Part shown: positions 1 to 64,000 of the stretch, piece by piece
How positions within the stretch are numbered: position 1 is the stretch's first letter
Layout: each line of letters starts with the position of its first letter
NCBI RefSeq assembly: GCF_900176205.1
Contig: NZ_LT859959.1
Coordinates: forward strand, 7,553,001-7,617,000
Direction of reading: 5' to 3'
DNA from: Bradyrhizobium sp. ORS 285
GTDB taxonomy: Bacteria; Pseudomonadota; Alphaproteobacteria; Rhizobiales; Xanthobacteraceae
Length of the DNA: 64,000 nucleotides
Position numbers and translations under genes: made by a program
The notes under the pieces: model-generated
Databases searched by the model: none
The model's input: only the letters and a program-made list of their open reading frames with translations
Told to the model about the DNA's origin: nothing

Positions 1-552
1 CCGGAGCAGATGCGCTGGCTGAAGCAGGCGCTGCTCAATTCGCGCGCGACCTGGAAGGTGATCGCCTCCGACATGCCGCTGAGCCTGATCGTGTATGACG
101 ATGCGGCCAACAAGAAGGGCTCCGAGGCGATCGCGCAGGGCGACGGTCCGGCGCGCGGCCGCGAACTGGAGATCGCCGAGATCCTGCGCTTCATCAAGAC
201 CGCGCCGATCCAGAACACGGTGTGGCTGACGGCCGACGTTCACTACGCGGCCGCGCACTACTACGACCCCAACAAGGCGCAATTCCAGGACTTCGAGCCG
301 TTCTGGGAGTTCGTCTCGGGCCCGCTGCATGCCGGAACGTTCGGTCCGAACGAGCTCGACAACACGTTCGGCCCCGAGGTTCGCTTCATCAAGGCGCCCG
401 GCCTGGACAAGCAGAACCTGCCGCCCTCGGCCGGCATGCAGTTCTTCGGCCACGTCAAGATCGATGGGGCGAGCGGGCAGATGACCGTGACCCTGCGCGA
501 TCGTGCCGACGTCGCGCTGTGGTCGACCACGCTGGATCCGAAGCTCGGCTGA
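1..552 (+). CDS. Alkaline phosphatase D (PhoD-like) family protein, C-terminal part
   Basis: The reading frame is open from the first base of the window and ends at a TGA, so the N-terminal part of this gene lies upstream. The visible 183 residues match the end of PhoD-type metallophosphoesterases: a TWKVIASDMPL segment, then LTADVHYAAAHYYDP with the Asp and His that bind active-site metal, then the family tail WEFVSGPLHAGTFGPNELDNT. PhoD enzymes are exported, usually by Tat, and hydrolyse phosphodiesters and monoesters in the periplasm. The signal peptide cannot be judged because the start is missing. The family call is firm; the substrate is not known. Confidence 0.85.
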   Translation, partial: PEQMRWLKQALLNSRATWKVIASDMPLSLIVYDDAANKKGSEAIAQGDGPARGRELEIAEILRFIKTAPIQNTVWLTADVHYAAAHYYDPNKAQFQDFEPFWEFVSGPLHAGTFGPNELDNTFGPEVRFIKAPGLDKQNLPPSAGMQFFGHVKIDGASGQMTVTLRDRADVALWSTTLDPKLG

Positions 553-573
553 ATCCTTGGGGCTGCGGCGTAG

Positions 574-948
574 CTAATCGCGCCGCCGCAGCACTGCCTC
601 CAAGGCTTCTGTCGGACAAGGCTTCGGCAGACGCGGCCGGTCCGAAAAGGCCGCCGGCACGCCGTCTGCGCCGTAACCGGTCGAGAAGGCGAAGGGAATG
701 CCGAGCGTGCTCAGCCGCTCGGCAATCGCAAAGCTCTTTTCGCGGACGAGGCCGACATCGAGCAGCGCGAATTGCGGTGCTCGCTCCTCGATCATGGCCA
801 GCGCCGTGACGACGTTGGCGGCGACCCTGACGTCGGCGACGCCAAGGTCGGTGATGGTGTCTTCCAGGCCGAGCGCAATGATCGGGTCGTCCTCGACGAC
901 CAGCACATGCTGGTAGAACTCGGGCACGCTGGATTGCGAGCTGGTCAT
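574..948 (-). CDS. Single-domain response regulator (receiver only)
   Basis: A CheY-like receiver domain: VLVVEDDPIIA with the acidic pocket near the N-terminus, FALLDVGL with the phosphorylatable Asp, and a LPKPC segment with the conserved Lys near the C-terminus. No output domain follows, so it probably passes phosphate or acts through protein contacts. The start at 948 gives a normal short N-terminus. An in-frame ATG at 1038 has a better Shine-Dalgarno (AGGAACT) and would add 30 residues, so the start is uncertain. It is divergent from the Crp/Fnr gene at 1115, and the two may share a promoter region. No histidine kinase is adjacent. Confidence 0.85.
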   Translation of the reverse strand: MTSSQSSVPEFYQHVLVVEDDPIIALGLEDTITDLGVADVRVAANVVTALAMIEERAPQFALLDVGLVREKSFAIAERLSTLGIPFAFSTGYGADGVPAAFSDRPRLPKPCPTEALEAVLRRRD

Positions 949-1114
949 ATGATCTGCGGGTTCCAAGATGAAAGCTGGCTCCCGCAGCCGGCGCCTCATT
1001 GCAAGCACGCTGGCGGGTCCTGGAACCGAAGCCATCATATCGGAGTTCCTGTGTCGGTGCACTTGTGAACACAAGGAGCACGGATCACGCACATGCGTAG
1101 CGCGGGGAGCGACG

Positions 1115-1876
1115 ATGCTGAGCCAAGGGGTGACGACACTCGCGCGGGAGCGGCCCTACAACAATCTGTTGCGCCGGCTGAGTCCCGCCGATTACGCGCT
1201 GATCTCGCCCTACCTCGTCGAAGAGGAGACCTCGCCGAATGAGCTGCTGTACCGTCCCGGCGACGATGTTCAGATCGTGCATTTCCCCTGCGGGCCGGCT
1301 CTGACGTCCTATCTCGTTCCCAATGAGGACGGCCGCGATGTCGAGACCATCCTGGTCGGCCGCGAGGGCGCTGTCGGCGGCATCGTCAGCGAAGGCTTCC
1401 TGCCGGCCTATACGCGCATCGTGGTCAAGTTCGGCGGCCCGTTCGCACGGCTGCCGCTGTCGCGGCTGGCAGCCGCCAAGCTGCAATCCAAGACCCTGCG
1501 CAACGTGTTCGCGCGCTATGCCGACTGCATGTTGGCGCAGATGTTTCAATCCACCGCCTGCAACGCCATCCACTCGATCGAGCAACGCACCGCGAAATGG
1601 ATCGTCGCTGCGATGGACCGCACCGACGGCGAGCCGATCGTACCGCTGACGCACGAGCAACTTGCCACCTTGTTGGGAGTCGGCCGCAGCTATGTGAGCC
1701 GTGTCGTCCAGACCTTCAGGGCCGAGGGCATCCTCGAAACCAAGCGCGGCGCCTTCATGGTGCGCGACTTCGATGCCCTGAAGCACCGCTCCTGCCTGTG
1801 CAACGAGGCGGTGAAGAGCCATTTCGAGGAGGTCCTGCGCGGCGTCTATCCGACCGAGCAGGCCGCCACAGGCTGA
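1115..1876 (+). CDS. Crp/Fnr family transcriptional regulator
   Basis: A protein of 253 residues. The first ~150 residues form a cyclic-nucleotide-binding-like beta roll (ELLYRPGDDVQIVHFPCGPA, then ETILVGREGAVGG). The C-terminus holds a Crp-type winged helix: LTHEQLATLLGVGRSYVSRVVQ, then FRAEGILETKRGAF for the wing. The start at 1115 has GGGGAG about 8 bases upstream; longer in-frame starts lack this. Cysteines are few and not clustered near the N-terminus as in Fnr, so direct iron-sulfur oxygen sensing is unlikely. The recognition helix (GRSYVSR) differs from the FixK/Fnr type (E-x-x-SR). Signal and targets are unknown. Confidence 0.85.
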   Translation: MLSQGVTTLARERPYNNLLRRLSPADYALISPYLVEEETSPNELLYRPGDDVQIVHFPCGPALTSYLVPNEDGRDVETILVGREGAVGGIVSEGFLPAYTRIVVKFGGPFARLPLSRLAAAKLQSKTLRNVFARYADCMLAQMFQSTACNAIHSIEQRTAKWIVAAMDRTDGEPIVPLTHEQLATLLGVGRSYVSRVVQTFRAEGILETKRGAFMVRDFDALKHRSCLCNEAVKSHFEEVLRGVYPTEQAATG

Positions 1877-1906
1877 TACCAGCCCGGGGCTGATACGAAC
1901 ACGTCA

Positions 1907-1920
1907 TTGCGTTTGATCAA
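1907..1920 (+). promoter_or_regulatory. FixK/Fnr-like box upstream of the Lgt-like/radical SAM operon
   Basis: The 14-mer TTGCGTTTGATCAA fits the FixK/Fnr pattern TTG-N8-CAA. It lies 34 bases before the ATG at 1954 and after the Crp/Fnr gene's stop. If used as an activator site centred near -41, transcription would start at or very near the ATG, which makes the geometry tight. The match is seen directly; microaerobic control of the operon is inference. Confidence 0.45.
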
Positions 1921-1953
1921 GGGAACTTGCCATAGTCCGAATGCAACCGGACG

Positions 1954-2682
1954 ATGGGAGTCATGGACGGCGCCGCTCTTCACGCGATCTTCGACGTCGC
2001 TGCCTGGCTCAGCGCGGCCGCCGCGGGCTGGTGGCTCGCGCGTGGCGCGGGTGTCCGCTTTCCGAAGCAGTCGACCGAATGGCCCTATGTCGCCGCGCTG
2101 GTGTTCGGCGCCGGGCTCGGCGCCTACCTGTTCGGGACGCTGAACCTGTGGCTGTCCGGCATGACCGGACTGGCGCGCTCGGTCGAGGGCGCGCTCGCCG
2201 GTGGCATCGTGGCGGTCGAACTCTACAAATGGCGGCACGGCATCGCCCTGCGCACCGGCGCGCGCTTTGCGCTGCCGCTAGCAGTCGGCATCGCGGTCGG
2301 CCGTATCGGCTGCTATCTCGCCGGGCTCGATGATTTCACCTATGGCACGCCGACGACCCTGCCGTGGGGGCACGATTTCGGCGACGGAGTTCTGCGCCAT
2401 CCGGTGCAGCTCTATGAGAGCCTCGCGATGGCGGCCTTTGCCGCGCTCTACATCGTCGCGGTGAAGAGGCGGAACGAAGCCATCATCACCAACGGCTTCT
2501 ATCTCGCTTTGCTCGTCTACGGCCTGCAGCGCTTCGTCTGGGAATTCTTCAAGCCTTATGGGCCGGTGATCGGCCCACTCACCCTCTTTCATCTGCTGTC
2601 GCTGGCGATCGCGGCCTATGCCGCGGTCATGCTGGCGACGGCTCCGCAAGCCAAGGTCCTGCATGAACGCGCCGCTGCGTAA
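1954..2682 (+). CDS. Lgt-like integral membrane protein (prolipoprotein diacylglyceryl transferase family)
   Basis: A membrane protein of 242 residues with about seven hydrophobic segments. Lgt signatures are visible: GRIGCYLAGLDDFTYG at 116-131 (family form GRIGNFINGELYG), TLPWG at 135-139 and RHPVQLYES at 148-156. The conserved Arg is kept (117), but the Asn that follows in Lgt is Cys (120), so it may be a paralogue acting on a different acceptor or lipid rather than the housekeeping enzyme. The ORF overlaps the radical SAM start by 20 bases, implying translational coupling. Starts at 1954 and 1963 are both possible. Lipid-transfer chemistry is inferred from the family. Confidence 0.75.
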   Translation: MGVMDGAALHAIFDVAAWLSAAAAGWWLARGAGVRFPKQSTEWPYVAALVFGAGLGAYLFGTLNLWLSGMTGLARSVEGALAGGIVAVELYKWRHGIALRTGARFALPLAVGIAVGRIGCYLAGLDDFTYGTPTTLPWGHDFGDGVLRHPVQLYESLAMAAFAALYIVAVKRRNEAIITNGFYLALLVYGLQRFVWEFFKPYGPVIGPLTLFHLLSLAIAAYAAVMLATAPQAKVLHERAAA

Positions 2683-4075
2683 GTCACGTCCCTACGTGTT
2701 CTGGGGACAGACGCAATCCCTCTGCGAGACCTGTCTCGCGCTGGTGCCGACCAAAATCCAGATCCTCGACAACGAGGTCTGGTACGAGAAGCGCTGCAAG
2801 CAGCACGGCGTGCAGTCGACGCTGGTCTCCGATGACGCGGCTTATTGGCGGCGCTGCAAGTCCTTCATCAAGCCCGGCGACACGCCGCTCAGCTTCCAGC
2901 GCCGCACCGAATATGGCTGCCCCTATGATTGCGGACTGTGTCCCGACCACGAGCAGCATTCCTGCCTGGCGCTGATCGAGATCACCGATCACTGCAACCT
3001 GACCTGCCCCGTGTGCTTCGCCGAATCGTCGCCGCAGCGCGCGCATTTCACTCCGCTCGCGACCGTCGAGCGGATGCTGGATGCGCTGGTCAAGAGCGAA
3101 GGCGAGCCGGACCTGGTGCAGATTTCCGGCGGCGAGCCGACCTTGCATCCTCAGTTCTTCGATATCCTCGCTGCGGTGCGCGCCCGCCCCATCCGCCATG
3201 TCATGATCAACACCAATGGCCTGCGCATCGCGCGCGAGCCGGAGTTCGTGGCCCGCTTGGCTGAGAACAAGCGCGGGCTCGAGGTCTATCTGCAGTTCGA
3301 CTCGCTGTCGCGCGCCGGCCTCACCAACATCCGCGGCGCCGACCTGCGCCGCATCCGGCAGCAGGCTCTGGAAAACCTCGAACGTGCGGGCATCTCCACC
3401 ACGCTGGTCGCGACCATCAAGCGCGGCGTCAATGACGATGAGATCGGCGACATCGTCCGCCATGCGCTGCAATGGCGCTGCGTGCGCGGCGTCACGTTGC
3501 AGCCGGTGCAGGACGCTGGCCGCAATGCCGATTTCAACAAGGACACCGACCGCATCATGCTGTCGGAGATCCGCCGCCGCGTGATCGAGACCGGCGTGTT
3601 CGGCGACGACGACATGATCCCGCTGCCCTGCAATCCCGAGAGCATCTCGATCGGCTATGGCCTGCGCAACGGCAGCACCGTGCTGCCGCTGACCTCGATG
3701 GTGCCCGAGGCGGAACTGCTGTCGGTGATGCCGAACACGATCAGCCCGGAGAAATACCCGGTGCTGCGTGAAAAATTCGTCGAGCTGTTCTCGCTGTCGT
3801 CGGGGCCGCTCAACACCAGCGAGCGCGTCGCCGAATTCCTCTGCTGCCTGCCATCAGTCCAGGTCCCCGACAATCTCGGCTATGAGCACGTGTTTCGGGT
3901 GACCATCGTGCAGTTTCTCGACCGCTTCAATTTCTGCGTCGCCAATGTCAAGCGCTCCTGCATCCATTTCGTCACCGAGCGCGGCGAGATCATCCCGTTC
4001 GACACCTACAATCTGTTCTACCGCAACGGCGAAATCGACGGCATCCGTGCAAGGTTGGGGAAGGCAGACACGTGA
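2663..4075 (+). CDS. Radical SAM protein of the MJ0619/Tes-like type
   Basis: A protein of 470 residues. Canonical radical SAM motif CNLTCPVC with Cys at 111, 115 and 118, and the SAM-binding motif QISGGEPTLHP. Before it lies a cysteine-rich head: C21-x2-C24, C45 and C65 (rubredoxin- or zinc-finger-like), then C86, C90, C93 and C101 in CPYDCGLCPDHEQHSC. This head plus a TDHCNLTCPVCFA core resembles MJ0619 (pterin methylase) and the archaeal tetraether lipid synthase Tes. Chosen start ATG 2663 overlaps the Lgt-like gene; the next gene's GTG overlaps its stop. The Lgt-like partner and four membrane peptides point to lipid chemistry, which is inference. Regulation may be by the box at 1907. Confidence 0.8.
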   Translation: MNAPLRKSRPYVFWGQTQSLCETCLALVPTKIQILDNEVWYEKRCKQHGVQSTLVSDDAAYWRRCKSFIKPGDTPLSFQRRTEYGCPYDCGLCPDHEQHSCLALIEITDHCNLTCPVCFAESSPQRAHFTPLATVERMLDALVKSEGEPDLVQISGGEPTLHPQFFDILAAVRARPIRHVMINTNGLRIAREPEFVARLAENKRGLEVYLQFDSLSRAGLTNIRGADLRRIRQQALENLERAGISTTLVATIKRGVNDDEIGDIVRHALQWRCVRGVTLQPVQDAGRNADFNKDTDRIMLSEIRRRVIETGVFGDDDMIPLPCNPESISIGYGLRNGSTVLPLTSMVPEAELLSVMPNTISPEKYPVLREKFVELFSLSSGPLNTSERVAEFLCCLPSVQVPDNLGYEHVFRVTIVQFLDRFNFCVANVKRSCIHFVTERGEIIPFDTYNLFYRNGEIDGIRARLGKADT

Positions 4076-4305
4076 GCGATGGGCCTCCCAATCTGCCGCC
4101 GAGCGCCACGCGTCATGGCTGCCTGTCCGCACTGATGGTCGTGGGCGGCGTCGTTCTGCTGTTGCCCGGGCTATGTGCCGGGCTGTTTGCCGCTGATGCG
4201 CTGACACGTCTGAGTTGGCCCCGCGAGATCGGTCCGCTGATCCTGTTTGGGCTGTTCTGCGGTGCAGCCGGTCTCTGGCTACTTATCAGGGTCTCGCGGG
4301 GGTAG
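4072..4305 (+). CDS. Small two-helix membrane protein, operon member 1
   Basis: A peptide of 77 residues starting at a GTG that overlaps the stop of the radical SAM gene (GTGA). After a short proline-rich head (MSDGPPNLPPS) come HGCLSALMVVGGVVLLLPGLCAG and a second hydrophobic stretch, PLILFGLFCGAAGLWLLI: two transmembrane segments. It resembles the next peptide at 4382 in layout (MSD-x-P…LPP…GCL-x-AL…G…LL-x-P). I recognise no named family. The coupling suggests it serves the radical SAM or Lgt-like protein, perhaps as a membrane anchor. Confidence 0.6.
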   Translation: MSDGPPNLPPSATRHGCLSALMVVGGVVLLLPGLCAGLFAADALTRLSWPREIGPLILFGLFCGAAGLWLLIRVSRG

Positions 4306-4381
4306 CGGACGAGGCACAGATCGCATTCTCTCGGAGTGTTATCGATGTTTCCAGCAATTCGTCTCATGATGCCTGGCCGCC

Positions 4382-4630
4382 ATGAGTGATCGACCGATCC
4401 TTCCTCCTGAGCTTCCTCCGCAGCCACAACGCTCGGGTTGTCTTGCCGCGCTTGGGATCATTGCCGGTCTCATCCTGCTATTTCCGATGACCTGCGTCCT
4501 GGTGGCCTTCCCAAATCAGATTACGCTCAGCGACCTGATCCATCCGGTCGGGGTGCTGTTCATCGGCGCGGCCATCGCTGGCGTCGTGCTGATCGTCCTT
4601 GCCGTTCGGTCAGATCGTCGCCGTTCATGA
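4382..4630 (+). CDS. Small two-helix membrane protein, operon member 2 (paralogue of member 1)
   Basis: A peptide of 82 residues with a proline-rich head (MSDRPILPPELPPQPQ), a Cys-containing first helix (SGCLAALGIIAGLILLFPMTC) and a second helix near VLFIGAAIAGVVLIVLAV, ending in a basic tail RSDRRRS. Layout and spacing repeat those of the peptide at 4072, so the two look like a tandem duplication. A gap of 76 bases separates them. The stop overlaps the next ATG (ATGA). Unknown family. Confidence 0.6.
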   Translation: MSDRPILPPELPPQPQRSGCLAALGIIAGLILLFPMTCVLVAFPNQITLSDLIHPVGVLFIGAAIAGVVLIVLAVRSDRRRS

Positions 4631-4863
4631 CGCCGCAGCCACGACAGTCCGCGCTCTGGATCGGCTTGAGGGTCATCCTCGGGATCCTGGTGCTGCTGAT
4701 CGGGCTGGTGCTGATCGCGCCAGGCTTGCTATGTTTCGTGATGGAGTTACGCGGGCCGAGCTCCGGCAGTCCGCTCGAGGGAGTCCTGTTCTTGTTGGTC
4801 CTCGTCGGACTGCTGGTCGTGGTCTTCGCGATCCGTCTGATGCTGCCGCGCCGCCATGGATGA
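4627..4863 (+). CDS. Small two-helix membrane protein, operon member 3
   Basis: A peptide of 78 residues starting at the ATG overlapping the previous stop. Two hydrophobic segments: IGLRVILGILVLLIGLVLIAPG and GVLFLLVLVGLLVVVFAIRL, with a basic end LPRRHG. The LLxGLxLxAPGLLC motif echoes the LLLPGLC of member 1, so members 1 to 3 may share an origin. No known family recognised. Its stop lies inside the start of the next gene (8-base overlap). Confidence 0.6.
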   Translation: MTPQPRQSALWIGLRVILGILVLLIGLVLIAPGLLCFVMELRGPSSGSPLEGVLFLLVLVGLLVVVFAIRLMLPRRHG

Positions 4864-5122
4864 TGATCCGTTCCACCGCCGTCCGCCGCTGTCGCCCTTC
4901 CTGGAGGAGGTGCGCAGGCCCCGTGAGCCGGTCAGCGGAGCGACCACGCTGTTGCAGATCCTGATTGCCCTCACAGGGCTGATTCTGCCGGCGGGCATCT
5001 TTTTTGCGTTTAAATTGGAGATGGTTCGGGGCGGTTTGTTCGGGCCGATCTGGGCCGTCATTGTCCTGGCTGTGCCCTCGGTCGGATTGATCGCCTGGGC
5101 GCTCTATCGCTGGTTACGCTGA
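4856..5122 (+). CDS. Small two-helix membrane protein, operon member 4
   Basis: A peptide of 88 residues with an acidic and basic cytoplasmic head (MDDDPFHRRPPLSPFLEEVRR) and two hydrophobic stretches, LLQILIALTGLILPAGIFF and PIWAVIVLAVPSVGLIAWAL, ending YRWLR. Its start overlaps the previous gene by 8 bases. It is less like the other three peptides. This is the last gene of the operon; the next gene (typA) is 280 bases away. Function unknown. Confidence 0.6.
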   Translation: MDDDPFHRRPPLSPFLEEVRRPREPVSGATTLLQILIALTGLILPAGIFFAFKLEMVRGGLFGPIWAVIVLAVPSVGLIAWALYRWLR

Positions 5123-5402
5123 GCCGGCCGCGCGCCTGAAAGGTAACCGATCCGTCCGGAATGCTTCTCGCTCCTGAAAGCAGTCATTGTTTTTTGGCAT
5201 TTTTTGCATATATTGCGCCGCAACGCGTGAGGTCTGCCCGGTCGATTGGCCGGGTTTCCTATTTGGGGCTGCAGGCCCCTGCCGCCGAACGAGTTTCGCG
5301 AGCGCGCGTCGCAAAGCTAACAGCTTGATTCGACTATCATAAAGCGCGCGCCCCGCCGGGGACAGAGCACGGGCTCTTGAGAAAGCTTAGAAGACACCGA
5401 TC
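5123..5402 (+). promoter_or_regulatory. typA upstream region: AT-rich stretch and two hairpins
   Basis: No gene here. An AT-rich run (5189-5213) could hold the typA promoter. It is followed by two small hairpins: CCCGG/CCGGG at 5237-5254, followed by TTTCCT, and GGGGC-TGCAG-GCCCC at 5265-5279. The first could end transcription from the upstream small-protein operon, or both could sit in the typA leader. Neither reading can be settled by eye. Confidence 0.3.
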
Positions 5403-7229
<1,827 letters not shown>

Positions 7230-7244
7230 GCCGCCCTCCGTTAC

Positions 7245-7375
7245 CTCCTTCGGAATGGCCGGGCTTGACCCGCCTGCAGGGCCGAAGCCCCTGCGGCGCG
7301 GCGAACGCCCGGCCATTCACGTTTTGGGCTTGCGTGGACGACGTGGATGCCCGGCACGAGGCCGGGCATGACGAC
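7245..7375. repeat. Dispersed intergenic repeat, GCCCGGC-type palindromes
   Basis: GC-rich palindromic DNA between typA and the amine oxidase gene. It holds an inverted pair around 7254-7318 (GGAATGGCCGGGC… against …GCCCGGCCATTC) and the compact palindrome ATGCCCGGC-acga-GGCCGGGCAT near 7347-7370, followed by GACGACGGAG. The same core recurs at 41457, 52396 and, diverged, 57254. Confidence 0.6.
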
Positions 7376-7391
7376 GGAGTTGGATGAGCCG

Positions 7392-8636
7392 ATGTCTTTC
7401 CCATCCTCCATCGATATCGCGATCATCGGCGCGGGCGCGGCTGGCCTCGGTGCAGCACATGCGCTGAAGCGTGCGGGCGTCTCGTTCATCGTGCTGGAGG
7501 CTCGTGACCGCATCGGCGGCCGGGCCCACACCGTCATGGCGTCGCCCGACGTCACCTTCGACCTCGGCTGCGGCTGGCTGCATTCCGCCGACTGCAACTC
7601 CTTCGTCGCCATCGCCGAGCAGCTCGCTTTCACCATCGACAAGTCCCGCCCGCCGTGGCGCGACCAGGCCTATGAGGCCGCGTTCCCGCGCGCAGACCGC
7701 GAGGACTTCCTCTGCGCGCTGGAGGCCTTCTTCACGCGCACGGCCGACGCCGCAGCAAGCGGCCGGGATGCGCCGGCCAGCATCTGCCTGGAGCCCGGCA
7801 ATCGCTGGAACGGCATGATCGATGCGATCTGCACCTATCTCAACGGCTGCGAGCTCGACCAGATGTCGCTGCTCGACTTCGAGGCCTATGAGGACACCGA
7901 GCTGAACTGGCGCATCCGCCGCGGCTATGGCGCGCTGGTCGCGGCCTACGGCGCGGACCTGCCGGTCGCACTCAACTGCAGCGTGACCCTCATCGACCAC
8001 AGCGACAAGCGACTCCGCCTGACCACGTCGCAGGGCACGCTGACCGCCGACAAGGTGATCGTCACCGTGCCGACCAACCTGATCGCCGACGAAGCGCTCC
8101 GCTTCACGCCGGCGTTGCCCGCGAAGGTCGACGCCGCGGCCGGCCTGCCGCTCGGCCTCGACAACAAGGTGACGCTGGCGCTCGACGGCTGGGAGCACCT
8201 GCCGAAGGATTCCGGCATGCGCGGCCGCAGCAGCACCGCCCGCGTCGGCAGTTTCCAGCTGCGCCCGTTCGGCCAGCCCTGCATCGAAGGTTTCTACGGC
8301 GGCAGCTTTGCCCGCGAGATCGAGGCGGCGGGAGAGGGTGTCTTGGCGGCGCAGGCGATCGACGACGTCGTGGCGCTGCTCGGCAGCAACATCCGCAAGA
8401 GCCTTCGGCCGCTGGCCGAGTCGCGCTGGGGCGCCGACCCGTTCGCACGCGGCGCCTATTCGCACGCGCTCCCCGGCCATGCCGACAAGCGCGCCGTCCT
8501 GGCTGCGTCGGTCGACGATCGCCTGTTCTTCGCCGGCGAGGCCACGCCGTCGGACTTCTTCTCCACCGCCCACGGCGCCCGCGACAGCGGCGAACGGGCG
8601 GCCAAGGAAGCGCTTGCGTCGTTAGGCAGGCACTGA
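7392..8636 (+). CDS. FAD-dependent amine oxidase family protein
   Basis: A flavoprotein of 414 residues. The N-terminal dinucleotide fold is clear: IAIIGAGAAGLGAAHALKRAG, then VLEARDRIGGRAHT, which binds the FAD adenosine part. The C-terminus has the amine-oxidase FAD motif LFFAGEATPSDFFSTAHGA and a gate GAYSHALPGHAD. I chose ATG 7392 because the earlier in-frame ATGs lie inside the dispersed repeat. Such enzymes oxidise primary or polyamines or act as flavin desaturases; the substrate cannot be told. No signal peptide. It stands alone, ended by another repeat. Confidence 0.85.
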   Translation: MSFPSSIDIAIIGAGAAGLGAAHALKRAGVSFIVLEARDRIGGRAHTVMASPDVTFDLGCGWLHSADCNSFVAIAEQLAFTIDKSRPPWRDQAYEAAFPRADREDFLCALEAFFTRTADAAASGRDAPASICLEPGNRWNGMIDAICTYLNGCELDQMSLLDFEAYEDTELNWRIRRGYGALVAAYGADLPVALNCSVTLIDHSDKRLRLTTSQGTLTADKVIVTVPTNLIADEALRFTPALPAKVDAAAGLPLGLDNKVTLALDGWEHLPKDSGMRGRSSTARVGSFQLRPFGQPCIEGFYGGSFAREIEAAGEGVLAAQAIDDVVALLGSNIRKSLRPLAESRWGADPFARGAYSHALPGHADKRAVLAASVDDRLFFAGEATPSDFFSTAHGARDSGERAAKEALASLGRH

Positions 8637-8648
8637 CCACTCCACCGT

Positions 8649-8728
8649 CATTGCGAGCGCAGCGAAGCAATCCAGGGGCCATCCGGGAGGTGAGAGTCCT
8701 GGATCGCGTCGCTGCGCTCGCGATGACG
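8649..8728. repeat. Dispersed repeat with CATTGCGAGCGCAGCGAAGC motif
   Basis: Between the convergent amine oxidase and LysR genes lies CATTGCGAGCGCAGCGAAGC followed by AATCCAG. It is matched in inverted form by CTGGATCGCGTCGCTGCGCT and CGCGATGACG 50 bases later. The whole folds into a long imperfect hairpin and may also serve as a bidirectional transcription end. It has the look of a short non-autonomous element. Confidence 0.55.
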
Positions 8729-8735
8729 ACCGAAA

Positions 8736-9623
8736 CTAACTCCGGCTCTCCCCCACCATCCGCAAGAACTCCCGCGCCGCCTGCGTCTGGTGATGCTCGC
8801 GATGCCGCAGGCTGTAGAAGTGCCGTTTCGGCAGTTCGAGATGGGCGACGGCGAGCAGTCCTGCTTTCACCGCCCGCATCACGACCAGCCGCGACAGCAC
8901 CGTGACCCCGGCGCCGGCCTCGACGGCGCCGCGCACGGCCTCGTTGGAGGGTAGGTCGAACACCACGTCGAGCTCGGAGGGAGAGATGCCGAACCGGCCG
9001 ATCGCTGCTTCGAGCACGGCGCGCGTTCCCGAGCCTTGCTCGCGCAGCACCCAACGCGCCGCCTTGAGATCCTCGACCTTCACCAATGCTCCCCGGCACA
9101 GCGGATGATCGACCGGCCCGACCAGCACCATCTCGTCCTCGGCGACCGGCTGCGCCGCGAGCACGGGGTCATCGACATCGCCTTCCACAAAGCCTAGATC
9201 GGCGGAGCCGTCCCGCACGCGCTCGGCGACCTGCTCGGTATTGCCGATCGACAGCTCCAGCCTGATCGCCGGATGCGCGGCGTTGAAGCGGTGAATGAAG
9301 GCTGGCAGCCAATATCCGGAGATCGTCTGGCTCGCCGCCAGCGCCAATCGGCCGCGCTTCAGGCCGGCGAGATCGTCGAGCACCGTCTCGGCGGCGGCGG
9401 CGCGCGCCAGCACCGCCTTGGCTTCGACCAGAAACGCCTTGCCGGCCGCCGTAAGGACGATGCGGCGGCCGACACGATCGAACAGTCTGGTCTGGTAGCG
9501 CGCTTCGAGCACGGCGACGGCCGCCGATGTCGCCGACTGCGTCAGATTGAGCTCGCGCGCCGCCTGTGTGACGTGTTCGCGGGTGGCGACGGCGACGAAG
9601 ATCCTGAGCTGCTCGAGCGTCAC
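8736..9623 (-). CDS. LysR-type regulator (YeiE/CbbR-like), partner of YeiH
   Basis: 295 residues, the normal LysR length. The HTH is at the N-terminus: LEQLRIFVAVATREHVTQAAREL and LTQSATSAAVAVLE. The co-inducer domain follows, with RGRLALAASQTISGYWLPAFI and IRLELSIGNTEQVAERV. The gene starts 8 bases after yeiH and shares its strand, so both are probably one transcript. In enterobacteria the yeiE regulator also adjoins yeiH. It probably controls yeiH and itself. The ligand (possibly an oxyanion or sulfur compound) is inference. Confidence 0.85.
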   Translation of the reverse strand: MTLEQLRIFVAVATREHVTQAARELNLTQSATSAAVAVLEARYQTRLFDRVGRRIVLTAAGKAFLVEAKAVLARAAAAETVLDDLAGLKRGRLALAASQTISGYWLPAFIHRFNAAHPAIRLELSIGNTEQVAERVRDGSADLGFVEGDVDDPVLAAQPVAEDEMVLVGPVDHPLCRGALVKVEDLKAARWVLREQGSGTRAVLEAAIGRFGISPSELDVVFDLPSNEAVRGAVEAGAGVTVLSRLVVMRAVKAGLLAVAHLELPKRHFYSLRHREHHQTQAAREFLRMVGESRS

Positions 9624-9631
9624 GTGGTCTC

Positions 9632-10702
9632 CTACGTCGTCAGCTTCACCAGAGCGAGGCTGAAGCTCGTGATGAACAGGAAGGCCGTGAAGCCCAGCGC
9701 CGCCGGCCGCATGCCCTTGGCCTTCAGCTTGGCGAAATCCGTCTCCAGCCCCATCGCGGCGAGCGCCATCGACAGCAGGAACGTCGTCGCGGTCACGATG
9801 ATCGTTTTCGCTTCGGCCGGCACCGCGACCACGCTGTTGATCCCGACCATCGCGATGAAGCCGAACACGAACCAGGGCAGCGGCGGCTGCGCGCTGGCAA
9901 GACCATGTCCGCCATGGCGCGCCCGGCGCGTCGCCAGCAGGCCGAGCGTCAGCACGACAGGGGCCAGCAGCATCACCCGCGCCAGCTTGGCGATGGTGCC
10001 GAACTCGCCGGCTTGTTGGCCCTGCTGGAACGCGGCCGCGACCACCTGCGCGATCTCATGGATCGAGGCGCCGCTCCATAGCCCGAAGGCGTGGGCGTCG
10101 AGATGCAGCAAGGCCGGGAGCAGCGGATAGACGACCATCGCGATTGAACCGAACACGGTGACGCAGGCGACCGCGTAGGCGACGTCCTCGTCATGCGCGC
10201 GCGTCACCGTGTTGGTCGCGATCACGGCCGAGGCGCCGCAGATCGAGGTGCCGGCGGCGATGAGCTCCGCGAGCTTGCGGTCGACGCCCAGCAGCCGGCC
10301 CATCCACACCGTAAACAGGAAGGTGCCGGTCAAGCTCAGCGCGATCACGAACAGGCCGCGGGCGCCGACCTCGACCACCTGCGCCGCCGTCAGCTGCAGC
10401 CCGAGCAGGATGATCGCAAACCGCAGCACGCGGCGCATGGAGAAGGCCACCCCGGGCTTGGCCCGCACTGGCGTGCCGACGATGTTATGCAGCGCCATGC
10501 CTGCCACGATCGCCAGGATCATCGGGCTGAACATCCCGAGCCCCGGCAGCTGACGTAGCCCGAAGGCGCCAGCCGCGATTGCGGCCGACAGCGCGAGGCC
10601 GGGCAGCAGCGCCGGCAGGCGGGGCGTTGCCGGCGCGTGGCCATAGACAGGGTGAGCGGCAATGGGCGCATCGGCGGTCAGATCGTGCGAGGAGGCAGCC
10701 AT
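9632..10702 (-). CDS. YeiH/UPF0324 family membrane transporter
   Basis: An integral membrane protein of 356 residues with about ten hydrophobic segments. UPF0324 hallmarks are visible: [41 protein letters not shown] and [14 protein letters not shown]. The family is annotated as putative sulfate or sulfite-related exporter, without proof for most members. ATG 10702 is preceded by GGGAGA at a good distance, so the longer in-frame start at 10780 is rejected. The LysR gene follows directly. Upstream lies an inverted repeat that may be its operator. Confidence 0.88.
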
Positions 10703-10714
10703 GGAAAAGTCTCC

Positions 10715-10731
10715 CAAACCAGCAGTTTGGA
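10715..10731 (-). promoter_or_regulatory. Inverted repeat CCAAAC-N5-GTTTGG before yeiH
   Basis: A perfect 6-base inverted repeat, CCAAAC-cagca-GTTTGG, lies 12 to 29 bases before the yeiH start and overlaps the ribosome-binding region. It could be an operator for the neighbouring LysR protein or a small hairpin in the mRNA leader. LysR sites are usually T-N11-A and lie farther upstream, so this is tentative. Confidence 0.3.
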
Positions 10732-10813
10732 AGAGAATTTCATGCTCAAATAAATCGATCCAACGAATTATAGCGGACATTCCGTTCGTTTCAATCGATC
10801 AATTCGCCGCTTC

Positions 10814-11221
10814 CTACTCCAGCACCCGCCGGCGCAACTCGGCGTCCGGCACGAAGCACGAGTCGTATTTGCCGAAGATGCGATAGCGGTTGCGCGCGAC
10901 CACGCTGTAAACCGCGTCGCGCAGCGGCTTGGGCACCCCGAACAGCGCGCGCGTCCAACTCCAGCCCGGCAGGTTCGACAGCACGGTCAGCGCCGCATCG
11001 GATTTCAGATGCGCCTTGCCGCTCTGCACGACGGCGTTGGTGTCTGGCTCATCCGGGTCGATCCCGAACGTCTGCGCCAGCCGGATGCCATAGGGCGACT
11101 GGATCGGCGTGAAGCGGAAGCGCTTGGCCGTGTCGCGCGCGATCACGAATTGCACCCAGCGCGAGCAAAACACGCAGACGCCGTCATAGAGGATCACATC
11201 GTCGTCGGGCCAGCTCGTCAT
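10814..11221 (-). CDS. DCC-family (DUF393) thiol-disulfide oxidoreductase-like protein
   Basis: A protein of 135 residues. Near its start it has VILYDGVCVFCSRWVQFV, the DxxCxxC signature of the DUF393/DCC family, and later FTPIQSPYG and LSNLPGWSWTRALFGVPKPLRD, both typical. These proteins are predicted thioredoxin-like; biochemical roles are poorly known. Its ATG overlaps the stop of the upstream NAD-binding/DoxX gene (ATGA), so the two are co-translated. In many genomes a DCC gene is paired with a DoxX-like protein in the same way. Confidence 0.85.
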   Translation of the reverse strand: MTSWPDDDVILYDGVCVFCSRWVQFVIARDTAKRFRFTPIQSPYGIRLAQTFGIDPDEPDTNAVVQSGKAHLKSDAALTVLSNLPGWSWTRALFGVPKPLRDAVYSVVARNRYRIFGKYDSCFVPDAELRRRVLE

Positions 11222-12547
11222 CAGCGATTGTCCATCATCAAGAGCGCGACCAGCATCAGCACGATCGCAGGCCCCGTCTTCACTAATGCGCCGAGCGGCT
11301 CGAGCCAGAGGTCGGGGGTCAGCACCGCGCATCCCACCATATAGCCGAGCGAGACGAAGATGCCGGCAGCGAGGCCGAAAGCCGCCGTTTTGCGGAATGC
11401 GATCAACACGCCGACGGAGATGTCCATCATGCTGGTGATCGCCGCGAACGGGATCGCAAATCCCTCCGGCCAGCCGCGCGTGGTCAGGATCGCGGTCGTT
11501 GCCGGGAATGAGATGAACAGCGCGATGCTGCCGGACGCGACCCAGAACAGCACGAGGCTCGCGATGATCAGCGCCTTGATCAGGAACAGCCGCGCGAACC
11601 ATTTGTCCTGGATCGTAGCGCCATGGGTGCCGACGGCTTCGCCCAGCCGCGTGGGCGCGATGCCGGTGGCCGCGATCCACGGCGCAGGATCCCCGCGTAC
11701 GCCGCGCCGAAGCTCCGCGATCGCCGTACGGCGCATCGGCGGCATCCAGCCGAGCCGGCTTGCCAGGTCGCCGGCGGCGGCGCCGAGATCGACCAGCGCC
11801 GCCGGCAATGTGATGCGTGGCCATTTCGTCGTGCCGAAGCTGCGCCTGAACGCGGCGATGACGTCACCCAGCATCACCGGCTCGGGCTGCATCAGATCCC
11901 AGCTCACCGCCCGCGTCGCGTGCTCATCGATCGGCCGCGAAGCGAGCCAGGCGATGGTCGCGGCGATGTCGGCAACGTCCACCGGCTGGAACGGCGTCGC
12001 CGCGTCCTTGGCCGGCAGATCGATCGGAAACGCCGCAAGCGCGCGCAGCCGCGCTGCCGCCATAGGCCGATGGTGCGATCACGAAGCCTGGCCGGAGGAT
12101 CGCATGCGGAAGGCCTGAGGATGCGATCAACCGCTCCGCCTCGCGCTTGGTCGTGGCGAAAGCGGTGCGATCCTCATCGGCCGTCCCGGAAATCGAGATG
12201 TGGATCAGCCGCACGCTGCGGCTGCTCGCCGGGATCGCGGCGAGCAGCCGCGCGACGAACTCGCGGTGCACGGCGCTGGTGTCGCTCCCCGGGCCGTCCT
12301 GCAGAACGCCAAGGCAATTCACGACGACGTCGATCTCATGCACGCGCATGAGCCCCGCCAAGGCCGATGCATCGAGCGCCATGATCGGCAGCTCGATATC
12401 GAGCGCCGAGATCCGCTGTGAGGCCGAGAACGCGCGCGCCACGCCGACCGCTGTAAAGCCGCGCCGGCGCAAATCGTCGGTGATGAAGCGGCCGATCAGC
12501 CCGGAGGCGCCGAGCACGAGGACGCGCGAAGTCGGAGCAGCGATCAT
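11221..12547 (-). pseudogene. NAD(P)-binding/DoxX-like fusion gene broken by a frameshift
   Basis: Two overlapping frames together make one protein. The first (from ATG 12547) is an NAD-binding half: RVLVLGASGLIGRFI, VNCLGVLQDG and ILRPGFVIAPSAYGG. It loses sense near 12055. The second frame (readable from about 12063 to stop 11221) continues with LRALAAFPIDLPAKDA and VDVADIAATIAWLA, then four hydrophobic helices of DoxX type, ending LVALLMMDNR. One extra base near 12045-12065 would explain it. The region there is an alternating GCG/CGC tract, where sequencing slips are common. It is therefore either a recent mutation or an assembly error. The domain order NAD-binding then DoxX is known in related bacteria. 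Confidence 0.75.
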
Positions 12548-12557
12548 GCAAAACCTA

Positions 12558-13028
12558 TTAGTAGGGTTTGGCGATCATCAGCCAGAGAATGGCCATGACC
12601 GAGCCGAAGCCGGGAATGCCGCACAGGAACCAGCGGCGGAAGACGGTGAAATAGCGCCGCGGCAGTTTCTCGCCGCTGCGATCGGCGGCGCGCGCGAGGT
12701 CGCGCAGCTCGATCTGCATGAAAATCACCGGCACCCAGAACAGCCCGGCGATCGCGTAGAGCGCGAGCGAGGTGAGCAGCCAACGCTCGGTCACGGCCGT
12801 GGACGACAGCCACATCAACGTGCCGCCGGTCACGGGCTGGAGCAGAACGGCGGACAACGTGAACAGCATGTCCGCGATGACGACCACACCGGCCGTTCGT
12901 GCGATGAACGCGGCCTCGCCGCCGAGATGCGCCATCAGCATGAAGAACGCGATTCCCGTGCCGGTGCCGAGGATGACGATGGCGCCGAGCACGTGCAGAT
13001 ATTTGACCAGGAAATACAGCGTCATCAT
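12558..13028 (-). CDS. DUF2269 family integral membrane protein
   Basis: A protein of 156 residues with four hydrophobic segments and the DUF2269 features YFLVKYLHVLGAIVILGTGTG at the start and a HIGG-like AHLGGEAAFIART. It has a C-terminal RWFLCGIPGFGSVMAILWLMI. Role unknown; the family often neighbours DoxX-like and NAD-binding proteins, as here, where it lies 10 bases upstream of the fusion gene on the same strand. Met1 and Met2 are adjacent, so the start is exact to one codon. Confidence 0.8.
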   Translation of the reverse strand: MMTLYFLVKYLHVLGAIVILGTGTGIAFFMLMAHLGGEAAFIARTAGVVVIADMLFTLSAVLLQPVTGGTLMWLSSTAVTERWLLTSLALYAIAGLFWVPVIFMQIELRDLARAADRSGEKLPRRYFTVFRRWFLCGIPGFGSVMAILWLMIAKPY

Positions 13029-13035
13029 GGTCCTG

Positions 13036-13956
13036 TCAGTTCGCCGGCATCGGCCGGGCCGACCGCCGCGCCAGGGGCTTGGTCAACACGGGCTTGGTCA
13101 ACGCTCGCCCGAGTGCGTCTGAAGCCGCTTCGACGCCGCCGTCCTGCTCGATCAGCCAGTGTCCGTCAGTCCCAGATGACGGCAGCAGATGGAAGTCGAC
13201 ATGGCCGCCGGCTGATCGGAAGGCATCGGCAAGCTGCCGCGAGAAGGCGGGTGGAAAGTAGCTGTCATTGGCGGCGATCAGCCAGGTGACGGGAGCGCGC
13301 GCGTTGCGGCCGAAGGCGCTCGCCGCCGCGCGCAGACGGTCCGCGGCGCACACGCGACCCGGCACGTCGTCGGCGTGACCGCCACGGCCGGGCGCGAATG
13401 CAACGATCCTCGAGATGACCTGATCAGGCTGATCTGCCAGCGCGAGCGCGCCCCAGCCGCCTGCCGAATGGCCGATGACGACGGCGCCGCCTTTCGCAAT
13501 GAACGGTTGATCGCGCATGTAGTTGAGTGCGCGCAGGATCTGCGCCGCCGTCGCGCGTCCGGACTTCTCGTAGTCCGGCTCATCGCAGCCGCCTTGTTCC
13601 TCGACATAAGGCCCGCCGGTGCGACCATGCCCGAGACGCTCCGGCAGCAGCACGGCATAGCCGCGCGCCACCAGCTTCCTGGAAAGCGCCGTGTAGCTCG
13701 TCTGCGGCAACTGCGCCCGGCGCAGCGGATTCTGCGTCGACGCATGCGCGATCAGGGCGAGCGGAAACGGTCCATCCCCGGCCGGCCGATACAGCAACGC
13801 ATGGGCAGGGAATCCCGCCTCTGTCGACGGCACCAGCCATTGCTGCTGCCGGGCCGGCCCACCTTCCGGCGCCACCGGGCCGAACGTCTGCGCCCACGCG
13901 GTCGATCCTGTCAGGACGAGCGCAATCAACCATGAGACGCAGCGAAGCAGCACCAT
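13036..13956 (-). CDS. Secreted alpha/beta hydrolase (dienelactone hydrolase-like)
   Basis: 306 residues. An N-terminal signal peptide is evident: LLRCVSWLIALVLTGSTAWAQ with cleavage likely after WAQ. An alpha/beta hydrolase fold follows: FPLALIAHAS, the nucleophile elbow VVIGHSAGGWGALAL (GHSAG), an acidic loop LIAANDSYF and a late His in GTDGHWLI. The catalytic Ser, Asp and His can all be assigned. The substrate is unknown; the family covers esterases and lipases. It lies 8 bases upstream of the DUF2269 gene, so the four genes from here to 10814 may form one transcript. Confidence 0.82.
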   Translation of the reverse strand: MVLLRCVSWLIALVLTGSTAWAQTFGPVAPEGGPARQQQWLVPSTEAGFPAHALLYRPAGDGPFPLALIAHASTQNPLRRAQLPQTSYTALSRKLVARGYAVLLPERLGHGRTGGPYVEEQGGCDEPDYEKSGRATAAQILRALNYMRDQPFIAKGGAVVIGHSAGGWGALALADQPDQVISRIVAFAPGRGGHADDVPGRVCAADRLRAAASAFGRNARAPVTWLIAANDSYFPPAFSRQLADAFRSAGGHVDFHLLPSSGTDGHWLIEQDGGVEAASDALGRALTKPVLTKPLARRSARPMPAN

Positions 13957-14197
13957 TCAGCCGGGCGGGAAGATTGTTGAGCTCGGGCCACACTAGCCGA
14001 GGCCGGCGCGAGTCAGTTGCAGTTTTTCGTTCGTCGTATGAACCCGCGGTGACAGGACACCGCCGACCCTCAACAATGTTGCGAATTTGTCCCTTTTCGG
14101 CACAGGTTTCCGCCGCTGTGATGCCGAAAATCCACAGGTTAACCGATCTTTAACGTGGCACCTTGAAGGCGGACCGCCGACTTGCTTTGATCCGGTC

Positions 14198-14707
14198 ATG
14201 AGCACAACCCTGATCGAAGTCCGTCCGGCCAAGGCTGCAGATGCGGCTGCGGTGGCGTCAGCCCACGATGAAGCTTGGCGTTCTGCCTATCAGGGGATCA
14301 TCCCCGGCGCAGAGCTGGAGAAGCTGATCAATCGGCGCGGCCCCCAATGGTGGGACAGCGCAATCCGCAAAGGCAGCCGCGTCAGCGTGCTGGTGTTCAA
14401 CGACAAGGTCGCAGGCTATGCGAATTACGGCCGCAACCGCGCCCGCAGCCTGCACTTCGATGGCGAAGTCTACGAGCTTTATCTGCGACCGGAATTTCAG
14501 GGGCTGGGGTTCGGTCGCCGGCTCTTTCAGTCTGCTAAGCGCGATCTCGCGCAGAGCGGCCTGAAGAGCATGGTGGTGTGGGCGTTGTCCGACAACGACC
14601 CCGCCACCGAGTTCTACCGCGCGTTGGGCGGCCGCATGGTCGCGCGGTCGTCGGAGCGCTTCGGACCGAAGTCGCTCGACAAGGTCGCCTTTGCCTGGAC
14701 CAACTGA
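14198..14707 (+). CDS. GNAT family N-acetyltransferase
   Basis: A protein of 169 residues with the GNAT core: IEVRPAKAADAAAVASAH (beta1-alpha1), EVYELYLRPEFQGLGFGRRLFQSA with the acetyl-CoA pyrophosphate loop (Q-G-L-G-F-G-R) and VVWALSDNDPATEFYRALGG with the typical late Asn and Tyr. ATG 14198 is chosen because the longer frame upstream has no family match. The substrate is unknown. It is monocistronic; its upstream region is a divergent spacer with the secreted hydrolase. Confidence 0.88.
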   Translation: MSTTLIEVRPAKAADAAAVASAHDEAWRSAYQGIIPGAELEKLINRRGPQWWDSAIRKGSRVSVLVFNDKVAGYANYGRNRARSLHFDGEVYELYLRPEFQGLGFGRRLFQSAKRDLAQSGLKSMVVWALSDNDPATEFYRALGGRMVARSSERFGPKSLDKVAFAWTN

Positions 14708-14858
14708 GTCCGGGCCGGCTTGGGCTCTGCGACGCGTTAAGCGTTAACGCGTCGGTGAATTGAACTGAAGGTCTGGATTTGAGGTAGCTGTTGCGCAGCC
14801 GCGATTTTTTTGCGACTGCGAATGCGAGCGCTCATGTCACGAGCGTCCGACCCTCAAA

Positions 14859-14886
14859 CGTTCAAGTTCAACCGTTCAAGTTCAAC
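14859..14886 (+). repeat. Perfect 14-bp tandem duplication in the ppa leader
   Basis: CGTTCAAGTTCAAC occurs twice with no gap, ending just before the ACGGAG ribosome-binding site of ppa. Each unit itself contains the repeat GTTCAA. It is probably a slipped-strand duplication in the 5' untranslated region. Confidence 0.9.
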
Positions 14887-14895
14887 GGAGCATTC

Positions 14896-15432
14896 ATGCG
14901 CATCGACGCCATCCCGATCGGGAAAGATCCGCCGCGCGAGGTCAACGTCGTCATCGAAGTGCCGGTCGGCGGCGAGCCGATCAAGTACGAGCTCGACAAG
15001 GAAGCCGGCACTCTGTTCGTCGATCGCTTCCTCTACACGGCGATGCGCTACCCCGGTAATTACGGCTTCATCCCGCACACGCTGTCGAATGACGGGGATC
15101 CCTGCGACGTGCTGGTCGCCAACACCCGGGCGATCGTGCCCGGCGCGGTCATGAGCGTGCGCCCGGTCGGCGTCCTGATCATGGAGGACGAGGCCGGCGG
15201 CGACGAGAAGATCATCGCGGTGCCGTCGTCCAAGCTGACCCAGCGCTACGACAAGGTTCGCACCTACAGCGACCTGCCGGACATCACGCTGCAGCAGATC
15301 CAGCACTTCTACGAGCACTACAAGGACCTCGAGCCGGGCAAGTGGGTCAAGGTGCTGCGCTGGGGCAATGCCGACGACGCCCACCAGCTGATCGCCGAGG
15401 GCATCGCCCGCGCCAAGGCCGCGAAGAAGTAA
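14896..15432 (+). CDS. ppa: Inorganic pyrophosphatase (family I)
   Basis: 178 residues, the standard size for the bacterial family I enzyme, which hydrolyses pyrophosphate to phosphate in the cytoplasm. Hallmarks: the signature DGDPCDVLV with metal-binding aspartates, [24 protein letters not shown], and [14 protein letters not shown] near the end. ATG 14896 is preceded by ACGGAG at good spacing. A hairpin follows the stop. Secure. Confidence 0.97.
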
Positions 15433-15449
15433 CACCCAACTAATGCCAT

Positions 15450-15477
15450 CCGGGGTTGGCTCAGTGAGCCGCCCCGG
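15450..15477. terminator. Hairpin between convergent ppa and folD
   Basis: CCGGGG-tt-GGCTCA-g-TGAGCC-g-CCCCGG folds into a strong stem of 12 base pairs, with small internal mismatch, directly between two convergent genes. No T-run follows on either strand, so it is a likely transcription end or mRNA stabiliser rather than a classical terminator. Confidence 0.55.
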
Positions 15478-15490
15478 AAAGACAGCAGGC

Positions 15491-16375
15491 TCACACTGCC
15501 GGCTTCGGCAGCCCGGCGATGGCGCAGGCGGCGCGCAGCGTGTTCACCAGCAGGCAGGCCACCGTCATCTGGCCGACGCCGCCGGGCACCGGCGTGATCG
15601 CGCCGGCCACCTCTGCCACCTCCGCGTAGGCGACATCGCCGACCAGCTTGGTTTTCCCCTCGGCGGTGGGGATACGGTTGATGCCGACATCGATCACCGT
15701 CGCGCCCGGCTTGATCCAGTCGCGCTTCACCATCTCCGGACGGCCGACGGCCGCATAGACCAGATCGGCGCGCGCGGTCAGCGCCGGCAGATCGCGCGAG
15801 CGCGAATGCGCGATCGTCACCGTGGCGTTCTCGTTCAGCAGCAACTGCACCAGCGGGCGTCCCACCAGGTTCGAGCGGCCGATCACGATCGCATTCATCC
15901 CCTCCAGCGAGCCATGCACCGTCTTGCTAAGAATGATGCAGCCGAGCGGCGTGCACGGCGCCAGCGCCGACTGGCCGCCGGCGAGCCGGCCCGCATTGTG
16001 CGGATGCAGGCCATCCACATCCTTGGCTGGATCGATCGTATTGATCACGACCTCCGTCTCCAGCCCCTTCGGCAGCGGCAGCTGCACCAGGATGCCGTGC
16101 ACGGCGGGATCCTGGTTGAGCCTGCCGATCAGCGCCAGCAGCTCCGCCTGCGACACGTCGGCCGGCAGCTTGTGCTCGAACGAAGCCATGCCGGCGGCCT
16201 GGGTCTGGGTGTGCTTGCTGCGGACATAGACCTCGGAGGCCGGATCGTTGCCGACCAGCACCACGGCGAGGCCCGGCGTCAGGCCATGGTCACGCTTGAC
16301 CCGCTCCACCTCGCCGGCGACCTGCGCGCGCAGATCGGCTGCGATGATCTTCCCGTCGATGATGCGTGCGGTCAT
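15491..16375 (-). CDS. folD: Methylenetetrahydrofolate dehydrogenase/cyclohydrolase FolD
   Basis: 294 residues, normal for FolD, the bifunctional NADP-dependent enzyme interconverting methylene-, methenyl- and formyl-tetrahydrofolate. Visible motifs: [20 protein letters not shown] with the catalytic Lys, the family signature [12 protein letters not shown] (variant of CTP-x-G), [17 protein letters not shown] for NADP binding, and [17 protein letters not shown] at the end. ATG 16375 is chosen; the longer frame runs into a dispersed repeat. Secure. Confidence 0.96.
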
Positions 16376-16437
16376 GTCGGATCCTCTCGTGCAGCGCAGT
16401 TTCACTTCGTTGGCAGCATGGTCGACGCTGCAAGCTC

Positions 16438-16605
16438 CCACCCTCCCCTGGAGGGGGAGGGTCGATCGCACGCGAAGCGGGCGAGCGGGGTGGGGTGATC
16501 TCTCCGCCCGCACTGGTGCTTGTGGAGAGATCACCCCACCCCGCCTCACGTTTCGCTTCGCTCTCCGTGAGGCGACCCTCCCCCTCCAGGGGAGGGTGGA
16601 GACCG
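16438..16605. repeat. Dispersed palindromic repeat, CCCTCCCCT…AGGGGAGGG type, copy 1
   Basis: A long imperfect palindrome: CCCTCCCCTGGAGGGGGAGGG at one end and its inverse at the other, with GCGAAGCGGGCGAGCGGGG and TCACCCCACCCCG arms inside. A near copy lies at 28916-29072. No coding content. It lies between folD and the DUF167 gene. Confidence 0.7.
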
Positions 16606-16654
16606 CCGCGCACGAAGCGAGCGCCTTGGCTCGACCGTCTCCCGTCTGCTCTCG

Positions 16655-16984
16655 TTATGTCCCGGTCGGCTTATGGGCTGCGAGGAGGTCGCGCAAGGCC
16701 TGATCGAGCTTCGACGCATCACCGTCGATCGCCACCTGTTTCAGCCGTGCGGTCGTGCCGGAGGTGATTCGCACCGCCTTCTTGGTCACGCCGATGGCCT
16801 TCGCCAGGAGCTCGGTGACAGCGCGATTCGCTTCGCCGCCATCGGCGATCGCCCGTACCCGGACCTTGAGCACGCTGCGGCCGTCGGACAGCGTTTCGAC
16901 GCCGTCGATCGCATCGCGGCCGCCGCGCGGCGTCACCCGCAGGGCAACGGTCAGGCCGCCCGCGGCAGGACGCCAGGGGTCCAT
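16655..16984 (-). CDS. DUF167 (YggU) family protein
   Basis: A small cytoplasmic protein of 109 residues with the DUF167 pattern: LRVTPRGGRDAI, VLKVRVRAIADGGEANRAV and GTTARLKQVAI. The family's function is unknown. It follows the YggT gene by 24 bases on the same strand. YggT next to YggU is a widespread pairing, so the two are probably co-transcribed. Confidence 0.9.
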   Translation of the reverse strand: MDPWRPAAGGLTVALRVTPRGGRDAIDGVETLSDGRSVLKVRVRAIADGGEANRAVTELLAKAIGVTKKAVRITSGTTARLKQVAIDGDASKLDQALRDLLAAHKPTGT

Positions 16985-17008
16985 CGCGGGCTCCTCGCGA
17001 GCAGCGCG

Positions 17009-17299
17009 TCAGAACACGTAGGGATAGATGTAATAGCCGATGACCCGCTGGATCAGCATGATGATCAGGATCAGGATGATCGGCGAGATGTCGAGGCCGC
17101 CGAGATTGGGCAGCATGCGCCGGATCGGGGCCAGCACCGGCTCGGTGATTCGGTAGAGGAATTCGGCGACCGCGGAGACGAACTGATTGCGCGTGTTGAC
17201 GACGTTGAAGGCGATCAGCCACGACAGGATCGCCGAGGCGATGAGCAGCCAGACATAGAGGTCGAGAACGATCAGAACGATGTCGAGAACGGCACGCAT
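17009..17299 (-). CDS. YggT family membrane protein
   Basis: 96 residues with two hydrophobic helices: the N-terminal IVLIVLDLYVWLLIASAILSW and a second near ISPIILILIIMLIQRVIG. The YggT signature is present: FLYRITEPVLAPIRRMLPNLGGLDISP. The family has been tied to membrane morphology and osmotic response, and in Gram-positives to septum placement (SepF neighbours). Likely first gene of the YggT-DUF167 pair. Confidence 0.92.
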   Translation of the reverse strand: MRAVLDIVLIVLDLYVWLLIASAILSWLIAFNVVNTRNQFVSAVAEFLYRITEPVLAPIRRMLPNLGGLDISPIILILIIMLIQRVIGYYIYPYVF

Positions 17300-17508
17300 G
17301 CGGGTCCACTCGGGGGCGAGGTCGCGGATTCGACCTGTGTTGCTCGGTAGATATCGGTTCCGCCCCGTCCAAACAAGGGAAGCTGGGCGTCAAGGCTAAC
17401 GGGCGATGTGAGCGTTCTTGACTTGACCAGGGCACCGACTGTAAATGGCGCCCGATCCGCCGGCTGCCTTCCCAATCTCGTGTGGCCGTGACGAAGCGAT
17501 CGTGTTTC

Positions 17509-17581
<73 letters not shown>

Positions 17582-17584
<3 letters not shown>

Positions 17585-17675
17585 CGCTTCGCCCTTCGGG
17601 CTACGCGTGGCGCAGCCGCGCAGTGCCCGAATGGCGAAGCGTCGTGCCCGGCGAAGCCACTTGGCGAAGCCGGGC
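17582..17675 (+). repeat. tRNA-adjacent palindromic element, copy 1
   Basis: Begins within the CCA end of tRNA-Ala. Outer arms CGCTTCGCCCTTCGGGC and (one mismatch) GCCCGAATGGCGAAGCG surround a loop containing ACGCGTGGCGCAGCC. A second palindromic part follows, ending GGCGAAGCCGGGC. Nearly the same sequence abuts the 3' end of tRNA-Thr at 34748-34839 in inverted orientation. Confidence 0.8.
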
Positions 17676-17717
17676 TGACTTAGATCTCCAAAGCCCAATA
17701 ATCTGAAAGCACGGCTC

Positions 17718-18530
17718 CTACTCCGCCGCCTCGGCCATCGCCGCCACCGGCTGCCGTTCCAGCCACCCATCCAGGAAATGCTTCAGCCACACCCGCTCGG
17801 CGGCATCGTGCACAGCGCGGCCTTCGAAATGATGATGGCGCGGGCAGGCGCCCGGCGTGTCCAGCCGGGCATGGCCGCGCGTGGTCCAGCGGCACATCAT
17901 CGCGTAGGTGACATCCGGGTGGAATTGCAGCCCGGTGGCGTTCTCGTATTGATAGGCCTGAACCGGGAAGTCGCCGCCCTCGGCGAGCAGGTCCGCGCCG
18001 GCGGGCAGGTCGAAGCCTTCCCGGTGCCAGTGATAGACGTGGTCGGGCCAATGCGGGCATAGCTTCTTGCCCGCGCGCGTCGGGCGGATCGGGTAATAGC
18101 CGATCTCGGCGCGGCCCTGCGGATGCGGCGCCACCCGCGCGCCGAGCTGCATTGCCAGCATCTGCGCCCCCAGGCAGATCCCGAGAAACGGGCGCTGCTC
18201 GCGCAGCGGCACCTCGATCCAATCGATCTCGCGCCTAACGAAATCATCGGGGTCGTTGGCGCTCATCGGACCGCCGAAAATCACGGCACCCGAATGCCCA
18301 TCGAGCGTCTCCGGCAGGGGATCGCCGAAGCGCGGCCGGCGGATGTCGAGCCGGTAGCCGCGCGCGCGCAGCGCGTTGCCGATGCGGCCGGGACTCGATG
18401 TTTCCTGGTGCAGGATGATGAGCACGGGCCGACGCGGCGCAGCCGCCGCAGCCGGCTTCGAGGGCAGGGGCCGAACGTCCGCCGTGGCGGTCCCGTTCGA
18501 AGAGAGCGAAGGGTCTGGCCTGAGCATCAC
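17718..18530 (-). CDS. Class I glutamine amidotransferase-like protein
   Basis: A protein of 270 residues. After a disordered Pro/Ala-rich head comes a GATase-1 domain: VIFGGPMSAND, the nucleophile elbow PFLGICLGAQMLA (Cys), and GLQFHPDVTY with the catalytic His. The expected Glu after His-Pro is Asp here. Such stand-alone domains (GuaA-like, YfeJ family) release ammonia from glutamine or act as peptidases on gamma-glutamyl compounds. No partner synthetase is adjacent, so the substrate is open. The C-terminal ~45 residues carry a His-rich stretch (PRHHHFEGRAVH). Confidence 0.8.
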   Translation of the reverse strand: MMLRPDPSLSSNGTATADVRPLPSKPAAAAAPRRPVLIILHQETSSPGRIGNALRARGYRLDIRRPRFGDPLPETLDGHSGAVIFGGPMSANDPDDFVRREIDWIEVPLREQRPFLGICLGAQMLAMQLGARVAPHPQGRAEIGYYPIRPTRAGKKLCPHWPDHVYHWHREGFDLPAGADLLAEGGDFPVQAYQYENATGLQFHPDVTYAMMCRWTTRGHARLDTPGACPRHHHFEGRAVHDAAERVWLKHFLDGWLERQPVAAMAEAAE

Positions 18531-18783
18531 CTGGCAATCGTAGCTAAGCGAAGATTAACGGTGCGTGAGCAAGTCCAGATTTCCAAGCAAGCACCGGGCC
18601 AGCACGGAGAGATTCGCTCCGCGCAAGGAATCATCTGCGCGCCGTTTCGTGATAGCCGAAGACGACCGGTCAGGTCGAAAAGTGCGGAACGAAAATCTCG
18701 TGTGGTGCCAGCCCTGACGATGCCCCCGAGGCAACGCCGCGGATCGCGCGGGGCGAATGTCGGATCCGCGACTGCGGCGCCGA

Positions 18784-19563
18784 TCAGCTCCGCTTCAGCT
18801 GCAGCCGTCCGACCGCGTCGAGGATGAATCCCCGGGGGAACCAGCGCAGCAGGAACGGCACGATCTTGATGCCGATCCCCGGCAGCACCACGCGCTTGTC
18901 GGCCATCAGACCGCGATAGCCGGCCTCTGCGACCGCCTTCGGCGAGACGTTGAGGATCACCGAATCGACGCCCGGCTTGAAACCGGCGCGGTCCTGGAAT
19001 TCCGACGGCACCGGCCCCGGGCACAGCACGGTGACGCGTACGCCATGCGGCGCCAGCTCCTTGCGCAGCGCCTCGGTGAACGAGATCACATAGGCCTTCG
19101 AGGCGTAATAAACCGCCATGCCCGGTCCTGGCAGGAAGCCGGCGACCGAGCCCAGGTTGAGGATGCCGCCTTTGTTGCGGATGAGCTGGTGGGAGAAGCG
19201 CAGCGACAGCTCGGTCAGTGCGCGAACGTTCACCGAGATCATGTCCAGCTGATCGGTGCGGTCGAGCTGCACCGCCTTGCCGAACAGCCCGAAGCCGGCA
19301 TTGTTGACCAGGTATTGCAGCTCCACGCCGGCCGCCGACAGCGCAGCCTCGATGGCGGCGCCGGCTTCAGGCGAGGTCAGGTCGCAGGGGATGACGAGCG
19401 GCGCAGGGCCACCCTTGGCGGCGATCTCCGCGGCGAGCGCCGTCAGCCGGTCCTCGCGGCGGGCCGTGAGCGCCAAACGGTGTCCGTTCGCGGCGAACAC
19501 GCGGGCCAGCTCGGCCCCGATCCCCGACGACGCACCCGTTATCAGCGTGACACGTTCACTCAC
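18784..19563 (-). CDS. Short-chain dehydrogenase/reductase
   Basis: 259 residues of classical SDR type: cofactor loop TLITGASSGIGAELARVF, the NNAG motif as LVNNAGFGLFG, the catalytic pair as YYASKAYVISF (Tyr and Lys), and PGPVPSEF after it. The Arg-rich RREDRL segment after beta2 suggests NADPH. It resembles DltE/YqjQ-like reductases. Substrate unknown; no operon partner. Expressed from its own upstream spacer. Confidence 0.88.
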   Translation of the reverse strand: MSERVTLITGASSGIGAELARVFAANGHRLALTARREDRLTALAAEIAAKGGPAPLVIPCDLTSPEAGAAIEAALSAAGVELQYLVNNAGFGLFGKAVQLDRTDQLDMISVNVRALTELSLRFSHQLIRNKGGILNLGSVAGFLPGPGMAVYYASKAYVISFTEALRKELAPHGVRVTVLCPGPVPSEFQDRAGFKPGVDSVILNVSPKAVAEAGYRGLMADKRVVLPGIGIKIVPFLLRWFPRGFILDAVGRLQLKRS

Positions 19564-19782
19564 GACACCTGCTCTTCGATCACATTCCGAACATCATCCG
19601 ATTGCCGCGGACGAGAGCATAGGCAGCAGGGAACATGCAAGCCGCCGCAAAATGCGGCGCGGCGCCCAATTGACGCAATCTCTTCGGATTCACATAGGTT
19701 TACAGGAACACCGGGTGCCGGGAACAAAATTAAAGTTTGTTCATCCGCGTTCCTCCCCTGAGACTTTTTGGGCGGATCGGGC

Positions 19783-20250
19783 TCAGGCCGGGTTCCCCTG
19801 TCGCCGGTCCGCCACCCGGTGCTTCAGGTCGACCCGGTCACGGGTGGAGATGCCCAGCAGCTCCGAAGCGCGCCAGACCACGTTGTCCTCGAACTCGGTC
19901 ACCTTGCCGTCGGCGTAGACCAGCTCCCACATCATCTCGACGATGCGCAGCCGTCCGGCCTCGTTGACCTCGCGCATGATCACGCTGGTGAAGCGGTAGA
20001 GATCGACCGCCTCGCCCTCGGCCAGCATGGCCTGGGCGATCAGCCGGTCGGCGGCGCCGTGGTCGAGCCCGAAGCGCAGCTCGATCAGGCTGTGCAGCTT
20101 GCGCCGCTCGGCCTCGCTCGGCTCGCCATCCAGCGAGATCACGTGGATCAGCAGCGCGGTCGCGGCCAGCTGGTAGCCATTGTCATCAAAGGCCGGCGTC
20201 TCGTGCGGCGAAACGACATCGGCGATGAATTGGCGCAATCCTTCGAGCAT
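19783..20250 (-). CDS. TerB-like (tellurite resistance B fold) protein
   Basis: 155 residues, all alpha-helical in appearance. It has the TerB/DjlA-N pattern of acidic helix-turn motifs: ALLIHVISLDGEPSEAERRKLHSLI and, later, MMWELVYADGKVTEFEDNVVWRASELLGIS. In this family such repeats bind metal through Asp/Glu. ATG 20250 is taken since the longer frame has no family match. In many alphaproteobacteria it is a conserved single gene of unknown role. Confidence 0.8.
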   Translation of the reverse strand: MLEGLRQFIADVVSPHETPAFDDNGYQLAATALLIHVISLDGEPSEAERRKLHSLIELRFGLDHGAADRLIAQAMLAEGEAVDLYRFTSVIMREVNEAGRLRIVEMMWELVYADGKVTEFEDNVVWRASELLGISTRDRVDLKHRVADRRQGNPA

Positions 20251-20388
20251 GGCGTCCTTCGCGCTGGTATCCCGGGTCCTCAGCCGGCCCGTCTCCTCAA
20301 TATGCGAACCACTATCGGATCCGGCAATCCGCGGATCGCTCGGAGCGCATGACATTTCGGTAAAGTCGGGCCGGCGGCCGCGCGCTGC

Positions 20389-21786
20389 TCAACGCGGCGT
20401 GATTTTGAACAGCGGCGACCGGTCAGGCTGGGTCGTCACCACGCCGACCGGGATGACCGGTGCCCGGTCTACGACCTCGATCCGGAAAGCGCCGACCAGG
20501 CGCGCCAGCGCCAGCACCGCCTCGACCAGCGCGAAATGCGCGCCGATGCAGACCCGCGCGCCCGCCCCGAATGGCAGATAGGCGAACCGCTCCGGCGGAG
20601 GCGCGCCGGGCATGAAGCGCTCCGGCTTGAAGGCATTGGGCGCGTCCCACAGCTTCTCATGCCGGTGCAGCAGCCAGGGCGCGATCAGCACGACATCGCC
20701 GCGCTTGACCCGGTATTGGGCGATCTGGTCCGGTCCGCTGGCGGCGCGCGCGATCAGGAAGGCCGGCGGATACAGCCGCAGCGTCTCGTCCATCACCGCG
20801 CGCGTGAACGGCAATTGATCCGGATTGCTGAGATCGGTCGCCGCGCGAACCTCCTGCGCGAGCTTGTCCTGGTTAGTCGGATCGAGCGCGATCAGATACA
20901 GCGCCCAGAACAGCGCGGTGGCCGTGGTCTCGTGCCCGGCGAGGATCATGGTCGCGACCTCGTCGGCAAGCTGCGCATCGGTGAACGCGGCGCCGGTCTC
21001 GGGATCGCGCGCAGCCCCCATCAGGTCGAACAGGTCGCGCGGCGGCGCGTCCTCCAGCTTGCCGGCCGCGCGGCGCTCGGCCATCAGCGTGCCGATGAAA
21101 TCGGTCCAGCGCTGGCGGAAGCGGCGGCGCGCCAAATCGCGCGGCGTCGGCCAGGACAGCGGCAGCACGATGTCGAGCAGATGCGGCGCCGCCAGCCGCT
21201 CGCCATACTCGTAGACGAAGTCGCGCAAGGTCGTGCCGTGGCGGCCCATCTCGAACGAGAACATCGTGCGCCCCGCGATGTCCAGCGTCATGCGCTGCAT
21301 GGTCTCGCGCAGGTCGATCGGCTGCCCGCACTGCTGCCGCAGCCGGTCGACGGTCTCGTCGGTCACCGCGACCATGTGCGGAATGAGCCCGGAGACGGCG
21401 CGCGGCGTGAAGGCCGGCGCCAGGGTGCGACGCTGGTGCTTCCACGCTCGGCCCTCGGCGATCAGGAGGCCCTCACCGAGCACCGGACGCAGCACGCGGA
21501 TCGCGCCGACCGTGCGGGCGTAGTTCTCCCAATTGTCGACCAGCACATGCTTGATCGTCTCGGGCGTGTTGAGGATGTAGCTGGAGCTGCCGAGGAAGCG
21601 GCCGCGGATGATCTCGTCCTCATAGGCGCGCTGGCTCCAGGTGGCGATCGCGTTCTGCCCCATCATCAGCACGCGACGAAGCGCGCCCATGCTGTCGGGC
21701 GCGCGCGGCGGCATCGGCGGGATCAGCGGTCCCCGTGACTGCTGGACCCGTGCCTGCGGCAGATAGTGGATCTCGGCCGTGCTCAT
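20389..21786 (-). CDS. Cytochrome P450
   Basis: 465 residues. All P450 landmarks are present: the I-helix oxygen-binding AGHETTATALFWAL, the ExxR as DETLRLYPPA, and the heme-thiolate loop FAYLPFGAGARVCIGAHFAL with the Cys ligand. No N-terminal membrane anchor is visible, so it should be a soluble bacterial enzyme dependent on ferredoxin or a similar donor. No redox partner gene is adjacent. The sequence is nearer to fatty-acid or unspecific hydroxylases of the CYP102/CYP4-like clan than to camphor-type forms, but I would not name a family. Confidence 0.93.
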   Translation of the reverse strand: MSTAEIHYLPQARVQQSRGPLIPPMPPRAPDSMGALRRVLMMGQNAIATWSQRAYEDEIIRGRFLGSSSYILNTPETIKHVLVDNWENYARTVGAIRVLRPVLGEGLLIAEGRAWKHQRRTLAPAFTPRAVSGLIPHMVAVTDETVDRLRQQCGQPIDLRETMQRMTLDIAGRTMFSFEMGRHGTTLRDFVYEYGERLAAPHLLDIVLPLSWPTPRDLARRRFRQRWTDFIGTLMAERRAAGKLEDAPPRDLFDLMGAARDPETGAAFTDAQLADEVATMILAGHETTATALFWALYLIALDPTNQDKLAQEVRAATDLSNPDQLPFTRAVMDETLRLYPPAFLIARAASGPDQIAQYRVKRGDVVLIAPWLLHRHEKLWDAPNAFKPERFMPGAPPPERFAYLPFGAGARVCIGAHFALVEAVLALARLVGAFRIEVVDRAPVIPVGVVTTQPDRSPLFKITPR

Positions 21787-21960
21787 GGACGTCCTCGCAA
21801 CGGTGCTGCGCCGAAGCGCCTGCGGCTGCAGACGTCGCAGCCGGGCGCGGACGGGCTCGCGCCCAGGACAAGCCTATCCGGGCCGCGTGCTGCCATCGTG
21901 ACGGGGAGGACACGATCTCGGGTCCTCCGGGAACTCTGACGTACCATCTTACTCCAGCAA

Positions 21961-23331
21961 CTAATTAGTCAGCTCGATCAGCGCAATCCTGCTCTCCGAT
22001 GCTGGCCAAAGCCGGGCGGCGATGCGTTCCTCGTTGAACAGTCCGATGACGCTGCGGCCGACGTCGCCTGCCGGCAGCCGCAATGTCGTTGCCGCATCGG
22101 TCGGGACGCCCTTCTGTACGTCCGCGGGCTCCTTGCCGTCGAGCAGCACGATGTCGCGCGGCAGGCCAAAATAGCCGCGTGGCCTGGTCATGATGACGAT
22201 GGCGCCCGCGCCAGCGTCGGCCTGGCCCATGGGGCGCGCTGCCCGCAAATGCACCACATCCGACGAGCGCGGGAACGGCGAGCGGTAAAAGTGCGTGATC
22301 GGTGCGTTCGGTGACGTCAGTACGATCTCGACAGAGGAGGTCGGATCGATCTCCGCAGGCCCCCAGCGACCATCGGCCCCGGTCTGGCCGCGATACACCG
22401 GCTCGCCCTGGCGTGCGCCGGTCTCGGCCGAGACGCGATACACCTCCACGCTGGCGCCGGCGACGGGGCGATTGGTCGGCGCGCCGCCCGGCGTTCCCGT
22501 GACGAGGCCGCTGATGCGCACCTCGCGCTCCGGCTGGATCGCGATGAAGGCCGGCTCACGGCCGGCGATGAACTTGTAGATCTCCCGGAACGCGCGTGGA
22601 TGGAACGCGACCTCGCGATGGTCGAGCGCGCCGATCACGAGGTTGGTGGCGCCCTTCAGCGCCGGACCCTCGGCGGTGATGCCGGTGGGCACGCCGGGCT
22701 TGCCGACGAGGCGCCCATCGGACTGCGCATATTTGTCGAGCCCGTCGCTGCGCAAGGTCAGGAAGACGGTGCCTTCCGTCACCTCGCTGTCGCCGGTGTT
22801 CAGTCCGCGCAGGAATGGACCGCGGCCATTGAACTCGCTGCCGGGGCTGTCGTCCCAGTCGAACACGCCGTGATTGGGTGTGCCGCACAGCACGGCATGG
22901 CTGACATCGGCGCCGCCGCCGTTCTTGACGACGTTGCGGATCGCATTGCCGCCGCGCGAGCTGCCGACCAGCGCGACGCGCGCAGCACCCGTGCGCTCCT
23001 TCAGCGCCTTGATGGCGTCGCTGAGCTCGCGGCGCTGATCCTCGGTCGAGGACCGGTTCGGCTGCGCCACGGCGTCGTCATTGCGGGCCAAGGGATCGGT
23101 GAAGTTCAGCGCCGCGAGGCGCGCGCGCGGCACGCCGTTGGATTCCATCCGCCACAGCGCGGTCATCCACAGCGCCGCGTGATCGCCATTGCCGTGCACG
23201 AACAGCACCGGCGGCATGTCGCTCGCCGAGGGCGCTGCCGTCGTTTGCGCCGAGGCAGGTAAGGTCAGACCGCTGGTCAGCAGTGGCAGGGTTCCCATGC
23301 TCTGCAAAATGGTGCGGCGCGTCAGCGTCAT
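21961..23331 (-). CDS. Exported alpha/beta hydrolase with C-terminal beta-sandwich domains
   Basis: 456 residues. The start MTLTRRTILQSMG with a hydrophobic run to PASAQ is a Tat-like signal. The hydrolase core has PPVLFVHGNGDHAALW (oxyanion region) and VALVGSSRGGNAIR (GxSxG nucleophile); a His in GALDHREVAFHP may complete the triad. From about residue 270 comes a carboxypeptidase-regulatory-like beta domain (VRISGLVTGTPGGAP… ASVEVYRV), then a second domain rich in beta strands. Likely a periplasmic or secreted lipase or esterase. The longer frame start at 23379 is rejected because it would bury the signal. Confidence 0.8.
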   Translation of the reverse strand: MTLTRRTILQSMGTLPLLTSGLTLPASAQTTAAPSASDMPPVLFVHGNGDHAALWMTALWRMESNGVPRARLAALNFTDPLARNDDAVAQPNRSSTEDQRRELSDAIKALKERTGAARVALVGSSRGGNAIRNVVKNGGGADVSHAVLCGTPNHGVFDWDDSPGSEFNGRGPFLRGLNTGDSEVTEGTVFLTLRSDGLDKYAQSDGRLVGKPGVPTGITAEGPALKGATNLVIGALDHREVAFHPRAFREIYKFIAGREPAFIAIQPEREVRISGLVTGTPGGAPTNRPVAGASVEVYRVSAETGARQGEPVYRGQTGADGRWGPAEIDPTSSVEIVLTSPNAPITHFYRSPFPRSSDVVHLRAARPMGQADAGAGAIVIMTRPRGYFGLPRDIVLLDGKEPADVQKGVPTDAATTLRLPAGDVGRSVIGLFNEERIAARLWPASESRIALIELTN

Positions 23332-23486
23332 CGGCGGTCCTCCGTCTCGTTCATTCTGTGTTCGTTGGCCGCAGTCCATGATCGGGGATCGCGCACTGGA
23401 CAGCGGCTGATATTCGCAGGCATCACATACGTCCGGCCGGAATCAAGCGATAGTTCAATGCAAACGGACGACGTGGACGGACCTGA

Positions 23487-25169
23487 ATGAATGCGCCTCC
23501 GAAACGAGAGCTGTTCGCCGCGGAGAGCATCGCCGCGCCGCTGAAGCACATTGTGTTCCGCCGCATCTGGCTGGCGAGCCTGCTGTCGAATCTCGGACTC
23601 CTGATCCAGGCCGTCGGCGCCGCCTGGGCGATGACGCAGATGACCTCCTCGGCCGACAAGGTCGCGCTGGTGCAGACCGCCTTGATGCTGCCGGTGATGT
23701 TCATCTCGATGCCGGCCGGCGCCGTCGCCGACATGTACGACCGGCGCATCGTGGCGCTGGTCTCGCTCGCGGTCGCGCTCGGCGGCGCCACGACGCTCAC
23801 CGTGTTGGCCCGGCTCGGCATGATCACGCCCGAGCGTCTGCTCGCGCTGTGCTTCGTGATCGGCAGCGGCATGGCGCTGATGGGTCCGGCCTGGCAGTCC
23901 TCGGTGAGCGAGCAGGTGCCGCCGGAGACGTTGCCGGCGGCGGTCGCGCTCAACGGCATCAGCTACAACATCGCGCGCAGCTTTGGCCCGGCGATCGGCG
24001 GCGTCATCGTGGCCGCCGCAGGCGCGGTCGCCGCGTTTGCCGCGAACGCCCTGTTGTATCTGCCGCTGCTGGCGGCGCTGTTTCTGTGGCGGCGCGTGGT
24101 CGAGCCGAGCCGGCTGCCGCGCGAGCCGCTCAACCGCGCCATCGTCTCCGGCGTCCGCTACATCATCCATTCGCCGTCGATCCGCATCGTGCTGATCCGC
24201 ACCCTCGTCACCGGCATCATCGGCGGCTCGATCTCGGCGCTGATGCCGCTGGTGGCGCGCGACCTGCTGCATGGCGGCGCGCAGACCTACGGCATCATGC
24301 TCGGCGCGTTCGGCATGGGCGCCGTGGTCGGCGCGCTCAACATCGGCGAGATCAGGAAGCGGCTGTCGGGCGAGGCCGCGATCCGCACCTGCGCGCTGAC
24401 CCTGGGGGCTGCGACGGCTGCGGTGGGGCTGAGCGGCGAGCCGGTGCTGACGGCCGCGGCGCTGGTCATCGCCGGCGCCGTCTGGATGCTCGCGGTCGCG
24501 CTGTTCAACATCGGCGTGCAGCTGTCGGCGCCGCGCTGGGTCGCGGGCCGCGCGCTGGCGGCGTTCCAGGCGGCGATATCAGGCGGCATCGCGATCGGCA
24601 GCTGGGGCTGGGGCCGTCTCACCGACGCCGCCGGCGTCGAGGTGGCGCTGCTGGTCTCGGGCGCGCTGATGATCGCCTCGCCGCTGCTCGGCCTGTGGCT
24701 GCGCATGCCGCCGATCGGCGCCCGCAACGAGGACGGCGAGACCCTGGCCGATCCCGAGGTGCAGCTGGAGCTGACGCCGCGCTCGGGGCCGCTGGTGGTC
24801 GAGATCGAGTATCGCGTCGCCGAGGACACTGCCCGCGCGTTTCACGACCTGATGCAGGAGGTGCAGCTCAGCCGGCAGCGCAACGGCGCCTATGGCTGGT
24901 CGATCGCGCGCGACATCGCCGATCCCGAGCTCTGGACCGAGCGTTATCACTGTCCGACCTGGATCGACTATCTGCGCCAGCGCAACCGCTCGACCCGCGC
25001 CGAGCGCGAGCTGCACAAGCGAGCGATCGACTTCCACATCGGCGCCGATCCGGTGCGCATCCGCCGCATGCTGGAGCGGCCGTTCGGCTCGGTGCGCGGC
25101 CGCGACGACATCGACCGCACCGCGGAGCAGGCCCCGGCGGTGGCGTCCACGGCGCGGAGCGGACCGTAG
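23487..25169 (+). CDS. MFS_3-type transporter with C-terminal soluble domain
   Basis: 560 residues. Residues ~20-410 form a 12-helix major facilitator unit of the MFS_3 (EntS-like, 'transmembrane secretion effector') family: FRRIWLASLLSNLGLLIQAVGAAW, MPAGAVADMYDRR and ISYNIARSFGPAIGG. Residues ~440-560 form a ferredoxin-like domain resembling antibiotic-biosynthesis monooxygenase folds (VVEIEYRV… GAYGWSIARDIADPELWTERYHC). This C-terminal extension is usual for MFS_3. Likely a drug or siderophore exporter; the substrate is unknown. Confidence 0.88.
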   Translation: MNAPPKRELFAAESIAAPLKHIVFRRIWLASLLSNLGLLIQAVGAAWAMTQMTSSADKVALVQTALMLPVMFISMPAGAVADMYDRRIVALVSLAVALGGATTLTVLARLGMITPERLLALCFVIGSGMALMGPAWQSSVSEQVPPETLPAAVALNGISYNIARSFGPAIGGVIVAAAGAVAAFAANALLYLPLLAALFLWRRVVEPSRLPREPLNRAIVSGVRYIIHSPSIRIVLIRTLVTGIIGGSISALMPLVARDLLHGGAQTYGIMLGAFGMGAVVGALNIGEIRKRLSGEAAIRTCALTLGAATAAVGLSGEPVLTAAALVIAGAVWMLAVALFNIGVQLSAPRWVAGRALAAFQAAISGGIAIGSWGWGRLTDAAGVEVALLVSGALMIASPLLGLWLRMPPIGARNEDGETLADPEVQLELTPRSGPLVVEIEYRVAEDTARAFHDLMQEVQLSRQRNGAYGWSIARDIADPELWTERYHCPTWIDYLRQRNRSTRAERELHKRAIDFHIGADPVRIRRMLERPFGSVRGRDDIDRTAEQAPAVASTARSGP

Positions 25170-25185
25170 CGCGGCGGCAGAGGAC

Positions 25186-25401
25186 TTACTGCCCGTGCTC
25201 GGTCAGCACCTTGTCGCAGGCCTTCGACAGCTTGGCGCGGTGCTCCTTGAGGCACGCCAGGACCGCCTGGTCGCCGTTGTTCATCACGGCGCGGCAATGC
25301 CGCGACACGTCGCGTGCGCAGGCATCCTGGCCGACCTGCTGCTGGGCCGAAGCCGCTGACGCGAGCAGGAGGAAGGGGATGATCACCAAGACTTTGTTCA
25401 T
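25186..25401 (-). CDS. Small secreted cysteine-rich protein A
   Basis: A 71-residue protein with a signal peptide (MNKVLVIIPFLLLASAASAQ) and a mature part of about 50 residues with four cysteines spaced C-x7-C-x13-C-x11-C. The next gene, 115 bases upstream on the same strand, encodes a second protein with almost the same spacing. I recognise it only as a member of the 'cysteine rich repeat' type seen in Bradyrhizobium-like genomes; function unknown. Two disulfides are likely in the periplasm. Confidence 0.65.
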   Translation of the reverse strand: MNKVLVIIPFLLLASAASAQQQVGQDACARDVSRHCRAVMNNGDQAVLACLKEHRAKLSKACDKVLTEHGQ

Positions 25402-25516
25402 GACTGACGCCTCGCTCCCGGCATTGAGGGTTTGGCGGCGCTTTTAGTGGCCACAACCGGGCCTCGCAAGCGCCTCGGTCGCAGCCGAGGCGCGCAGGCG
25501 GAGCCGGGGAGGGGCC

Positions 25517-25804
25517 TCAGTTGGACTCGCCGGCTTCGGCGACCTTGCCGTTCCGCTTGAGGACCTCCTTGTCGAGCACCGTGCGGCAGCCGGAGCTCAG
25601 CGAGGAGCGGTTCTTGATCATGCAGGCGGTGACCGCCGGGATGTTCGGGATCTCGCTGCTGCACAGGCGGAAGGCGTCGCCGGTGCACATCTGCTGCGCC
25701 TCGGCGCTGAAGGCGAAGCTGGCGCTCGAGCTGAGGGCCGAGATGGCGGCGACGCCGGCGGCGGTCAGAACGGCGGTGCGGAGGAGATTGAAGGTCTTCG
25801 TCAT
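25517..25804 (-). CDS. Small secreted cysteine-rich protein B
   Basis: 95 residues. The signal peptide runs MTKTFNLLRTAVLTAAGVAA to about ASFAFSAEA. The mature part has four cysteines spaced C-x7-C-x12-C-x11-C, followed by DKEVLKRNGKVAEAGESN. This is the same fold signature as protein A at 25186, so the two are diverged tandem paralogues. ATG 25804 has GGGAG at a good distance; the longer frame is rejected. Function unknown. Confidence 0.7.
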   Translation of the reverse strand: MTKTFNLLRTAVLTAAGVAAISALSSSASFAFSAEAQQMCTGDAFRLCSSEIPNIPAVTACMIKNRSSLSSGCRTVLDKEVLKRNGKVAEAGESN

Positions 25805-26144
25805 GGCTGGCTCCCATCGGCTCCGCATCAGCGCGGGGCCCTTGTTCAATGCGTCCATCATGGCCGGCCCGCTCTCTAGCAACAGTGACGCGAGTCACGC
25901 CAGATCGGGCCCTTCAACCCAGCTCCGCAATCCTGTCGCGTGGCGCGTGCGGGACCTTGCCGCGGCGACATGTCACTCCGGCGAACTGCCGATCTGGCGC
26001 GTGCATCACTCTGGAAATGTTCGCCGATCACCACCGTGTTGGGACCGCGTTAACGAGTCGTTGGCATTAATGGATTTCAAATGAGGGCGGCGGAAATCCT
26101 CGTGTCCGCCTGTCACGTGTCTCGCGTTTTCGGGAAGAGTAACC

Positions 26145-27191
26145 ATGCGTAATGCGTTAGGCTTGCTGCTGGCCACCGTCGTCGCGGCGCTGGCGATCAC
26201 CGGTGTCTGGTATTGGGTGTCCAAGCCCAACGCCGCCAAGGCCGCAGCGCAGAGCGCAGCGGCAAAGCCCTCCGAACCTGCACCGCCGCCGCCGACCAGG
26301 GTCGCGGCCAAGGGCGCGAAGGACGATGTCGACTATACCGGCACCGTGCCGGCGAAGCCCGCGGCGTCCGCCGCCCTGCCGGTGCAGCCGAAATCGACCT
26401 GCGCCAATCCGGATGCGCTCGGCATCTCGCGGACCGTCGTGGTCGACACCACGGGCGGCCCCGGCTTCGGTCTCGACCATTTCAAGCAGTTCGACTTCCT
26501 CGCCGACCACGAAGTCGTGCTGACCTTCGATGACGGCCCGTGGCCGGTCAACACGCCGGCCGTGCTGAAGGCGCTGGCCGACGAATGCACCACCGGCATC
26601 TTCTTCACCATCGGCAAGCACGCGACCTATCATCCGGAGATCCTGCGCCAGGTCCAGGCGGCCGGTCACGTCGTCGGCGTGCACACCTGGTCGCACGTCA
26701 ATCTGAACGGCAAGAAGATGACCGACCAGATTGCCAAGGACGAGCTGGAGAAGGGCATCAGCGCAGTGAAGTTCGCGCTCGGCGGTAGCAACCCCGCGCC
26801 GTTCTTCCGCTTCCCGCAGCTGCAGCACCGGCCGTCGGCGGTGGCCTATCTCGGCGAGCGCAACGTCGCGATGTTCTCCTGCGACGTCGACAGTTTCGAC
26901 TTCCGCTCCAAGGACGCCGACCAGGTCGTGAACACGGTCATGACCGGGCTTGAGAAGAAGGGCAAAGGCATCATCCTGATGCACGACTTCCAGAAGAACA
27001 CGGCGCTGGCGCTGCCGACCCTGCTGCGGCGGCTGAAGGCCGGCGGCTACAAGGTCGTCGCGATGAAGCCGAAGGGCACGCTCGACACGCTGCCGGAGTA
27101 TGACGCGATGGTCGGCCAGGATCCGAAGCTGCCGACCACCATGACCAATGCGCGGCCGATCTCGAGCGTGATCCAGACCGTCCAGCAGTGA
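26145..27191 (+). CDS. Polysaccharide deacetylase (NodB homology domain), membrane-anchored
   Basis: 348 residues. A single N-terminal helix (MRNALGLLLATVVAALAITGV) anchors or exports it, followed by an Ala/Pro-rich linker to about residue 75. The NodB domain has motif 1 as LTFDDGPWPVNT (catalytic Asp and metal Asp) and motif 2 as GVHTWSHVNL (metal-binding HxxxH). Later motifs are FFRFPQL (R and P) and ILMHDF. CE4 enzymes remove acetyl groups from peptidoglycan, chitin or other polysaccharides. GGAAGAG lies before the start. A clear terminator follows, so it is monocistronic. Confidence 0.92.
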   Translation: MRNALGLLLATVVAALAITGVWYWVSKPNAAKAAAQSAAAKPSEPAPPPPTRVAAKGAKDDVDYTGTVPAKPAASAALPVQPKSTCANPDALGISRTVVVDTTGGPGFGLDHFKQFDFLADHEVVLTFDDGPWPVNTPAVLKALADECTTGIFFTIGKHATYHPEILRQVQAAGHVVGVHTWSHVNLNGKKMTDQIAKDELEKGISAVKFALGGSNPAPFFRFPQLQHRPSAVAYLGERNVAMFSCDVDSFDFRSKDADQVVNTVMTGLEKKGKGIILMHDFQKNTALALPTLLRRLKAGGYKVVAMKPKGTLDTLPEYDAMVGQDPKLPTTMTNARPISSVIQTVQQ

Positions 27192-27214
27192 CGCCGCATC
27201 CGCCTCTCAACGCG

Positions 27215-27242
27215 AAGGCCGGGCAGCTTGCCCGGCCTTTTT
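27215..27242 (+). terminator. Rho-independent terminator after the polysaccharide deacetylase gene
   Basis: A perfect stem, AAGGCCGGGC and GCCCGGCCTT, with a 5-base loop, followed by TTT. It lies 23 bases after the stop codon. It is one of the few classical terminators in the window. Confidence 0.9.
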
Positions 27243-27282
27243 CGTTGTCGGCCTGATGCCAAAACTCACCTGATGCTGAGGC

Positions 27283-27696
27283 TCACCAATAGATGCCGTG
27301 GCGGTGCAGCTCGCGCACGATGCGCGCCTCCGTCCAGCCCTTGCTGCGCGGCTTGCTCGCGCGTGCCGATTTCGATCGCCGCGACGAGGTTTGCACCGGC
27401 TTGGCCTGCTCGGTGGCGGTGCTTGCGGTCGCCGGGGCGGCCTGCGCGGCGGCAGGTGCCGGTGCTGCTGCCGTCGCCGGAGCGGCTGACGCCGCCGGAG
27501 CGGGCTGGGCCTGGGCGGTCGCCGCCGGCGCGGGGGCCGGCGTGATCGTGACCTCGCCGGCCTGCTGCACATAGGTCGGCCGCGGCGCCGGCGCCGCGGT
27601 CTCGCTCGGCGACAGCGACAGGCTGCGGGTTCCCTGGGCCTGGGCTGTGGTGGCGGATGCGAGCACCAGGGCTCCGATCAGGATCATCTTGCGCAT
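27283..27696 (-). CDS. Secreted Ala/Pro-rich protein of unknown function
   Basis: 137 residues. Signal peptide MRKMILIGALVLASATTAQA, then a long low-complexity Ala/Pro linker (residues ~35-95) and a basic C-terminus (SSRRSKSARASKPRSK) ending in the folded-looking motif GWTEARIVRELHRHGIYW. I recognise no named domain. The Ala/Pro region suggests it spans the periplasm or cell wall. It is convergent with the deacetylase gene across the terminator. Confidence 0.65.
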   Translation of the reverse strand: MRKMILIGALVLASATTAQAQGTRSLSLSPSETAAPAPRPTYVQQAGEVTITPAPAPAATAQAQPAPAASAAPATAAAPAPAAAQAAPATASTATEQAKPVQTSSRRSKSARASKPRSKGWTEARIVRELHRHGIYW

Positions 27697-28125
27697 GTGA
27701 GAAACTCCCCTCGTTGATGGAGGCGAGGTTTAAGCGCTCGCGGGGTGCTTCGATGTGATGCCGGTCACATCAGCCGCTGCAAGTCTGAATTGAACCACGC
27801 CCGCCGGCACGTCGGCGCGGCACGGAGCACCATTTTTCTCGGAACCTTTTTGCCGTCGCGGCGACTTCCGTTGAGGACGACAGGCGTGGGGACGCATCGG
27901 TCCAACATTCCGATAAGCGATGGTTGGCAGCGCTCGCGCCGGGGGCGCATCGCAATTCCGCTCAGCCAGGTTTGCTACCACATTACCGTCATGACGAGGT
28001 GTTCCATGGAGACGGAACGGCCGAAAGCTCAGGTATGAGCGTATGCATACCTACTGCCTGTTGGTGATGTTTAGAAAGTTCGCCGAATTCGATACTGACC
28101 TTCGTTTAGCGGGAAGGATGGGCGC
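27697..28125. other. Intergenic region without recognisable gene
   Basis: 429 bases between two divergent secreted-protein genes. Only short frames without coding character are present. It probably holds the two promoters. No repeat or stable hairpin stood out. Confidence 0.5.
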
Positions 28126-28704
28126 ATGCGCCGGATGATGATTGCGTTTCTCCTGGCGGCCGCCGTCTTGCAGACCGTCATCGGCCCGGCCCTCGCCCAA
28201 GGCGGCGAGAACGAGGTCGAGGAGATCTATATCGGCCGCACCGTGCGCCATGGCCGCGTAGTGCCCTCGGATTTCTGCGCGCCGACCAAGACCGGCTTTG
28301 CGCCGGCGCTGGAAGACCAGCTCGCGGTCCAGTCCGTCAACGTGCAGCCCGGCGATGGCCGCATGACCGGCACCAACGACAAGAGCATCGGCGAGATGCG
28401 GGTGTGCATCGGGCAGGCGATGGACCCGACCCAGCTCGGCACCTACACCGAAGGCCAGCTCAACGGCATCGCCTTCACCGGCATCGGCGAGTGCCGGCTG
28501 GTGCGCGGCAATCTGCCGGAGGAGGGCATCCTCACCCACCGCTGCTTCATGGCGCTGTCGGGCTTGCCCGCGCCCTATGTCGGCGGTTTCCTGATCACCA
28601 GCTCGCTGTATTCGAAGACCCCGTTCGGGCCCGAGAGCTCGCCGCCGGGCTACGCCCAGGCCGGCATCATGATCGTTCGGCTGTGGAAGAAGCGGCTGCC
28701 CTGA
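28126..28704 (+). CDS. Secreted protein of unknown function
   Basis: 192 residues with an N-terminal signal peptide (MRRMMIAFLLAAAVLQTVIGPALAQ). The mature part has four cysteines (in DFCAPT, RVCIGQ, GECRLV and THRCFMALSG), probably two disulfides, and a beta-rich character. No named domain recognised. Codon use fits the neighbours, so it is a resident gene. A dispersed repeat begins 24 bases after its stop. Confidence 0.7.
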   Translation: MRRMMIAFLLAAAVLQTVIGPALAQGGENEVEEIYIGRTVRHGRVVPSDFCAPTKTGFAPALEDQLAVQSVNVQPGDGRMTGTNDKSIGEMRVCIGQAMDPTQLGTYTEGQLNGIAFTGIGECRLVRGNLPEEGILTHRCFMALSGLPAPYVGGFLITSSLYSKTPFGPESSPPGYAQAGIMIVRLWKKRLP

Positions 28705-28727
28705 GGCCGCCGTTCTCCACGCCTCCT

Positions 28728-28837
28728 AAAGCGCGATGAGATCAGGATGAATCGTCATCGCGCTTTAGGTTGTTGTTTGCGCATGATCTTTTCGGAAAAC
28801 CGCTGCGCACTTTTCCGGATCATGCTTTGAGCATGCT
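28728..28837. repeat. Dispersed repeat, AAAGCGCGATGA type, copy 1
   Basis: Two palindromes in a row. The first is AAAGCGCGATGA with its perfect inverse TCATCGCGCTTT, 15 bases apart. The second is GCATGATC-TTTTCGGAAAA … TTTTCCG-GATCATGC. A close copy lies at 58542-58648. Both copies follow or overlap gene ends, so they may act as transcription ends or mRNA stabilisers. Confidence 0.8.
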
Positions 28838-28915
28838 GTGATCGCGCGGAAACGCGTCATACCTTGATCGCCATGCCCCCGATGATCACGACGGCAGCAC
28901 GGCGATCTCAGTCTC

Positions 28916-29072
28916 ACCCTCCCCTCGAGGGGGAGGGTCGATCGCACGCGAAGCGGGCGAGCGGGGTGGGGTGAAGCCGCGGAAACCGGTGCAAGTGGAC
29001 AGACCACCCCACCCCGGCTCACACGCGCTTCGCGCCTATGAGCCGACCCTCCTCCTCCAGGGGAGGGTGATA
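28916..29072. repeat. Dispersed palindromic repeat, CCCTCCCCT…AGGGGAGGG type, copy 2
   Basis: It starts CCCTCCCCTCGAGGGGGAGG and then shares GGTCGATCGCACGCGAAGCG and GGCGAGCGGGGTGGGGTGA with copy 1 at 16438. It ends with the inverse of its beginning 10 bases before the stop of the GSCFA gene. The middle part differs between copies. Confidence 0.75.
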
Positions 29073-29081
29073 GTTCTCCGG

Positions 29082-30485
29082 TCAGGCCGGCGAGAAGGTC
29101 TGCACGAAGGCGCGCACCGTCGCCGACACCTTGTCCTCGGAGACGTGCCACGCCGCGCCGTCATCGGCCGCAAAGAAGCTGGAGGCATTGGAGCCGCCCC
29201 AGCGGAACACCTCGAAGGACGGCCAGTACCAGATGTCCTCGAGGTTCGAGTTGTTCACGACCTCGTGCGCGACCAGCCGCATCGTGCTCTTCGACAGGCA
29301 GTCGGCCTGCACCACCGATTCATATTCGAACGATGTGAGCAGCGGCACTGGCGACACCGTGACGATGACCTTGATGCCCGGCGAGATGCTCCTGACGAAG
29401 TCGATCAGATAGAGCACGTTGTCGACGTTCTCCTGCACGGTCGCGGTGCGGAACTTGTACTTCTCGGCCAGCGCCCGCGAGTTCAGCGCGGTCGGCCGCG
29501 GCAGCACGAAGGCGCCGGTCTCGCGGTCGAAGAAGGCGGCGGCCACGCCCAAGGTCAGGATGAAGACGTCGGCCTGCCGGATCACCGACAGCGTGTTCTC
29601 CTTGCTCGAGCCCGGCGGCAGCAGCTCGACGATGCGCTCGCGGATCTCCGGATCGATCTTTGCATCGCGCAGCCAGTCGACGAACACGCGGTTCGCGAAC
29701 GTGGTGTTGATGTATTCCGAGATCTCCATGTGGTGGCTGGAATAGCCGCTGTCGTTCAGGCTCTTCGACAGATTGCGCGCGAAGCACGAGCCCATCGTGA
29801 AGAAGCGCGTGCTCTTGTCGAGGAATTTCGGCGCGGCGGCGAGGTTGACGGCGATGTGGTTGGTGATCAGCGTCTGCAGATCGCCGAGAAAGTCCTTGGT
29901 CTCCGGATAGCGGCCGACCTTGGCGCGTCCCTTGACGTCCTTTGCCTTGCCCTTCTTGGCGTTGGAGCGCGCGATCTCCAGCGTCTCGCGATTGGTCGGC
30001 AGGTCATAGGCCGGGTCGAGCTTGATCGCCTTCTCGAGCGCGGCCACCGCCTCGTCGAACTCGTTGTTCTGGGTCAGGATCTCGCTGAGCGAGAAATAAT
30101 CGGCGGCCTGGTTGGAGGCGTGGGCGAGCTTGCGGAACAGCTCCATCGAGCGCGTGAACGGACCGACATGGCTGCAGCGCACGGCGGCGCTGCGGATCAG
30201 ATGCAGATTGCCCTCGGTCGCCTGCTCGAAAATCTGGGGGTTCTCGTCGAGGATCGCCAGCATCATGTCGCGCGCCTCGGCGCGCTTCTTGTGCGAGCCG
30301 TCGTCGATCAGCTGCGCATAGATGAAGCGGGCGTTGATGTCCTTGGGGTCGAGCTCGAGCAGCTTCTGGAAGGCGAGCTGCGCGCTGACGAAATCCTTGT
30401 CCTCGATATATTTGTAGGCGAGCGTCCGGATCTGGCCGAGGATCGATTGAAACTGCGTGTGACTGTCGAGGGCAGTGGTGCTCAT
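29082..30485 (-). CDS. TPR-GSCFA domain protein
   Basis: 467 residues. The first ~170 hold tetratricopeptide repeats (AQLAFQKLLELDPKDINARF and FDEAVAALEKAIKLDPAYD). A basic linker follows, KKGKAKDVKGRAK. From about 225 comes a GSCFA domain, opening with RFFTMGSCFARNLSKSLN (GSCFARN at 232-238) and continuing with EYINTTFANRVFVDWL and VFILTLGVAAAFFDRETG. GSCFA is an SGNH-hydrolase-like fold of unknown substrate, found with polysaccharide genes. The start ATG borders copy A of a 160-base direct repeat that forms its leader. The TPR-glycosyltransferase gene on the other side may work with it. Confidence 0.85.
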   Translation of the reverse strand: MSTTALDSHTQFQSILGQIRTLAYKYIEDKDFVSAQLAFQKLLELDPKDINARFIYAQLIDDGSHKKRAEARDMMLAILDENPQIFEQATEGNLHLIRSAAVRCSHVGPFTRSMELFRKLAHASNQAADYFSLSEILTQNNEFDEAVAALEKAIKLDPAYDLPTNRETLEIARSNAKKGKAKDVKGRAKVGRYPETKDFLGDLQTLITNHIAVNLAAAPKFLDKSTRFFTMGSCFARNLSKSLNDSGYSSHHMEISEYINTTFANRVFVDWLRDAKIDPEIRERIVELLPPGSSKENTLSVIRQADVFILTLGVAAAFFDRETGAFVLPRPTALNSRALAEKYKFRTATVQENVDNVLYLIDFVRSISPGIKVIVTVSPVPLLTSFEYESVVQADCLSKSTMRLVAHEVVNNSNLEDIWYWPSFEVFRWGGSNASSFFAADDGAAWHVSEDKVSATVRAFVQTFSPA

Positions 30486-30648
30486 GTCGAGGCTCGCCTT
30501 GTGTCTCGTTGCTGTTCGGCCGTTGATCCGGCTCGCTGCGGCTGCCAGAGCCGCGCGTCGTCGCGTCGGGCCGAATTGTCACGCGCGCACACAGCGCAGA
30601 CCGCGAGCGGGACATCTCGACCATGACTTTGGATACTGATCGCCACCG
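30486..30648. repeat. Direct repeat of ~160 bp, copy A (leader of the GSCFA gene)
   Basis: Beginning right at the GSCFA start codon, this stretch shares about 80 to 85 percent of its bases with 32861-33019 in the same orientation. Matching blocks include GCCTTGTGTCTCG, GTTGATCCGGCT, CGTCGTCGCGTCGG, then CAGACCGCGAGCGGGACATC and TCGACCATG, and CTGATCGCCACCG. It probably contains the minus-strand promoter of the GSCFA gene. Confidence 0.85.
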
Positions 30649-31032
30649 GCGGGGCCGCTGGCGTACGCCCGAGCGCAGCCGACATTTGCGGGATTCGAGC
30701 GAACAAAACGCCGGATCGCCACCTGCTGCCAGCGCGGGTATTCGTCCCGCGGCTCGCGCCGGACGATGGCGCGATTTGGGTTAAGCAATTCTTAACCGGG
30801 CGTGCCGGCGGCAAGGGATCGAGGTGAGCGCTGGTAAGCGAGAGCGCGCCTGACTCCATGCGCGCTGTCCTGACCTCGTCCTCTGCCGGCTTAGCTATGG
30901 AGGAATGGCGCACAGGATCAAACCTTGGACTAAACGTCATGGCTGGCGTCATTCGCGGTGATTTACACTGCTTGCTGCCGGCTAGTAGAATCAACTAATA
31001 GTTGCTGGTTGGACATTGGAAAGAAGACCTTG
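30649..31032. other. Intergenic region, divergent GSCFA and TPR-glycosyltransferase genes
   Basis: About 380 bases with no coding frame I can support. It should hold the plus-strand promoter for the TPR gene. GC content falls toward its right end (around 30950-31030), in step with the AT-richer gene that follows. Confidence 0.4.
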
Positions 31033-32901
31033 ATGAGCCGCCGCGAGCGCCGGGCTTCGCCCTCTCTCCGAGCATCGAAGACAAGCTCAAACGGCTCCAG
31101 GCTTGTCAATCCAGCTGCTCTTTATGAAACGGCGTTTGCCCAGTTTCAGGCCGGCAAGCTCCTGGAGGCGATGCGCTGTTGCCAGGACGCGCTTGCGGTC
31201 GACCCCAATCATTCGGATGCCATGCATCTCATGGGGCTTCTGTCGCTGCGGATGGGGCAGAATGGCCAGGCCATCGACTGGTTTGCGCGCGCGATCAAAT
31301 TGGCTCCCAAGAGCGACTACGTCTCAAGCCTTGGATCGGCGCTTCGCAAAGCGGGACGGTTGGAGGACGCCCTCAAGGCCTTCGACAAGGCGGTCTCGCT
31401 CCAACCGGACAATGCCCAGTATTGGAAGGATCTCGGAGCTGTTCTGGCAGAGCTGGATCGTCCGGATGACGCCATCCTGAGCTTGCGCCACGCTCTGCAA
31501 TTGTCGCCAGAATATGTGGACGCGGCCAATTTATGTGGCCTGCTGCTTTGCAGGCGGAATCGGTTTGCCGAAGCTCTCGAACTCTTCGACATCTCGGTGA
31601 AGGCAAACCCCGGCCAGGCAGAAGCGCTTCACATGCGCGCGCTCGTTCTTCAAAACCTGGGGCGGTTGGAAGAAGCGGCCGCCGATGGCCTGCGGTCGCA
31701 AATGCTCGATCCAGCCAATTTCGAGACGCACAATAATCTTGGCTGGGTGCTGCACCGGCTCGGGCGGCACGAACAGGCATTGGCCTGCTTTGATCGCGCC
31801 CTCTCGCTTCGGCCAGACTACGTGTTGGCTCTGAAGAACAAGGCGGATCTGCTGGCTGATGGCCTTCGATTCGAGGAGGCGATGGCTTGTCACGAGAGGG
31901 TCCAAACCATCGCGCCGAGTGATCCAATCACCATTTGGAACATGGCGTTGATCCACATGGTGACCGGAAATTTCGAAGCAGGCTGGCTGGGGCGTGAAAT
32001 CCGATGGAAGACGGGGCTCGGTATCGCCCATCCGGATTTTGCCCAGCCGCAATGGTCGGGGGACGACTGCATTCGGGGCAAGACGATCCTGATCTTCGCC
32101 GATGAAGGACTCGGAGATGCCTTCCAATTTGCCCGATATGTTCCGATGGTGGCGGAGCTCGGAGCCAAAGTAATCCTTGCGGTGCAGGACCCGGCCTCCT
32201 CGCTATTGTCGAGATTGGCGGGCGTGACTGAATGCATCCCGAGATCGACGGCGGCCTCGGCAAGCTTCGATTTGCACTGTTCCATGTCGAGCCTGCCGCT
32301 CGCGTTCAAGACGACGCTTCGCACGATTCCAGCCGATGTGCCCTATCTGCCGTCGCCGCTCCCGGCACGGCAAGCGGAGTGGGAGAGAAGGTTGGGTCCG
32401 CACGACAGGCTTCGTGTCGGGCTGGTCTGGTCAGGTAACCCCGGGCACAGCAACGATCGGAATAGGTCGGTGCCCTTGCAGCTCCTCACAAGACTGTTGG
32501 ACATCGATGCGCAATTCGTCAGCCTGCAGAAGGACGTCCGAGAGTCGGATAGGGACGTTCTAGCTGGACTCGACATCGTCGATACGACTGAGAGCCTGGC
32601 GGACTTCGACGACACTGCGGGACTTTTGTCCTGTTTGGATGTCGTCGTCACTGTCGACACGAGTGTCGCTCATCTCGCCGGCGGCCTCGGGCGTCCCGTA
32701 TGGATCCTCCTGCCCTATCGGCCCGATTACCGCTGGCTGCTCGGCCGCACGGATTCTCCGTGGTATCCGACAGCGCGTCTCTTCAGGCAGAACGAAGCAC
32801 GCGACTACGGCTGGGTCATCGATCAAGTGCGCCACGAATTGGCGGCCGAGGCCGCGGCGTTTCGAGGCGCGCCTTGTGTCTCGCTGCGGTTCGGCGGTTG
32901 A
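31033..32901 (+). CDS. TPR protein with C-terminal glycosyltransferase-9-like domain
   Basis: 622 residues. Residues ~35-320 are a run of about eight tetratricopeptide repeats (e.g. ALKAFDKAVSLQPDNAQYW and ALACFDRALSLRPDYVLALK). Residues ~360-610 resemble GT9 glycosyltransferases: KTILIFADEGLGDAFQFARY, RVGLVWSGNPGHSNDRNRS and VVTVDTSVAHLAGGLGRPVWILL. Such fusions are thought to glycosylate proteins or build surface sugars. Base composition is lower in GC than neighbours. The last 13 codons are encoded by copy B of the direct repeat, so the natural C-terminus may have been replaced. ATG 31033 is chosen over 30958, whose leader lacks coding character. Confidence 0.82.
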   Translation: MSRRERRASPSLRASKTSSNGSRLVNPAALYETAFAQFQAGKLLEAMRCCQDALAVDPNHSDAMHLMGLLSLRMGQNGQAIDWFARAIKLAPKSDYVSSLGSALRKAGRLEDALKAFDKAVSLQPDNAQYWKDLGAVLAELDRPDDAILSLRHALQLSPEYVDAANLCGLLLCRRNRFAEALELFDISVKANPGQAEALHMRALVLQNLGRLEEAAADGLRSQMLDPANFETHNNLGWVLHRLGRHEQALACFDRALSLRPDYVLALKNKADLLADGLRFEEAMACHERVQTIAPSDPITIWNMALIHMVTGNFEAGWLGREIRWKTGLGIAHPDFAQPQWSGDDCIRGKTILIFADEGLGDAFQFARYVPMVAELGAKVILAVQDPASSLLSRLAGVTECIPRSTAASASFDLHCSMSSLPLAFKTTLRTIPADVPYLPSPLPARQAEWERRLGPHDRLRVGLVWSGNPGHSNDRNRSVPLQLLTRLLDIDAQFVSLQKDVRESDRDVLAGLDIVDTTESLADFDDTAGLLSCLDVVVTVDTSVAHLAGGLGRPVWILLPYRPDYRWLLGRTDSPWYPTARLFRQNEARDYGWVIDQVRHELAAEAAAFRGAPCVSLRFGG

Positions 32902-33019
32902 TCCGGCTTGGGGCTGCCACAGCCGTGCGTCGTCGCGTCGGCTGAACTGAACGAGCGCACGCATCGCAGACCGCGAGCGGGACATCTCGACCATGGCTTT
33001 GGGTGCTGATCGCCACCGC
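32861..33019. repeat. Direct repeat of ~160 bp, copy B
   Basis: Same orientation as copy A at 30486. Copy B encodes the final residues FRGAPCVSLRFGG of the TPR protein and then continues past its stop. By analogy with copy A it is the leader of a leftward GSCFA-like gene, of which no coding part remains. The two copies lie 2.4 kb apart and bracket exactly the TPR gene. Confidence 0.85.
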
Positions 33020-33152
33020 CATGTCACTATTGCTCAAAGCACCCGCCAAGCGCAGAGTCGTCGTCCTTGCGGGAGCATCAAACGAGGGGGAAGTGATGCA
33101 GCGAGCCGATATACTTATCTGTGATATATTTCCTCGTGCCGAAATTGACCCG

Positions 33153-33323
33153 ATGTCGAAAAAGCCGAGATCGACGGATGTACCGCGATTTTGGATGCTC
33201 GAGCTTTGCAAGGCGCGCGATTTTCTCGATAAGGCAGAGCGGCTTCTAGACGAGTCGGAGGCGACTAACCGAACTGATGGATTCGGCGTACGCTATACGC
33301 GATCATATTTGCAGGTGGGCTAA
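33153..33323 (+). CDS. Possible small protein of unknown function
   Basis: A frame of 56 residues starting MSKKPRSTDVPRFWMLELC with an amphipathic, charged helix DFLDKAERLLDES. It could be real or a remnant. No Shine-Dalgarno of note precedes it. Composition is low-GC as in the next gene, and it lies 53 bases before it, on the same strand. I recognise no family. Confidence 0.25.
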   Translation: MSKKPRSTDVPRFWMLELCKARDFLDKAERLLDESEATNRTDGFGVRYTRSYLQVG

Positions 33324-33376
33324 CGTCATAAACTATGTCCAACCGGCCCACGGCATATTCGTGAGCGGAGGCGGCA

Positions 33377-33943
33377 GTGATTCCGTACACGTATGAGCAG
33401 ATGCAGGCAGTCGTTGATGAGATTGCGAAACAATCCGATCGTGGCGCAGCACTCGTTGCTGCATCCGCCGTCGACAACTTCTTAGAGTGTCTCATCATCG
33501 CAAGGCTGCCTCAGCTCGAGCCGAAACGGCAAAAAGCACTGTTCAGCCAACCAAATAGCCCATTATCAAGCTTCTCTTCTAAGATAGAGATTGGCTTCGC
33601 TCTCGGCCTTTTCGACGAAGAACGAAGGGTAGCTCTTCACCTAATACGTGACGTCCGCAACCGTTTTGCCCACAAAATGGATCCTATCAGGTTTGAAGAT
33701 CCAGATATTTGCGCAATGTTGGAGCAGCGACTTCCCACGGGCATCAAGGCATATAGGACTATGTCGTCGCGGGAGAAATTTCTCCTGATGGTCAATACTT
33801 TAATCCCCGTACTCGGCTTCGCCGCTTATTACCCTCAGATCAAGATCAACAGACTTGATTGTGAGCCGTCATTTCGCTCGTATGTTCAGGCGACGGTGGA
33901 CGTCCTGATGCGTCATGTGACGTCTAAAACGACAGGCGAATGA
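33377..33943 (+). CDS. MltR-like protein (mannitol repressor family fold)
   Basis: 188 residues. The core resembles MltR: DRGAALVAASAVDNFLECLI, then NSPLSSFSSKIEIGFALGL and LHLIRDVRNRFAHKMD. Enterobacterial MltR represses the mannitol operon without a DNA-binding motif; stand-alone relatives are common in accessory DNA and look like HEPN-type helical proteins (the R-N-x-F-A-H here fits the HEPN R-x4-6-H motif). No mannitol genes are near. The gene is visibly richer in A and T than the rest of the window, with different codon use, so it is probably acquired. Function could be regulatory or toxin-like. Confidence 0.65.
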   Translation: MIPYTYEQMQAVVDEIAKQSDRGAALVAASAVDNFLECLIIARLPQLEPKRQKALFSQPNSPLSSFSSKIEIGFALGLFDEERRVALHLIRDVRNRFAHKMDPIRFEDPDICAMLEQRLPTGIKAYRTMSSREKFLLMVNTLIPVLGFAAYYPQIKINRLDCEPSFRSYVQATVDVLMRHVTSKTTGE

Positions 33944-34204
33944 GAACCAAGATTGAAATGTCGGGCTCTCCGAAATCAGACGACAACTCGCCATTTAAGG
34001 TCAAACGGCTAGCCTCGATCTGGAGTTACGGTGACGCATTTATGTCCGAGTATTTTTCTCCGGCGAAGGTCTAGTTGACGCTTCGGGACATACTCAGGTG
34101 CAGATCGCGTTTACGATCAGTTCTAGGGCAACTCACCGCAGGAGATCCAGCCGCAGCGCGCATGGTGCCAGCAAACGCGATGGCTTCTGAATACCAGAAA
34201 ATTC
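33944..34204. other. AT-richer non-coding spacer after the MltR-like gene
   Basis: About 260 bases, compositionally like the MltR-like gene, with no supportable frame. It seems to be the end of an acquired patch. The GC-rich repeat begins at its right edge. Confidence 0.4.
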
Positions 34205-34600
34205 CTTGACGCCGACCCCAAATCAGTGGTCTTATCCCGCCATCCTGCTTCGCCGAGAGGGACGTATCGCGATCGTCACGGCACGTGAGGTGGGTTGCGG
34301 TGGCCGTGGCTTCGTCAGGCGCTTTTGCGCGACGACTGATGAGGTGCGGACGGCGAAGTCGCGTGGTCCTGGCGCCCCGAAGCTGGCGTCAAGGTCGCAG
34401 CGTTCATGACGAGCGCAGCGGGCGACGGGGGCAAGACAGCCGGTCCCCGGGGAGATCGCGTATAAGACGTAAAGCCACCGCGCGGGGAAGGCCGGATGTT
34501 CGGCCGTACCTGTGGTTCTGCCGCGTGCTTTTTTGCTGCACGCGGACCGCGGGTGTGGTCAGCACCCGGCCTTCCTCGCGCCCTCTCACCTGAAGAGGAC
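34205..34600. repeat. Long GC-rich non-coding repeat, dispersed in Bradyrhizobium-type genomes
   Basis: Contains the characteristic blocks TTATCCCGCCATCCTGCTTC, GAGAGGGACGTATCGCGATC, CGTGGTCCTGGCGCCCCGAA, ACAGCCGGTCCCCGGGGAGA and CACCCGGCCTTCCTCGCGCC. I recall this ordered set of blocks as a high-copy repeat in Bradyrhizobium sequences; this is memory, not a search. Frames across it are open only by chance. It may be a remnant of a non-autonomous element. Confidence 0.45.
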
Positions 34601-34747
34601 GCCGATTGCAGCAGAGCTCGGGCCGATCCGGCCGCGGGATCGCGGCGGCATGGGCGTCAGCAAGGCCGCAATGAGCGCCTCGCTGTTTGACAGAGTTCAT
34701 TGGGATCAGAGAGCCGGGCTTGGCTGAAGCACCTGGGGGGCTCAAAC

Positions 34748-34836
34748 GCCCGGCTTCGCCAAGTGGCTACGCCGAGCACGCTTCGCCCTTCGGGCCACTG
34801 CGCGGCTGCGCCACGCGTAGCCCGAAGGGCGAAGCG
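34748..34836 (-). repeat. tRNA-adjacent palindromic element, copy 2
   Basis: Read on the minus strand it starts right after the CCA of tRNA-Thr. Perfect 17-base arms, CGCTTCGCCCTTCGGGC and GCCCGAAGGGCGAAGCG, enclose a 24-base loop. Then comes a second palindromic part ending GGCGAAGCCGGGC. It is nearly identical to the element after tRNA-Ala at 17582. Confidence 0.85.
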
Positions 34837-34912
34837 TGGTGCCGCAAGAGGGACTCGAACCCCCGACCCCGTCATTACGAATGACGTGCTCTACCAGCTG
34901 AGCTATTGCGGC
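34837..34912 (-). tRNA. tRNA-Thr (anticodon CGT)
   Basis: A complete cloverleaf with encoded CCA. Acceptor GCCGCAA pairs with TTGCGGC. The anticodon stem CGTCA/TGACG holds the loop TTCGTAA, so anticodon CGT, reading ACG. Its 3' end faces the AT-richer patch and repeats on the left, the usual geometry for an island inserted at a tRNA. Confidence 0.95.
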
Positions 34913-35068
34913 GAACCAAAGCGGTGCGTGCCCGGCACGGGCCGGACGACGCGGACGCGCTCCTGATATCGGGCGAACGGGCGGTTGGCAAGGACAACCC
35001 GTGCCGCCCGGGGCCGGAATCGAGCCGGTGTGACCGGAACGGCTGGCCAGCCTGGCCGTTCGCCGGCC

Positions 35069-37000
35069 TCAGCTCCCGAACCGGGACCAGAACCCGCGCC
35101 AGCCGCCGGCCTGGACCTTGGGGGCGATCTGCTCGGCGAACTCGTCGCGCGGCTGGTCCTCGTCCTCGACACCGGGATCATCCGGCGGGCGCATGATCGG
35201 GACGATCGCCTGGATCTGGGTCTCGGCCGGCTTGGCCAGGTCGTTGCGGTTGCGGAACAGCGGCGTCGGCGCGGCGGCGGCAGTCTCTGCTGGCTTCACG
35301 GGCTCGGCCGGCGCCTCCGGCTCCTCCGCGGTCTCAGGCTCCGCTTCGGCCTCGCTAGGGGCGGCCGCCTGCAGCGGGGGCGCAGGCTCGGCGGCCGGCG
35401 CGGCGACGGGCTGCGCCGTCACCTCCAGCGAAGGGTTGTCCTCAGCCTTCTCAACAGGGATATCCACCGGCTTGTCGACAGGCTTGTCCACCGCCGCCTG
35501 CTCGCTCGGCGTCGCAGCGCTGGGCTCGGGCGTGGCGACGATGTCGGCGGGTTTCGGCGGATCGTTGTCCTGCAAGGTGGTCGGCGCGATCACCACCGGA
35601 GCTGAGGCCGCGCCGCGCGGCGGCTCGACCAGGCCCTCGGGGATCGCCGGGCGGCTCGGCGGCGCCAGCACGGCCTCCGCGAATTCCGAGCTTTCGATCA
35701 CGCTGTTGCGCTCCGACGGCAGGCTCGCCACCGGGGTCTGCCACTGGAACGCGTCGAGCCGGCCGGTGACCGGCGAGATCGGCCGCCAGCGGTCGCTGAC
35801 ATAGCCGTCGGCGGTCCAGGCCGGGTCGTGGCGGGCGCGCACCGCGCGCAGGGTCCATTCGCGCGCCTTGCCGGCATCGCCGTGCTCGGTGCGCTCCAGC
35901 TCGGCCATCAGCATCGCCACGCGCTGGGTCGGATCGTCGGTGAACGGCGCCAGCACTGCGCGGGCGCGGCCGAACTCGGCGGCGTCGATCGCGGCGCGGG
36001 CCACGGCCAGCGCAGCCTCGACATGCTCGGGCGTGCGCGCGGCGAGGCTCTCGATCCGGGACAGCCGCTGCCGGGCCGAATCGCCGAGCCGGACATGGGC
36101 ATAGGCGTCGGCGAGATCCGGATGCGGGCAGGATGCCCAGGCCGCCTCGATGATCTTCATGGCGCGCCGCACCTGGTGGGCCTCGCTCTCGAACTTGGCG
36201 GCGAGCACGGCGGCCGGCACCAGAGTCGGCGCCAGCTTCACGGCTTCCATCGCGCTGGAGCGCGCGAGGTCGCGGTCCTCGGTCTCCAGAGCCATCGCGC
36301 GCGCCGTCAGCAGCACGCCGCGCTGGCGGCGATAGGTCGGCTTGTCGATCATCCCGGCGGTGTAGTTGCCGTCGAGGATCGCAAGCGCCCCGTTCCAGTC
36401 GCCTTGCGCGCAGCGGAAGCCGAGCACGGCATGCGAGGCCCAGGTCGCGTTCGGGGCGAGCTTGAGCGCCTCGTCGGCGATCACGACAGCGGCCATCGCG
36501 TCATCGGCGCGCTGCGCCTCGACGAATAGGCCGCGCAGGCCGAGCAGGCGGGTGTCGTGGCGCTCGGCCATGGCGCGGAAGGCGCGGCGCGCGCCGTCGC
36601 GGTCGCCTTCGAGCTGCGCCGCCTGGGCGTGCAGCAGCAAGGTCAGCGGATCGTCGCCGGCCAGCCGCTTCGCCATGTCGGCATGCTGGCGCGCGGCGGT
36701 CGAATCGCCATGGCCGATCGCCAGCAGGCCGTGGGTGATGGCGTGGCGGCCGCGCCGGTGCCGGCGCTCGCGATGCGCATGGCGGATCCGGCCGGGCGCG
36801 CGCAACAGCGCGCTGAGCAGGTTCCAGACCAGCACGCAGGCGGCAATGGTCAGGCCGAGCGCCAGCACGAACACGGGCAGCGTCATGGCGATCCGCCAGG
36901 GACCCCAGTTCAGCACGACGTCGCCGGTCTGCTCGGCGACCCAGGCGGAGCCCGCGGCGGCGAGCCCGACCAGGATGAGGAAAACAACGATCCGGATCAT
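35069..37000 (-). CDS. hemY: HemY-like TPR membrane protein (heme biosynthesis operon)
   Basis: 643 residues. Two N-terminal helices (IRIVVFLILVGLAAAGSAWVA and MTLPVFVLALGLTIAACVLVW) enclose the HemY_N signature GDVVLNWGPWRI. Cytoplasmic TPR-like helices follow to about residue 420 (e.g. HAQAAQLEGDRDGARRAFRAMAERH). The last ~200 residues are a disordered Pro/Ala/Glu-rich tail, ending WRGFWSRFGS. The bacterial HemY of this type is not the protoporphyrinogen oxidase; its role in heme synthesis is unclear. It lies 17 bases downstream of mic60, with hemD before that, so the three form one operon. Confidence 0.9.
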   Translation of the reverse strand: MIRIVVFLILVGLAAAGSAWVAEQTGDVVLNWGPWRIAMTLPVFVLALGLTIAACVLVWNLLSALLRAPGRIRHAHRERRHRRGRHAITHGLLAIGHGDSTAARQHADMAKRLAGDDPLTLLLHAQAAQLEGDRDGARRAFRAMAERHDTRLLGLRGLFVEAQRADDAMAAVVIADEALKLAPNATWASHAVLGFRCAQGDWNGALAILDGNYTAGMIDKPTYRRQRGVLLTARAMALETEDRDLARSSAMEAVKLAPTLVPAAVLAAKFESEAHQVRRAMKIIEAAWASCPHPDLADAYAHVRLGDSARQRLSRIESLAARTPEHVEAALAVARAAIDAAEFGRARAVLAPFTDDPTQRVAMLMAELERTEHGDAGKAREWTLRAVRARHDPAWTADGYVSDRWRPISPVTGRLDAFQWQTPVASLPSERNSVIESSEFAEAVLAPPSRPAIPEGLVEPPRGAASAPVVIAPTTLQDNDPPKPADIVATPEPSAATPSEQAAVDKPVDKPVDIPVEKAEDNPSLEVTAQPVAAPAAEPAPPLQAAAPSEAEAEPETAEEPEAPAEPVKPAETAAAAPTPLFRNRNDLAKPAETQIQAIVPIMRPPDDPGVEDEDQPRDEFAEQIAPKVQAGGWRGFWSRFGS

Positions 37001-37017
37001 GAGCGTCCTTGGGCGTC

Positions 37018-38331
37018 CTATTGCGCGGGTTTGGCGAGCGCGGTCATCGAGTCGTCGGCGAATTTGCGTGCCGCCGACAACGCGGCATCACGCGCATCGG
37101 CCTTGGCGAGCCAGTCATTGGCGGGGACGCGCTCGTCCGCCGGCAGGCTCTTCAGCTCGCGCCGCGCCTCGGCGAAATCGTTGCGCAGCGCCGCCGCGGT
37201 GATCCGCGCGACCACGGCGCCGCGGTCGGTGCCGGCTCCGTCGGTGCGCTCGACCTTGACCAGGTTCGAGGCGCCGGCCGAGAGCTTGCTGAGGATCGAA
37301 TTGCCGGTGGTGCTCTCGGTGGCGGGCGGCGCCAGCTTCGGCACGATGGTCAGGAGATCGCGGCTGAGCGCGGCCGGGCTCGGGACGCCATTCGCCGCGA
37401 AGGCCTCCAGCGGCTTCAGCGCGGCGGCATCTGGCGCCAGCGACTTCGCGGTCGACAGCGCCGCCGCATAGGGATCGCCGTGGCGGACGGCGACGTCGAG
37501 CAGCGTCGCCGCGACCACGCGGCGCAGCGGCGCATCATCGGACGTCTTGGCCGCCTCGGCGGCCTCCGTGAGCTTGCGGCTCTCCTGGGCGAGCGCTGCG
37601 CTCTGCGTCCTGCTGGCGCGCTCCAGCGCGTCGATGCGCGCGGTCAGGCCGGACAGGTCGACCGGGGCCGGCGCGGGTGCCGCCGCAACACCGTCGCGCG
37701 GTTGCGCCTTGACGTCGTTGAGCGCCGCCACCGTCTTGTCGCTCTGGCTGCGCAGGCCGGCGACGTCGCTGCGGACGCCGGTGATCGCCTTGTCGATGGC
37801 GTCGATGCGGCCGGTCACGGCGGCATCGGGCTTGCCGATGCGCTGCTCGAGGCCGGCGACGCGCGAGGTCAGCTCGTCGACCGCTGTCGACAGCGGCGTC
37901 GTCGGCGACGGCGGTTGCACCGGTGGCCAGCCCAGCATCCAGCCGACGCCGATCACCAGCGCCGCCGCAGCCGCGCCGGAGAACGGCGCGATGATCCAGG
38001 GCGACACCGGGCGCGGTGGCGGGGATGGCGGAAGATCGGCGCGCGGCGGCTCGGCCGCGGCGACCGTCTCGTCGGGCGTCTCGGTGCTGGCGGTGTCCGG
38101 CGCGATATCGTCGGCGCCATGCGGATGCGACTGGCTCGCCGCGCCGGATGACCCCTCGGCGACCGCCTCGGCCGGCGCGGACCATGGCGAGGGCGTCGGC
38201 CGCTCGGCTGCGCTCTCGCTCGCGGCGGGACGCTCCTCGCGCGAGGTCGGCTCCAGGTCGATGGTCGGCGGTGGCCGCTTCGGCCGCCCGGTATCGGAGG
38301 CCGGCGCAACGGTGTCGGGTTCATCGACCAT
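37018..38331 (-). CDS. mic60: Alphaproteobacterial Mic60/mitofilin homologue
   Basis: 437 residues. A disordered, Pro/acid-rich cytoplasmic head (1-110), one transmembrane helix (about 112-136, IIAPFSGAAAAALVIGVGWML), a coiled-coil region (~145-260, with VDELTSRVAGLEQRIG and LSGLTARIDALERAS) and a C-terminal mitofilin-like helical end (~270-437, RRELKSLPADERVPANDWLAKADARDAAL). This is the COG4223 protein, related to mitochondrial Mic60, which shapes inner-membrane folds. It sits between hemD and hemY, its usual place in this class. ATG 38331 is preceded by AGGGAA. Confidence 0.85.
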   Translation of the reverse strand: MVDEPDTVAPASDTGRPKRPPPTIDLEPTSREERPAASESAAERPTPSPWSAPAEAVAEGSSGAASQSHPHGADDIAPDTASTETPDETVAAAEPPRADLPPSPPPRPVSPWIIAPFSGAAAAALVIGVGWMLGWPPVQPPSPTTPLSTAVDELTSRVAGLEQRIGKPDAAVTGRIDAIDKAITGVRSDVAGLRSQSDKTVAALNDVKAQPRDGVAAAPAPAPVDLSGLTARIDALERASRTQSAALAQESRKLTEAAEAAKTSDDAPLRRVVAATLLDVAVRHGDPYAAALSTAKSLAPDAAALKPLEAFAANGVPSPAALSRDLLTIVPKLAPPATESTTGNSILSKLSAGASNLVKVERTDGAGTDRGAVVARITAAALRNDFAEARRELKSLPADERVPANDWLAKADARDAALSAARKFADDSMTALAKPAQ

Positions 38332-38381
38332 GGTGGGAGTTCCCTGGCTGAGGCAAGATTGAGCAGGCCCTCTTACGCCAT

Positions 38382-39110
38382 TCACGACCGTAGCGCACGA
38401 GCTAGCCCTTCCAGCATCTGGTTTTCATCCGGATGCGCTGGGATTGTGACCTGGGTCGCCCCGGCCTCACGCAGCACCTCGGCCACATTGGCCGACAGGC
38501 AGCCATGCGGCACGGCCAGCGCCGAGATTTCCACGCCCTCGGCCCCGATCGCCGCCACGAATGCCGCGGCACTTCGCCGCGAATAATGCAGCACGGCCTC
38601 GATTCGATTGGCCGCGAACGCCTCGCAGACGGCGCGCGGCAGCGCCGCGACCGGCACCATGCGGTAGACCGTCTGCGTGACCACATCGAATCCGCGCTCC
38701 GCGAGCTCGCCGGCCAGATCACGCGAGATGTCGGCGCCGGCCAGATAGAGCAGGGTGCCGCCCGCGCCGATCACGCCGCTGGTCGCGATCAGCTCGCGCA
38801 GCGCCGTGGCATCGCCGGACGCCGACATGACCTGCCCGAAGCCGGCTGCGTGCGCTGCGGCGGCAGTCTGGTCGCCGACCGCGAACAGCGGCAGGCCGAG
38901 CAGCGCCGAGCCCTCGAGCTGGGGCGCGATCGCACGCAGCGCATTCGACGAGGTGACGATCACGGCCGCGGCATCGCGCCCGGCATCCTCCGACAGCGCC
39001 ACCGGCTCGAAGCGCAGCATCGGCGCCAGCAGCACGTCGAAGCCGCGCGCGCGCAAAGCCGCGGCGGTGCGTTCATTGTCGGGGGCGGGACGGGTCACCA
39101 GCACGGCCAT
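38382..39110 (-). CDS. hemD: Uroporphyrinogen-III synthase
   Basis: 242 residues. HemD turns hydroxymethylbilane into uroporphyrinogen III. The family is weakly conserved, but the start [57 protein letters not shown] and a C-terminal [15 protein letters not shown], all with the right spacing, are clear. It is the first gene of hemD-mic60-hemY. The hemC gene, usually before it, is not here: the neighbour is divergent tsaD, also as in other Rhizobiales. Confidence 0.92.
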
Positions 39111-39225
39111 GTGCTATGCTCCCGTCGAATACGGATCGGCCCGGCTGCAACGGACGGACGATTGCACCTGGCGACCTCGTGGTGTTAGGCGGTTCCGCGC
39201 ACTCATAATAACCGAAGGGTTGAGA

Positions 39226-40317
39226 TTGGGTAACGATTCGACAACGCTGCTGCTCGGCATCGAGACCACTTGCGACGAGACCGCCGCAGCCGTGGTCTCC
39301 AGGGATTCGGACGGCAAGGGGCAGATCCTCTCCAACGTGGTGCGCTCGCAGACCGATGAACACGCGATCTATGGCGGCGTGGTTCCCGAGATCGCGGCGC
39401 GCGCCCATGTCGACATGCTCGATCACCTGATCGACGCGGCGATGCGCGAGGCCGGCGTCGACTACGCCGAGCTGGCCGGCGTGGCCGCCGCGGCGGGGCC
39501 TGGCCTGATCGGCGGCGTCATCGTCGGTCTCACCACAGCCAAGGCGATCGCGCTGGTGCATGGCACGCCGCTGATCGCGGTCAACCATCTCGAGGCGCAC
39601 GCGCTGACGCCGCGCCTCACCGATGCAATCGACTTCCCTTATTGCCTGTTCCTGGCCTCCGGCGGTCACACCCAGATCGTCGCGGTGGCCGGCGTTGGCG
39701 ATTATGTCAGGCTTGGTACGACGGTCGACGACGCGATGGGCGAAGCGTTCGACAAGGTCGCCAAAATGCTCGGCCTGCCCTATCCCGGCGGACCGCAGGT
39801 GGAGCAGGCCGCGCGCACGGGCGATGCGACGCGATTCGCCTTTCCGCGCCCGATGCAGGGGCGCAGCGATGCGAACTTCTCGCTGTCCGGCTTGAAGACC
39901 GCCGTGCGCAGCGAGATCGGCCGTCTGGAGAGCGTCAGCGAGCAGGACACCGCCGATCTCTGCGCCAGCTTCCAGGCCGCGGTGCTTGAATCCACAGCGG
40001 ACCGCCTGCGTGTCGGCCTCGATCTGTTCAAGCAGCGTTTCGGCGCACCGACCGCGCTCGTCGCCGCCGGCGGCGTCGCCGCCAACCAGGCGATTCGCGG
40101 CGCGCTCGACGACGTCGCGCAGAATGCCGGCACCCGCCTGATCATGCCGCCGCCCGCGCTGTGCACCGACAATGGCGCCATGATCGCCTGGGCCGGCGCC
40201 GAGCGACTCGCGCTCGGCATGGTCGACGGCATGGACGCCGCTCCGCGCGCCCGCTGGCTGCTGGATGCCAATGCGCAGGTGCCGGGCAAGTTCGCGAAAA
40301 CGCGCGCGGGGTTTTGA
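39226..40317 (+). CDS. tsaD: tRNA N6-adenosine threonylcarbamoyltransferase TsaD
   Basis: 363 residues. TsaD transfers the threonylcarbamoyl group to A37 of ANN-decoding tRNAs, with TsaB and TsaE. Motifs: [16 protein letters not shown] at the start, [30 protein letters not shown] with the metal-binding His pair, [13 protein letters not shown], and [13 protein letters not shown]. There is no ATG at the right place; TTG at 39226 (or TTG 39220), with AAGGG upstream, is the likely start, so the N-terminus is uncertain by a few residues. It is divergent from hemD. The TsaE partner is at 42051. Confidence 0.93.
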
Positions 40318-40369
40318 GCTTGGGAAGGCCGATTCCAAATCCGCAACTCGTGGCGGTCGGTGGTTGGGG

Positions 40370-40415
40370 CTGCCCCTCACCCCAACCCTCTCCCCGTAAG
40401 AACGGGGAGAGGGAG
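40370..40415. repeat. Short dispersed repeat, CCCCTCACCCCAACCCTCTC type
   Basis: CCCCTCACCCCAACCCTCTC is followed by the hairpin CCCCGTaagAACGGGG and AGAGGGAG, between tsaD and gpsA. The same motif recurs at 48352-48393. Confidence 0.7.
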
Positions 40416-40435
40416 TGCGGCGGCGCCTGCCGTCA

Positions 40436-41416
40436 ATGACGTCTTTCCAAACCATCTCCATCATCGGCGCCGGCGCGTGGGGCACCGCGCTCGCCGCCGT
40501 GGCGGCACGCGCCGGCCGCGCCGTGACGCTGTTCGCCCGCGATGCCGATCATGCCGCACGCATCGCAGCCGCGCGCGAAAATCCGCGTCTGCCGGGCATT
40601 CCGCTGGCGGACAGCATCGCCGTCACCGCCGATCTCGCCCAGGCCGCCCGCGCCGATGCCGTCCTCATCGTCGTCCCCGCGCAGCACCTGCGCGGCGCCG
40701 TCATGCATCTGGCGCCGCTGCTCAAGCCAGGCACGCCGCTCGTCGCCTGCGCCAAGGGCATCGAGCACGGCACCCACAAATTCATGACCGAGGTGATCGC
40801 CGAGGCCGCGCCGAACGCCACGCCCGCGATCCTGTCCGGCCCCAGCTTCGCGGACGACGTCGCCCGCGGCCTGCCAACCGCGGTGACGCTCGCCGCACCC
40901 GACGAGACGCTGGCGGCCGATCTCGTGCAGGCGCTGGGCTCGCCGACCTTCCGCCCGTATCACTCGACCGACGTGCGCGGCGTCGAGATCGGCGGCGCCG
41001 CCAAGAACGTGCTGGCGATCGCCGCCGGCATCGTCGCCGGCCGCAATCTCGGCGCCTCGGCGCTGGCTGCGCTGACCACGCGCGGCTTCGCCGAGTTGGT
41101 CAGGCTCGGTCGCGCCTATGGCGCGCGCAGCGAGACGCTCACCGGCCTGTCCGGCCTCGGCGACCTCATCCTCACCTGCGCCGGCCCGCAATCGCGCAAC
41201 TTCGCCGCCGGGCTGGCGCTCGGCCGAGGCGAGCCGCTGCCCGCGGGCAAGCTCGCCGAGGGGCAGTATACCGCGCCGGTGCTTGTCGAGCTCGCCGCCT
41301 CGCGCGGCGTCGAGATGCCGGTGGCGCAGGCGGTGGCCGCGATCCTGGCCGGTGCGGTCACCATCGATGCCGCGATCGAGGCGCTGATGATGCGGCCGTT
41401 CAAGGCGGAGGAGTGA
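40436..41416 (+). CDS. gpsA: NAD(P)H-dependent glycerol-3-phosphate dehydrogenase
   Basis: 326 residues. It reduces dihydroxyacetone phosphate to sn-glycerol 3-phosphate for phospholipid synthesis. Visible: [21 protein letters not shown] (Rossmann), [36 protein letters not shown] (substrate loop) and [20 protein letters not shown] with the catalytic Lys. GLGDLILTC completes the set. ATG 40436 puts the Rossmann strand at the usual position; the longer frame begins inside a repeat. It follows tsaD on the same strand, a common order in this class. Confidence 0.96.
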
Positions 41417-41456
41417 GTACGTAGGCCACGCCTTCGCGCACGGACCTCTCGCTGCC

Positions 41457-41572
41457 GTCATGCCCGCGCTTGTCGCGGGCATCCACGTCTTGGATAATGG
41501 ACAAAGCGGTGAGACGTGGATGGCCCGCACTTCCGAAACGCGAGGGCCGCGTCTATGCCCGGCCATGATGAA
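41457..41572. repeat. Dispersed repeat GTCATGCCCG…CCGGCCATGA, copy 2
   Basis: Starts GTCATGCCCGCGCTTGTCGC and ATCCACGTC, and ends GACGTGGATGGCCCGC… CCCGGCCATGA: an imperfect palindrome of about 115 bases. Compare 52396-52482, which has a tighter form. It lies just before the EVE gene. Confidence 0.7.
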
Positions 41573-41590
41573 TGGAAAGAGAACGGCAAG

Positions 41591-42004
41591 ATGAGCTACT
41601 GGCTGGTGAAATCCGAACCCTCGGTGTGGTCCTGGGACCAGCAGGTGGAGAAGGGCGCCAAGGGCGAGGCCTGGACCGGCGTGCGCAACTACACGGCGCG
41701 GCAGAATCTGGTGGCAATGAAGAAGGGCGAGCTCGCCTTCTACTACCATTCCAACGAGGGCAAGGAGATCGTCGGCATCGCCGAGATCATCAAGGAAGCC
41801 TATCCCGACCCGACCGACAAGACGGCCAAGTTCGTCTGCGTCGACATCAAGGCGCACAAGCCGTTCAAGACCCCAGTGACGCTGGCCGCCATCAAGGCCG
41901 AGCCGAAGCTCGCGGAAATGGCGCTGGTCAAGCAGTCACGTTTGTCGGTGCAGCCGGTGACGCCGGAGGAGTGGAAGCTCGTCTGCAAGATGGGTGGCGT
42001 GTAA
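41591..42004 (+). CDS. EVE domain protein (thymocyte nuclear protein 1-like)
   Basis: 137 residues, one EVE domain of the PUA-like superfamily: SYWLVKSEPSVWSWDQQVEKG, WTGVRNYTARQNLVAMKKGELAFYYHSN, VGIAEIIKEAYPDPTD and LVKQSRLSVQPVTPEEW. The aromatic cage expected to bind a modified base can be assigned from W and Y residues in these motifs. EVE proteins read modified nucleotides in DNA or RNA. It follows tsaD-gpsA, its common location in alphaproteobacteria. ATG 41591 is chosen because the longer frame starts inside the repeat. Confidence 0.93.
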   Translation: MSYWLVKSEPSVWSWDQQVEKGAKGEAWTGVRNYTARQNLVAMKKGELAFYYHSNEGKEIVGIAEIIKEAYPDPTDKTAKFVCVDIKAHKPFKTPVTLAAIKAEPKLAEMALVKQSRLSVQPVTPEEWKLVCKMGGV

Positions 42005-42050
42005 CGGACCGCTGGCATTTCTCCCAGGGCACCGATCGTGCCGACATAAC

Positions 42051-43580
42051 TCAAGACACGCCAGACGGTGGCGGAACATTGGCGGCGTACCAGTCGCGGA
42101 GCGGCTCCAGCGCCGGGTGTGCCAGTGAGCGGTGCAGATAGCCCCAAATGCGGGGCTGGTGTTTGAGGTAGTGCGGCTTGCCGTCGCGGCGGTTGAGGCG
42201 GGCGAAGGTGCCGAGCAGGCGGGTGTTGCGCTGCGCGGACATGATCGCGTAGTGCGCGCCGAACTCATCGGCGTCGAAGTCCGCGGCGGCTGTTTGACGT
42301 GCCGCGACGTAGCGTTCCCGCAGCGCCTGCTCGATATCTGCGGGGACATCGATGCGGGCGTCCTGAGCCAGCGACACCACGTCATAGGCAGGAGGGCCCA
42401 TCACGGCGTCCTGGAAGTCGATCACGCCGACCCGCGCGATGCCCTCGCGCGTGGGCAGCCAGAGCAGGTTCGGCGAGTGATAGTCGCGGATCACCCAGGT
42501 CGGTTTCGCGGCGAGCGGCGGCTGCAGCAGGTCGCGCCACATCTCCAGGAATTCGGCGCGCAGCACCTGCGACGGCTCCACGCCGCGATCAGGCAGGTAC
42601 CATTCGAGCATCAGGCCGATCTCGATCAGCATGGCGTCGACGTCGAAGGTCGGGACCTTGTAGGTGACTTGCGGGGCGAGCGGCAGCACTGAGGGCACGT
42701 CCTGCGCATGCAGCGCGGCGAGCAGGTCGGTCGCGGCCTCGTAGCGCTCCACGATCGGACACGGCGGCTCGCCTTCGATGACGCCCGCGCGCCCCAGGTC
42801 CTCGGTGACCAGGAATCCGTGGTCGAGATCGGCATCGTTGATCTTCGGCGCCGAGATGCCGCGGCCGCGCAGCGCGCCGGCCATCGCGACGAACGGGCGG
42901 ACGTCCTCGGCAAGATGCACGGCGCCGCTATAGGGCTTGCCGTTGTAGATCGCCGGACCATCCGGCCGCTTCGGCGAGTTCATCAGGATATAGACGCGCT
43001 CACCCTTGTAGAGCCGCGCATAGGAACGGGTCGACGCATCGCCGGCCATGCGCTCGCGGCGCGATTTGCTGTGGCCGGCTTCGGTAAGGAATTCGCGCAG
43101 CGCCTTCAGACGCGCCACGATCGCCGCCGCCTTGCCGGTCCCGGTGAGCTCGATGCTCCGCGCGTTGTCGCCTTGCGCTGCATCGTGGCGCAATGCGATG
43201 TCGATGCGGTCCTGCGGCAGCGCATCGCCGGCGCGCTCGGGCCATTCGATCAGTACCACCGTCGCTTCGGGCAAGGGCGAGAGCCCGATCTCCTCCAGCT
43301 CGGAGGCATCGCTGATGCGGTAGAGATCGGCATGGACAAGGGGAAAGCTCGGCAGGTCGTAGCTCTGCGCCAGCGTGAAGGTCGGGCTCGGGACCTCCAG
43401 CTCGGCATCATCAGCGAGATAGCGGATCATCGCCCGCGCGGCCGCGGTTTTGCCGGCGCCGAGATCGCCCGTCAGCGTGATCAGCACGCCTGAGCCGATC
43501 AGCAGCGCGAGGTCGGCCATCAGGGCGGCGGTTGCGGTCTCGTCCGCCAGCGCGGTCGTGTATGTCTGCCGGTCCGTCAT
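42051..43580 (-). CDS. tsaE: TsaE ATPase fused to AmgK-like sugar kinase (phosphotransferase)
   Basis: 509 residues. Residues 1-~155 are TsaE, the ATPase of the tRNA t6A37 complex: TLTGDLGAGKTAAARAMIRYL (Walker A), PSPTFTLAQSYD and HADLYRISDASELEEIGL. Residues ~165-509 are an aminoglycoside-phosphotransferase-fold kinase: ERMAGDASTRSYARLY, a catalytic loop as WVIRDYHSPNLLWL and a DFQDAVMGPPAYDVVSL metal-binding loop, as in AmgK (N-acetylmuramate/N-acetylglucosamine kinase of cell-wall recycling). The fusion is known in Rhizobiales. Its ATG overlaps the divL stop (ATGA). The MurU-type partner often beside AmgK is not present on this side. Confidence 0.92.
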   Translation of the reverse strand: MTDRQTYTTALADETATAALMADLALLIGSGVLITLTGDLGAGKTAAARAMIRYLADDAELEVPSPTFTLAQSYDLPSFPLVHADLYRISDASELEEIGLSPLPEATVVLIEWPERAGDALPQDRIDIALRHDAAQGDNARSIELTGTGKAAAIVARLKALREFLTEAGHSKSRRERMAGDASTRSYARLYKGERVYILMNSPKRPDGPAIYNGKPYSGAVHLAEDVRPFVAMAGALRGRGISAPKINDADLDHGFLVTEDLGRAGVIEGEPPCPIVERYEAATDLLAALHAQDVPSVLPLAPQVTYKVPTFDVDAMLIEIGLMLEWYLPDRGVEPSQVLRAEFLEMWRDLLQPPLAAKPTWVIRDYHSPNLLWLPTREGIARVGVIDFQDAVMGPPAYDVVSLAQDARIDVPADIEQALRERYVAARQTAAADFDADEFGAHYAIMSAQRNTRLLGTFARLNRRDGKPHYLKHQPRIWGYLHRSLAHPALEPLRDWYAANVPPPSGVS

Positions 43581-46084
43581 TCCGCGGCGTTGCGTTGGGC
43601 GATGTGGTCGGTCGGGAAATCGCAGGTGACCGTGGTGCCCTTTCCGACCACCGAATCCATCCGCACCTTGCCGCCATGCAGCTCGACGAAGGAGCGCACC
43701 AGCGACAGGCCGAGCCCGGCGCCACGATGGCGCGAGCCCTGCGAGCGGCTGACGAACCAGTCGAACATCTGGTCCTTGATATCGGCCGGAATACCGGGGC
43801 CCGAATCCGTGACCGCGAAGGCCACGCTGTGATCGGTGCGGCGGGCCGACACCACGACGGTCGAATCCTGCGGCGAGAAGCCGACGGCATTGGCGAGCAG
43901 ATTGTACAGCACCTGTACGACGCGGCGCTCATCTCCGACGAAGCTGCCGACATCGGCCGCGACATCGACCGTGAGGCGGATGCGATCCGTGGCGAGGCGG
44001 TCCTGCACGCCCTCGGCCGCGGCCTCGATCGCCTTGGCGGCATCGACGGGGCCGAGCTCGAGCTTCATCGCGCCGGCATCGATGGTGGCGAGGTCGAGAA
44101 TGTTGTTGGTCAGCGCCAGCAGCGCGTTGGTCGACTTGGTGACGTAGTCGAGATACTCGGCCTGCTTCGGCGTCAGCGGTCCGGTCGACGGGTCCGACAG
44201 GAAATGCGCGAAGCCGATGATTGTGGTCAGCGGGGCGCGCAGCTCGTAGGAGACGTGGTGGACGAAGTCGATCTTCATCTGGCCTGCGGCTTCGAGCGCC
44301 TCGTTGCTCTCGCGCAGGGCACGCTCGACATTCTCGGTGTCGGTGATGTCCTGGAAGGTCAGCATGGTCGCGCCGTCGGGCAGTGGACGGCTCATGCAGT
44401 CGAGCACGCTGCCGTCCTTGCGCTCGAGCTTGAGGGCCACGTCGAGCCGGTTCTCGATCGAGGTGATGGCTTCGCGAATGGTGCGCCAGGCGACGCCGTC
44501 GTCATAGAGCGAGCGGCACCAGGATTCGACGGTGTCGATGTGCGGATGCTCGCGCAATGAGTCCGGCGACAGCCGCCACATCTTGGCGAAGGCCGGGTTG
44601 AACAGCTCGACGCGGCCGTTCGAGCCGAACACCGCGACGCCCTCAGCGAGGCTGTCGAGGGTTTCGCGCTGAACGCGGATCAGGCCGTCATAGCGACGGG
44701 CGAGCGCAAAGCTCTCGGTGACGTCGTCGAACAGATAGGTGACGCCACCTTCCGGGTTCGGCGTGGTGACGACCGAGAGCGCGCGGCCGTCGGGCAGGAA
44801 CCAGGTGTCCTTGGCCGCCTCGACCGCGCGATAGGCCTCGTGCAGCTTGGCCTTCCAGGCGCGGAAATCCGCCTGCTCCGGGAGCTTGCGCGAGGCGCGC
44901 AGGCGATCGAGCACGGAGGAATCATCCGGCTGGCTGTCGAGGAAGGCGGTGTCGAGATCCCAGAGCCGGCGATAGCTGTCGTTGTAGAAGGCGAGCCGGC
45001 GCTGGCCGTCGAATACGGCGACGCCCGACGACAGCTGGTCGAGCGTGCGGCGATGCGCCTCGTGCATCCGCACCAGCGCATCGGTCAATGCGGCCGCTTC
45101 GCTGGCGTCGATGGCGACACCGGCGCTGCCGCCGCCGAGCGTGAAGGCGCGGACGTCGTGCATGCGGCGTTCGCCGCCGGTCACGATCGGCAGCCGTCCC
45201 TCGAAATGGCCGCCGGCGCCGAGCGCGCGCTGCAGGTCGGTTCGATCAGCGGAATCGAGCAGCTCGAGATTGCGGCTGATCGCGTCGGGGATGTCACGCG
45301 CATCGGCGGCGCGGGCATAGGCGGCGTTGACGTAAGACAGCGCGCCATTGGCCTGCCGGGCCCAGATCGGCCAGGGCAGCGCGGAGGCGAGCGCGCGTAG
45401 CGACTCGGTCTCCTCGCCGAGCGCCTTGAAGCGCAGTTGCGTCTCGGCGAGCTCGCGGCGCAGGCCGGAGAGCTCGCGGATGCGCACGATGGCCTGGCCG
45501 CCTATGGCGCGGCCCATCGCCTCGATGGCGTGGCCATGCGAGGTGGTGAGATTGAGCATGAAGCCTTCGCCGGCCTCGCGCAGTGCCTCCACCGCGTGGT
45601 CGAGCTGCAGCGCCGGCTCCGGCGGCAGCCAGGTGCCGAAGGCGAGGATGCGCTGCGGCTGATCCGATGGCACCAGCATCGAGGTGTCGCCGGAGATCTG
45701 CGGGCGATGACCGCCGGCGGGCCAGGCGATCAGGATCTGCGGCTCGGCAAACAGCAGCGCGCGATAGCGATCAGCCTGCAATTGCAGCTCGGCGACGTCG
45801 GCGCGCAGCCGCGCTTCTTTCCGCGCAGCGGCAAGCCGCGTGCGGACCAGCGCGATGGCTGCGACGACGGAGAAGCCGAGCAGCGCGAGCATCGCCGTGA
45901 CCTCGGCGACATCGGATCGGCTCAGCTCGAACAGCGTAGAAATCGCATCCGCCGGCACGCCATCGCCCGCGAGGACCGGTGTCGCCGGCGCAAGCGCAGT
46001 CGCAGCGAGACCCATCAGGCCTTTGCGCGCGAGTGACGTGCACGACAGCAGCGTCTGACGCATCACCACGATCACGCCCGACAT
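43577..46084 (-). CDS. divL: DivL-like sensor kinase homologue with Tyr in place of catalytic His
   Basis: 835 residues from ATG 46084. One transmembrane helix near residues 62-82 (VTAMLALLGFSVVAAIALV), a coiled segment, PAS-like domains (~225-350, 345-470, 480-590), then a kinase core. In the H-box the usual S-H-E-L-R reads HVSYELRAPLTTI, so the phosphoacceptor His is Tyr at residue 613; its codon is at 44246-44248. The ATPase domain keeps the N-box (NLLANAVGFS), DSGPGIP and GAGLGLSLV. Exactly this change marks Caulobacter DivL, which links DivK to the CckA phosphorelay for cell-cycle control. An upstream TTG at 46153 is a less likely start. The tsaE gene is coupled. Confidence 0.85.
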   Translation of the reverse strand: MSGVIVVMRQTLLSCTSLARKGLMGLAATALAPATPVLAGDGVPADAISTLFELSRSDVAEVTAMLALLGFSVVAAIALVRTRLAAARKEARLRADVAELQLQADRYRALLFAEPQILIAWPAGGHRPQISGDTSMLVPSDQPQRILAFGTWLPPEPALQLDHAVEALREAGEGFMLNLTTSHGHAIEAMGRAIGGQAIVRIRELSGLRRELAETQLRFKALGEETESLRALASALPWPIWARQANGALSYVNAAYARAADARDIPDAISRNLELLDSADRTDLQRALGAGGHFEGRLPIVTGGERRMHDVRAFTLGGGSAGVAIDASEAAALTDALVRMHEAHRRTLDQLSSGVAVFDGQRRLAFYNDSYRRLWDLDTAFLDSQPDDSSVLDRLRASRKLPEQADFRAWKAKLHEAYRAVEAAKDTWFLPDGRALSVVTTPNPEGGVTYLFDDVTESFALARRYDGLIRVQRETLDSLAEGVAVFGSNGRVELFNPAFAKMWRLSPDSLREHPHIDTVESWCRSLYDDGVAWRTIREAITSIENRLDVALKLERKDGSVLDCMSRPLPDGATMLTFQDITDTENVERALRESNEALEAAGQMKIDFVHHVSYELRAPLTTIIGFAHFLSDPSTGPLTPKQAEYLDYVTKSTNALLALTNNILDLATIDAGAMKLELGPVDAAKAIEAAAEGVQDRLATDRIRLTVDVAADVGSFVGDERRVVQVLYNLLANAVGFSPQDSTVVVSARRTDHSVAFAVTDSGPGIPADIKDQMFDWFVSRSQGSRHRGAGLGLSLVRSFVELHGGKVRMDSVVGKGTTVTCDFPTDHIAQRNAAE

Positions 46085-46276
46085 ATTTGCCCCAAACCGC
46101 ACGAAAGTTCCGCGCGGCGCCGATCGGGTCGACCGCGCCGTCTCACGAATCAATCAACAATAACCGCTTCGGGACTCCAGCGGTAAGAGTCCAGACCGTG
46201 AACGGTGGTTGCACGGAATGAAAATGCGTTCATCGATGGGCATAGCCGAGTCGGAACTGTGGCGAAGTCCCGTAGT

Positions 46277-46735
46277 TCAACGGCCTGTCGAGCCGAAGCC
46301 GCCGCTGCCGCGCGCCGTCTTGGACAACGTCGTGACGATGCTGAGCTCGGCGCGTGCGACCGCTGCGATCACCATTTGCGCAATGCGCTCGCCGCGCTTG
46401 ATCAGAAACGGTTCCTGGCCGTGGTTAATCAGCAGCACGCAGACCTCGCCGCGGTAGTCGGCGTCGATCGTGCCCGGCGAATTCAGCACGGTCACGCCGT
46501 GCCGGGCGGCGAGCCCGGAGCGCGGCCGCACCTGCGCCTCGAAGCCGTCGGGCAGCGCGAGCGACAATCCCGTCGGCACCATCGCGTGGCGGCCCGGCGC
46601 GAGCACGACAGGCGCATCGTCCGGCACCGCCGCGAGCAGATCCATGCCGGCCGCATGCGCGGTCTGATAGGCCGGCAGCGGCAGCCCCTCGCCATGCGGC
46701 AGGATCTGAATGTCGACGGCGATGGCCTGTGTCAC
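46277..46735 (-). CDS. dut: Deoxyuridine triphosphatase
   Basis: 152 residues, the trimeric dUTPase that hydrolyses dUTP to dUMP. All motifs are visible: [12 protein letters not shown] (I), [12 protein letters not shown] (II), [21 protein letters not shown] (III), [11 protein letters not shown] (IV) and the C-terminal [10 protein letters not shown] (V). The start is GTG 46735, which overlaps the coaBC stop (GTGA) and has AGGA 8 bases upstream. coaBC-dut is a common bacterial order. Confidence 0.96.
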
Positions 46736-48159
46736 GCTGATGGTCCTATCGTTCGGGCGATCTCGGCGACGAGGGCGGTGGCAACCTCGTCCTTGGTCAT
46801 GATCGGCCACGACGCGACATGGACGCCGTCGGCATCCCTCGTCAAGAGATGCACGGTGTTGCGGTCGCCGCCCATCACGCCGGTCGCGGGCGAGACGTCG
46901 TTGGCGACGATCCAATCGCAGCCCTTGCGCGCGAATTTGGCTTTCGCGTTGTCGATCAGATGTTCCGTCTCGGCCGCGAAGCCGATCACGAGGCCGGGCC
47001 GCTTGTCCTTCAGCTTGGAGATGGTCGCGAGGATGTCGGGGTTCTCGACCAATTGCAGCGGCGGGATCGCCTTGTCCGTCTTCTTCAGCTTCTGGCCGCC
47101 TTCACTGGCGACGCGCCAGTCCGCCACGGCGGCGGCAAAGATCGCGACGTCGGCCGGCAGTTCGGCTTCGACCGCGTCGAGCATCTGCCGCGCGGACTCG
47201 ACATGCGTGACCTTGACGCCCTTGGGATTGACCAGCTCGACGGGTCCGGCGATCAGGCGCACGTCGGCGCCGGCGGCTTGCGCCGCGGCGGCAATGGCAA
47301 AGCCCTGTTTGCCGGAGGAGCGGTTGGCAATGTAGCGGACGGGGTCGATCGGCTCATGCGTCGGTCCGGCGGTGATCAGCACGCGGCGGCCGGCGAGCGG
47401 CCGCGGCACCGGCGGCTTCAGCATCGCGACCACGGCCTCCGCAATCTCGGTCGGCTCGGCCATGCGGCCGACGCCCGCCTCGCCCTTCTCGGCCATCTCG
47501 CCGGCGTTCGGCCCGATCATGTGGATGCCGTCGCGCTGCAGGGTCGCGGCGTTGCGGCGGGTTGCGGGATTGCTCCACATCATCGGGTTCATTGCAGGTG
47601 CCAGCAGGATCGGTCGGCTCGCGGCGAGCAGGATGGCGCTGGCGAGGTCGTCGGCGGCGCCTTGCGCCATCTTGGACATCAGGTCGGCGGTCGCCGGCGC
47701 GACCACGATCAGATCGCAATCGCGTGCCAGCCGGATGTGGCCGACGTCGAACTCGCTGCGGGGATCGAACAGGTCGGTGAAGACGCGGTCACCCGACAGC
47801 GCAGAGGCAGCGAGCTCGGTGACGAACTGCGTCGCCGCCTTGGTCATGACGCAGCGGACCTGGATGTGGCGCTCTTTCAGCCGCCGGATCAGGTCGAGCG
47901 ATTTATAGGCCGCGATGCCGCCGCCGATGATCAGGGTGACGCGCGCCTCGCGCGCGGCGCCGGGCTGCGGGACGAGCGGCTCGGGCAGGGGAGCGGGAGC
48001 AGGGGGCGCCGATGGCGGCTCGGACGGATCGACCGGCTCGATCAGCGCGCGCAGAATGACACGGACTTCCTCCTCGACGGACCGGCCGTTCTGCGCGGAG
48101 CGCAGGCGGAGATAGGTTTTCAGCGAGTCGTCGAGCTTGCGGATGGTCAGGCTAGCCAT
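46732..48159 (-). CDS. coaBC: CoaBC with an N-terminal FitA-like ribbon-helix-helix domain
   Basis: 475 residues. CoaBC makes 4'-phosphopantothenoylcysteine and decarboxylates it in coenzyme A synthesis. The CoaC half begins near residue 70 ([21 protein letters not shown]) and has the motif [17 protein letters not shown]. The CoaB half has [20 protein letters not shown] and SSGKQGFA. Residues 1-~45 ([20 protein letters not shown], then [20 protein letters not shown]) form a ribbon-helix-helix DNA-binding domain like FitA/VapB antitoxins, joined by a Pro-rich linker. GGGAGG precedes ATG 48159, so the fusion is not a start artefact. dut is coupled. Autoregulation is possible. Confidence 0.92.
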
Positions 48160-48200
48160 GACCGCCTCCCAGCATTGTCCCTGTGAAAGCAATGCTAGCA
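48150..48200 (-). promoter_or_regulatory. Two CTAG-centred palindromes flanking the coaBC start
   Basis: GGCTAGCC (48150-48157) overlaps the coaBC start codon region, and TGCTAGCA (48193-48200) lies 36 bases upstream, on either side of the ribosome-binding site. FitA-type RHH proteins bind TGCTATCA-like half sites spaced by roughly this distance, so these could be an operator for the RHH domain fused to CoaBC. Speculative. Confidence 0.3.
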
Positions 48201-48254
48201 GAAAATGAATGCAGTGCAATCATTGGCAAAGCCTGCCGCCGGCCCCGGGGCGCG

Positions 48255-48397
48255 TTCCTTACCTCGCCCCGCTTGCGGGGAGAGGTCGGATCGCATCGCC
48301 AGATGCGATCCGGGTGAGGGGGACTTTCCGCACGGTCGGTGGGTGGGGCGGCCCCTCACCCCAACCCTCTCGCCGTGAAGGACGGGGAGAGGGAGCT
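48255..48397. repeat. Dispersed repeats between coaBC and ubiB
   Basis: Two parts. 48258-48328: CTCGCCCCGCTTGCGGGGAG plus the hairpin CGGATCGCAT-cgccag-ATGCGATCCG. 48352-48397: CCCCTCACCCCAACCCTCTC, then a hairpin CGCCGTgaaggaCGGGG, the motif seen at 40370. No gene. Confidence 0.7.
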
Positions 48398-48430
48398 GAC
48401 CGGCGGGGAGAGAGCCCGGCTCTCAAATGA

Positions 48431-50005
48431 TCACAGCCGCAGCACCGCGAACAGGATGCCGATGAACGTCAGCGCGATGACCCACAGGGCGATGGCGCGC
48501 CAGCGGCTCTTTTTGCCTTCGGTGCGGCCCATGGCGGCGATGGTTTCCGGCGACAGGCGCAGGCCGTCGCGGGTCATGGTCTCCAGGTTCTCCAGCACGG
48601 CGGCGGCGCGGGCGGCGAGCACGGGCAGGGTGGCCGTCAGGCGGGCCAGCTCGCCGATGCCGGTGACGGCGCCCTCGATGCGGCCAAGCGGGCCGAGATT
48701 GCGCTCGATCCATTCGCGCACCACGGGGTCGGCGACCTTCCAGATGTCGAGCTTGGGATCGAAGCCGCGCGCGACGCCCTCGACCACCACCATGGTCTTC
48801 TGCAGCAGGATCAACTCCGGCCGTGTCCGCATGTCGAACAGGCCAGTGACCTCGAGCAGCAAGGTCAACAGCTTGGCCATCGAGATCTCTTCGGCCGTGC
48901 GGTTGTGGATCGGCTCGCCGATGGCGCGGATGGCCTGCGCGAAATTCTCCACCGAATGATGCGGCGGCACGTAGCCGGCCTCGAAATGCACCTCGGCAAC
49001 GCGGCGATAGTCGCGGGTGATGAAGCCGAGCAGGATCTCGGCGAGGAAGCGCCGCTCCTTCATGCCGAGCCGGCCCATGATGCCGAAATCGACCGCGACC
49101 AGACGTCCCTGCTTGTCGAGGAACAGGTTGCCCGGATGCATGTCGGCGTGGAAGAAGCCGTCGCGCAGCGCGTGGCGCAGAAAGCTCTGGATCACCTTGC
49201 GGCCGACATCCGGCAGATCGACATTGGCCTGCGCGAGGCGGACGTGGTCGTTCAGCGCGATGCCGTCGATCCACTCCATGGTGAGCACGGTGTTGGCGGT
49301 GCGGTCCCAATCGACGGTGGGGACGCGGAAGTCGGGATCGTCCTTGATGTTCTCGGCCATCTCGGACAGCGCGGCGGCCTCGAGCCGCAGATCCATCTCC
49401 ATCGCGACCGAGCGCGACATCGTGTTGATGACCTCGACGAGGCGCAGGCGGCGTGCCTCGGACGAATGCGCTTCCGCCTTCTCGGCGACGAAGAAGAAGT
49501 CGGAGAGATCGCGCCGGAAGCGCGCCGAGACGTTTGGCCTGAGCACCTTCACCGCCACGGCGTGACGGACGCCATCGCGCTCGACCTCGCCGCGATGCAC
49601 CTGCGCGATCGAGGCGGCCGCGACCGGCGGCCCGAGCGAGGTGTACAACTGGCTGATCGGCCGTTCGAGCGCGGTGGCGATGACCGCTTCGGCCTCGGCC
49701 TGCGGGAACGGAGGCAGCCGGTCCTGCAAGGATTCGAGATCGCGCGCCATCACGACGCCGACCACATCCGGCCGCGTCGCCAGGAACTGGCCGAGCTTGA
49801 GATAGGCCGGGCCCATTCGCTCGAGGGCCCGCGACAATCTCGGCCCGGATTTGGCGCCGGGGCGCTCGACCAGGCGCGCGAGCTTCAACGCGATCTGACC
49901 CGGCGGCGGCGCCAGGCTCGGATCCACGGCCCCGAACACGCCTTCGCGCGCGAACACCAGGGCGGCCCGGGCGAGCCGCGTAATATGAGTGAGTGCAGAG
50001 ATCAC
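48431..50005 (-). CDS. ubiB: UbiB/ABC1 family atypical kinase (ubiquinone biosynthesis)
   Basis: 524 residues. The UbiB signature KxGQ is in [16 protein letters not shown]. An Ala-rich nucleotide loop is [14 protein letters not shown], followed by [12 protein letters not shown] with the ATP Lys and [13 protein letters not shown] with the catalytic Asp and Asn; VDFGIMGRL is the DFG-like metal loop. The C-terminus has a hydrophobic helix ([20 protein letters not shown]). UbiB is an ATPase needed for coenzyme Q synthesis at the membrane. GTG 50005 overlaps the ubiE stop (GTGA). Confidence 0.95.
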
Positions 50006-50763
50006 AAACGCCAGCCGGAATGGAGCGCGACGATGCCGCCGGAGAGGGTCTGCCAGGACACACGCGAGAAACCGGCCGCCGAGATCATCTCGGCGAAGGC
50101 GTTGGGGCGCGGAAACTGGCGGATCGATTCGACGAGGTAGCGATAGGACTCGGCATCGCCGGTGACGGCGCGGCCGAGCTGCGGGATGACGTTGAACGAG
50201 AACAGGTCGTAGAGTTTGTCGAGCCCGGGTACCTCGACAGTCGAGAATTCCAGGCACAGGAAGCGGCCGCCGTGCTTGAGCACGCGATAGGCCTCCGCCA
50301 GCGCCAGCTCGATCTGCGGCACGTTGCGGATGCCGAAGGCGATGGTGTAGGCGTCGAAGGAGCGATCGGGGAAGGCGAGCTTCTCGGCATTGCCTTCGAC
50401 GAAGGAGACCTTGTCGTCGAGATATTGCTTCACCGCGCGCTGGCGGCCGACTTCCAGCATGTCACTGTTGATGTCGCACACGGTGGCGTGGAATCCAGCG
50501 CCGGCCTTTCGAGCGGCGCGGAACGAGATGTCGCCGGTGCCGCCAGCGACGTCGAGCAGCGCAAAAGGCGCATCGCTCTTCGGCGGGTTCAGCGTGTTGA
50601 TCATGATGTCCTTCCAGACGCGGTGCAGCCCGCCGGACATCAGGTCGTTCATCAGGTCATAGCGGGAGGCCACGCTGTGAAACACGTCGTTCACCAGCGT
50701 CTGCTTCTCGCCCAGAGGCACGTCCCTGAAGCCGAAATGAGTGGTCTGGTCCGTCTGATCCAT
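50002..50763 (-). CDS. ubiE: Demethylmenaquinone/2-methoxy-6-polyprenylbenzoquinol methyltransferase UbiE
   Basis: 253 residues, normal for UbiE, the SAM-dependent C-methyltransferase of ubiquinone synthesis. Motifs: [21 protein letters not shown] at the start, [16 protein letters not shown] (SAM site), [19 protein letters not shown] and [14 protein letters not shown] at the end. The longer frame upstream overlaps divergent mutM and is rejected. Coupled to ubiB and divergent from mutM: the usual mutM-ubiE-ubiB layout. Confidence 0.96.
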
Positions 50764-50868
50764 CACCCTTACTCCGATACGGCACCATAGCGCCGGTGCG
50801 GCCAAGGCGCTATCACGTCGGCCGGACAAGGTGAATGGTCGTGGACGCAAAAGGTGAAATGAACAGAC

Positions 50869-51750
50869 ATGCCTGAGCTGCCCGAAGTCGAGACCGTCCG
50901 GCGCGGGCTGCAGCCGGTCATGGAAGGGGCCAAGATCGTCACCGCCGAGGCCCGGCGCGGGGACCTGCGGTTTCCGTTTCAGCCCGATTTTGTGAAGCGC
51001 TTGCAGGGCCAGACCGTCAAGGGGCTCGGCCGGCGCGCCAAATATCTGTTGGCCGATCTCGGCTCCGGCGACGTGCTGCTGATGCATTTGGGCATGTCCG
51101 GCTCGTTCCGGGTGGTGAAGCCGGAGCATGAGGAGACGCCGGGCGAGTTTCACTATCCGCGCGGCAAGGACAGCGTGCACGACCATGTCGTGTTTCACAT
51201 GTCCTCCGGCGCCGACATCGTCTTCAACGATCCGCGCCGCTTCGGCTTCATGAAGATCATCGGCCGCGGCGAGATCGAGAGCGAGCCGCATCTCAAGGAT
51301 CTCGGGCCGGAGCCGCTCGGCAACGAATTCGACGCCGCGATGCTGGCGCGCGCCTGCGCGGGCAAGAAGACCAGCCTGAAGGCGGCGCTGCTCGACCAGC
51401 GCGTCGTCGCAGGGCTCGGCAATATCTATGTCTGCGAAGCGCTGTTCCGTTCGCATCTGTCGCCGCGCCGTCTGGCCGCGACACTGGCGACCAAGAAGGG
51501 CGAGCCGACCGATCACGCCAAGCGGCTGGTCGAGGCGATCCACGCCGTGCTCAACGAAGCGATCCGCGCCGGCGGCTCGTCGCTGCGCGACCATCGCCAG
51601 ACCACCGGCGAGCTCGGCTATTTCCAGCATTCGTTCCAGGTCTACGACCGCGAGGGCGAGCCGTGCCGAACCGACGGCTGCGAGGGCGTGGTGAAGCGGT
51701 TCGTGCAGAATGGACGTTCGACGTTCTGGTGCCCGAAGTGTCAGCGCTGA
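50869..51750 (+). CDS. mutM: Formamidopyrimidine-DNA glycosylase
   Basis: 293 residues. It excises 8-oxoguanine and formamidopyrimidines. The catalytic N-terminus is [14 protein letters not shown] (Pro2 and Glu3), with [13 protein letters not shown], the helix-two-turn-helix [22 protein letters not shown], and a C-terminal zinc finger of the CxxxxC … CxxC kind, CRTDGC and CPKCQ. All catalytic and DNA-binding residues needed can be assigned. Divergent from ubiE. Confidence 0.97.
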
Positions 51751-51821
51751 GGTGACGGCTGGAACGCGCGCCGGGCCTGCGGTCTGCTTGTAGGGGTCGG
51801 TTGCGGGCGTATACTCCTGAC

Positions 51822-52310
51822 ATGGCTGTCAGCTCGCCCGACCTGAAGGCATTCCTGCTCGCCACGCCGTTTTTCGGCGGCCTGTCGGACGCGAGCCTGG
51901 AGCGGCTCGTGTCCATGCTCGTCGAGCGTCGCTTCGAGGCCGGCGCCAGCATCGTCGCCGAGGACGAGCCGGGACGTTCGATGTTCGTGGTCCACAGCGG
52001 CACGCTGGAGGTCAGCGAGCGCCTACCGACGGGCGGGGCGATCCACATGTCGAATCTCGAGCCCGGCGATTTCTTCGGCGAGATGACGATGCTTGAGATG
52101 CAGAACAGGTCGGCGACGGTGGTCGCGCAGACTTCAACGGTCTTGTACGAGCTGACGGCGCGCGAGCTCTACGGGTTCTACAAGGCCGACATCCAGGCCT
52201 ATGTGCTGGTGATGCAGAACATCAATCGCGAGCTGTGCCGCCGCCTGCGTCGCGCCGACGCGCGCATCAAGACGCTGGAGATGCGGGAGGGTGGAGCGCG
52301 GCCGGAGTAG
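51822..52310 (+). CDS. Cyclic nucleotide-binding (Crp fold) domain protein without HTH
   Basis: 162 residues: one cNMP-binding beta roll ([19 protein letters not shown], then [24 protein letters not shown] and [26 protein letters not shown]), where the phosphate-binding cassette [16 protein letters not shown] keeps G-E and R. The rest is a helix ending [14 protein letters not shown]; there is no DNA-binding domain. It may regulate a partner protein in response to cAMP or cGMP. ATG 51822 is chosen over the 7-residue longer start. Confidence 0.85.
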
Positions 52311-52395
52311 ATGGCCAAGGTGGTCAAGGCATCACATCGTTCTGAGATGCACTGCTCCGAGCGCGACGCGCGGAGTTGCTAATCCGTTGCTCGTC

Positions 52396-52482
52396 ATGCC
52401 CGGGCTTGTCCCGGGCATCCACGTGGTTCTCAGTATGACGCGCGACGTGGATGGCCGGGACAAGCCCGGCCATGACGATGCG
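52396..52482. repeat. Dispersed repeat GTCATGCCCGGGC…, copy 3
   Basis: An almost perfect long inverted repeat: GTCATGCCCGGGCTTGTCCC-GGGCATCCACGTGG against CGTGGATGGCCGGGACAAGC-CCGGCCATGAC, loop around TTCTCAGTATGACGCG. It lies between two convergent genes and may act as transcription end. It is the cleanest copy of the family at 7245, 41457 and 57254. Confidence 0.8.
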
Positions 52483-52549
52483 CAGACAGAGCGGCTCAAA
52501 AATCCGATCGTCAGATCCGATGCGCCTGACTGAGCGGGACGCCGGCTCG

Positions 52550-53296
52550 TTAGAGGCAGGCGTCCCAGAACAGATTTGCTTCGCTCGACGGCGTTGCTGG
52601 TGCGCTGAGATTCGTTGTGCGCGATTCTGCAAAAGCGGCCCGCGCCGACCGGCCGCAGCCGTCCTCGCTGAGCTGCGCCTCGACCCATTGCCATAGCAGC
52701 CGCATTTCATGGGCCGACTTCCCTGCGGAATGGAATTCGGTCACGCCCAATCCGGCAGCCAGCGCGTCCTGGTGATCGATGCGCAGCGTGATCAACGGCC
52801 TGGCGACGACGTCGGCGAGATCACGGTCGGCCTGCGCCAACGCGCTAGCCGCCTCGGCGCCACGTTGCCCGCGATGCGGCGCCTGGTTGAGCACGAAAGC
52901 AAACCGCCCGCCGCTACTCCTGATGATTTTCACCGTCGGCTGTGACGCCACGATGTCTGCGACGCAAGGGCGCGCCGGCACCAGGCAAAGGTCGGCATGC
53001 TCGATCGCGGCACGCGTCAGCGCGTTGATGCCGCTCGAGGTATCGATGACAGCGAGCGTGACGCCGCCGCGCGCCAACGCATCGATGCGGCGGCCGAGAT
53101 CCAGGGGCTGATGAACCGGTTCGACGAAGGGTTCGGCGAGTCCGCGACGGCTCTGCCAGTAGGACAAAGTGCCCTGCGGATCAGTCTCGAGTACGCGTAC
53201 GCTCTCTCCGGCCTGCTGAGCGGCGACGGCAAGACCCATCGCCAGCGTGCTCTTGCCGCTGCCGCCCTTCTGAGTGGCCAAGACGATCGTGCGCAT
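52550..53296 (-). CDS. ParA-like ATPase 1 (orphan)
   Basis: 248 residues. Deviant Walker A, TIVLATQKGGSGKSTLAMGL, with signature Lys10 and Lys15; then VLETDPQGTLSYWQSRRG (switch I-like), VIDTSSGIN as Walker B, and FVLNQAPHRG. It belongs to the MinD/ParA class, but no ParB gene or parS-like repeat is next to it. About 360 bases upstream lies a paralogue with the same motifs, and the two differ mainly at their C-termini: this one ends in a low-complexity tail ESRTTNLSAPATPSSEANLF. They may position a protein cargo such as chemoreceptors or other machinery, but nothing in the sequence says which. Confidence 0.88.
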   Translation of the reverse strand: MRTIVLATQKGGSGKSTLAMGLAVAAQQAGESVRVLETDPQGTLSYWQSRRGLAEPFVEPVHQPLDLGRRIDALARGGVTLAVIDTSSGINALTRAAIEHADLCLVPARPCVADIVASQPTVKIIRSSGGRFAFVLNQAPHRGQRGAEAASALAQADRDLADVVARPLITLRIDHQDALAAGLGVTEFHSAGKSAHEMRLLWQWVEAQLSEDGCGRSARAAFAESRTTNLSAPATPSSEANLFWDACL

Positions 53297-53573
53297 CCTG
53301 CATTCCCTTGCGCGTCCGCAAAAGCCGTCTGCAGACCACCGCAACGGAAGCACCGTTCGAACGGTTGGCAGCCCTTGGTGCCGAGCGCTCACTTTGAGCG
53401 GATCGACCCGAATGCGTGTCTCGAATCGCAAGCTTTTACGTCCCGGCCGAACTATGACACTCGTGTGACGGTTGTAAATGTCGGATGACGGGCGTAGCGC
53501 GCAAAGTTGGTAGTTGTGTCGACGGGGCTGTATCGATCCGCGGCGCTTGTCGACGCGGAGGTGAAATGCAAAC

Positions 53574-53596
53574 GGCCGCTCGTTGTGCGAGCGGCC
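53574..53596 (-). terminator. Hairpin after ParA-like gene 2
   Basis: GGCCGCTCG-ttgtg-CGAGCGGCC is a perfect 9-pair stem 58 bases downstream of ParA 2's stop. Read on the minus strand it is followed by GTTTGCATTTC, a poor T-run. It probably separates the transcripts of the two ParA genes. Confidence 0.55.
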
Positions 53597-53653
53597 GGCT
53601 TCGACAGCAAATGATTCGCGTGAGCTCGAGTCAGGCGGAGCCTGGCAGCGGGA

Positions 53654-54457
53654 CTACAGCCCTGCCTTCCAATTGATGCCGTTGTCGGCCCAGGTCGGGT
53701 AAGCGCGCGTCACCGGCAGCTTCGGCTCCTCCGGCTGCGGCGTCAGCATGATCGGGAATTCGACCTCGACGTGCTCGCTCGCGTCCTTCAGCTCGCCGGC
53801 CTCGTGCATGACGTGGTCGCCGGCAAGCTTGCCCGCGGTCCAGCGCCACAGGCTCTTGATCTCCTGCGCCGACTTGCCGTCGCCGTCGAACTCGGTGACG
53901 CCGAGACCGGCGGCGAGCGCGTCCTGGTGGTCGTTGCGCATCATGATGAAGGGCTGCGCCAGTACCTCGGCGATGTCGCGCGGCGCGTCGGCATCCAGCG
54001 CCGTGGTCGCGTCGGTGATGCGGTGGCCGCCGCGGATGGGGGCCTGGTTGAGCACGAAGGCGAAGGGCTTGCGCCAGGCCCTGACGACGCTGAGCGTCGG
54101 TGCCGTCGCTTCGATGTCGGCGACGCTCGGCCGCGCCGGGATCAGGCACAGATCGCAATAGCGGATCGCGGCAGTGCTGGATGCCGTGATGCCAGCCCCG
54201 GTGTCGATGATGCAGACGGTGACGCCGTCGCGCGCCAGCGTCGCCAGGCGCGGCTCGATCATCTTGGCGTCGTAAACGGCTTCGACGATCGGCTCTTGCG
54301 CGGCGCGGCGCGCCTGCCATTTCGTCAGCGTGCCCTGGCGGTCGGTTTCGATCACGCGCACCTTGTGGCCGGCCTGCTGGGCCGCCACGGCGAGACCAAT
54401 CGCGAGCGTGCTCTTGCCGCTGCCGCCCTTCTGCGTGGCCAAAACGATCGTGTACAT
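53654..54457 (-). CDS. ParA-like ATPase 2 (orphan, paralogue of ATPase 1)
   Basis: 267 residues. Same plan as its neighbour: TIVLATQKGGSGKSTLAIGL, VIETDRQGTLTKWQARRAAQ, CIIDTGAGITASST, FVLNQAPIRG and DALAAGLGVTEFDGDGKSAQEI. The C-terminus differs: a longer tail EFPIMLTPQPEEPKLPVTRA ending TWADNGINWKAGL. A tandem duplication followed by divergence of the ends is the simplest reading. The hairpin and about 360 bases between the two suggest separate promoters. No ParB is visible. Confidence 0.88.
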   Translation of the reverse strand: MYTIVLATQKGGSGKSTLAIGLAVAAQQAGHKVRVIETDRQGTLTKWQARRAAQEPIVEAVYDAKMIEPRLATLARDGVTVCIIDTGAGITASSTAAIRYCDLCLIPARPSVADIEATAPTLSVVRAWRKPFAFVLNQAPIRGGHRITDATTALDADAPRDIAEVLAQPFIMMRNDHQDALAAGLGVTEFDGDGKSAQEIKSLWRWTAGKLAGDHVMHEAGELKDASEHVEVEFPIMLTPQPEEPKLPVTRAYPTWADNGINWKAGL

Positions 54458-54877
54458 CGGGAGACAGTCCTTCGGATGTTGACGGAACTAATGAGAACGC
54501 CAAAGCTGAGGTGCATCGCGGTCGCGATACGGAGCTATTCTCGCTCAGGACAGTCCCGGCCCGATCCTGCTCACATGGAGGGATCGCGGTGGTCCGAATC
54601 AGCACGCCGACAAAACTGTTCGAACTATCTCATGCACGGCCCGTGCTTGCACAGACCGTTTGACTACGGCGGGAGCCGTTCCGAGTTGATAGCAAGGTGC
54701 TAGGAAGCGAGCCGCGAACGAGCGTTCGGCATCGTCGGGCATCGTCACACGCAGTCGCGATGCTGCACCTGAGATCCCCGTCGGCCGCCGTTGGGCCCTT
54801 AATTTTTTCTAAAAGGACATGCTTAATTTTGCGTAAGCACCCGCCGCGCTGCAGTGCGCGGCGAGACCTCCGCAGCG
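54458..54877. other. Intergenic region without recognisable gene
   Basis: 420 bases between ParA gene 2 and the trypsin-fold gene, both on the minus strand. It should hold ParA 2's promoter. An AT-rich stretch at 54795-54835 with two TTAATTTT motifs stands out. No coding frame supported. Confidence 0.4.
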
Positions 54878-56245
54878 CTATTTGCGCACGCAGATCACGC
54901 GCACGGTGGCGGCCTTGACATCGAGCGACGTGCCGTCCGGCTTGACGCCTTGCGCCGAGAGGAAGCCACGGACCGCATCGGCGCTCACCATCACCACCTG
55001 TGTGGATGGAACGAGCCCCGTGCCGGCGAGCACGCCCGGCTTGAGCAGCGTGACGCCGGCGAACTTGCCGTCGCCGTCGAGCGCGGCCGCGCCGGAGAAA
55101 CCGAGGCCGGGCGCCGGCGCGAGCGACACGTCGCCTGGGCCGCTGCCCGCAAGCTGCGCCCTGACGGTGCTGATCGCCGCGCCGCCGCCCTGGCTCTGCG
55201 GGTCGGCGATACCGACGATGTCGACCGATGATTTTGCATTGCCGCCCGACAGCGCCAGCGGCTTCAGGCCGCGCGCGCCGTAGATGCGCAGCAACGCCAG
55301 CCCGTGCTCCTTGTCCTCGGCAATACGCTCGGCATGGCCGAAGCCGGGAGCGGTGATGGCCACGCAGGCATCGGTCACCTCGCGGTCGGCGATCACGGCG
55401 CCGTCCTGGCTGACGACGATGCCGGTGCCGTAGTCGACGCTCCGCCGCGGTGCCGGCTGGGCAGCCAGGGATGCTGCCGGGAATGCGGTGAAGGCGCTGG
55501 ACATCGCGATCACGACCGCCTCGACGGTGTTCTCCGTGGCCTGGTCGTACAGGATCGTGAGGATGCGCACCTCGTCGCCCTTGAAAGTGCCGCGGATATA
55601 AAACTTCTTCAGGTTCTGCAGGCCCGACAGCACGAAGAAGTCGGGCTTCACCACGGTGTAGTCGACGGTCCGGCCCGGCTCCTTCTTCTCGCGGTCGGCC
55701 AACGCCGCGGTGGTCGGGTTAGCCTCCTTGCGGCGCGACAGCACGACCTGCACGGTGCCCGTGGGCGAGGTCCATTTCGAGCCGTTGGCGTCAGTGGTCT
55801 GCTGCGGCACCAGTCTGGTCGGAACGCCTAGGCGCGCGCCGCTGGTCGGCTCGGTCACGAGCTTCCACCCGACGCTCTCCTGCTTGCGCCGCGCAGTGTC
55901 GGCAAGCCCGGCGCGCTCCTGCGGATTGAGCACGCCGGTCGGCTTGCCGCCCTTGAGCTTCTGGTACTCCTTGATCGCATTGACCATGCGCTCGCTGACG
56001 TCGCCGGTGATGGCGCCATTGTACTGGCCGACCCAGGCAAGGTCGGATTGCAGCGACAGCCGTTCGGCCTGGCTCATCCCATTGGCGGTGTCGGCCGGCG
56101 CCTGCACGGCGGGCCGCACGGCCTGGGTGGCGACCGGCTTGGGCTTGGCGCCGGGCAACACGCCCTGTGCCGGCGGCGTCTGCGCCTCCGCCGACGCGCA
56201 CGCGGCGATCGCGCAGATGAAGGTTGCCGTGGCCAGCCGTCTCAT
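54878..56245 (-). CDS. Secreted trypsin-fold protein with peptidoglycan-binding-like domain, degenerate triad
   Basis: 455 residues from ATG 56245. Signal peptide MRRLATATFICAIAACASAEAQ. Residues ~62-116 resemble a PG_binding_1 domain (LSLQSDLAWVGQYNGAITGD, KEYQKLKGGKPTGVLNPQER). From about 270 a HtrA/trypsin fold appears: YGTGIVVSQDGAVIADREVTDAC. At the position of the catalytic His is Glu (289), the catalytic Asp position is Gly (315, in DKEHGLALLRI), and Ser is kept (384, GFSGAA). It is therefore probably not an active protease. It may be a binding protein at the cell wall. It is divergent from moeB. Confidence 0.75.
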   Translation of the reverse strand: MRRLATATFICAIAACASAEAQTPPAQGVLPGAKPKPVATQAVRPAVQAPADTANGMSQAERLSLQSDLAWVGQYNGAITGDVSERMVNAIKEYQKLKGGKPTGVLNPQERAGLADTARRKQESVGWKLVTEPTSGARLGVPTRLVPQQTTDANGSKWTSPTGTVQVVLSRRKEANPTTAALADREKKEPGRTVDYTVVKPDFFVLSGLQNLKKFYIRGTFKGDEVRILTILYDQATENTVEAVVIAMSSAFTAFPAASLAAQPAPRRSVDYGTGIVVSQDGAVIADREVTDACVAITAPGFGHAERIAEDKEHGLALLRIYGARGLKPLALSGGNAKSSVDIVGIADPQSQGGGAAISTVRAQLAGSGPGDVSLAPAPGLGFSGAAALDGDGKFAGVTLLKPGVLAGTGLVPSTQVVMVSADAVRGFLSAQGVKPDGTSLDVKAATVRVICVRK

Positions 56246-56385
56246 GACAAATCCCGCTGCTCTTGCCGCTGCCGTAAATAAGCACATCTGCTTGGTCGGT
56301 CACAATCCGGCGAGGGTTCAGTGGGGAGATGTCCCGTCTCCATCGTCGCCCACAGCGAATTGGTAGCGGAAGGACGTTTGTAACG

Positions 56386-57189
56386 ATGCTGAGCGACGAG
56401 GAAGTGGAGCGCTACGCGCGTCACATCGTGCTGCGTGACGTCGGTGGTCCCGGCCAGGCAGCGCTGAAGCGTGCAAAGGTGCTGGTGATCGGCGCGGGCG
56501 GGCTCGGCGCCCCGGCGCTGATGTATCTGGCCGGTGCCGGCGTTGGCACGATCGGCGTGGTCGATGATGACGTGGTATCGCTGTCCAACCTGCAGCGCCA
56601 GGTCATCCATGCGACGCCGGATATCGGCAGGCCGAAGGTCGACAGCGCGGCCGAGCGCATCAACGCGCTCAACCCCCATGTCGATGTCGTGACGCACCGG
56701 ACCTGGCTCAATGCCGACAATGCGCTCGACCTGATCGGCCGTTATGATCTCGTGCTCGACGGCTCCGACAATTTCGACACCCGCTATCTCGCCTCCGATG
56801 CGTGCTTCCTTGCGGGCAAGCCGCTGATATCGGGCGCGCTCGGCACCTTCGATGCGTCGCTGACGACGATCCGCGCGCATGAGCGCAATGACAGAGGCGA
56901 GTTCAATCCGACCTATCGCTGCCTGTTCCCCGAGCCGCCGCCGCCCGGCACGGTGCCGGCCTGCGCCGAAGCCGGCGTGATGGGCGCGCTCGCGGGCATG
57001 CTCGGCTCGATGATGGCGCTGGAGGCGATCCGCGAGATCGTCGGTTTCGGCGAGGGATTGGTGGGGCGGCTGATGATGCTGGATGCCCGCACCATGCGGT
57101 TCGAGACGTTGCGCTATGGACGCGATCCGGCCAACCCGCTGAATGGCGATGGACCAGTGATTGCGGATCTGAGCGCGCATCGGAAGTGA
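56386..57189 (+). CDS. moeB: MoeB/ThiF-type adenylyltransferase
   Basis: 267 residues. E1-like fold: RYARHIVLRDVGGPGQAALK, VLVIGAGGLGAPALMYLAGAG (ATP site), VDDDVVSLSNLQRQVIH and LVLDGSDNFDTRYLASDAC. It adenylates the C-terminal Gly of a ubiquitin-like sulfur carrier (MoaD or ThiS). The zinc-ligand pattern CxxC is reduced: YRCLFPEPPPPGTVPACAEAG has one Cys and then one Cys 15 residues later. No rhodanese domain is fused. AAGGA precedes the start. The carrier partner is elsewhere. Confidence 0.93.
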   Translation: MLSDEEVERYARHIVLRDVGGPGQAALKRAKVLVIGAGGLGAPALMYLAGAGVGTIGVVDDDVVSLSNLQRQVIHATPDIGRPKVDSAAERINALNPHVDVVTHRTWLNADNALDLIGRYDLVLDGSDNFDTRYLASDACFLAGKPLISGALGTFDASLTTIRAHERNDRGEFNPTYRCLFPEPPPPGTVPACAEAGVMGALAGMLGSMMALEAIREIVGFGEGLVGRLMMLDARTMRFETLRYGRDPANPLNGDGPVIADLSAHRK

Positions 57190-57253
57190 GATCGCAAATC
57201 GGCCTCACATATTCGGCTTTGGCCATGAGTTGGAGGTTCGCGCCTCAACCTCC

Positions 57254-57415
57254 GCCGTCATCCCGGACAAGCCTGCCGACGCAACGCGGCGGTAGGCGCC
57301 GATCCGGGATCCATACGCCGCAGCGCTTGTTTTAGGCAAAAAGCCAATGACCAGCGTGCCTCAAACTGCACCCTGGGCGTATGGGTCCCGGCTCGAGGCC
57401 GGGACGACACCGAGG
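57254..57415. repeat. Diverged dispersed repeat, GTCATCCCGGACAAGC type
   Basis: GTCATCCCGGACAAGC, then GGCGCCGATCCGGGATCCAT and, 100 bases later, GGGTCCCGGCTCGAGGCCGG-GACGACAC. An inverted relation of ATCCATACGCC to GGCGTATGGGT spans the element. Family resemblance to 41457 and 52396. Confidence 0.6.
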
Positions 57416-57433
57416 GTGTTGCGCGAGCGTGGC

Positions 57434-58438
57434 TCACTCCTGCTTTCCGCGCTCGCTGTCCATGTGCACCAGTTGCGCCTCCGGATAGCGCTCGCCCGCT
57501 GCGACGCCGGGCGGAAACGCCTTGTCCAGCGCGGAAAGCTGCACCTCGGTGAGCTTCACGCAGAGCGCGCCAAGCGCTTCGTCGAGGCGGTCGCGACGGC
57601 GGGCGCCGACCAGCGGGACGATGTCGTTGCCTTGCGCGGCCACCCAAGCGATCGCAACCTGAGCCGGCGTTGCGCCGACCTGATCGGCTATGCTGCGCAG
57701 CGTCTCGACGAGATTGAGATTGCGATCGAGATTCTCGCCCTGGAAGCGCGGTGAATGACCGCGGAAGTCGGTCGCGCCGCCGCGGTCCTTCGACCAGTGG
57801 CCGCTGATCAGCCCGCGTGACAGCACGCCATAGGCGGTGATGCCGATGCCGAGCTCGCGGCACGTCTTCAGAATGTCGCTCTCGATGCCGCGCGAGATCA
57901 GCGAATATTCGATCTGCAGATCCGAGATCGGATGCACCTTGTGCGCCCGGCGGATCGTCTCGGAGCCGACCTCCGACAGGCCGATATGCTTGATGTAGCC
58001 GGCCTGCTTCAGCTCGGCCATGGCCCCGATCGTGTCCTCGATCGGTACGTTCGGATCGAGCCGCGCCGGGCGGTAGATGTCGATGGCATCGACGCCGAGC
58101 CGCTGCAGCGAATAGGACAGGAAGGTGCGCACCGCCTCCGGCCGGCCGTCATAGCCGAGCCAGCTCTTGTCGGGGCCGCGCAGCGCGCCGAACTTCACCG
58201 AGATCTGCACGTCGCGGGGGCCGACTGACGCCAGCGCCTCGCGGATCAGCATCTCGTTGTGACCCATGCCGTAGAAGTCGCCGGTATCGAGCAACGTCAC
58301 GCCGGCATCGAGCGCGGCATGAATGGTAGCGATGCTCTCGGACCGGTCATTGGGGCCATAGAAGTCCGACATGCCCATGCAGCCCAGGCCGAGGGCCGAG
58401 ACCGTGGGGCCGGTGGTGCCGAGTTGGCGGGTTTCCAT
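57434..58438 (-). CDS. Aldo/keto reductase
   Basis: 334 residues. AKR (TIM barrel) motifs: [24 protein letters not shown] at the start, [21 protein letters not shown] (catalytic Asp and Tyr), [12 protein letters not shown] (catalytic Lys) and [13 protein letters not shown]. The late [15 protein letters not shown] binds NADPH. It is of the YccK/IolS-like class that reduces aldehydes and ketones. The catalytic His-like position after DIYRPARLD is not the usual QxHRxD: Tyr-Arg-Pro replaces Y-Q-x-H. ATG 58438 has GGAG at the right spacing. Confidence 0.9.
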
Positions 58439-58541
58439 GATCATCTCCCTGCGTCGGAACGGCCAATCGGCCGCTTCTTCAACGCAGGAATCGCATCCTG
58501 GCTTCAATCGTTCTCACGGTCCCCGCCGTGGAACCGCGGCC

Positions 58542-58648
58542 TAGCGATGAGATCACGATGAAGCGTCATCGCGGTTTACGCTTCTGTGTGCGCACGATCT
58601 TTCGGAAAACCGCTGCGCACTTTTCCGGATCATGCTTCAGAGCATGCT
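58542..58648. repeat. Dispersed repeat, AAAGCGCGATGA type, copy 2
   Basis: Matches 28728-28837 closely in its right half: CGCTGCGCACTTTTCCGGAT and CATGCTT are identical. The left palindrome is damaged here. It overlaps the last four codons of the dehydrogenase gene at 58637, whose stop lies in the repeat. Confidence 0.8.
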
Positions 58649-59638
58649 CGGCAGCACGCGGTCCGGCGGACGGTGGTTGTCGAGGAAGGTCTTGATGTTG
58701 ATGATGACCTTCTCGCCCATCTCGACGCGGCCCTCGATGGTGGCCGAGCCCATATGCGGCAGCAGCGTCACCTTGCCGGCCTTGGCGAGCCGCACCAGGC
58801 GAGGATTGACGGCGGGCTCGTGCTCGAACACGTCGAGCCCGGCGCCGGCGATGTCGCCGGCTTCGACCAGCCGCGTCAACGTCTCCTCGTCGATCACCTC
58901 GCCGCGCGCGGTGTTGACGATGTAGGCATCCTTGCGGATCAGTTTGAGCCGGCGCGCCGACAGAAGATGGAACGTCGCCGGGGTGTGCGGACAGTTCACC
59001 GAGATGATGTCCATGCGCGCCAGCATCTGGTCGAGGCTCTCCCAATAGGTCGCGCCGAGTTCGTCGGCGATCACGGGGGCGACCGGGCGGCGGTTGTGAT
59101 AATGGATCTGCAGGCCGAACGCGCGGGCGCGGCGCGCCACCGCCTGGCCGATCCGGCCCATGCCGATGATGCCGAGCCTTTTTCCTCCGATGCGGTGGCC
59201 GAGCATCCAGGTCGGCGACCAGCCCGCCCAGTTCTTGCCCTCGGTGAGCACCGATGCGCCCTCGATCAGACGTCGGGGCACGGCGAGGATCAGCGCCATG
59301 GTCATGTCGGCGGTGTCCTCGGTGAGCACCTTCGGCGTGTTGGTGACGGTGATGCCGCGCGCCACGGCCGCGGCCACGTCGATGTTGTCGACGCCGTTGC
59401 CGAAGTTCGCGATCATGCGCAGCTTGCAGTCGGGCTGATTGAGGATGTCGGCCGAGATGTGGTCGGTGACGGTCGGAACCAGCACCTCGGCGGTGCGCAC
59501 GGCGTCGGCGAGCTGCTCCTGGCTCATCGGCTCGTCGTCGAGATTGAGCCGCGCGTCAAACAGCTCGCGCATGCGCGTCTCGACCGAGTCCGGCAGCTTG
59601 CGTGTCACCACGACGAGGGGCTTTTTCCTACCTGACAT
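58637..59638 (-). CDS. D-2-hydroxyacid dehydrogenase (glyoxylate/hydroxypyruvate reductase type)
   Basis: 333 residues. NAD-binding motif LGIIGMGRIGQAVARRARAFG with catalytic residues in the usual order: Arg in VNTARGEVIDEETL, Glu near VFEHEPAVNPRL and His in VTLLPHMGSATIEGR. The catalytic domain begins KKPLVVVTRKLPDSVETRM. This is the D-glycerate dehydrogenase (GyaR/GhrB) class that reduces glyoxylate or hydroxypyruvate. The C-terminus RPPDRVLPSML includes residues encoded by the dispersed repeat, so it may be a few residues different from relatives. Confidence 0.9.
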   Translation of the reverse strand: MSGRKKPLVVVTRKLPDSVETRMRELFDARLNLDDEPMSQEQLADAVRTAEVLVPTVTDHISADILNQPDCKLRMIANFGNGVDNIDVAAAVARGITVTNTPKVLTEDTADMTMALILAVPRRLIEGASVLTEGKNWAGWSPTWMLGHRIGGKRLGIIGMGRIGQAVARRARAFGLQIHYHNRRPVAPVIADELGATYWESLDQMLARMDIISVNCPHTPATFHLLSARRLKLIRKDAYIVNTARGEVIDEETLTRLVEAGDIAGAGLDVFEHEPAVNPRLVRLAKAGKVTLLPHMGSATIEGRVEMGEKVIINIKTFLDNHRPPDRVLPSML

Positions 59639-59983
59639 GTGCTGCTCTCATGAGATCCTTCAGACCTCATTAACCGGGTTCGCCGAAACTACCGTCGTCG
59701 TCTGAGAGCGGCGTTTCCCTGGACTGGCGTGTCGGATCTCGTGGCGTAGCCGATCCGTCCCTGACAGGGTTTCGCGAGCGATTCTCAGGCGCTTCCTGGC
59801 CGCTTGTGTTCGGTCCTGTCTAGCAGAAGGCCGGGCCAAGACAAGAAGCCAACGGCGGGGCCAGGACCTGCGCTGCGGCAAGCCCTCTCTGTGCACGAAG
59901 GGGGGCAGCCCGGCGGTTCGATGGGGATCGGGCGAAGGGGGCGCGCGCGGCGAAGGCGGCGTTCCCTGACGAGGGAGAGTGAG

Positions 59984-60532
59984 TTGAGTTCAAGCGTGTT
60001 GGGACGTCTCGGTGCAGTCGCAATTGTCGTCGCGGTTTTCTGCGTCAGCCTGCTCCACGGTTCGGTCAGCACCGGTGCCGTGGCCAAGGATTCGGTTCTG
60101 CCCGCCAGCGGCCTGCCGGTGCCGCGCTATGTCAGCCTGAAATCGGATCATGTGAACGTCCGCGCCGGTCCGACCAAGGACAACGACGTGGCCTGGGTCT
60201 ACACGCGCTCGGGCCTGCCGGTGGAGATCACCGCCGAATATGAGAATTGGCGCCGCGTGCGCGACTCCGAGGGGTCCGAAGGCTGGGTCTATCACTCGCT
60301 GCTGTCGGGGCGCCGCACCGCGGTCGTCACGATGAAGAACAAGGACGATCTCGCGCCGATCTATGAGAGCGCCGATACGACCAGCGCGGTCACGGCGCGG
60401 CTGCAGGCCGGCGTCGTCGCGCAGGTGAAGAAGTGCGGCAATGGCTGGTGCCGCGTGCTCGGCAACGGCTTCGAGGGCTGGATCCAGCAGCAGCGGCTGT
60501 GGGGCGTCTATGCCGACGAGCAGGTGAACTGA
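59984..60532 (+). CDS. Secreted SH3-domain protein
   Basis: 182 residues from a TTG start at 59984, preceded by GAGGGAGAG at good spacing; an ATG at 59921 in frame has no clear Shine-Dalgarno and would add a very basic 21-residue head. The signal is LGAVAIVVAVFCVSLLHG. Two SH3b-like repeats follow: VPRYVSLKSDHVNVRAGPTKDND … GWVYHSLLSGRRTAVVT and PIYESADTTSAVTARLQAG … GFEGWIQQQRLWGVY. Bacterial SH3 domains bind cell-wall peptides. Codon use is ordinary. Likely a periplasmic or wall protein of unknown role. Confidence 0.8.
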   Translation: MSSSVLGRLGAVAIVVAVFCVSLLHGSVSTGAVAKDSVLPASGLPVPRYVSLKSDHVNVRAGPTKDNDVAWVYTRSGLPVEITAEYENWRRVRDSEGSEGWVYHSLLSGRRTAVVTMKNKDDLAPIYESADTTSAVTARLQAGVVAQVKKCGNGWCRVLGNGFEGWIQQQRLWGVYADEQVN

Positions 60533-60583
60533 CGTGATCGACGGTCGGCATCGCCGGTCGTTGTTCCGACGCTCAGCTGACAC

Positions 60584-60610
60584 AAAAATGCCCGCGGCTG
60601 ACGCGGGCAT
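60584..60610 (-). terminator. Rho-independent terminator after irr
   Basis: ATGCCCGCG … CGCGGGCAT, 9 pairs with loop GCTGA, followed by TTTTT on the minus strand. It lies 28 bases past the irr stop and between convergent genes. On the plus strand there is no T-run. Confidence 0.85.
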
Positions 60611-60637
60611 TGGCTTGTTCAGAGGCTGCGTTAACGT

Positions 60638-61111
60638 TCAGCGCTTCTTGCGCAGCCGGACCACCATGTCGATCCGGGCGATCTCGTAGCCCTCCGGCGC
60701 CTCCGGCAGCTTCGACAGCGCCAGATGCTGGTCCGGAATGTCCACCAGCTCGTGATTGTTCTCGAGATAGAAGTGGTGGTGCGCGGTGACGTTGGTATCG
60801 AAATAGGTCTTGGTGCCGTCGACGCTGACCTGGCGCAGCAGGCCGGCATCGGTGAGCTGGTTCAACGTATTGTAGACGGTAGCGAGCGACACGGGAACCT
60901 TGGCCAGCGTCGCTTCCTCGTACAGCATTTCCGCCGTCAGGTGGCGCGCGCCCTTGCCGAACAGCAGCCAGCCCAGCGCCATGCGCTGGCGCGTCGGACG
61001 CAGGCCCGCCGTCTGCAGCATTTCGTTGACGTCGTGCCACGGACAGCCATTGAGCGCAGGCTGCCGACCCGTTCCCAGTCCATCCGGACCGGCCCGATCG
61101 TGACCACTCAT
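60638..61111 (-). CDS. irr: Iron response regulator Irr (Fur family)
   Basis: 157 residues. Irr senses heme status and controls iron and heme genes. A Fur-like winged helix: LQTAGLRPTRQRMALGWLLF, LTAEMLYEEATLAKVPVSLATVYNTLNQLTDAGLL. Near the N-terminus GCPWHDV holds the heme regulatory motif (Cys23-Pro24) and HHHFYLENNHELVDI has the His cluster (111-113) for the second heme site. This Cys-Pro motif is a Bradyrhizobium-type trait linked to heme-triggered degradation. No good Shine-Dalgarno precedes ATG 61111, so the start may be a few residues upstream (GTG). Terminator after the gene. Confidence 0.93.
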   Translation of the reverse strand: MSGHDRAGPDGLGTGRQPALNGCPWHDVNEMLQTAGLRPTRQRMALGWLLFGKGARHLTAEMLYEEATLAKVPVSLATVYNTLNQLTDAGLLRQVSVDGTKTYFDTNVTAHHHFYLENNHELVDIPDQHLALSKLPEAPEGYEIARIDMVVRLRKKR

Positions 61112-61217
61112 CGAAGCGTTGTTGCTGGCGTCCACGTCATGCACCGAAAAATTCACATCGACCAGTTTGGATATAGGAAGAAACCTGCTCAGATGCAAGC
61201 TTATCGCAACTACCCTA

Positions 61218-61234
61218 TCTAGAACGACCCTAAA
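61218..61234. promoter_or_regulatory. Possible iron-control (Irr/ICE-like) element between irr and fabA
   Basis: TCTAGAA-CGA-CCCTAAA resembles the Irr-binding ICE pattern TTTAGAA…TTCTAAA (7-3-7 layout, several mismatches on the right arm). It lies about 107 bases upstream of irr and 295 before fabA, within the divergent spacer. It could mediate autoregulation of irr. Visual match only. Confidence 0.3.
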
Positions 61235-61528
61235 CTGCATCTGCTGCCCGGGGCGGTTGCGCGCCCGGGGCCCGCGTCGATTTAGCTGGATACGCGCATT
61301 GACGCCGCAATCCCCTATGTTAGAGAGCGCGCGGACCCGATTTGACCTGCCATGGCGGGCGCAGCTGGCCGCGATGGCCGTCTGTGCCGTTCCAACTGCC
61401 TGGTTTGGGGCGCTGGCCAGTCGACGGTATGGCCGGACGGCGAAGCGGCGCATCAAGGGGTCGACGCGCGAAGGGGCATGTCGCGCGCCATATTTTCCAC
61501 TGGGGACGTTGAGAAGGGCTCATCAAGC

Positions 61529-62050
61529 ATGCTGGATCGACGCGGCAGTTATGAATACGAGGACCTGCTGGCCTGCGGCCGCGGCGAGCTGTTCGGTCCC
61601 GGCAATGCGCAGCTGCCGCTGCCGCCGATGCTGATGTTCGATCGCATCGTCGAGATCTCGGAGACCGGTGGCGAGTTCGGCAAAGGCGTCGTGCGCGCCG
61701 AGCTCGACGTGAAGCCGGACCTCTGGTTCTTCGGCTGCCATTTCAAGAACGATCCGGTGATGCCGGGCTGCCTCGGCTTGGACGCGATGTGGCAGATGGT
61801 CGGCTTCTTCCTCGGCTGGACCGGTGGCGCAGGACGCGGCCGCGCGCTCGGTCTCGGCGACCTCAAATTCTCCGGCCAGGTTCTGCCGACCGCCAGCAAG
61901 GTTGTGTACAACGTCGACATCAAGCGCGTGATGCGCTCGAAGCTCGTGCTCGGTATTGCCGACGGGTGGCTTTCGATGGACGGCGACATTATCTATCGCG
62001 CCAAGGATCTGAAGGTCGGTCTGTTCAAGCAGGACGCCGCGCCGTCTTGA
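61529..62050 (+). CDS. fabA: Beta-hydroxydecanoyl-ACP dehydratase/isomerase
   Basis: 173 residues, the FabA that introduces the cis double bond in unsaturated fatty acid synthesis. Motifs: [57 protein letters not shown] with the catalytic His and Asp, and [18 protein letters not shown] 61529 is used; the longer frame has no family match. The gene is divergent from irr and upstream of fabB and fabI, a conserved block. Confidence 0.96.
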
Positions 62051-62126
62051 ACCGGCGGACTGCGATCATCGACAGTGCAGCAGGCATGACTGCAACAAAA
62101 CACACGAGCAAGGCGAGGCGGACATC

Positions 62127-63350
62127 ATGAGGCGGGTCGTCATCACGGGCATGGGCATCGTCTCGTCGATCGGCAACAACACCCAGGAGGTGCTTGCGAG
62201 CCTGTACGAGGCGAAGTCCGGCATCTCCCGTGCTGAGAAATATGCCGAGCTTGGTTTTCGTTCGCAGGTGCAAGGTGCGCCGACGCTGAATCCGGCCGAG
62301 GTGGTCGACCGCCGCGCGATGCGCTTTCTCGGCGAGGGCGCGGCGTGGAATCACGTCGCGATGGAGCAGGCGATCCTCGACTCCGGCCTGGAGCCATCCG
62401 ACGTTTCCAACATCCGCACCGGCATCATCATGGGCTCGGGCGGACCGTCGACGCGCACGCTGGTCGAAGCCGCCGACATCACCCGCACCAAGGGCCCCAA
62501 GCGGGTCGGACCTTTCGCGGTGCCGAAGGCGATGTCGTCGACGGCGTCTGCGACGCTCGCGACCTGGTTCAAGATCAAGGGCGTGAACTACTCGATCTCC
62601 TCCGCCTGCGCGACCTCGAACCATTGCATCGGCAATGCCTATGAGATGATCCAGTACGGCAAGCAGGACGTGATGTTCGCCGGCGGCTGCGAGGAGCTCG
62701 ACTGGTCGCTGTCGGTGCTGTTCGACGCGATGGGCGCGATGTCGTCGAAGCACAACGACACGCCTGCGACCGCCTCGCGCCCCTACGATGTGAGCCGCGA
62801 CGGCTTCGTGATCGCCGGCGGCGCCGGCGTTCTCGTGCTGGAGGAGCTCGAGCGCGCCAAGGCGCGCGGCGCCAAGATCTACGGCGAGATCGTCGGCTAT
62901 GGCGCGACCTCCGACGGCTACGACATGGTCGCGCCGTCCGGCGAGGGCGCCGAGCGCTGCATGCAGATGGCGCTGTCGACGGTGAAGACCAAGATCGACT
63001 ACATCAATCCGCACGCCACCTCGACGCCGGCCGGCGATCCGCCTGAGATGGAGGCGATCCGCAAGGTGTTCGGCGTCGGCGAGAAGTGCCCGCCGATCGC
63101 GGCGACCAAGGCCCTGACCGGCCACTCGCTCGGCGCCACCGGCGTCCAGGAGGCGATCTACTCGCTGCTGATGATGAAGAACGGCTTCATCTGCGAGAGC
63201 GCCAACATCACCGAGCTCGATCCGGTGTTCGCCGACATGCCGATCGTGCGCAAGCGCATCGACAATGCCAAGCTCGGCACCGTCTTGTCGAATTCGTTCG
63301 GCTTCGGCGGCACCAACGCGACGCTGGTGTTCAAGCAGCTCGACGCCTAA
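62127..63350 (+). CDS. fabB: 3-oxoacyl-ACP synthase I
   Basis: 407 residues. KAS I elongates acyl-ACPs including the FabA product. Catalytic triad: Cys in [18 protein letters not shown], His in [12 protein letters not shown] and His in [20 protein letters not shown]. The start is [23 protein letters not shown]. The final segment [14 protein letters not shown] is the Gly-rich loop. It starts 76 bases after fabA, likely in one transcript. Confidence 0.97.
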
Positions 63351-63379
63351 GGTTTCGAACAGGATCGTTCCAATCGGCA

Positions 63380-63490
63380 TCATGGCCGGGCAACAGCGCG
63401 AAGCAATGTCTTCGCACCGATGTCCGGCCATTTGCGTCTGTGACGGGCGGTCGTTTCAAGCTGCCAGGGCGCGTGCCCGGCATGACGAAG
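63380..63490. repeat. Degenerate dispersed repeat between fabB and fabI
   Basis: The spacer holds CATGGCCGGGCAACAGCGCG, CCGATGTCCGGCCAT and GCGTGCCCGGCATGACGAAGG, related to the GCCCGGCATGAC family elsewhere in the window. The ribosome-binding site of fabI (AGGAGAG) comes right after it. Confidence 0.45.
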
Positions 63491-63500
63491 GAGAGACATC

Positions 63501-64000
63501 ATGCAGGGTCTGATGGCAGGCAAGCGCGGTCTGGTCATGGGCATCGCCAATGACCATTCGATCGCCTGGGGCATCGCCAAGACGCTGGCCGCGCACGGCG
63601 CGGAGATGGCCTTCACCTATCAGGGCGATGCGCTCGGCAAGCGCGTGCGTCCGCTGGCTGACGAGCTCGGCGTCAAGCATGTGCTGCCTTGCGACGTCGA
63701 AGACATCGCCAGCGTCGACGGCGTCTTCACGAGCTTGCGGGACGCCTGGGGCGGGCTCGACTTCATCGTCCACGCCGTCGCCTTCTCCGACAAGAATGAG
63801 CTCAAGGGCCGCTACGCCGACACCTCGCGCGAGAACTTCTCGCGCACGATGCTGATCTCCTGCTTCTCTTTCACGGAGATTGCCAAGCGCGCTGCCGAGC
63901 TGATGCCGGAGAGCGGCGGCAGCATGATCACGCTGACCTTCGACGGCTCCAACCGCGTGATGCCCAACTACAATGTGATGGGCGTCGCGAAGGCCGCGCT
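63501..64000 (+). CDS. fabI: Enoyl-ACP reductase FabI, N-terminal part
   Basis: The gene runs off the right edge; 166 codons are visible. Start ATG 63501 with AGGAGAG upstream. FabI motifs: KRGLVMGIANDHSIAWGIAKTL (NADH site with the SIAWGIA form typical of FabI), AFTYQGDALGKRVRPLA, FIVHAVAFSDKNELKGRY and TFDGSNRVMPNYNVMGVAKAA, where Tyr-x6-Lys is the catalytic pair. The Gly-Thr-Tyr of many FabI active sites reads F-D-G-S here. It completes the fabA-fabB-fabI cluster. Confidence 0.95.
   Translation, partial: MQGLMAGKRGLVMGIANDHSIAWGIAKTLAAHGAEMAFTYQGDALGKRVRPLADELGVKHVLPCDVEDIASVDGVFTSLRDAWGGLDFIVHAVAFSDKNELKGRYADTSRENFSRTMLISCFSFTEIAKRAAELMPESGGSMITLTFDGSNRVMPNYNVMGVAKAA

Follow-up and report, generated by a model that had tools for sequence, protein, structure and literature searches.

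Organization of the Locus

The window, by which we mean the whole stretch of 64,000 nucleotides analyzed here, belongs to the 7.8 Mb genome of Bradyrhizobium sp. ORS 285. Close to its beginning lie genes for a paralog of prolipoprotein diacylglyceryl transferase (Lgt), for a radical SAM enzyme of the Tes/TrsS superfamily (hereafter rSAM), and for four small proteins with two transmembrane (TM) segments, S1 to S4 (table 1). An initial annotation had described six overlapping or nearly touching genes, with overlaps of 20, 4, 4, and 8 bases. These open reading frames were confirmed, S1 and S2 being 76 bases apart. The module had also been given a start at 1907, but this is a TTG in another frame, and the Lgt-like gene opens with the ATG at 1954.

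Table 1. Genes of the module and the adjoining regulator, with positions in the window
Feature	Position	Strand	Remarks
CRP/FNR-type regulator	968..1876	+	directly upstream of the module; not counted as a core part
Lgt paralog, 242 aa	1954..2682	+	Lgt fold
Tes/TrsS-superfamily radical SAM enzyme (rSAM), 470 aa	2663..4075	+	20-base overlap with the Lgt-like gene
S1, small 2-TM protein	4072..4305	+	LLPGLC motif; GTG start; 4-base overlap with rSAM
S2, small 2-TM protein	4382..4630	+	S1 paralog; Cys retained (FPMTC); 76-base gap from S1
S3, small 2-TM protein	4627..4863	+	layout as S1/S2; APGLLC; 4-base overlap with S2
S4, small 2-TM protein	4856..5122	+	layout as S1/S2; Cys lost (PAGIF); 8-base overlap with S3

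The matches of the Lgt-like and rSAM proteins to PF01790 (8.6e-20), PF04055 (1.6e-22), and PDB 7tol (6.5e-61) are not due to chance. The nearest relatives of the rSAM gene are found in Bradyrhizobium (94%), with 96% to a locus of Bradyrhizobium aeschynomenes (L102), and between the window and this locus the Lgt-like gene has a dN/dS of 0.135 and rSAM one of 0.062. The regulator gene was left out of the core because it adjoins the module in Bradyrhizobium-type loci only. Control of the module by FNR/FixK was considered and dropped: a TTGA-N6-TCAA site with one mismatch is present at 1907-1920, but the window contains 11 such sites against 8.4 expected, and among 101 upstream regions 15 have a site with at most two mismatches against approximately 6.5 expected, a mild excess.

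A Tes-Related Radical SAM Enzyme outside the Tes Clade

The cysteines of rSAM listed in the initial annotation (21, 24, 45, 65, 86, 90, 93, and 101) are all present. We followed these and other ligands across 107 loci, a count including repeats (for example window/L128, L029/L131, and L030/L132; apparently also L099/L029 and L072/L034). The rubredoxin-type site C21-X2-C24-X20-C45-X2-H48, with the same spacing as C9-X2-C12-X20-C33-X2-H36 in Tes, is kept in 105-106 of the 107 loci, and the N-terminal cluster ligands C86, C90, C93, and H96 (three Cys and a His, as in Tes) in 106. They are accompanied by C101, which is Cys in 105-106 loci; wherever one of these cysteines is missing, the alignment has a gap. 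C65, by contrast, is Cys in 69/107. The CX3CX2C motif of the RS cluster (C111, C115, and C118) is found in 106 loci, with one gap, and the residues of Tes that bind 5'-deoxyadenosine, Arg210 and Gln268, have equivalents in every locus (R224 and Q280; 107/107). Further cysteines lie in the C-terminal part (C323, C394, C395, and C433), where residues 377-392 of the predicted model have pLDDT below 50.

Similarity to MJ0619/Tes had been proposed for this enzyme, and our analysis supports one part of that proposal: rSAM belongs to the MJ0619/Tes superfamily but lies outside the archaeal Tes clade. In the phylogenetic tree, the 55 rows of the module family and the 16 Tes rows fall into two separate clades, each with support 100/99; the former includes L122, whose contig ends before any Lgt gene, and the tree was built without L141, L144, and L145 (Nonomuraea). 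rSAM scores 259.7 bits against the NCBIfam Tes equivalog (cut-off 450) and 298.4 bits against TrsS (NF045646; cut-off 490), the latter being nevertheless its best NCBIfam score; loci L039 and L040 pass the TrsS cut-off with 537 and 568 bits. The Tes ligands of the C-terminal cluster are not retained either. At the Met439 position Met is found in 20/107 loci (Val in the window), Tyr459 is Tyr in 0/107, the Cys455 position is Ser in 103/107, and the Cys470 position is Asp or Glu in 105/107; Met439, at the C-terminal cluster site, and Tyr459 are reported to be completely conserved across 1000 archaeal Tes homologs.

Could the module carry out the ordinary reaction of Tes or Mss, the tail-to-tail coupling of sp3 carbons into membrane-spanning lipids, which would be the idea of the initial annotation taken most strictly? 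We regard this as distinctly unlikely, although the fold and the ligands at three of the four metal sites are retained. Besides the separate clade and the replaced C-terminal ligands, rSAM lacks parts of the Tes C-terminal region, and no need for an Lgt partner is known for archaeal Tes. The altered C-terminal site disfavors a plain copy of the Tes reaction, though the variants M439A and Y459F of Tes remained active (PMC9433317), and a role in brGDGT synthesis has been proposed for bacterial Tes homologs (PMC8941075).

An Lgt Paralog with Retained Donor-Site Arginines

The partner of rSAM has the Lgt fold. Both donor-site arginines of E. coli Lgt have equivalents, Arg143 as R117 (102 of 104 sequences, Lys in two) and Arg239 as R193 (104/104). 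In contrast, the His103 of the HGGL motif has no counterpart (His in 0/104), an invariant cysteine, Cys120, stands at the Asn146 position, and the R246 position is Lys in 102/104 Lgt-like proteins. In Lgt itself, whose active site faces the periplasm, His103 is needed and has been proposed to bind the peptide acceptor, while the E. coli variant R246K failed to complement (PMC4728403). The best score against the NCBIfam Lgt equivalog is 49.8 bits, below the cut-off of 334, and a second, canonical Lgt is encoded in the same genome. Although one annotated record names the paralog as a lipoprotein enzyme, it probably is not one.

Conservation of the Pair and Taxonomic Distribution

The pairing of the two genes that the initial annotation had pointed to was borne out by the neighborhood survey. 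Searching GTDB genomes with the rSAM alignment, we found the Lgt-like gene next to rSAM in 78 of the 80 best loci among the matches listed, and in the two exceptions rSAM lies just 5 and 81 bases from the upstream end of its contig. It was likewise present in all 13 loci of the phylum draw (the window itself among them, along with two loci already counted). The Lgt-like gene almost always precedes rSAM, but in L095 it is downstream; a gap of 0.2-0.9 kb separates the pair in six other loci. Loci L108 and L122 have no Lgt (contig ends) and L079 only its tail. Pairwise distances of rSAM and Lgt-like proteins correlate. BipA, a neighbor in Bradyrhizobium, is recurrent beside the module only near the window's order and was not found within loci L042 and L043, so that the linkage of the pair is more than shared location. 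Among 46 chosen loci, protein clustering inspected by eye retrieved as further families common to at least eight only apparent ABC ATPases, LysR regulators, and response regulators.

Within families, whichever of the two proteins served as the query, the genomes retrieved were identical: the window's family contributed 10 of 149 (counting close rSAM) and the Paenibacillus family 23 of 148. In the window's family, another five genomes have rSAM matches without an Lgt-like gene: G009 (TrsS), G040 (L038, in neither family), G043 (a remnant), and G013 and G057 (weak matches); G100 carries TrsS besides the module. The pairing in 33 of the 33 module genomes favors a membrane substrate over a soluble one. 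A soluble substrate, pterin-like or that of TrsS, with the Lgt-like protein as a mere membrane anchor or transporter, is in our judgment improbable. TrsS gives rSAM its top NCBIfam score, and MJ0619 was initially named a pterin methylase (PMC9433317). Yet the TrsS-type loci L039 and L040 have methyltransferase genes (by eye) and no Lgt nearby, as do, by annotation, the relatives in Mycolicibacterium and Halorarius.

Named loci come from Pseudomonadota, Bacillota, Chloracidobacterium, and Melainabacteria-type and Planctomycetota MAGs. Two of the latter (L071 and L095) branch within Proteobacteria and could be binning errors. In Persicobacter (Bacteroidota), an rSAM with 48% is accompanied by an Lgt-like protein with GRIGC and by a 59-aa small protein ending in IGTGICGSLLS. 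In Mycobacterium branderi (Actinomycetota), we found an rSAM with 33%, which is without the three N-terminal cluster cysteines, an Lgt family protein, and two small proteins with GLCTG and GVCTG. Cultured genera with the module include Bradyrhizobium, Caulobacter, Sphingomonas, and Paenibacillus, which are aerobic. Overall, the distribution is patchy (10/149, 23/148, 13/397 in the phylum draw, and 6/386 in the class draw, divergent type included), and loss also occurs, since L041 is an rSAM gene remnant adjoining BipA. Patchiness would suit a viperin-like anti-phage defense module, as would a weak PADLOC pVip match to the rSAM core (1.5e-12). However, that match spans the common radical SAM core only (residues 106-223), and the full-length fold is that of GDGT-MAS; judged on rSAM itself, a defense role is extremely improbable.

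Small Membrane Proteins with a Conserved Cysteine

The small proteins are the third conserved component of the module and not mere accessories. By HMMs (domain E below 1e-2), 98 of the 107 loci have a small TM protein with a near-invariant cysteine next to the pair, and in nine none is recognized; among the latter, L127 has its own small TM open reading frame with a cysteine between the two genes, and L044 and L045 have small TM proteins with LFGTC and LAGTC. An HMM built solely from sequences outside the window's family recovered a small protein in all 37 loci within it and matched no other open reading frame there; the reverse HMM, built from the window's family, recovered one in 22 of the 70 remaining loci and again nothing elsewhere. 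The initial annotation regarded most of the small proteins as interrelated. This holds for S1 and S2, recovered by an HMM trained without window-family sequences (E 2e-5 and 8e-4); the same model did not recover S3 and S4 at 1e-2. S3 has 49% to a protein in L102, and the L102 counterpart of S4 retains the cysteine (FPFGC).

In the alphaproteobacterial type, G-x-C closes TM1 (Cys in 102/104 unique segments), and the charges indicate an N-in helix with the cysteine at its outer end. In the Bacillota type, LNAAC lies in the last helix (Cys in 15/16), and the charges do not fix the side of the cysteine. Such a protein might itself be the substrate, the Lgt paralog lipidating its cysteine or rSAM cross-linking it as in RiPP maturation, and the several fast-evolving small copies would then be several precursors. 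We consider this scenario rather unlikely. The motif departs from the consensus lipobox, the rSAM fold is far nearer the lipid enzyme than RiPP enzymes, and the Bacillota-type charges leave the side of the cysteine unsettled. Furthermore, His103, essential in Lgt and its proposed acceptor binder (PMC4728403), is absent in 104/104.

Proposed Function

The membrane setting suggested by the initial annotation is supported, and the module probably modifies membrane lipids. The suggestion of a lipid substrate comes from kinship: rSAM is related to a lipid enzyme and its partner to a phospholipid-binding enzyme with the donor arginines intact, the third part is membrane-only, and L044 has, as its fifth gene, a methyltransferase of the ICMT/PEMT family. 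None of the features noted here hints at hopanoids, which the initial annotation had named as one possible chain. We put forward that the Lgt-like protein, rSAM, and the small cysteine protein form a three-component membrane module that is self-contained, occurs patchily, and acts on a lipid, a scheme that could equally prove right or wrong. The Lgt paralog would hold a glycerophospholipid resembling phosphatidylglycerol in the old Lgt donor site. On the cytoplasmic side, rSAM would generate a 5'-deoxyadenosyl radical and abstract hydrogen from an acyl chain, either that of the bound lipid or that of an adjacent one, a new bond being formed with the aid of its auxiliary metal sites. The small TM protein, with its cysteine at the outer helix end, would be a dedicated partner, either scaffold or lipid acceptor.

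Several observations count against this scheme. Since the Lgt active site is periplasmic and radical SAM enzymes are cytoplasmic, a shared substrate would have to extend across the bilayer. TrsS, which is not known to have a lipid role, is nearer to rSAM than Tes by NCBIfam score (298 vs. 260 bits). Nine of the 107 loci are without an HMM-recognized small protein, and apart from common-looking regulators and ATPases, inspection by eye turned up no further gene family that accompanies the module in different lineages. Finally, the Lys found at the R246 position in 102/104 is a replacement that did not complement in E. coli Lgt (PMC4728403).

A bolder version of the lipid scheme, which we hold to be unlikely, is that the Lgt fold was converted from a lipoprotein enzyme into the membrane component of a machine for radical lipid modification. 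In it, the lipid would be bound as a thioether by Cys120, the new cysteine in the active-site region, or by that of the small protein, and rSAM would make a new C-C or C-S bond on the chain. If true, the product would be a lipid or lipid-protein adduct of an undescribed kind in common soil bacteria.

Comparison with Known Systems

Bacterial homologs of Tes are known and are relevant to the reading of brGDGT-type climate proxies. In the parts available of the respective papers, Zeng et al. (PMC8941075) report 456 bacterial Tes homologs with a hypothesized role in brGDGTs, Tes homologs are noted in bacteria for which no biphytanyl chains are known (PMC9433317), and Mss is described as the bacterial coupling enzyme (PMC13274423, PMC11868695); these same parts of the four papers make no mention of an Lgt partner or a small protein. 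A literature search covering few subscription journals found, among the titles listed, none on the Lgt-like/rSAM pair or the small protein. The module adds a large Tes-related subfamily that is consistently accompanied by a membrane partner and by a small third component, and it is present in cultured genera, where its function can be addressed experimentally. It also presents an Lgt paralog probably without a lipoprotein-enzyme role.

With Tes/GDGT-MAS (MJ0619; PDB 7TOL/7TOM), rSAM shares the full fold, the rubredoxin-type site, the N-terminal cluster, and the RS cluster. It differs in its separate clade, altered C-terminal cluster ligands, additional C101, C323, C394, and C395, absence of segments of the Tes C-terminal region, and pairing with an Lgt paralog. 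The TrsS radical SAM (seleno)protein has the C101 equivalent in common with rSAM, but the Met and PFC positions are conserved in TrsS, which clusters with Tes and apart from the module clade. Mss, the bacterial membrane-spanning lipid synthase, is said to share the catalytic architecture of Tes (PMC13274423, in the part available) and is likened here by description only. Compared with Lgt (PDB 5AZB), the paralog keeps the fold, the GR-I-G signature region, equivalents of R143, Y235, and R239, and the RHPxQLYE block, whereas His103 is missing, Asn146 is replaced by the invariant cysteine, and R246 by Lys.

Loss and divergence of the module

In G043, a genome of the same family as the window, the module was lost at L041: a C-terminal remnant of the radical SAM gene (67-68 residues, 74-75% identity) adjoins a BipA gene whose match spans BipA's length. 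In the window itself the cysteine of the small protein S4 is gone, and the counterpart in L102 (titled Bradyrhizobium aeschynomenes) retains it. The divergent regulator pair upstream of the module is found again in L029 and L030. In the divergent operon version of L044, the gene following the Lgt-like one encodes an ICMT/PEMT-family membrane protein.

Positions of features in the window and compared loci
Feature	Locus	Position	Strand
Response-regulator gene and CRP/FNR-type regulator, divergent, upstream	window	574-1876	minus / plus respectively
S4	window	4856-5122	
Radical SAM remnant	L041	7004-7207	
ICMT/PEMT-family protein	L044	9670-10644	
Related radical SAM enzyme with its neighbouring genes	L142	2326-7366	
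Mycobacterial module radical SAM enzyme	L144	4890-6434	

Actinobacterial and TrsS-type relatives

The mycobacterial enzyme of L144 is without the three N-terminal cluster cysteines and retains the QHTC cysteine; an IS200/IS605 pair follows its gene. On a Mycolicibacterium vanbaalenii plasmid (L142), a related enzyme (39%) is encoded beside genes for a methyltransferase, CcdA and a protein disulfide oxidoreductase, along with another radical SAM gene. Within the window's family, L039 and L040 carry genuine TrsS genes, which at 537 and 568 bits exceed the cut-off of 490. Near them no match to Lgt was found, and apparent nucleotidyltransferase and methyltransferase genes lie.
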